A stretch of DNA of 22,725 nucleotides, taken from the IMG/VR virus record IMGVR_UViG_3300036985_005253, positions 1-22,725 of that record, one strand, 5' to 3'. The notes below the pieces were generated by a model that searched no databases, was not told the DNA's origin, and saw only the letters and a list, made by a program, of their open reading frames with translations. Each line of letters starts with the position of its first letter. Position 1 is the first letter of the stretch. Shown piece after piece: positions 1-22,725 of this stretch. Both the position numbers and the translations under genes were made by a program. This DNA comes from a virus.

Positions 1-302
1 CTCCTGTTGTAACGCCTCCTGTCGTACAGCCTCCTGTTGTAACGCCTCCTGTCGTACAGCCTCCTGTTGTAACGCCTCCTGTCGTTAATCCTCCTGTCGT
101 AACGCCTCCTGTCGTTAATCCTCCTGTCGTAACGCCTCCTGTCGTTAATCCTCCTGTTGTAACGCCTCCTGTTGTAACGCCTCCTGTCGTACAGCCTCCT
201 GTTGTAACGCCTCCTGTCGTACAGCCTCCTGTTGTAACGCCTCCTGTCGTTAATCCTCCTGTCGTAACGCCTCCTGTCGTTAATCCTCCTGTTGTAACGC
301 CT
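1..302 (+). repeat. 15-bp coding tandem repeat (PPVVx pentapeptides)
   Basis: About twenty 15-bp units, each coding P-P-V-V followed by T, Q or N; the next unit (303 on) is degenerate. Units alternate, giving a 30-bp period (PPVVT-PPVVQ, then PPVVT-PPVVN). The unit order T Q T Q T N T N T N T is followed by T Q T Q T N T N T, so a block of about 165 bp looks duplicated with one 30-bp pair lost or gained. The array continues past the left edge of the window. Confidence 0.97.
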
Positions 303-2987
303 CCTGTCGCATTAACACCACAGCAGATTGCAGCAAAAGCTAGAGCAGAAACTGTGGCGGCAAATAAGCTTCAAAGAGAGGCAGACGTTCAAGCTAGAAA
401 GGATGCGCTGGCATTAAGGTTATCAACTGCTAAAACTCAAAGAGAAGCAGACGTTCAAGCTAGAAAGGATGCGCTGGCATTAAGGTTATCAACTGCTAAA
501 ACTCAAAGAGAGGCAGACGCATTACTAAAAGCTCGTTCATCAACTATAGAAGATCTTATTTACACTTATTATAATAGAAATCCAAAACGAAACGAGCTTG
601 AGAGCTTAATTAATTCAAATAAAACAATTGAACAAATTACTCAAGACATGCAAGCGACTCCCGTAGGTAGAAGAAGCGTTATAAAAAATGCCTTGTTTGA
701 AGCTACAGGGTCACGTAATTATAATCCTGACCGAATAATATCTATAGAAAATTCAGGGTTGCCACTTGAGCAAATTATTAAAGATATAAAAGCATCTCCA
801 GAAGCAAGACAACACTCTATAAGTAATATTTTAAAAACAGCTACAGGAAGCACGTATTCTCTTAAAAAAATATTAGATATATCAAACACAGGCTTAACAC
901 TTCCACAAATAGAATCAGCAATAAAAAACAGCCAAATAGGAATGCCAAGATCTATAGAAGCTGTGTATCAAGAAACCCTAGGTAGACAAGCTACACCTGC
1001 TGAAGTTAACAATTGGGTTAACACAGGTAGTTCATTTGAAACAATATCATCAGAAATAAAAAGTAGTCCTGAAGGGTTAATTCGTGCATTTCAAAACAAT
1101 ACTGTACCAGTAAACGCTACCACAGCAGCAAGTACAAGTGGCGGTGCAACAGGTGGCACTACAACACCAATAAGAATTGCAAATCCAACAGGCGTGACTA
1201 CAACTCTTACTCCTGAGCAAAGTAAAAATCTTGCGTCTTATATATCAAACAACATACAAGATCCTGCCGCTGTTGTTGAAACAGCCGTAAAAAATGGATT
1301 AACAGCGCAACAAATTGCTACAGCCACAGGCGTTCCTTTTATTACAGTTGTTAATTATTTGGCAAAAGGCGCAACACAATTTACTAAAGAAAACCCCACA
1401 ACTCCAAATATTTCAAAAGCGTTAGGGTTTAATGCAAAGCCATTAGAAATAACATTAATAACCCCTGAACAACAAAAAGCTACACAAAACGCAATTGATC
1501 AATACAATGCTGATAAAGATGCACAGGACAAAACAAATCTTTTAGGCAGTGTTAGTTTAAATGTAATGCCGTTTACTGGTCTTTTAACCTCTCTAGGTGC
1601 TGCTGGTAACGCCATTGGTAATAATGGTAGTAGCAATGTGAAAGGTCCTACTGTTACCGTAGAAAATCTAAAAGACGAATATGGAAATGATATTCCTGAT
1701 CAACCTATGGTAAATCAACCGTTAACACCCGCATCCACAATATCAGCTATAAAAAATGCAGCAACGGCTGGAGAATCTAGTGAATCAATTGCCCACGCTA
1801 TTGGCATCACACCTGACGCAGTCAATGTCATACTAAATCCAACGCCAGACGCTTTTAAAGGTTTTTACGATAAAACTTTTGGTAATATTAATCAAAAAGA
1901 TTTTACGACTGATTTAAAAAATGCTTTTGATTATAAATTGGGGCTTAACAATGATTACCAGCCAACGTCAACAGAAAGAGATTCGCTTCTAAATACTATC
2001 TATTCTGTAGCGCAAGGAATGAATGGCGGGGCAAAATACGTTATAGCTGCAGCTGAATCATTATTAGGTGATGAATCTTTTAAACAAAGGTTAATCCACG
2101 GGGCAACAGAAATGGAAAACTTTGGGGCTGAAAATTCAGCGCTAGCACTACTATCTAAGTTAGCTGGTCAATTTTTTAGCGTAGCGCAAGGAGGGCCGGG
2201 TGGTGCTTCGTCTCTTTATGATATGGGTAAAACTATATGGACTGCTTTAACTACCGACGCATTAACTCCAGCCAGTTTGTCAGCTGAAAGAGCGCTTGGT
2301 AATAAAATAGAAGACAGTGGTTTTTTGCAAATGAAACCTGAATGGCAAGCATCTATTGATGCTGTTGGCCAAATGATAAATCCCGTGACTGGTGTATCAT
2401 TTAATAGTTTCGCAATTGAGCCTACTCTATGGGAAAATATGTCTCACACAGCCTCAACGATTTGGGATGATTATACAAAAGACATAGGGGCTGGTTTAAA
2501 TAAAATAGCATCGTATATTACTGGAGATAATAGCTCTGACAATTATGGCGCTAATACGTCTCTTTGGGACAACGTCATGTCGAGTATAGGGCTTGGATTT
2601 GAAGATAACAAACAGCTTAATACTTCCGGAACTAATTCGTCTATTTGGGAAAACGTCATGTCAAGTATGGGGCTTGGCGATAATACAAGCACCAATAATT
2701 GGGGATCTAGTTCTAATTTAACAAATGATAATTCAACTATTTGGAACACTCATGGAGGTAGCTCTTCAGGCAGTCCTTGGGAGCTTGCACAGATTTCTGA
2801 TTTAACAAATGATAATTCAACTCTTTGGGACACTCATGGAGGGAACTTTTCAGGCAATAGTTGGGATATTCCACAGATTTCTGATTTAACAGGTAATAAT
2901 TATGATTGGGGATCTAGCTCAGGCTCAAGCAGTAGTTGGGATATTCCACAGGTTTCTGATTTTACAGGTAATTATTCCGATTGGTGA
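1..2987 (+). CDS. Large repeat-rich virion-type protein, 5' partial
   Basis: The reading frame is open from the first base of the window (codons begin at base 3) to the TGA at 2985-2987, about 995 codons. The GTG at 354 is therefore an internal codon and not the likely start. Order of parts: PPVV(T/Q/N) pentapeptide repeats (1-302); a 22-residue charged repeat, QREADVQARKDALALRLSTAKT-like, two copies plus a stub (372-518); about four degenerate ~45-residue units (about 540-1080), the last of which (YQETLGRQATPAEVNNW) resembles the DUF4214 family; a Ser/Thr/Gly linker; a long mixed region; and a C-terminal tail rich in Ser, Gly, Asn and Trp with repeated [ST][IL]W[DEN] motifs. No enzyme motif was recognised. 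The position before two virion-type genes on the same strand suggests a tail or internal virion protein, possibly an adhesin. That role is inference. Confidence 0.85.
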   Translation, partial: PVVTPPVVQPPVVTPPVVQPPVVTPPVVNPPVVTPPVVNPPVVTPPVVNPPVVTPPVVTPPVVQPPVVTPPVVQPPVVTPPVVNPPVVTPPVVNPPVVTPPVALTPQQIAAKARAETVAANKLQREADVQARKDALALRLSTAKTQREADVQARKDALALRLSTAKTQREADALLKARSSTIEDLIYTYYNRNPKRNELESLINSNKTIEQITQDMQATPVGRRSVIKNALFEATGSRNYNPDRIISIENSGLPLEQIIKDIKASPEARQHSISNILKTATGSTYSLKKILDISNTGLTLPQIESAIKNSQIGMPRSIEAVYQETLGRQATPAEVNNWVNTGSSFETISSEIKSSPEGLIRAFQNNTVPVNATTAASTSGGATGGTTTPIRIANPTGVTTTLTPEQSKNLASYISNNIQDPAAVVETAVKNGLTAQQIATATGVPFITVVNYLAKGATQFTKENPTTPNISKALGFNAKPLEITLITPEQQKATQNAIDQYNADKDAQDKTNLLGSVSLNVMPFTGLLTSLGAAGNAIGNNGSSNVKGPTVTVENLKDEYGNDIPDQPMVNQPLTPASTISAIKNAATAGESSESIAHAIGITPDAVNVILNPTPDAFKGFYDKTFGNINQKDFTTDLKNAFDYKLGLNNDYQPTSTERDSLLNTIYSVAQGMNGGAKYVIAAAESLLGDESFKQRLIHGATEMENFGAENSALALLSKLAGQFFSVAQGGPGGASSLYDMGKTIWTALTTDALTPASLSAERALGNKIEDSGFLQMKPEWQASIDAVGQMINPVTGVSFNSFAIEPTLWENMSHTASTIWDDYTKDIGAGLNKIASYITGDNSSDNYGANTSLWDNVMSSIGLGFEDNKQLNTSGTNSSIWENVMSSMGLGDNTSTNNWGSSSNLTNDNSTIWNTHGGSSSGSPWELAQISDLTNDNSTLWDTHGGNFSGNSWDIPQISDLTGNNYDWGSSSGSSSSWDIPQVSDFTGNYSDW
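372..518 (+). repeat. 66-bp coding tandem repeat
   Basis: Two copies (372-437 and 438-503) differ at only one base (GAG versus GAA) and are followed by a 15-base stub of a third copy. Each codes a 22-residue charged segment, Q-R-E-A-D at its start and L-S-T-A-K-T at its end, likely helical or coiled coil. The near identity points to a recent duplication. Confidence 0.97.
2718..2987 (+). repeat. 84-bp C-terminal coding repeat, Trp/Ser/Asn-rich
   Basis: Units at 2718-2801 and 2802-2885 each code 28 residues starting LTNDNST[IL]W and ending QISD. A shortened unit follows (2886-2960, starting LTGNNYDW), then a final stub FTGNYSDW before the stop. Upstream, two copies of S[LI]W[DE]NVMSS[IM]GLG lie near 2560-2690, so the whole tail was built by repeated duplication. 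Confidence 0.93.
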
Positions 2988-3008
2988 TCTAAGGTTTGGT
3001 ATGGATCA

Positions 3009-4112
3009 TTGTCAAAACAATATGCCAAAGGAGGCAGCGTGAACTTACATGATTTAATAAGAAAATATGCAGACGGTGGTGGAGTAGCTGCGCCTGATTA
3101 TCGGTCAGAATTAGCAGCTGCAAGAGCTAAAGCAGCAGAAGAAAGTCAAGTATATAACGACCTGATTCAAAGTCACATTACATCTGGCGAGTCTCCTGAG
3201 TCTAAATCTGAAATGTGGTTTAAGTTAGCCGCAGCTTTAGGTGCTCCTACTAAAACAGGATCTTTTGGTGAGACATTAGGCAATGCTGCTGGTGCTTTAG
3301 GTGAGTACAAAAAAGACGCAAGGGCTGAGGCTGTAAACAAGCTACAGTTAGCCTTAGATGCTCAGAAAAATAAAGCATTAATGGCTAGAGACAATGTTAA
3401 CTCTATTCGTGATATGTATAAAATATATCACGAGGAAAGCTTGCCAAAATCGGCAGCAGGTAAACAAGCCCTTGACGAAGGATTGCCGTCAGGCACACCT
3501 GAATATCAAGCAAGAGTAAAAGAAATAGGCGATTTAATACAAGCACAAAAACAAGGTGCTATTAATGCTCAAACTTCAGGCGCAAATATCGCAGGTGAAA
3601 ATTTAAATATTGCTAGAGAAAACCTTGTGTTTAAACAAAATCAAGCGGCTAACAAAGAATCAAGATTAAGTCCCGCAGAAATGAAAATGCGAGATGAGGC
3701 AGAGAGCAATATTAATGTTGCCAACTCATTAGCAAAAACTTTAAATCGTGCTTTTGAATTAAATAATTTAGCTTATGACAGTTCCCCCGCCGATGTTGTA
3801 CAACGAACATCAATGTTAGTAATGCCGGAAAATGAAAGAAGCATTGCTACTACAGAATTTGAAAATTTATTAGGAAGTGAAGCATTACAAAATGCTAAAC
3901 TTTTAAAACCAGCATCTGATACCGACATTAAATTTTTGCAATCATTATCAGGTCTTGGTGCAAAATCAAAAACAGGCAGAGGTAAGATATTAATGGATGC
4001 TTATCAAGCAGCAAAGCGTAGCGCTGAGTTAGGTAAGGAAAAATTAAATAAGATTACGTCTGGTGAGTACAGAACTTATGACACGTCACCAAACGGCGAG
4101 GAACTACAATGA
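3009..4112 (+). CDS. Putative virion protein with N-terminal YAKGGSV motif
   Basis: A 367-aa protein of unknown function, rich in Ala, Lys, Asn and Glu and mostly helical in appearance. The N-terminus carries two related motifs, QYAKGGSV (residues 4-11) and KYADGGGV. The start chosen is TTG at 3009, because YAKGGSV recurs with different codons in the gene starting at 22418, which implies that this part is translated. An alternative is GTG at 3039, which has a much stronger Shine-Dalgarno (AAAGGAGG, 4 bases before it) and would give MNLHDLIRKYADGGGV. The gene follows the large repeat protein by 21 bases, and its stop overlaps the next start (ATGA at 4109). It is likely an internal virion or ejection-related protein, by position only. 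Confidence 0.75.
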   Translation: MSKQYAKGGSVNLHDLIRKYADGGGVAAPDYRSELAAARAKAAEESQVYNDLIQSHITSGESPESKSEMWFKLAAALGAPTKTGSFGETLGNAAGALGEYKKDARAEAVNKLQLALDAQKNKALMARDNVNSIRDMYKIYHEESLPKSAAGKQALDEGLPSGTPEYQARVKEIGDLIQAQKQGAINAQTSGANIAGENLNIARENLVFKQNQAANKESRLSPAEMKMRDEAESNINVANSLAKTLNRAFELNNLAYDSSPADVVQRTSMLVMPENERSIATTEFENLLGSEALQNAKLLKPASDTDIKFLQSLSGLGAKSKTGRGKILMDAYQAAKRSAELGKEKLNKITSGEYRTYDTSPNGEELQ

Positions 4113-6097
4113 GTGACTTTATAAAAGGCGCGTCACGCGCTGCTTTAGAACAAGGTCTTGGCATGGGGTGGGGTGATGAGGCGGAGGCTTGGTTACGGTC
4201 TAAATTAGGTGATGACTCTTATGAACAAAACCTTAAAAAAATTAATCAAGAAGCCGGTAAATTTTCTGAAGAGCATTCTTTATTAGCACCTACTTTAGAA
4301 TTTGTAGGCGGTGCAGCTCCGTTAGCCGCATCTTATTTAATACCTGGTGGGCAAGCAACAGCGCCTGTCACAAGCGCTAGAACATTGGGCGCACTAGCTA
4401 AGTTAGCAGAAAACCCTTATATAAGAGGTGCTGTTACCGGCGCAGGCACAGGTGTGATTGCAGGATCTGGTGCAGCGGGGCCAGATAAGCGCCTAGAAGG
4501 TGGTATAGGTGGAGCGGTATTGGGTGCAGGACTTGGCGCGACCATTCCGGCTGCAATCCGAGGTGGATCAGGTCTTATAGATTATGCTAAACAACGCATC
4601 AATCCTAGTGAAGATTTAATAAACCGAGCAGCATTAGAAAAAATGTCACGCGCTTTAGAACAGAGCGACATGGATCCACGTCACATTGCATCAAGATTAA
4701 ATAAAGATAGGCGTATGGGTGTACCGTCTGTTGTAGCTAACGTAGACCCAAGTCTAGCCGACTTAGCACAAGCCGTTGCACAAAGAACCGGTAAAGGCGC
4801 TCGTACTATTGAAAATGCGCTTATTGGTCAAAAACTAGGTGCTAGAGAAAGAGCGTTTGGTCAAGTTTCCAAAGGATTAGAGCCTGGCAACTATTATAGT
4901 GATCTTGACTCTATACAAAACGCTATGCGAACTAAAGCAGCGCCGCATTATGAAGCTGCATACGCTACAGGTGAGGTTTCTGACCCTACTGTGCTAAGTT
5001 TCTTGGATCGTCCACAGTTTAAGCTAGGACTTGCAAAAGCAAAACATTTGTTGGAAGCGGAAGGTAAAACTTTTAATACTACACCTGTTTTAGATGCTCA
5101 AGGCAATATTATTGGCGAAACCTTTCATCCCACTGTTGAAAACTTAGATAATGTTAAAAGAGGTATTGACGCTTTAATTAAAAAAGAAATTGATACCACT
5201 ACTGGTAAAGTATCAGACGAGGGTATAGTTTATATTAAAGAAAAAAATAAATTTCTTAACGCTTTAGATGATATTGTCCCTGAATATAAAGAGGCTAGGG
5301 CTATTTATAAAGGCGATGCTGAATTGCAAGATGCTATGAGATCTGGCTTAAAAGACTGGAAAACAATGCACCACGAGCAAGTAGGTAAAGCTGTTGAAAG
5401 AATGAGCGAAGGTGAAAAGGATGCGTTTAGAACTGGTGTATCTCGAAAGCTATACGGCGATATAATGAACCCATCAAACAATATGAATGCAGCTCAACGC
5501 ATTATAGGGTCGCCTGAAACACAGCAAAAATTAAAACCTTTGTTTGATAATGAAGGGCAATATAATTTATTTAAAAATGCTTTACAACGTGAATCTCAAT
5601 TATTTAATCAATCGAATAAAATCTTAGGAGGAGCATCAACTTCTAAGAATCAGCAAATGCGTCAAGCCTTGGAAGAAAACACCGGTGCAGGAGAGCATAT
5701 GGCAAACGCAATCGAGGGTGGATGGACAGGGGCATTAACTAAAATGGCTACGTCAGCCATAAGAAATGCTCAAATGACTGAAAAGACTGCTGCTAAGTTA
5801 GCAGAGATGCTAATGGAAAAAGACCCTCACAAAGTTGCTGCTGCTGTAAAAATGCTGGAAGATTATGCAAACGAAGCTGCTCCAAAGTTACAAAACTTAA
5901 AAGCAGCGGAGGCTGGGGCAATTGGTGGTATGACCGCTGCTATTTACCCATCAGCCGATTCCGGCACAGATAACCTAAGTATTGAAGACGCTATTGCAGC
6001 AAGAGAGCCTGCTAGGTCTACTAGCTCTATAGAAGACGCTATTGCAGAAAGAGAAGCTAACAGAGGTAAAATACCTACTTACACTAATAAAGACTAA
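4109..6097 (+). CDS. Putative internal virion / DNA ejection protein with glycine zippers
   Basis: A 662-aa protein. The N-terminus (RAALEQGLGMGWGDEAEAWLRS, residues about 10-31) has the form RAxxQGxxxGxGDExEA often seen at the start of phage ejection and large polyvalent proteins. Residues 107-124 and 131-150 are Gly/Ala-rich segments with repeated GxxxG spacing, able to insert into membranes. The rest is charged and helical. The tail has two copies of SIEDAIAxRE (bases 5978-6007 and 6026-6055). The start ATG overlaps the previous stop by 4 bases. The stop (TAA at 6095-6097) overlaps the stop of the convergent lysin gene. A role in carrying or ejecting phage DNA across the envelope is inferred from composition and position; no enzymatic motif is visible. 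Confidence 0.75.
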   Translation: MSDFIKGASRAALEQGLGMGWGDEAEAWLRSKLGDDSYEQNLKKINQEAGKFSEEHSLLAPTLEFVGGAAPLAASYLIPGGQATAPVTSARTLGALAKLAENPYIRGAVTGAGTGVIAGSGAAGPDKRLEGGIGGAVLGAGLGATIPAAIRGGSGLIDYAKQRINPSEDLINRAALEKMSRALEQSDMDPRHIASRLNKDRRMGVPSVVANVDPSLADLAQAVAQRTGKGARTIENALIGQKLGARERAFGQVSKGLEPGNYYSDLDSIQNAMRTKAAPHYEAAYATGEVSDPTVLSFLDRPQFKLGLAKAKHLLEAEGKTFNTTPVLDAQGNIIGETFHPTVENLDNVKRGIDALIKKEIDTTTGKVSDEGIVYIKEKNKFLNALDDIVPEYKEARAIYKGDAELQDAMRSGLKDWKTMHHEQVGKAVERMSEGEKDAFRTGVSRKLYGDIMNPSNNMNAAQRIIGSPETQQKLKPLFDNEGQYNLFKNALQRESQLFNQSNKILGGASTSKNQQMRQALEENTGAGEHMANAIEGGWTGALTKMATSAIRNAQMTEKTAAKLAEMLMEKDPHKVAAAVKMLEDYANEAAPKLQNLKAAEAGAIGGMTAAIYPSADSGTDNLSIEDAIAAREPARSTSSIEDAIAEREANRGKIPTYTNKD

Positions 6098-6471
6098 CCC
6101 AATCTTTTTGAAACGTAAAACGTATGCCGACCAATATGCCGAACTATTTTACCGGCATATCTTGGTTTTAAAGCTCTTTCCCAACTATCAGCTTTTCCGA
6201 CAATAGATTTACCACCGTTTAATATAGATTGAGCCAGCGAGGTATAATGCTGGGCTATGCTAGATGGTGGTTTCTTGCGTGACACGCCACGAATTAAACA
6301 TATTGATCTGTTAGTAGCCTTAGATCGGTTAATGCTTGCCTGTGCCACTGCAATTAATCCCTCCAGGCTTTCTCCGTTTGCTTCGCTGTGCATGATAGCG
6401 GCTAAACACTCTGATTCACTACTTAGTGCTAAAACTGGGAACAGGATTAACACCAAGCCTAAGATCTTCAT
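6094..6471 (-). CDS. SleB-type cell wall hydrolase (endolysin) with signal peptide
   Basis: A 125-aa protein resembling the Hydrolase_2 / SleB family, peptidoglycan hydrolases that release phage by degrading the cell wall. From the ATG at 6471, residues 1-18 form a signal sequence: one Lys, then a hydrophobic run ILGLVLILFPVLALS. The catalytic region begins IMHSEANGES, with the family's conserved Glu at about residue 30, followed by AVAQASINR; the end is HTFYVSK. The ATG start is preferred over an upstream TTG (6483) because its ATGA overlaps the previous stop. It is the last gene of the leftward operon. Export by the host Sec system, perhaps as a signal-arrest-release form, is inferred. The protein is short for the family, but the core is present. 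Confidence 0.85.
   Translation of the reverse strand: MKILGLVLILFPVLALSSESECLAAIMHSEANGESLEGLIAVAQASINRSKATNRSICLIRGVSRKKPPSSIAQHYTSLAQSILNGGKSIVGKADSWERALKPRYAGKIVRHIGRHTFYVSKRLG
6131..6169 (+). terminator. Candidate rightward terminator inside the convergent lysin gene
   Basis: CCAA plus TATGCCG (6131-6141) pairs with CGGCATA (6153-6159) and, after a 2-base bulge, TTGG (6162-6165). The loop is 11 bases and TTTT follows. It lies 34 bases after the structural-gene stop, in the antisense of the lysin 3' end. The U tract is short, so strength is uncertain. Confidence 0.45.
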
Positions 6472-6683
6472 CTGTTGCGCCAATAGCTATCGGGTTTATC
6501 CCCGTTTTCTTTTTGCTCGTACACGACTGGCATCAATCCACGTAAAAACTTACCAGATCCACCTTTGCCGTCCATAAAACCAAAGCTGTGAGGCAATGCT
6601 TGTTTTGCGATATGTTCCGCCGCGTCTTGGTCAACAGCTTCAATGTCAATTTTAAAAGTAATAACGCCAGTGTATTTAATCAT
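6468..6683 (-). CDS. Hypothetical protein (71 aa)
   Basis: An unrecognised small soluble protein. It starts MIKYTGVITFKIDIEAVDQDAAEHIAKQAL, a pattern typical of small alpha/beta phage proteins in which a strand is followed by a helix over the DAAEHIA segment. A glycine-rich stretch (DGKGGSGKF) lies in the middle but is not a Walker motif. Start and stop each overlap neighbours by ATGA, so it is translated as part of the leftward operon directly before the lysin. No function can be assigned. Confidence 0.75.
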   Translation of the reverse strand: MIKYTGVITFKIDIEAVDQDAAEHIAKQALPHSFGFMDGKGGSGKFLRGLMPVVYEQKENGDKPDSYWRNR

Positions 6684-6799
6684 TTTTTATACCCTTCGTT
6701 TAAAATAGCAATAATTTTAATCGCATAATGTTCACGCTCTTTTGATGTTAGAGATGGGTCGTTATATATGTCTAATAAGTCTTTTATTTGTTTATTCAT
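6680..6799 (-). CDS. Hypothetical small protein (39 aa)
   Basis: A 39-aa protein, MNKQIKDLLDIYNDPSLTSK in its first half, with a helical, charged second half ending NEGYKK. It is supported by a very strong Shine-Dalgarno (GAGGAGGT, 4 bases before ATG) and by ATGA overlaps with both the upstream gene's stop (6796-6799) and the downstream gene's start (6680-6683). It fills what would otherwise be the only gap in the operon. Function unknown. Confidence 0.8.
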   Translation of the reverse strand: MNKQIKDLLDIYNDPSLTSKEREHYAIKIIAILNEGYKK

Positions 6800-6960
6800 T
6801 CTACCTCCTCAATTTCAGCGTTTGCTGATATATGTACAACCGCATCGCCTACGTAGCACAAGCTATACGCACCATCTATGTGATCTAATAAAAATACAAT
6901 ACTTGAATCATCGTCTACTAGCGTAAATCTTTTGTCGTTTCCTAGCTCATAAAGTTTCAT
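6796..6960 (-). CDS. Hypothetical protein (54 aa)
   Basis: A small acidic protein, MKLYELGNDKRFTLVDDDSS at the start. The start chosen is the ATG at 6960, which has GGAGGA 5 bases before it; the longer form from 6978 has no such site and would overlap the upstream gene by 32 bases. With the chosen start the overlap is 14 bases. The alternating hydrophobic pattern (FTLVDDDSSIVFLLDHIDG) suggests a small beta-rich fold. No family was recognised. Confidence 0.75.
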   Translation of the reverse strand: MKLYELGNDKRFTLVDDDSSIVFLLDHIDGAYSLCYVGDAVVHISANAEIEEVE

Positions 6961-7210
6961 TAAATTCCTCCAAATCACTTGCTAATCGTTTGTGAAAAGA
7001 TTCCTCGCCATCATCACCAGCCAATAGCCAGTCAATTCGGTGAGCATATATATGCGCCACATTTAAATAGTTTATGGCATACTTAAACATAGCTATTGTT
7101 TCGTCACTGTATGGATATTCTACAGTGTCATTGTTATAAACAACATCTTCAATCTCAACAACAATATCTGTGATTCTAAATTGCCCATATTCAAATGTTC
7201 CTCCGCTCAT
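6947..7210 (-). CDS. Hypothetical protein (87 aa)
   Basis: An 87-aa acidic protein with no recognised family. The first half is beta-like (ITDIVVEIEDVVYNNDTVEY) and the second half helical (ETIAMFKYAINYLNVAHIYA). Its ATG overlaps the previous gene's stop as ATGA (7207-7210), with GGAGG and a second purine-rich stretch (GAGGA) just upstream. It is part of the leftward operon. Confidence 0.75.
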   Translation of the reverse strand: MSGGTFEYGQFRITDIVVEIEDVVYNNDTVEYPYSDETIAMFKYAINYLNVAHIYAHRIDWLLAGDDGEESFHKRLASDLEEFNETL

Positions 7211-7542
7211 TCCTCGCCTCCAATGCCGTGTGCTTTTTCTATAATCCTACAAAGCTCGATACCTGTGTCCAAGTCAACTCCGGTAGGTAGTTGATTAATA
7301 ATTACCCTGATATCTTCATCACTCAAAGGCTCACGCTTCAAGTTAAGTTCTGCTTGTGTATATCCGCGCTGGTAAGCTTCACGCTGAGTCATTGTTGGTT
7401 GCTCAGGTTGGGCTAGGAGTTCTTGTATTTCTATAAAAGTTTCATCTATTTGCGTAGCCATTTCAAATTCATGTGCTAGTAAGTATTTGTTTTCTACATA
7501 ACTTAAAATTATTTTAAGTAACTCTCTTTCTTTACTCATCAT
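7207..7542 (-). CDS. Hypothetical phage protein (111 aa)
   Basis: The N-terminal half is charged and helical. The C-terminal part, REPLSDEDIRVIINQLPTG followed by ELCRIIEKAHGI, matches a short segment common in small uncharacterised phage proteins (RxPLSDxEI...IExAHGI), function unknown. Two adjacent ATGs compete: 7542, and 7539, which is better spaced (6 bases) from GGAGG. It overlaps the upstream gene by 11 bases and the downstream gene by 4. Confidence 0.75.
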   Translation of the reverse strand: MMSKERELLKIILSYVENKYLLAHEFEMATQIDETFIEIQELLAQPEQPTMTQREAYQRGYTQAELNLKREPLSDEDIRVIINQLPTGVDLDTGIELCRIIEKAHGIGGEE

Positions 7543-7828
7543 TCACCTCCCTTGCTTTAAGCATTGCCTCTCTTGCTTTAAGCATTGCGTTTGCCATGTG
7601 ATATGCAACAGCAGCAAAGCGGTCACAGCTTTCTTCCCTATTTAGGCTACTTAATAGCCCTTGCATAGCTGAGGCGGCAAAATAATCGCGTAAAGCTGCA
7701 TTAGCTTCTTTTTCTACGCCTGCTTTAACACCATCTCCGTATATCTCTGACACAAACAGACTCAGCTCGTCAGTACGTGCGTTGATGTTGTATTTAAATG
7801 CTAAATCTTCTGTTCTTTTACTCATCAT
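7532..7828 (-). CDS. Hypothetical protein (98 aa) with duplicated C-terminal heptapeptide
   Basis: A helical, Ala-rich protein of unknown function. The ATG at 7828 is chosen because it overlaps the upstream stop as ATGA and has GAGGTGG just before it; a longer form from 7843 is possible. The middle (YFAASAMQGLLSSLNREES) looks like packed helices. The C-terminus carries AMLKARE twice in a row, made by a 21-bp tandem duplication ending next to the following gene's ribosome binding site. Confidence 0.75.
   Translation of the reverse strand: MMSKRTEDLAFKYNINARTDELSLFVSEIYGDGVKAGVEKEANAALRDYFAASAMQGLLSSLNREESCDRFAAVAYHMANAMLKAREAMLKAREVNDE
7547..7588 (-). repeat. 21-bp tandem duplication
   Basis: Two 21-bp units (7568-7588 and 7547-7567, minus strand) differ at one base and each code AMLKARE. 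Each ends in a GAGAGG or GGGAGG-like stretch; the second supplies the ribosome binding site of the next gene at 7542/7539. Confidence 0.9.
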
Positions 7829-8271
7829 CCCCACCTCGCCCAAAGTTTTTTAGACTCAATCTCAAACCGTTGTTTGTTGCAGTATTTAGTAACTGCTTTT
7901 GATGCTTGCAACCATTCTGTGATTAACATTACGTTCCCTGACATAGTGTAATAACTTTTTTTAATCATTGACCACTCGTCAAAGTATTGTGGGTTGTGAA
8001 GCTTCCAGTTATCTAAATCCTTTTTATGATATCTCACCACGCCTTTGTCGCTTAGATGCTCTGGCACTTGCCAATACTTGCCAAAATTTACAATATTAGC
8101 AAGCTTTTGTGTCGTTAATCCTAAGTAAACAGCAGAAGCAGGGCGAGTTAAATACGCTCTGTTTTTTTGTATCTGATAAAGTTCCGCCCTTTTTTTGACT
8201 AACGCTTCTTTATTCTTTTCTCTATAAGCTCGGTCAACGTAGCTTTTAATTTCTTTTGCTGTTGCGTTCAT
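7825..8271 (-). CDS. Probable DNA-binding protein, MerR/excisionase-like HTH
   Basis: A 148-aa basic protein. Residues about 43-90 (RPASAVYLGLTTQKLANIVN, then VVRYHKKDLDNWK) have the pattern of helix-turn-helix family 17 / excisionase-type winged helices: a 'V-YLGLTxxxL' helix-turn-helix followed by a strand with VVRYxKxDLDxW. A basic helical N-terminus precedes it, and a helical C-terminal part of about 55 residues follows. It likely binds DNA as a regulator or accessory factor. Start and stop overlap the neighbours as ATGA. The HTH call is fairly good; the role is unknown. Confidence 0.7.
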   Translation of the reverse strand: MNATAKEIKSYVDRAYREKNKEALVKKRAELYQIQKNRAYLTRPASAVYLGLTTQKLANIVNFGKYWQVPEHLSDKGVVRYHKKDLDNWKLHNPQYFDEWSMIKKSYYTMSGNVMLITEWLQASKAVTKYCNKQRFEIESKKLWARWG

Positions 8272-9005
8272 ATTAATTCCTTTTGTATTTGTAAAAACTC
8301 ATAAGCATGTGCGCTATTATGAGACTCAATTCTGTCCGCTATCACTGCAGCTCGTTGTGATGACGTTGCAGGTTTGTACATTCCAAATCTAGCTAACGAC
8401 CCACAATTAACAGCCGCATTAGTGCTATCAGCCAATGATAATGGCAACTTAGTAAATACTTTAGTGCTTAACATCCGTAAGCCATGTAATTTGCATTTCG
8501 GCTTACCATCTTCATCACATATAACTTTCATAGCATCGTTCATGCGAACCCACCATGATTTAGTGCCGGGTGTCTTATAGTCACCAGAACTGCCTAGTGC
8601 TACTATTTCAAAATTAGTGGCTAAATAATCAAGGTACTCAAAAGACTCGTGCATGTGCCAAACAGGTACTCCTTTTGCTCTTGTGCCTGATCTTACCCAT
8701 TTGTGTACCCATGCAAGATTATCTTGCTCAGTGCCGTCAATAATATCTGGTATCAAGGCCCAATCAAATCCTGGGTGTCGTCTTAATGATTCTGCCCATT
8801 TTAAATAAGCATCAAAATCAATCTTACCTTTCCCAGACTTCCAGTGGCTAAACGCTCCATTATCCAAACAAAATGTCTGACAAAATTCTAAAACAGCGCC
8901 TAGATCGTCTTGTCTACCAAATGGAATAAGCGCATGACGACCAACCAGGAACCTAGCCACGTCTTGCCTTGAGCCACCAATTGGTGTGCCATGATAATGG
9001 ATCAT
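8268..9005 (-). CDS. tRNA-guanine transglycosylase-like protein (DpdA-type TIM barrel)
   Basis: A 245-aa protein whose motifs fit the queuine tRNA-ribosyltransferase (TGT) superfamily, in particular short phage members related to DpdA, which put 7-deazaguanine bases into DNA. Visible in order: CLDNGAFSHW (46-55), FDWALIPDIIDG (80-91), GVPVWHMHE (112-120), IVALGSSGDYKT (134-145), LHGLRMLS (173-180) and LPLSLADSTNAAVNCG (187-202). The last resembles the SxDS strand carrying the catalytic Asp in TGT enzymes. These blocks end barrel strands at about the expected spacing. The cysteine cluster that binds zinc in classical tRNA TGT is not seen. No queuosine or preQ0 synthesis gene is present in the window, so the substrate base would have to come from the host or from elsewhere in the genome. 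Whether it acts on DNA or tRNA is undecided. Confidence 0.65.
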   Translation of the reverse strand: MIHYHGTPIGGSRQDVARFLVGRHALIPFGRQDDLGAVLEFCQTFCLDNGAFSHWKSGKGKIDFDAYLKWAESLRRHPGFDWALIPDIIDGTEQDNLAWVHKWVRSGTRAKGVPVWHMHESFEYLDYLATNFEIVALGSSGDYKTPGTKSWWVRMNDAMKVICDEDGKPKCKLHGLRMLSTKVFTKLPLSLADSTNAAVNCGSLARFGMYKPATSSQRAAVIADRIESHNSAHAYEFLQIQKELI

Positions 9006-9268
9006 AAATTTAAACTTGCCATGTCTAATGACTTTGAATAAATGGCATCAATAATCCATCTGTTGCAAGGATCATGACGTTTATTAAATGGTGCGCATAT
9101 AGCACCATCGATAACAGCAACCATGCACTCAACGTCAAGATCACCTTTTGCCATTTCTTTTAAACGATTAGATAAAATTGTTAAGATCTCTTTTGGATCT
9201 TCTTGAAAATTGGCAACAATATTTTCCATTATTGCCACACCTATGGCTTCGTGTAGTTCTTCGTTCAT
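9002..9268 (-). CDS. Hypothetical protein (88 aa)
   Basis: An 88-aa acidic, mainly helical protein of unknown function. It has three Cys and one His (VECM, AICAPFNKRHDPCNRW), not spaced like a known zinc site. AGGTGA lies upstream of the ATG. Its start shares one base with the upstream stop (TAATG), and its stop overlaps the TGT-like gene's start (ATGA). Confidence 0.75.
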   Translation of the reverse strand: MNEELHEAIGVAIMENIVANFQEDPKEILTILSNRLKEMAKGDLDVECMVAVIDGAICAPFNKRHDPCNRWIIDAIYSKSLDMASLNL

Positions 9269-9513
9269 TATCTTTCACCTGTTGGCAAATTATATTCCTG
9301 GCTTGCCCCAACTTTGTAAGATGTTACAGAAGTAACACTGTGCACTGGGTTGCCGGTTGAATAAATAAAGCTTAATGCTGAAGTAAAAATAACAATAATT
9401 ATAACGGCGGCTACTTTTCCGATTTTTACAGCAATATTATATTCCTTCCAATTCTCTTCAAGATTTTCAAGATCTGCTGTTAAATAAGTCTTGTCTGCGT
9501 AATCTGTTTTCAT
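9268..9513 (-). CDS. Small single-pass membrane protein (81 aa)
   Basis: First gene of the leftward operon. The acidic N-terminus (MKTDYADKTYLTADLENLEE) is followed by one transmembrane segment at about residues 34-53 (VAAVIIIVIFTSALSFIYS) and a polar tail. By the positive-inside rule, Lys near the start of the TM segment suggests the N-terminus lies in the cytoplasm. The ATG at 9513 is preferred over a TTG at 9630 because the extra 39 residues are rich in Arg, Cys, Tyr and Trp and lie over a candidate promoter. The ribosome binding site is weak (GGA). It could be a holin-like or inner-membrane accessory protein, but it lies ten genes away from the lysin, so this is only a possibility. Confidence 0.65.
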   Translation of the reverse strand: MKTDYADKTYLTADLENLEENWKEYNIAVKIGKVAAVIIIVIFTSALSFIYSTGNPVHSVTSVTSYKVGASQEYNLPTGER

Positions 9514-9590
9514 AATACAAATCCAATAAATGCGCCAACACCGGTCGACGCGATAAAAGTTTGCTTTGGTAAAGCAGGTTGCTCTGCGGT

Positions 9591-9600
9591 AGTACGTACT
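9591..9600. promoter_or_regulatory. Palindrome AGTACGTACT in the operon leader
   Basis: A perfect 10-bp palindrome, 78 bases upstream of the first leftward gene and 15 bases downstream of a consensus -35 hexamer (TTGACA, minus strand, 9621-9616). It overlaps the place where a -10 box would sit, where only a poor match (TACGTA) is found. It may be an operator of a regulated promoter. Confidence 0.3.
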
Positions 9601-9641
9601 TTTAAAGCTAATGACTGTCAAGTTACCCAATCATTACTTTT

Positions 9642-9676
9642 AAAAACCCTCAGCGACTAGGTTAAATCGCCAAGGG
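9642..9676 (-). terminator. Intrinsic terminator, leftward
   Basis: On the minus strand, CCCTTGGCGA (9676-9667) pairs over all ten positions, two of them G-U, with TCGCTGAGGG (9656-9647). The loop is 10 bases and TTTTT follows (9646-9642). It ends the structured region before the leftward operon. Confidence 0.7.
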
Positions 9677-9808
9677 GGTAGAGCAGTGCGGCTGTTATTT
9701 AATCAACCCCCGCCTTTTTTCGGTCCGAGGTGGCACCGGCCGCACTTTTTACTGATACATCCAGAAAATCTGTCCAGGAAAACTGGAGGTATCACTAAAA
9801 ATAGTGGT

Positions 9809-9833
9809 AAAAAAGCCCCGCTTTGCACGGGGT
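9809..9833 (-). terminator. Intrinsic terminator, leftward
   Basis: On the minus strand, ACCCCG (9833-9828) pairs with CGGGGC (9820-9815) around the loop TGCAAAG, followed by TTTTTT (9814-9809). This is textbook form with a GC-rich stem. It lies just downstream of the promoter at 9872-9901 and would also stop readthrough from ssb. Confidence 0.85.
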
Positions 9834-9871
9834 ATAGAGTGCGGCCTTCGGGCCTAGGAGAAATCGGGTGA

Positions 9872-9901
9872 AGTATATAATCTATTATGTTACTCTGTCA
9901 A
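9872..9901 (-). promoter_or_regulatory. Sigma70-type promoter, leftward
   Basis: The -35 box is TTGACA (9901-9896), a perfect consensus. The spacer is 18 bases. The -10 box is TATACT (9877-9872), matching 5 of 6; TATATA (9879-9874), with a 16-base spacer, overlaps it. The predicted start is near 9865. It begins 10 bases after the ssb stop codon and faces no gene for about 350 bases. Confidence 0.7.
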
Positions 9902-9910
9902 TACATTATA

Positions 9911-10294
9911 TTAAAACGGTATATCATCTTCGTAGTCATCGTTTGTTTGAACTGGAGCTGGAGCTGGAACTGGAGCCTCGTTACGTTTACCAACTAAATC
10001 AATAATGTTGGCATTCAATTCTAAGCTGGTCTTAGTAGTGCCGTCATTGGCTTTATATTCATTTTGGCTAAGCTCACCGGAAACAAAAACCTGCTGGCCT
10101 TTTTTCAAGTAATCTTTCAAAGAGCCTTCAGCACGTTTGCCAAATAAGGCGACACGTACCCATAAGGTTTGTTGCTTATCACCATACCCAATTTTGTTGG
10201 CAACCGTTACATTTAAAATGGTTAAGCCACTTGGTGTGTGCTTAACCTCAGCATCTCTGCCGATAGTGCCGGTAAAACTAAATACATTACTCAT
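9911..10294 (-). CDS. ssb: Single-stranded DNA-binding protein
   Basis: A 127-aa SSB. The N-terminal OB fold covers residues about 1-100, starting MSNVFSFTGTIGRDAEVKHT and including LWVRVALFGKRAE and KKGQQVFVSGELS, both typical of bacterial-type SSB. A Pro/Ala linker follows, then the acidic tip DDYEDDIPF, which binds partner proteins in this family. It covers single-stranded DNA during phage replication and recombination. It is the last gene of the bet-exonuclease-ssb set and overlaps the exonuclease stop by 4 bases (ATGA). It is somewhat shorter than the E. coli protein because the linker is short. Confidence 0.95.
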   Translation of the reverse strand: MSNVFSFTGTIGRDAEVKHTPSGLTILNVTVANKIGYGDKQQTLWVRVALFGKRAEGSLKDYLKKGQQVFVSGELSQNEYKANDGTTKTSLELNANIIDLVGKRNEAPVPAPAPVQTNDDYEDDIPF

Positions 10295-11973
10295 ATTCCT
10301 AACTCCAATCGTCTAAAATTAATATTACTTAACCAGGTAATAGCATCGGTTTTTGAACATTTAAAATGAGATATTATCAAATCTAAAATCTCTTTGTCAG
10401 TAGGTTTTAACGATCTTTCAATATCATCAGCTTGCTTGCGGATCTTTGCGGCTCCTGCAAGCTCAGCGTTGCGGTCTGATGCTCTATCAGCATATTTAGC
10501 ACTTTCTTCTATGTGGTCCGCTGTTTTGCGTAAAGCTTCGGCTTTAGCTTGCATTTCTTGTTCTGATTCCTTCCAAAGCCTTTCGGCTTCTTGTTCCTTT
10601 TCAAGTAATTTTTTTACTTCTTCTGCTCTAATTATTGCGCGTTCTGCTTCAAGCTTGCTGGCCTGTTCTTCTTCTGCTTTGCGCTTTGCTTCTTCTGCAA
10701 TTTGCAAAAGTTTTAAAGCTTGTGCTTCTTCATGCTCTTTGATACGTGTTGCAATAGTTAACTTTAAATGCGCATTATCTAATAAAACTAATTGGTTTAG
10801 ATCATTAAATAAAAACTTATAATCAACAGCCTCTTTTATTTCTTGCAAATTATTGCCAATTTTATAAGCTGCAGCACCTGCGATTGATTGGCATCGGCTT
10901 AATTCAAAAGTCACAGCGTCTTCAAGTGATGCAACTGTGCGCTTGCCTTTCATTGCAGTCATGAAATTTGGCTGTTCGGTTACTAACCGGATGGGCGATA
11001 TACTTTCGTTTAGCACGCTAATAAAATTATTAAACTCAGCAGTGTTAAAGTTTAACAAAGCAATCTTAATGTTTTCTTTTTGCGTTTTGACAGCCTTCTC
11101 TTGTAGCAAGGCCAAGGCATTAAATTTATCAGCATATAAGCGCAATTCTCTTGTTACTTCACTGATAGTAGCCGTTTGGTCAATAACGCTTTTTTCAGTT
11201 TCTAAGCATCGTTTTGCTATGTTTCTAGCCACTTTGCTTTCAGCTTCTGCTGTCGCGAAATCGCTATCTGTTACTAAAATAACTGTCGCTTCTGACAAAA
11301 ATTTGTCAAAAACGGGTCTGACATCGTGTATGTTACATAAAGTAAGCTCACCACGTACTTGTATAATAACGCTTGGCAATTCCATGACAGGCGCTTTAAC
11401 ATCCTTAATAACCTTAGCTTTTATGCTGTGGGTGGTAAGGTCTTTTTTAAACTGTTCCCAGCCGGTAAGGATCTGCTCTTGAAGTTCTAAATCTGGCTCA
11501 AGCCATTCATGATATGGCTCATCAATTTCATGAGTTGCTAAAAATAAACACTTGTCAGCGCCTGATACTATAAATTGTTGCTGAATTTGTATTCTGTGCG
11601 CTAATGTTGCGCCGAATTGTTTTATCTCAGCATTAAGCGTTTTGTGCTCGTAGATTGTTCTCTCGTCTAATGTGATTCCATCAAATGACGCGCTTAATGT
11701 GCCACTTACACCTATCAGGGGGTAAAGGTCATCGCCCACCTCAAGCTCGGCGTAGAAAAGCGCAGCTGCTTCTAGCTCATGACCCTTGTTAAAAAGCTTT
11801 TGAGTAAAATCACTTACTTCGGCCTGATAGCCTTTGTATTTGTCTAACAATGCTTCTCTGCTAATTTTTCCCTTACCCAACATCGCTGGCGCATCGCTGG
11901 CGTTGAAGTATTTGGCACGGTGTTCGTGCCATTCTTTAGATCCGGTTAAAACATTTACTGTAATCATGCCCAT
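10291..11973 (-). CDS. YqaJ-type phage exonuclease with long coiled-coil extension
   Basis: A 560-aa protein. Residues about 1-175 form a YqaJ / lambda-exonuclease-like nuclease of the PD-(D/E)xK fold: ASDAPAMLG (25-33), GHELEAAA (64-71) with a conserved Glu, SASFDG with Asp98, YEHKTL with Glu109 and Lys111, then Gln-rich IQIQQQ (129-133). It would chew 5' ends at breaks to give 3' single strands for Bet. The remaining ~380 residues resemble DUF1351-type phage proteins: VTDSDFATAEAESK, then a long coiled coil rich in Glu, Lys and Ala (about 420-500). Such proteins are often separate genes, so this looks like a fusion. Start 11973 overlaps bet by 10 bases; an ATG at 11967 gives an ATGA overlap. 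The nuclease call is strong; the role of the extension is unknown. Confidence 0.85.
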   Translation of the reverse strand: MGMITVNVLTGSKEWHEHRAKYFNASDAPAMLGKGKISREALLDKYKGYQAEVSDFTQKLFNKGHELEAAALFYAELEVGDDLYPLIGVSGTLSASFDGITLDERTIYEHKTLNAEIKQFGATLAHRIQIQQQFIVSGADKCLFLATHEIDEPYHEWLEPDLELQEQILTGWEQFKKDLTTHSIKAKVIKDVKAPVMELPSVIIQVRGELTLCNIHDVRPVFDKFLSEATVILVTDSDFATAEAESKVARNIAKRCLETEKSVIDQTATISEVTRELRLYADKFNALALLQEKAVKTQKENIKIALLNFNTAEFNNFISVLNESISPIRLVTEQPNFMTAMKGKRTVASLEDAVTFELSRCQSIAGAAAYKIGNNLQEIKEAVDYKFLFNDLNQLVLLDNAHLKLTIATRIKEHEEAQALKLLQIAEEAKRKAEEEQASKLEAERAIIRAEEVKKLLEKEQEAERLWKESEQEMQAKAEALRKTADHIEESAKYADRASDRNAELAGAAKIRKQADDIERSLKPTDKEILDLIISHFKCSKTDAITWLSNINFRRLELGI

Positions 11974-12668
11974 GACAAAATTTCCTCTTTTTGCTCGTCA
12001 GTCAACAAACCTTTTGTTTCAATTGCAGCAATTAATTCTGCAGCTGTTTTTTTACCAGAGGTAACAATTTCGTTCCACTGGTCTACTTTACTATTAAAGT
12101 TTTCGTTAGTGCAGTATTCCAGAGCTGGAGCTTCGTAAACAGCTACGGGTGGTACTTCGTGTACTTCACGTTCGGTAATGCGCTCCGCTTCGTCTGTGTC
12201 ATAGATGCCGCTAAAACCAAACGCAAGGCGTGCACACTGGATTAAAGCTTTATGTCTAAGCATACGCTTTGGGTGTGATTTCCAAGGCTGTGCGTTGTCG
12301 CGTTTGCACTCGCTTAGCCATTCTGTAACTTTGGTCGGATGGGTGCGGTCTTTACGATAGATTATGCAAGTACAGCTTTCTGCATCTTGCTCAAAGTCCA
12401 AGCCGTCAAAAGCAGGATGCTCATTGATGATGCGCGTCCATCCGTCAACGCCAACCACGGGGACAATGGATCCTTTGTCCGGAAAAGCATAAATCTCACG
12501 GGTAAAAGGATTTAAGCCGTACTGATTGGCAATAACTAACAACGCTGTCATTTGGCCGTCGGTAATTGTTTGGCCTCTGAAGGCTGTTTCTTTCAAGACA
12601 GCGATTACATTGGTTTGTGCACCAACGTGAAATTTTTCGCCCATGAGGGCGGCTAATTCTTTACTCAT
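11964..12668 (-). CDS. bet: Bet-type single-strand annealing recombinase
   Basis: A 234-aa protein of the RecT / Red-beta superfamily, Bet type. Visible hallmarks: GQMTALLVIANQYGLNPFTR (residues about 38-57), IYAFPDKG, IVPVVGVDGWTRIINEHPAF, CTCIIYRKDR, WLSECKRDNAQPW, and HPKRMLRHKALIQCARLAFG. It anneals complementary single strands at phage DNA ends together with the exonuclease encoded just downstream. A short variable C-terminal part (about 170-234) probably contacts partners such as SSB. The ribosome binding site is AGGAG, 6 bases before ATG. The length is close to lambda Beta (261 aa). Confidence 0.95.
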   Translation of the reverse strand: MSKELAALMGEKFHVGAQTNVIAVLKETAFRGQTITDGQMTALLVIANQYGLNPFTREIYAFPDKGSIVPVVGVDGWTRIINEHPAFDGLDFEQDAESCTCIIYRKDRTHPTKVTEWLSECKRDNAQPWKSHPKRMLRHKALIQCARLAFGFSGIYDTDEAERITEREVHEVPPVAVYEAPALEYCTNENFNSKVDQWNEIVTSGKKTAAELIAAIETKGLLTDEQKEEILSWA

Positions 12669-12831
12669 TTTTATCTCCTAGTTGGTTATGGTTATAATTT
12701 TAATCAATATTTTACCCGCCTTAGATCTTGCGGTGCTATGGCTAATTCATGGTTTCCTTAATAACGCCAATAATTATTAAGGTCTGATAGGTGCGGTTTT
12801 TTAACAGGCCGCTACCACCTGTGTTTTTTAA
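12669..12831. promoter_or_regulatory. Intergenic region upstream of bet with inverted repeats
   Basis: This 163-base AT-rich gap has no ORF with a ribosome binding site. It holds a perfect 9-bp inverted repeat with a 9-base spacer (12756-12764 with 12774-12782, CCTTAATAA / TTATTAAGG). Next to it lie competing hairpins: GCGG (12793-12796) with CCGC (12809-12812), and ACAGG (12804-12808) with CCTGT (12818-12822), the latter followed by TTTTTT on the plus strand. No convincing promoter with both boxes was seen. Confidence 0.45.
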
Positions 12832-13143
12832 TTACATAACATTCCCCCAGTCTGCAAATGCAGCAACAAAAACCGCTAGCTCGTCATTGTACGAGTCTAG
12901 CTTTGAAATTGCCCTTGGGCAGTCAAAATCAACGATATTTATCATATCGCCAACTTTATTTCTAGCAACCGAATGTATCGCAACTTGCGATACGCTCCAG
13001 TCTTGTGGGACTGGAAGTGTGTTGTTACCCATAGACTGGGCAGTTTTGTTTCTGCCCGCCAAGACAGAAACAACTTTTTCCGCAAAAAAGATATCCCTAT
13101 CCTCTTGGTCAACATCTGTTTCAAACATTCCTTCTGATCTCAT
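12832..13143 (-). CDS. Hypothetical early protein (103 aa)
   Basis: A 103-aa acidic protein, not recognised. It starts MRSEGMFETDVDQEDRDIFF and has a beta-like middle (GDMINIVDFDCPRA) and a helical end. TAGGAG lies 6 bases before the ATG. It is the first gene of the leftward recombination operon, directly under a good promoter (13187-13215) and a candidate operator. This position suggests an early protein or regulator, but no DNA-binding motif is visible. Confidence 0.75.
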   Translation of the reverse strand: MRSEGMFETDVDQEDRDIFFAEKVVSVLAGRNKTAQSMGNNTLPVPQDWSVSQVAIHSVARNKVGDMINIVDFDCPRAISKLDSYNDELAVFVAAFADWGNVM

Positions 13144-13160
13144 TGTTAGCTCCTAAAGGT

Positions 13161-13177
13161 TTAACCGAAGTGGTTAA
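13161..13177. promoter_or_regulatory. Inverted repeat, candidate operator
   Basis: TTAACC (13161-13166), 5-base spacer GAAGT, GGTTAA (13172-13177), a perfect inverted repeat. It lies just downstream of the leftward -10 box, at the predicted transcription start, where a repressor would block RNA polymerase. The HTH protein at 13271 is an obvious candidate binder. Confidence 0.45.
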
Positions 13178-13186
13178 GTTGTGTCT

Positions 13187-13215
13187 ATTATAATTTAAAA
13201 TTTTACACCCGTAAA
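13187..13215 (-). promoter_or_regulatory. Sigma70-type promoter, leftward, for the recombination operon
   Basis: The -35 box is TTTACG (13215-13210), matching 4 of 6. The spacer is 17 bases. The -10 box is TATAAT (13192-13187), a perfect consensus. The predicted start is near 13180, about 37 bases before the ATG at 13143. Confidence 0.6.
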
Positions 13216-13237
13216 GTAGTATTTTAAATTTATTGTG

Positions 13238-13243
13238 TATAAT
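13238..13243 (+). promoter_or_regulatory. Perfect -10 box, rightward
   Basis: TATAAT at 13238-13243, preceded by AT-rich DNA with no clear -35 box, 28 bases before the HTH gene start. It is divergent from the leftward promoter 22 bases away, so the two could be controlled together as in lysis-lysogeny switches. Confidence 0.45.
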
Positions 13244-13270
13244 ATTTGGTAATTAAACTAAGGTGATCGT

Positions 13271-13459
13271 ATGTCATTGATTCAAAAAGCAGAATGGTGC
13301 AAACAACAAGTTGTTATGCATAGAAACTATGCCGAAATTGCAAAACAAACAGGCATAAGTAAGGGATGGGTGGCAAAGTTTGCGACTAATCGCATTAATA
13401 ACCCCGGTATTCTTTATATACAAAAACTGGTAGATTATTTTAATGCGCAACTATATTGA
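13271..13459 (+). CDS. Small HTH regulator (Cro-like size)
   Basis: A 62-aa protein. Residues about 19-43 (NYAEIAKQTGISKGWVAKFA) form a clear helix-turn-helix: an IAKQTG helix, an IS turn and a GWVAKFA recognition helix, as in small phage repressors of the XRE/Cro class. AAGGTGA lies 4 bases before the ATG. It sits beside the divergent promoters and the TTAACC/GGTTAA repeat, its likely target by inference. Its end overlaps the next gene by 17 bases. Confidence 0.8.
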   Translation: MSLIQKAEWCKQQVVMHRNYAEIAKQTGISKGWVAKFATNRINNPGILYIQKLVDYFNAQLY

Positions 13460-13781
13460 GCAAAATATTTGCATAGCGTTTATGCAAAGACTGCAACAGT
13501 ATCACCCTGAGATATTTGATTTAATTTATCATATTAAAAATGAATCTGCGACAGGTCATGTCGCAGGAATTGGAATCAAAAAAGGCGTGCCCGACTATCA
13601 CCTTGCAATGGCAAGAGCTGGATACCACGGGTTGTATTTAGAAATTAAAAAACCTAAAGGGAAGTTGAGCAAAGACCAGTTAGAGTTTATACCCAAGCTG
13701 CGAGCGCAAGGGTATAAGGTTGATGTTTGTTATTCTTGGGTTGAGGCTGTTGATGCGTGTTTGTTGTATTATTCAGATTAG
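13443..13781 (+). CDS. VRR-NUC domain nuclease
   Basis: A 112-aa stand-alone VRR-NUC nuclease (PD-(D/E)xK superfamily). Motifs in order: HIKNES (residues about 30-35), GIKKGVPDYHL with the catalytic Asp, and GLYLEIKKPKGKLSKDQ with the E-x-K pair and following Gln, then a final helix-strand (LRAQGYKVDVCYSW). Family members cut branched or flapped DNA or act in repair. Here it would process replication or recombination intermediates. It overlaps the HTH gene by 17 bases and the convergent zinc-ribbon gene by 9. Confidence 0.88.
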   Translation: MRNYIEQNICIAFMQRLQQYHPEIFDLIYHIKNESATGHVAGIGIKKGVPDYHLAMARAGYHGLYLEIKKPKGKLSKDQLEFIPKLRAQGYKVDVCYSWVEAVDACLLYYSD

Positions 13782-14108
13782 TCCTTTTTGGGAATTTTCG
13801 GCGTAGTATTTAGCCTGTCCCTCTCTTACTTTTTCAGTGTTATTAGCGTAATATTTAGCTTTGTGTTTTTTTATTTTATCAGGGTTTTTTTTCCTGTATG
13901 TAGCTATTCTTTCGTTGTGTTTCTGTGGGTTTGAAACCCGACATTTTGCCATTTTTTCTTTTATTTTTTTATTGTTTTTAACGTAGTATATAGCATCAGA
14001 TTCTTTTTTACATTGTGTACACTGACCGCGAAAACCGTCTTTATTTTGTTTTGCCTTATTAAAATCATTCAAACTTTTTTCAACTTTACACTTACTACAT
14101 ATTTTCAT
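13773..14108 (-). CDS. Zinc-ribbon protein, HNH-endonuclease N-terminal part without HNH core
   Basis: A 111-aa very basic protein. Residues 4-7 (CSKC) and 30-33 (CTQC) form a zinc ribbon in the pattern MKxCxKCxxEKxLxxFxK...R..CxxCKKE, typical of the N-terminus of many phage HNH endonucleases. It is followed by repeated ~15-residue units starting YY or YR and containing KN, KKI and K (about 43-105), as in those enzymes. The HNH catalytic domain that should follow is absent; the protein ends QKGLI. It is either a truncated homing-type endonuclease or a reduced DNA-binding protein. It overlaps the helicase stop by 14 bases. Confidence 0.7.
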   Translation of the reverse strand: MKICSKCKVEKSLNDFNKAKQNKDGFRGQCTQCKKESDAIYYVKNNKKIKEKMAKCRVSNPQKHNERIATYRKKNPDKIKKHKAKYYANNTEKVREGQAKYYAENSQKGLI

Positions 14109-15834
14109 TCTTACTTACTCCAACAAAATTATAAAAATTCTTGCCTTGTTTTCTAAAAAATTCAATGTCGTGATTATTTAGTTTCGTATCTCTAAACATT
14201 CTGAATTGTTCACGTTCTTTTTCATTTGATACTCGCAAAAACAACCTGATGTTTTTATTAAAAATAGTCATAACAGTGACTACTTTGATCCTTGCGTCGC
14301 CTTTAAAATCATTGGCAATCTCTACCGTTAAGATTGGCTCTATTAAGTGCTTTTCGAAGTTGGCTTTAGTTTTTGCCGCTTCTTCTAAAGTTAACTTTTC
14401 ATTTGGATCTATCAATTCTTTTTTACAGCTCTGGCAATACCTGGCGCTAATATCATTTTCGTGCTCACATTCTTCACATGCTTTAAAGGTCCACTTGTAT
14501 GAGCAGCGCTGGTCTTTTTTTAATAACCCAAAGCACCGGCGGCCAAAATGGCTAGGGACAGGCCGCTCCTCTTGGTCTTGTACAATGTCGCCTGTGTCTT
14601 CCCACATAAAATATCCATTTTCATGGTAACCATAACCGGCATCGTTAGGGCGCATAGCAAACATATTTTCGTGGCTGCAATCAGGACACACTGCCGGTAT
14701 CTTTTCCGCTTCGTTAGGTGCTTTAGCTTTTATCTTAGGATCAAATGGATCGCCGTTGGGGAAATGCGTCGGGAAGTTATCTGCATAATCTAAAATTAAA
14801 CAGTATTCCTTGCCGGCTTCTAGTCTTAACCCTCGGCCTATTATTTGTTGCAATAGCCTGCTGGACTCTGTCCGGCGCAAAAGCGCGATGCAATCAACAT
14901 GCGGCCAGTCTATGCCAACAGTTAAGCAATCAACATTGACAATATACTTAATGTATTTTTGCTCAAACAGCTTCATTACGCGCTTGTTAGTTTTGATCTT
15001 GCTGTGCACAATACCTGAGATATGCTTTGGCAAGGACTCCATAATTTCTTCGGCATGTTGAATAGTTTGTGCAAATATAATTACGCCATTATAGCCTTGG
15101 GTTGTCCTCACAATGTCAGCGACAATATCTGACGTAAGCCGGCCCTGCCCGATAAAAGCCTCTTCAACACTGTGCTGATCAAACTTGCCTTTTTTATCGA
15201 GTATAAGACCGCTGGTTTCGTATTTAAGCGCGTTCTTGCCCAGCAGCGGCTTAGTCAAATAACCATTGGCTAATAGATCGTGCGCATACGCTTCGTATGT
15301 ACATTTATAAAAATAAGGCTGAAATGTATCCGCTACGAATGCATTTTGGTAATGAATGCCATAAATGTATCCCATCCCCATCCGGTAAGGTGTTGCCGTA
15401 AGGCCAATAATTCTTATTAATGGATTTTTGACTTTAAGATTTTCAATCAAAGTTCTAACTGTTTTGCTAATCAAATCACATTCATCTAAGATAATTGCTC
15501 CAAAAACGCCCAACTTATCAACACTGTTAAGTAATGACAATGGAGATCCAAAGATTACATCTTCTTTTAATGACTTCATGCCGGCACTTGCGCAAAACAC
15601 AGAGGCATTGTGTCCAGTTGCTTTGTATTTTTTAGTGTTTTGTATCACTAAGTCAGCGCTAGGAGCTGTGCACAATATTTTCTTTTTTGTTAATTGACAG
15701 AGTATAGTTGCCAGTTCTGCAACTACATGGCTCTTACCCCCGCCGGTAGGGATCACAATAACTTGGCTTTCAAGTGACATTTTTGCATGGGCTATTCCGG
15801 CATCTACTGCTTCTTTTTGATAATCTCTTAACAT
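14095..15834 (-). CDS. SF2 DEAD/DEAH-type helicase with C-terminal zinc ribbons
   Basis: A 579-aa protein from the ATG at 15834. An earlier TTG/GTG-type start would add a Cys-rich leader lying over the divergent promoter, so it is rejected. Motifs: Q-motif-like LRDYQKEAV (2-10), Walker A PTGGGKS (29-35), Walker B LDECD (116-120), TATP (146-149), motif V TVGIDWPHVD (305-314) and motif VI QIIGRGLR (330-337). The C-terminal ~200 residues hold cysteine pairs (C383/C386, C453/C456, C467/C470) forming zinc ribbons. It is an ATP-driven DNA helicase or annealing motor, probably for replication restart, recombination or origin opening, like UvsW-type phage helicases. It diverges from the AlpA-like gene. 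Confidence 0.88.
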   Translation of the reverse strand: MLRDYQKEAVDAGIAHAKMSLESQVIVIPTGGGKSHVVAELATILCQLTKKKILCTAPSADLVIQNTKKYKATGHNASVFCASAGMKSLKEDVIFGSPLSLLNSVDKLGVFGAIILDECDLISKTVRTLIENLKVKNPLIRIIGLTATPYRMGMGYIYGIHYQNAFVADTFQPYFYKCTYEAYAHDLLANGYLTKPLLGKNALKYETSGLILDKKGKFDQHSVEEAFIGQGRLTSDIVADIVRTTQGYNGVIIFAQTIQHAEEIMESLPKHISGIVHSKIKTNKRVMKLFEQKYIKYIVNVDCLTVGIDWPHVDCIALLRRTESSRLLQQIIGRGLRLEAGKEYCLILDYADNFPTHFPNGDPFDPKIKAKAPNEAEKIPAVCPDCSHENMFAMRPNDAGYGYHENGYFMWEDTGDIVQDQEERPVPSHFGRRCFGLLKKDQRCSYKWTFKACEECEHENDISARYCQSCKKELIDPNEKLTLEEAAKTKANFEKHLIEPILTVEIANDFKGDARIKVVTVMTIFNKNIRLFLRVSNEKEREQFRMFRDTKLNNHDIEFFRKQGKNFYNFVGVSKNENM

Positions 15835-15846
15835 TTTTATTTTTCT

Positions 15847-15875
15847 TTGTGATATGATGTTTAACACACTATAAC
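15847..15875 (+). promoter_or_regulatory. Sigma70-type promoter, rightward
   Basis: The -35 box is TTGTGA (15847-15852), matching 4 of 6. The spacer is 17 bases. The -10 box is TATAAC (15870-15875), matching 5 of 6. The predicted start is near 15882, only about 10 bases before the ATG at 15892, so the first gene would have almost no leader. Confidence 0.55.
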
Positions 15876-15891
15876 ACAACAGCGGACAATA

Positions 15892-16092
15892 ATGCACATT
15901 TTAACTTTAAAAGAAACGGCTCAGGAGTTAACTATTTCGAGGTCTACTTTGTATCTTCTGATCCGGAAAGGGGAAATCAAAACTGTCAATATAACAAGTA
16001 AGCGGGTGGGCGTTTTAAAGTCAGAAATTGAAAGATATTTAGTACAAATTAATAAACATTTATCTGGGGACGAGGGATATGAACCTATTTGA
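15892..16092 (+). CDS. AlpA/excisionase-like HTH regulator
   Basis: A 66-aa protein with the helix-turn-helix family 17 pattern: LTLKETAQELTISRSTLYLL (residues 4-23), IRKGEIKTVNI, then a strand and VLKSEIERYL. AlpA and excisionase-like proteins bind DNA to control transcription or recombination. There is no good ribosome binding site and the predicted leader is about 10 bases, so translation may be leaderless or weak. It overlaps the primase gene by 14 bases, suggesting control of the replication operon. Confidence 0.8.
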   Translation: MHILTLKETAQELTISRSTLYLLIRKGEIKTVNITSKRVGVLKSEIERYLVQINKHLSGDEGYEPI

Positions 16093-18178
16093 AACTAAAG
16101 GAATATTTCTAGTTCCAATTCCTAAAGTAAACGGTTTGCCAACAAAAGCTCCGATTGCTGCTGGATGGAATAAGCCACGCGCTAGAGATAATCGTAATGG
16201 ATATTCTGATAATCCAATAATTTATCAAGGGTGTGAGGACTGGAACTTTGGTATTTACCACGGGGCGAGTGGCACGATTGCGTTTGACATTGATGACATG
16301 GCAAAGACTTTAGAGATCTTTGATGATATCGGTGAGGATATTCGAGTATGGCTATCAGATCCAAATCGATTGGAAATTAAATCGCCATCGGCAAACAGAG
16401 GTAAATTACTTTTTAAAATGCCAATCGGTAATTACAAATTACATCAGTTAAGCGGTGTCTTTGAATTGCGCTGCGGTAACTGCCAAGACGTGATCTATGG
16501 AGAACATCCCGCCGGTGGCAATTATAGTGTCATAGGGGACATCACGAAGATACCGGATGTGCCTGAAATCTTGCTTAATATGGTGACAAACTGGGCAGAC
16601 TGGAAAAAGATTTTTACACCGGAAAAAACAACACCAAAAGCCACAGCAAAAAAAACAGGTGTTAGTGGGCAGGATGTGGCTTTATTTAATGCTCAGTATT
16701 CGGTTGCTGACATACTTTTGCGCAACGGCTATAAACAAAAAGGAAAACGATTTGAAAGACCAGGATCTGTCACGGGTGTTCCAGGTGTTATTTTATACGA
16801 CGATGGATTTATCTATTCTCACGGATCTGATGCCCTAAATAATGGACACACTCATGATGCTTTCAATTGTTACAAAATTCTTGAATGTGATGATGATTTT
16901 GCAAAAGCAATAAAATGGAATCACAAACCTGGTGATAGTAAGCAAGCAACAGCAGCAGTCACTGAGTATTTGACTCATGATCGGCCAGCACTAAGCTGGA
17001 CTTATCCACATCAAGATGAAAAAAGCAATCCACTAGCGACCACTGAAAATCTTATTTGGTTACTAGAACAGTACGGCATTGACTGCTACTACGATGAGAT
17101 ATTAAAAAAAATCTTTATAGTAACTCAAGACGATGTGATTAATGACATCAGCGACAACGGCAAACTTGAAACAATAAAGTCTTTAATATCTTTAAATAAC
17201 TTCCCGGACAAGATTCACACGCGGATAGCGGCTCTTTTAATGGGTAATTGCGTCAACCCTGTTTTGCAGTATCTAAAATCTAACAAATGGGATGGCATTA
17301 GCCGGATAAATAAATTTTGTGAGTCAGTTAAAGTAGATGCTGTAGATGCTGAATACAGAAACGATTTGATTAAGATGTGGTTAGTACAATGCGTCGCAGC
17401 TGCAGACTGCGCAAATTTGTCACCTATTATTGGGTGCTTAGCTAAGTTTGAATCTGTGCTGGTTTTTCAAGGTGACCAAGGCACAAAGAAAACTAGCTGG
17501 TTAAGCAGCATCGTTCCAAAAAATTATCAGAATTATATTTTAAATGGGATTATTTTAGATATTGCAGACAAAGACAGCCGAAAACACGCTTTAAGTGGCT
17601 GGATTGTCGAACTGGGTGAGCTTGACGGCACGTTTAGACGTTCAGACATAGCAAAGCTCAAAGCTTTTTTATCGAACGAGGTAGACGAAATTCGGATGCC
17701 TTACGCTGCTATGTCTTCACAGTTTAGACGACGCACGTCGTTCTTTGCATCAGTTAACGAATCTAAGTTTTTAAACGACGACACAGGCAATCGCAGATTT
17801 TTACCTTTGAAAGTGCTTTTGACAGATCCGGCTCATGGCGTTGATTTAAATCAATTGTGGGCAGAAGTATGGCAGTTATATTTAAACGGAGCAGAGTGGT
17901 GGCCTAGTGACGCTTTATTAGCTATGTTGGTGGTGCGTCACGAAGAACACTCGGCAATTAATAATATTGAAGACGCTGTTAGTGTTGTTTATGATCTTGA
18001 ACACAAACCGGTGTGGGGGAATGTTTCAACGTGCACCGAAATTTTAACATCAGCAGGGCGATCACAACCGACAAAAAATGATGTTAATATTTTGGCGGCA
18101 TTTTTAAGAAAATCTGGATTTGTTTACAAAGCGCAACATGGGAAACGCGGATTTTTGATAGATAAGCTCTTAAATTAA
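16079..18178 (+). CDS. Primase-helicase: Prim-Pol plus VirE-type ATPase
   Basis: A 699-aa fusion. The N-terminal ~170 residues form a bifunctional primase/polymerase domain: GWNKPRARDN (29-38), FGIYHGASGTIAFDIDD with the metal-binding DxD (71-73), then RLEIKSPSANRGKLLFK and GEHPAGGNYSVIG. The C-terminal ~300 residues match virulence-associated protein E (VirE/VapE), a superfamily 3-like ATPase: NKWDGISRI (402-410), Walker A GDQGTKKT (465-472), WIVELGEL (508-515), then FLSNEVDEIRMPYAAM and FFASVNESKFLNDDTGNRRF, which are very characteristic. It would prime and unwind DNA at the phage origin. GAGGG lies just before the ATG. A terminator follows at 18205-18243, and the iteron-like region lies directly downstream. 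Confidence 0.93.
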   Translation: MNLFETKGIFLVPIPKVNGLPTKAPIAAGWNKPRARDNRNGYSDNPIIYQGCEDWNFGIYHGASGTIAFDIDDMAKTLEIFDDIGEDIRVWLSDPNRLEIKSPSANRGKLLFKMPIGNYKLHQLSGVFELRCGNCQDVIYGEHPAGGNYSVIGDITKIPDVPEILLNMVTNWADWKKIFTPEKTTPKATAKKTGVSGQDVALFNAQYSVADILLRNGYKQKGKRFERPGSVTGVPGVILYDDGFIYSHGSDALNNGHTHDAFNCYKILECDDDFAKAIKWNHKPGDSKQATAAVTEYLTHDRPALSWTYPHQDEKSNPLATTENLIWLLEQYGIDCYYDEILKKIFIVTQDDVINDISDNGKLETIKSLISLNNFPDKIHTRIAALLMGNCVNPVLQYLKSNKWDGISRINKFCESVKVDAVDAEYRNDLIKMWLVQCVAAADCANLSPIIGCLAKFESVLVFQGDQGTKKTSWLSSIVPKNYQNYILNGIILDIADKDSRKHALSGWIVELGELDGTFRRSDIAKLKAFLSNEVDEIRMPYAAMSSQFRRRTSFFASVNESKFLNDDTGNRRFLPLKVLLTDPAHGVDLNQLWAEVWQLYLNGAEWWPSDALLAMLVVRHEEHSAINNIEDAVSVVYDLEHKPVWGNVSTCTEILTSAGRSQPTKNDVNILAAFLRKSGFVYKAQHGKRGFLIDKLLN

Positions 18179-18440
18179 AAAAGACGTGCACAGACATGCA
18201 CTTGGCCTCAGCCCATACACAGCATGGTCTGGGGCTTTTTTTTATGTGGTGCGCAAGCGCAACTATTTCTCTCTATACATATATAGGTATTATATGTACT
18301 ATGTACTAATATTATAAATAAAGTTTTATATAAAAAGACGTGCACCTTGTGCACCTAAAGAGCTACAGGCCACAAACACCAAGACTTAAGCTTGGGTGCA
18401 CAACTAAAAAGACGTGCACCTAGTTACGCACCTTGTGCAC
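18178..18440. other. Iteron-like repeat region, candidate replication origin
   Basis: Three exact copies of AAAAAGACGTGCAC (18178-18191, 18332-18345, 18406-18419). The palindrome GTGCAC occurs six times: 18186, 18340, 18349, 18396, 18414 and 18435 (start positions), plus near copies ATGCAC (18196) and ACGCAC (18426). An AT-rich stretch lies at about 18270-18335 (TATACATATATAGG and beyond), a possible unwinding element. The region follows the primase-helicase gene, a usual place for a phage origin. Alternatively the repeats are operators for the genes downstream. Confidence 0.5.
18205..18243 (+). terminator. Intrinsic terminator after the primase-helicase gene
   Basis: GCCTCAG (18205-18211) pairs with CTGGGGC (18229-18235) with one T-G pair; after one mismatch CCA pairs with TGG. 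The loop is TACACAGCA and eight T follow (18236-18243). It lies 26 bases after the stop codon. Confidence 0.88.
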
Positions 18441-18451
18441 CAAAGGACATC

Positions 18452-18607
18452 ATGACAAAAAAAGAATTGTGGGAAGATATTCAGAAAAATGATAAAAAAA
18501 CAACTGATTTTTTATTAGAGATTAAAGAAGCTTTTGGTAGATGCGAATTATTATATTATAATCGTGATAATGTTAATTACGGGGTTAAAAATGTCAGACG
18601 AGATTGA
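18452..18607 (+). CDS. Hypothetical small protein (51 aa)
   Basis: A 51-aa charged helical protein, MTKKELWEDIQKNDKKTTDF at its start. The ATG at 18452 is preceded by AAGGA at 6 bases. A longer form from TTG at 18392 would read through the GTGCAC repeats and is unlikely. The first gene after the candidate origin; it overlaps the next gene by 17 bases. No family recognised. Confidence 0.65.
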   Translation: MTKKELWEDIQKNDKKTTDFLLEIKEAFGRCELLYYNRDNVNYGVKNVRRD

Positions 18608-18788
18608 TTTAGCAAATGATCATGCTTATAAAATGCTACAGGTTGCTGTCAAAGCAGCCAGAGGTGTTTCAATTAACATAGACGGTAATGGATTCTGCTT
18701 TGCTTGCAACGAAGCAGTTACTGAACGCAATGGCATCATCCCCAGATTTTGCAACAAAGCTTGCGCTAAGGACTTTGAACATGGTTAG
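18591..18788 (+). CDS. DksA/TraR-like zinc-finger protein
   Basis: A 65-aa protein from the ATG at 18591 (GGGG 6 bases upstream). The N-terminal helix (MSDEIDLANDHAYKMLQ) is followed by a four-cysteine finger: CFAC (about residues 37-40) and CNKAC (about 57-61). The order is like TraR/DksA-type phage proteins, which have an N-terminal helix, then CxxC and a distal C-x3-C ending near the C-terminus. In that family the proteins bind RNA polymerase and shift promoter use. The short helical part leaves other C4-finger families possible. Confidence 0.6.
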   Translation: MSDEIDLANDHAYKMLQVAVKAARGVSINIDGNGFCFACNEAVTERNGIIPRFCNKACAKDFEHG

Positions 18789-18844
18789 AAATATAGTTAA
18801 TCCAAGCATGTTAAAAATTTAATTAAATAATATGAATAAAAGGC

Positions 18845-18872
18845 TATACATGTAGATCAAAAGGCGTATAAT
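18845..18872 (+). promoter_or_regulatory. Sigma70-type promoter, rightward
   Basis: The -35 box is TATACA (18845-18850), matching 4 of 6. The spacer is 16 bases. The -10 box is TATAAT (18867-18872), a perfect consensus. The predicted start is near 18879, about 38 bases before the ATG at 18917, in a 128-base gap between genes. Confidence 0.55.
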
Positions 18873-18880
18873 CTAATCAT

Positions 18881-18899
18881 GGTTTAAACAACTTAAACC
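18881..18899. promoter_or_regulatory. Inverted repeat in leader, candidate operator
   Basis: GGTTTAA (18881-18887), spacer ACAAC, TTAAACC (18893-18899), a perfect 7-bp inverted repeat at the predicted transcription start. CTTTTT follows, then the ribosome binding site AGGAG. The arrangement resembles the leader of the leftward gene at 13143. Confidence 0.45.
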
Positions 18900-18916
18900 C
18901 TTTTTAGGAGATAACA

Positions 18917-19300
18917 ATGACAATACGAGATATTTTAAATATGATTAAGTTAACCCCTGATGAATCAGCGTATGGACTTAGACGTGTTGATCCAAACTTT
19001 ATGCCCGCCGTCGGCCATGAAGTCCCCTTTTCATGGGATTGGGACAGAGAAAATGACTGTCCTAGTGATGACCTGTTATGCGGGGCATCATGTATAGGAG
19101 TTGATATTGCTGATATGATGATTTATTTTGATAATATGGACGAGAAAGAAGAACTAGGCGTTATTAAAAGAATAGCCTCAGCGCTAGAGCAAATTACAGA
19201 AAATAATTATTCTGGAGATCTTATTTTGGTAGCTGGAAACTTTAAAGGGTATGGCGATGACACTGGCGAGTTTTTAATCGATGGGATTAGATTGCTATGA
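18917..19300 (+). CDS. Hypothetical protein (127 aa)
   Basis: A 127-aa acidic protein, not recognised. It starts MTIRDILNMIKLTPDESAYG and has a Trp-rich acidic patch (FSWDWDRENDCP), then helices (EELGVIKRIASALEQI) and a final strand pair with glycine-rich turns (GNFKGYGDDTGEF). AGGAGATAACA gives a good ribosome binding site. It has its own promoter and overlaps the next gene by ATGA (19297-19300), so it starts the operon leading to the terminase genes. Confidence 0.75.
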   Translation: MTIRDILNMIKLTPDESAYGLRRVDPNFMPAVGHEVPFSWDWDRENDCPSDDLLCGASCIGVDIADMMIYFDNMDEKEELGVIKRIASALEQITENNYSGDLILVAGNFKGYGDDTGEFLIDGIRLL

Positions 19301-19479
19301 ATAACCCCACACCAGAAAAAGTAAAACAAGCCCGCAAAGACGCGGGATTAACTCAAACAGCAGCAGGAGCTGTGTTATACTCTACTTGCAGAGCTTGGCA
19401 AAAATGGGAAAAGGGTGAGGCGCGGATGCACCAGGCTATGTTTGAATTGTTTATGATTAAGGTAGAACAAAATGGCTGA
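19297..19479 (+). CDS. Small HTH protein
   Basis: A 60-aa protein with an XRE-like helix-turn-helix: KVKQARKDAGLTQTAAGAVL (residues about 8-27), then WQKWEKGEARM, the usual 'W-x-W-E-x-G' end of this type. Such small phage proteins resemble Cro-like or antitoxin-type DNA binders. It overlaps the gene before by 4 bases and the gene after by 8, in a regulatory block just before packaging genes. Confidence 0.75.
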   Translation: MNNPTPEKVKQARKDAGLTQTAAGAVLYSTCRAWQKWEKGEARMHQAMFELFMIKVEQNG

Positions 19480-20206
19480 TTTAAACGCTGAATTTAATGA
19501 TTTTGATTTTGATATGGAAGCGTTTGAGGATGAAACGGAAGCAAAGCCAACAACTTCAAAATTTGCGCGGGTAAAACGCTTTAAGCGCCCATCTTGCGTT
19601 AAGTACAAATACGCGCAAGAGCTTGTTAAAGCTATTGGAATCGTTGAAGAAGGCGAGCATATAAACGCCATTGTGTCGGGTAACTTTATTGCCGGGGATT
19701 TAATCGAAGCTTATTTATTTGATAACGACTTAATAGCGGAGGAAATAATAATCTCAACGCTGTCAATGAGCCGCGAAAACGTGGACAGCCTCAAAAACAT
19801 TCAAACGCACAGGCTTGATGGTATTATGGGGCTAATTATATCTGATTTCTTTTTTTCGCATGAAAGAAAGTCAGGTATTGAAGATATTGCTAACGAATTA
19901 GGCGACGGCCTATTTGCTTTAGCAGTCGCTGGAATACACACAAAAATAACTCTGATTAAAACAACTTGCGGACAGCACATCATAATCGGTGGATCTGCAA
20001 ATTTACGCAGTTCAATGAATATCGAGCAAATAACGATTGATAATTGCCCTGTCATTTACGCGTTTCATCGCGAATGGATGGCGGAGATTCTCAATAAATA
20101 TCAAGCAACACACAAAATGTTACGACGGGAAAATTTATGGCAACAGGTAGCGAAAGTCGGGGAACAAAAAAAGTTGGAAAGGGGAAATTCAGAACCCCAA
20201 AACTAA
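19472..20206 (+). CDS. PLD-like phage protein near terminase
   Basis: A 244-aa protein. The N-terminus is very acidic (FNDFDFDMEAFEDETEA, residues 8-24), followed by a basic stretch. Residues 156-181 hold HTKITLIK...GGSANLRSS, matching the phospholipase D-type signature HxK...GSxxN, followed by NIEQ, typical of a phage group in the PLD superfamily. The Asp usually found five residues after the Lys is replaced by Lys, and no second HxK motif is present, so activity would need dimerisation or may be lost. The superfamily includes nucleases as well as lipases; a nuclease or DNA-binding role is more plausible beside terminase genes. The function is not known. Confidence 0.7.
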   Translation: MADLNAEFNDFDFDMEAFEDETEAKPTTSKFARVKRFKRPSCVKYKYAQELVKAIGIVEEGEHINAIVSGNFIAGDLIEAYLFDNDLIAEEIIISTLSMSRENVDSLKNIQTHRLDGIMGLIISDFFFSHERKSGIEDIANELGDGLFALAVAGIHTKITLIKTTCGQHIIIGGSANLRSSMNIEQITIDNCPVIYAFHREWMAEILNKYQATHKMLRRENLWQQVAKVGEQKKLERGNSEPQN

Positions 20207-20328
20207 GCGATGCACAAAAACGAGGCAACGCGGCAGCAAGAACGGCAAACAGCAAAACTGGCCAAGCAAAAGCGGCATCAAGAGAACGTCGCATTGCCAG
20301 AAACTTAGCCAAGCCAATACCCTTCTAA
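20137..20328 (+). CDS. Small very basic protein (63 aa)
   Basis: A 63-aa protein rich in Lys, Arg, Ala and Gly (TKKVGKGKFRTPKLSDAQKR, then a helix with SRERRIARNLAKP). Its start lies 70 bases inside the 3' end of the PLD-like gene in another frame, which is unusual here. Support: GGGA upstream of the ATG, a frame open to a TAA one base before the terS start, and a protein-like composition. It could bind nucleic acid. A shorter form, or no gene at all, is possible. Confidence 0.55.
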   Translation: MATGSESRGTKKVGKGKFRTPKLSDAQKRGNAAARTANSKTGQAKAASRERRIARNLAKPIPF

Positions 20329-20329
20329 C

Positions 20330-20845
20330 ATGACAAAACCAGAAATTTGGGCAAAAGCGAAAGCCCTATTTGAAATAGGAAAATCATTGTCTGAGATTTA
20401 TTTACAGACTGGAATTGATCGATCTGCAATTAGCAGAAAGGCAAAAAAAGAAAGCTGGATAAAGGGAGAAATGCAACAGTTAATCGTTGATGCTGCAAGG
20501 GTTAAGGTTGAATTGTCAACACTTGAGCCGGTGCTGTTGTCAACTGTTGTAAAAGAGATAGACGAGCGCACAAAACATATTCAAATACTTAACAACATGA
20601 CGCTTAAAAATTTAGCTGTTATGAACAAAAAAGTAAATGAAGATTTTGAAATGGCAGAGCATAAGTTATTTCAAGAAACAGTTAATAAAGCAAGCGAACA
20701 ACTTTTAGGAAAAGAACCGCAAACAGTGATCAACAACACTAATGCACAGCAATCGGTATCGATGCCTAAGCTAGATTTGAATGTTTTAAACGATCAAGAA
20801 TTAGAAGACATGCGGGTTATGTTGGCTAAAACTGTAATTGAATAA
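20330..20845 (+). CDS. terS: Terminase small subunit
   Basis: A 171-aa protein. Residues about 1-45 form a helix-turn-helix of the terminase small subunit type (KALFEIGKSLSEIYLQTGID, then RSAISRKAKKESW), followed by long helices (about 55-130) for ring assembly and a C-terminal tail (LNDQELEDMRVMLAKTV) of the kind that contacts TerL. It recognises phage DNA for packaging. Its stop shares one base with the terL start (TAATG). The family call rests on fold pattern and position. Confidence 0.85.
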   Translation: MTKPEIWAKAKALFEIGKSLSEIYLQTGIDRSAISRKAKKESWIKGEMQQLIVDAARVKVELSTLEPVLLSTVVKEIDERTKHIQILNNMTLKNLAVMNKKVNEDFEMAEHKLFQETVNKASEQLLGKEPQTVINNTNAQQSVSMPKLDLNVLNDQELEDMRVMLAKTVIE

Positions 20846-22407
20846 TGCTGAATAATAAACAGCTCCTTGCTGCGGTAAACTTTGAACAACAAAAACGCAA
20901 TGCTTCTGCATCGTTGTATGAGTTTGTTAAGCAAAGCTGGCATGTTGTTGAACCTGGCATACCATTTATTGGTAGCTGGCACATCGAAAGGATCTGCGAA
21001 CACCTTGAAGCGGTTAGTGCTGGCGACATAAAAAGGCTGCTGATTAATATTCCGCCAAGGCATTCAAAATCGACCATCGTCTCGGTTATGTGGCCTGCTT
21101 GGGAGTGGTTGACATCGCCAGAAGAAAAGTTTCTTTGCGCATCTTACAGCGGATCCTTATCAATACGTGACAACCTCAAGACTAGGCGCTTAATACAATC
21201 CCCTTGGTATCAAGACCGGTGGTCGCACATGTTTAAGTTATCAGGTGATCAGAATGCTAAGCAACGGTTTGAAAACAGCAAAACCGGTTACCGGATAGCT
21301 ACGTCAGTTGGTGGGACAGCTACTGGCGAAGGAGGCTCAAGGCTTCTGTTAGACGACCCTCACAGCGCCCAAGCCGCTCAGTCTGATGTTATACGCGGGT
21401 CTGACTTAGATTGGTTTGATCAGGTATGGTCCACTCGGTTAAACAATCCAAAAAAAGACGCTATGGTAACTGTTATGCAGCGACTGCATGAAAGAGACAT
21501 CAGCGGTCATATACTTGAAGACATCGGAGGATGGGAGCATATCTGCATACCTGCCGAATGGGATGGAGAGAAACGTAAGACCTCCCTTGGCCAATACGAT
21601 GACCGGCAAAAAATAGGAGAATTAATTTGCCCTGAACGGTTTGGCGCTAAAGAAATACAAAACCTTAAGCGATTACTCGGACAGTACGGATCTGCCGGTC
21701 AGTTACAACAGACCCCATCACCGGCCGAGGGTGGCATACTCAAGACAAAATACTTTAACCTCTGGCCTGCCTCAAAAGGGCTGCCACAGTTTGAATACAT
21801 TCTGCAATCTTATGACTGCGCCTTCACCGAAAAGTCTACCGGTGATCCAACAGCCTGCTCAGTCTGGGCGGTGTTTACCTATCAGAACGCTAGGCAGGTT
21901 ATGCTTATCGATGCTTGGGATGATCACTTAAGTTATCCTGAGCTGCGCAAACGCGCCATTAACGACTGGACTACTGAGTACGGCGGCATGAGCAAGGACT
22001 CACCGTTTAGCAGGGCCAGACGACCTGACTGTATTTTGGTTGAGGCTAAGGCTAGTGGGCAGTCTTTGATACAAGATCTTAGGTTGGCGCGGGTTCCTGT
22101 CGTTGGATACAACCCAGGTCGAGCCGACAAAATATCAAGGGCACATCAGTCAGCTCCGACTTTAGAAACCGGGTTACTATGGATACCTGAATCTAGTAAA
22201 AACTTAGGCCATACGGTTTCTTGGGCGCAACGATTTATCAAACAACTTGACAAGTTCCCCGTCGCTGATCACGATGATTATGTGGATACGTTTAGTCAGG
22301 CTATAATATATCTTAAAAATGACGGATGGTTCGACCTTCAAAAAGCGAAGGATGTCGATGGGCCAAGACTCAAGAAGAAAGAACATATAAACCCATACGC
22401 AGTCTAG
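20845..22407 (+). CDS. terL: Terminase large subunit
   Basis: A 520-aa packaging motor and nuclease. ATPase part: Walker A PPRHSKS (70-76), Walker B LLLDDP (167-172), and coupling-like VTVMQRLHERD (208-218). Nuclease part (RNase H fold): Asp324 in QSYDCAF, Glu400 in ILVEAKASG, and acidic HDDYVD (476-481). The overall form, with PPRHSKS and VMQRLHERD, matches the family of large subunits often annotated Terminase_6 or 'phage terminase large subunit, C-terminal'. It pumps DNA into the prohead and cuts it. The family's usual length is about 450-550 aa, so it looks complete. Confidence 0.97.
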   Translation: MLNNKQLLAAVNFEQQKRNASASLYEFVKQSWHVVEPGIPFIGSWHIERICEHLEAVSAGDIKRLLINIPPRHSKSTIVSVMWPAWEWLTSPEEKFLCASYSGSLSIRDNLKTRRLIQSPWYQDRWSHMFKLSGDQNAKQRFENSKTGYRIATSVGGTATGEGGSRLLLDDPHSAQAAQSDVIRGSDLDWFDQVWSTRLNNPKKDAMVTVMQRLHERDISGHILEDIGGWEHICIPAEWDGEKRKTSLGQYDDRQKIGELICPERFGAKEIQNLKRLLGQYGSAGQLQQTPSPAEGGILKTKYFNLWPASKGLPQFEYILQSYDCAFTEKSTGDPTACSVWAVFTYQNARQVMLIDAWDDHLSYPELRKRAINDWTTEYGGMSKDSPFSRARRPDCILVEAKASGQSLIQDLRLARVPVVGYNPGRADKISRAHQSAPTLETGLLWIPESSKNLGHTVSWAQRFIKQLDKFPVADHDDYVDTFSQAIIYLKNDGWFDLQKAKDVDGPRLKKKEHINPYAV

Positions 22408-22417
22408 CGGAGTCCAT

Positions 22418-22725
22418 ATGAACAAGAACTTAGATCAACTACTTAAAAAATATGCCAAAGGTGGATCTGTTGAAAACAAAATGCAAGCCATACCGCAGAA
22501 TGAAAACCTGTCGGCATTAGCTGAAGCATTATCACAGGGCCGTGACATTGCTAACAAAGTAGATATCCCATACTTGGGTGGTGTAGGTGACTTGCTTGTT
22601 GGCAAGACTCCAGAAGAAATAGAGAACTGGTCGTACGGTAACGCACCAATGCAAATACCTGAGATGAGCAACCTACCTCAATTTAAGAAAGGCAGAGGTG
22701 AATCGTTTGCTGATGCGGTAACTAC
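22418..22725 (+). CDS. Structural-type protein with KYAKGGSV motif, 3' partial
   Basis: The ATG at 22418 has GGAG 7 bases before it and lies 10 bases after the terL stop; the frame is open to the window edge (102 codons). The protein starts MNKNLDQLLKKYAKGGSVEN, then has helical and Gly-rich parts (DIPYLGGVGDLLVG). The motif YAKGGSV is identical to that at the start of the 3009 gene. Position after terL suggests a portal-region, polyvalent or internal virion protein, but the portion seen is too short to decide. Confidence 0.75.
   Translation, partial: MNKNLDQLLKKYAKGGSVENKMQAIPQNENLSALAEALSQGRDIANKVDIPYLGGVGDLLVGKTPEEIENWSYGNAPMQIPEMSNLPQFKKGRGESFADAVT

Follow-up and report, generated by a model that had tools for sequence, protein, structure and literature searches.

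The window analyzed here is a stretch of 22,725 nucleotides, positions 1 to 22,725 of the IMG/VR virus record IMGVR_UViG_3300036985_005253, which carries RecE, RecT-like, SSB, primase/helicase, and terminase genes. Between the end of ssb and a leftward operon of roughly ten small ORFs (9513 to 6094) lies an interval that a first-pass annotation described as a noncoding cassette of promoter, hairpins, and two terminators, differing in GC content from its AT-rich surroundings. The features of this region, read leftward, are as follows.

9911-10294: ssb (phrog_44), ending immediately upstream of the interval
9872..9901, minus strand: sigma-70-type promoter, TTGACA, 18 nt, TATACT, with 11 of 12 consensus matches
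9839..9854, minus strand: leader hairpin GGCC-CGAA-GGCC, continuing into GGCCGCAC
9809..9832, minus strand: terminator-like hairpin T1, CCCCGTGCAAAGCGGGG plus CTTTTTT (hairpin arms 9832-9816)
9746..9801, minus strand: hairpin Pa, with UUUUUA/UAAAAA, an internal loop, an 11-bp stem, and the conserved loop UUUCCURGACAG
9739..9745, minus strand: 5′ arm of helix P1, GTGCGGC (partner 9686-9692)
9721..9738, minus strand: hairpin P2, CGGU-GCCACCUCGG-ACCG
9726..9731, minus strand: 5′ arm of the pseudoknot, within the P2 loop (partner 9707-9712)
9713..9720, minus strand: A-rich linker AAAAAAGG, from P2 to the pseudoknot 3′ arm
9707..9712, minus strand: 3′ arm of the pseudoknot, CGGGGG (partner 9726-9731)
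9686..9692, minus strand: 3′ arm of P1, GCCGCAC (partner 9739-9745)
9642..9676, minus strand: terminator-like hairpin T2, loop UUUAACCUAG inside the stem-loop, plus U tract
9604..9640, minus strand: further stem past T2, AAAG.AATGA / TCATT..CTTT, by reading of the sequence
9268..9513, minus strand: first gene of the downstream operon (ATG at 9513), an 81-aa small single-TM-like protein

The described layout held up. The promoter was placed right after ssb, as it proves to be, and the site at 9901-9872 on the minus strand ranks at the top of 11 promoter-like sites in a 2.5-kb region (shuffle mean 6.5 at nine or more matches). It is also the only site in the whole window with at least 11 of 12 matches; because Markov sequences of window size give 0 to 3 such sites, the promoter by itself is only moderately significant. 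Counting from a transcription start that would lie near 9865, the first terminator, expected about 57 bases on, is the hairpin at 9832-9816 with its CTTTTTT tract (≈57 nt), and the second, expected at about 225 bases, is the hairpin at 9676-9647 followed by TTTTT, which ends ≈223 nt from the start. Seven terminator-like sites were found against 2.3 expected. Hairpins are dense between the two, and the 223-nt RNA (9864-9642, minus strand) folds with a predicted −84.3 kcal/mol compared with −63.6 ± 4.2 among shuffled sequences (0 of 200; z −5.0). GC content is 0.498 in the interval, 0.400 in the window, and 0.36-0.39 in the flanks, with 3.9% of 223-nt segments equally GC-rich. The interval holds no convincing ORF, those present being short (41 aa on the minus strand and 61 aa on the plus strand).

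By eye, the 81-aa product of the first operon gene resembles those of the first genes after the RNA in four related loci (L040, L045, L099, and L014); peptide patterns found no relatives of this protein. Counterparts of the stem at 9604..9640 were seen in L045 and L014. Farther along the operon, 8268-9005 on the minus strand encodes a queuine tRNA-ribosyltransferase-like protein (phrog_887, 2.7e-62) that possibly serves 7-deazaguanine DNA or tRNA modification.

Relatives of the element

Homologues were sought with DNA patterns and covariance models, and by our own count, with overlaps removed, the element is present in 73 distinct IMG/VR contigs, the window included. An exact 20-mer from the interval led to five further viral contigs, of which one has it twice, and searches with looser patterns and with the conserved loop of the hairpin contributed L040, L099, and L157. 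Covariance model R1, made from six sequences, recovered untrained copies near ssb genes in L002 (60.9 bits), L014, L013, and L041, and a core model (R2) gave good scores to L005, L012, and L014 and picked up three further records. A variant pattern derived from L013 matched in 60 contigs. The loose core pattern also yielded about thirty chance matches without joint P1, P2, and pseudoknot pairing; a few true copies fail the strict P1 test only, having a 3′ arm that is farther off or mismatched. All relatives are uncultivated phage sequences, nearly always with a single copy per phage record, and the full 5′ extent varies among clades.

Outside this set, blastn against cultured phages and plasmids gave no real match. 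The exact core pattern occurred 17 times in GTDB genomes, never with the remaining core and in coding-like sequence, and we attribute these matches to chance. Scanning genomes with R2, 369 from one class and 300 from one order, gave no match, which is weak evidence because only a small number of candidates went through scoring, and an IUPAC pattern matched four times in 398 genomes, with no excess over a reversed-pattern control. Rfam 15 gave no match to the window at the gathering threshold, and a permissive scan of 9400-10000 returned sub-threshold matches only, none on the minus strand. Among the relatives, Rfam found only tRNAs, an int-alpA RNA lying outside the element, and miRNA matches below threshold. 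No such motif was found among the titles and abstracts of the literature searched.

Fold of the RNA and its covariation

The core common to all 73 contigs consists of helix P1 around hairpin P2, whose loop pairs past the A-rich linker to form an H-type pseudoknot. Covarying base pairs among relatives, which had been named as the check on a structured RNA, are plentiful. In alignment A4, a hand-padded set of six window-like sequences whose four helices comprise 34 pairs, pairing holds in 97.1% of cells and 14 of the 34 pairs have changes on both sides. Its covariation score of 0.478 compares with 0.182 ± 0.031 in shuffled alignments (0 of 500), and sliding the partners gives no more than 0.10; the shuffle counts overstate independence because the arms were positioned by hand with N padding and kindred rows have changes in common. 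RNAalifold recovered Pa, P1, and P2 from A4 unaided. In Pa, 98% of cells are paired, five of the 17 pairs are changed on both sides, and the loop is nearly invariant among the six sequences. A second alignment, A5, restricted to the core (13 sequences, 17 pairs), has both-side changes in 11 pairs, including four of six in the pseudoknot helix and three of four in P2, where every cell is paired (100%), and a near-invariant A tract in the linker.

P1 keeps its complementarity even where the arms are outright different, as in L242 (GATTGAGTATC/GATACTCAATC) and L270 (GATTGGTTGCC/GGCAACCAATC), and by our reading of the table its arms pair in 20 of 21 non-redundant sequences, the exception being L002. 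P1 and the pseudoknot show so many unrelated kinds of base pair that chance is untenable as an explanation. G-U cells outnumber A-C cells by 13:2 and 14:0, and the transcribed strand is therefore the minus strand of the window. Together, covariation, pseudoknot, G-U asymmetry, promoter, and terminators strongly support the interval as a conserved structured RNA, read leftward.

Several further contacts can be drawn in the window. The sequence GGCCGCAC (9839-9846) is an 8-nt perfect complement of GTGCGGCC (9738-9745, one base more than the P1 5′ arm), and in the fold predicted for the window these two pair in place of P1. This alternative pairing, possibly a switch, reaches such strength in the window alone and not in the relatives. 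CUAG-like tetranucleotides in the Pa loop (9765-9782) and the T2 loop (9657-9667) are mutually complementary, and a kissing contact between the two loops is possible; the T2 loop differs in some clades without the Pa loop. We rejected, as a general feature, a conserved antiterminator pairing of the pseudoknot 3′ arm with T2, as only sequences of the GGGGG type have it.

Position in phage operons and candidate roles

The most constant feature of the surroundings is a gene directly after the core. At 65 of 67 sites (34:2 when non-redundant) the next ORF shares the core's strand, usually 85-300 nt away, and in the window the core sits 120-180 nt past the promoter at 9901-9872. A small membrane protein gene follows in the window's clade; elsewhere the downstream genes encode C5-MTase, ParB-MTase, PhoH, Mom, HNH, and GIY-YIG proteins. 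In L228-L287, near-identical leaders precede different cargo genes, as if marking an insertion hot spot. A terminator-like hairpin stands within 140 nt upstream of the core at 31 of 48 distinct sites, compared with 7.8% of control positions. Downstream terminators occur at 11 of the 48, which does not clearly exceed the 15% seen in controls, and mostly in the clades of the window and of L013. A T2-related hairpin 3′ of the core is found in the window's clade (L002, L040, L048, L099, and L157), and T2 is absent from most relatives outside it. The order promoter, terminator, core, gene is not universal, because L046 and L256 deviate: one core of L046 begins a noncoding stretch and the other follows tRNA-Gly, and in L256 the element comes after a coding gene with no terminator.

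The diversity of the downstream genes counts against a metabolite switch. A ligand-sensing riboswitch, or a self-cleaving ribozyme, built on the H-type pseudoknot would suit a location right before genes and a topology of pseudoknot and A-rich linker resembling that of preQ1-I, and the window's operon has its queuine tRNA-ribosyltransferase-like gene; the downstream genes share no pathway, however, and no Rfam riboswitch or ribozyme matches, which leaves this reading decidedly improbable.

In two loci (L231 and L260), the element has the primase region on one side and genes for terminase, portal, head morphogenesis, and major head/capsid proteins on the other, and in L242 it lies between the terminase small and large subunits. 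This adjacency to terminase genes would fit a packaging RNA or a DNA packaging site, but the window's element is ≈11 kb from terminase and in the opposite orientation, and covariation and G-U asymmetry indicate RNA rather than a DNA site. We consider a packaging role very improbable.

In L013, L099, L222, and L242 the core comes after noncoding leaders of 350-700 nt that contain extra folded modules, and in L046 (5866-6750) two cores flank a noncoding stretch with tRNA-Gly (TCC). An RNA akin to the large ornate phage RNAs GOLLD and ROOL, with a structural or other job and the core as its 3′-most domain, would account for such leaders and for the tRNA between two cores, GOLLD and ROOL being found near tRNAs (PMC12286853). 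This reading is nonetheless unlikely: Rfam shows no match to either RNA, the window version is just ≈220 nt, and no tRNA is nearby at most loci.

Two other sequences recur in these leaders. The motif TGACA-N(2-8)-GGAAAGAC plus a short stem appears in the leaders of L046, L242, L228, L231, and L270 (for example, TGACAGCTTGGAAAGACAAGC), and in 32 of 71 element-bearing loci compared with one of 185 other loci; these leaders may carry it as a further module. An extra 5′ domain, GGCCGG...GATAGACCT(T)AGCAG, is common to long leaders of otherwise different phages (L216 at ~1270-1350, L199 at ~1240-1330, and L045 upstream of 11181) and has no Rfam match.

The first-pass annotation had proposed either a dedicated small RNA gene or an attenuated leader. 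We favor the leader because the core sits before a same-strand gene, the genes differ, and T2 is missing in most outside relatives; the family-wide constants are the fold and the gene after it, not the terminator, which argues for a cis leader element over a free small RNA. The stand-alone gene is only partly supported. It would be a trans-acting RNA of ≈223 nt (or 57 nt) with its own promoter, ended at T2 or T1, and its Pa loop, UUUCCURGACAG, could be a seed against Shine-Dalgarno-like AGGAAA sequences. The window's interval does have its own promoter and two terminators, the Pa loop is nearly invariant in six sequences, and most phage records have one copy; T2, a good terminator, could simply end a stable small RNA, and a terminated RNA of ≈223 nt is possible in the window and its clade. 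Yet most of the distant relatives have no T2, while nearly all keep a gene on the same strand; L002, L013, and the 60-contig clade lack Pa or its loop; and a search of the window for complements of the Pa loop gave one match, itself, and no second one beyond chance. We therefore hold the small RNA gene to be a minority possibility.

A cis-acting leader function in general is probable. Our account as a whole, in which the interval encodes a pseudoknotted RNA module, conserved among these phages, that occupies a phage operon's 5′ leader and most likely works in cis, we put at about even. In the scheme that we draw from it, polymerase starting near 9865 would pass T1, or stop there in part, the pseudoknot would then form in the nascent RNA, and the folded RNA would help polymerase on through T2 into the downstream operon; the ≈57 and ≈223 nt RNAs would consequently be attenuated products. 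Because T1 comes first, any effect of the core would be limited to T2 and what lies past it. The position at the head of a transcription unit, with terminators before and sometimes after, suggests elongation control of the kind known from HK022 put, although antitermination specifically is a tentative assignment. More tentative still is a new class of RNA-only processive antitermination, in which a nascent-leader pseudoknot makes host polymerase resist terminators in diverse uncultured phages. If true, a pseudoknot antiterminator would stand at the head of early operons in certain lineages and, elsewhere, ahead of the packaging/head operon.

Comparison with known systems

We regard the element as a new RNA family, absent from Rfam 15, within a known broad kind, phage leader RNAs; its architecture is unmatched in the catalogue, and its mode of action is what we infer. 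Several known RNAs were considered and rejected. On the plus strand, an apparent resemblance to a T-box or a tRNA has no Rfam or ARAGORN support, and HDV, pistol, and twister, compared by topology, have no Rfam support. A ToxI-type antitoxin RNA, which consists of tandem pseudoknot repeats beside a toxN gene and for which PMC3475682 gives a phage pseudo-ToxI precedent, is at odds with the single element in nearly every record and with the lack of an Rfam match.

GOLLD and ROOL RNAs lie near tRNAs (PMC12286853), and like them the element is phage-encoded, richly folded, and multi-domain, with tRNAs sometimes near. Among the loci scanned, however, a tRNA is adjacent only in L046 and ≈1.1 kb off in L270, and the element has no sequence or covariance-model match to these RNAs, is much smaller in the window, and is strongly tied to a downstream same-strand gene. 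For a small RNA gene, the hallmark of its own promoter and terminator is present in the window, but T2 is not kept in distant relatives. In the preQ1-I riboswitch, the loop of a short hairpin pairs past an A-rich linker, as the P2 loop does here; the element's pseudoknot differs in being larger and enclosed in P1, with downstream genes that have no common pathway. We rejected a preQ1 riboswitch, as there is no Rfam preQ1 match and other loci lead to unrelated genes.

The lambda late leader (pR′ to tR′) depends on protein Q and a DNA site. It shares with the element the order of promoter, short terminated leader RNA, and operon, and elements of other clades likewise head packaging/head genes; what is conserved in the element, unlike in lambda, is an RNA fold. 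Few RNA-only control elements are known in phages, and put is the best-known RNA that alters polymerase by itself. A covariation-supported family in more than 70 phage contigs, heading early or late operons, is a short, testable candidate for such control.

HK022 put acts in cis from early leaders with no protein, putR lying ≈270 nt from the start, and its RNA of about 70 nt with two stem-loops suppresses termination in cis via the zinc-binding domain of the RNA polymerase β′ subunit (PMC9378689). The element's core of P1, P2, and pseudoknot is not an arrangement of two stem-loops, and put contains a minor-groove triplex, no comparable pseudoknot having been reported for it. Antitermination has been shown for put and is only inferred for the element, whose mode of action would be akin to that of put or of a late-leader antitermination site, with an unrelated fold. 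In leader position the two agree, the element having its promoter at 9901-9872 and a same-strand gene next at nearly all sites: both are structured, noncoding phage leader RNAs, the element probably acting in cis as put does, past an early promoter and before an operon with terminators.
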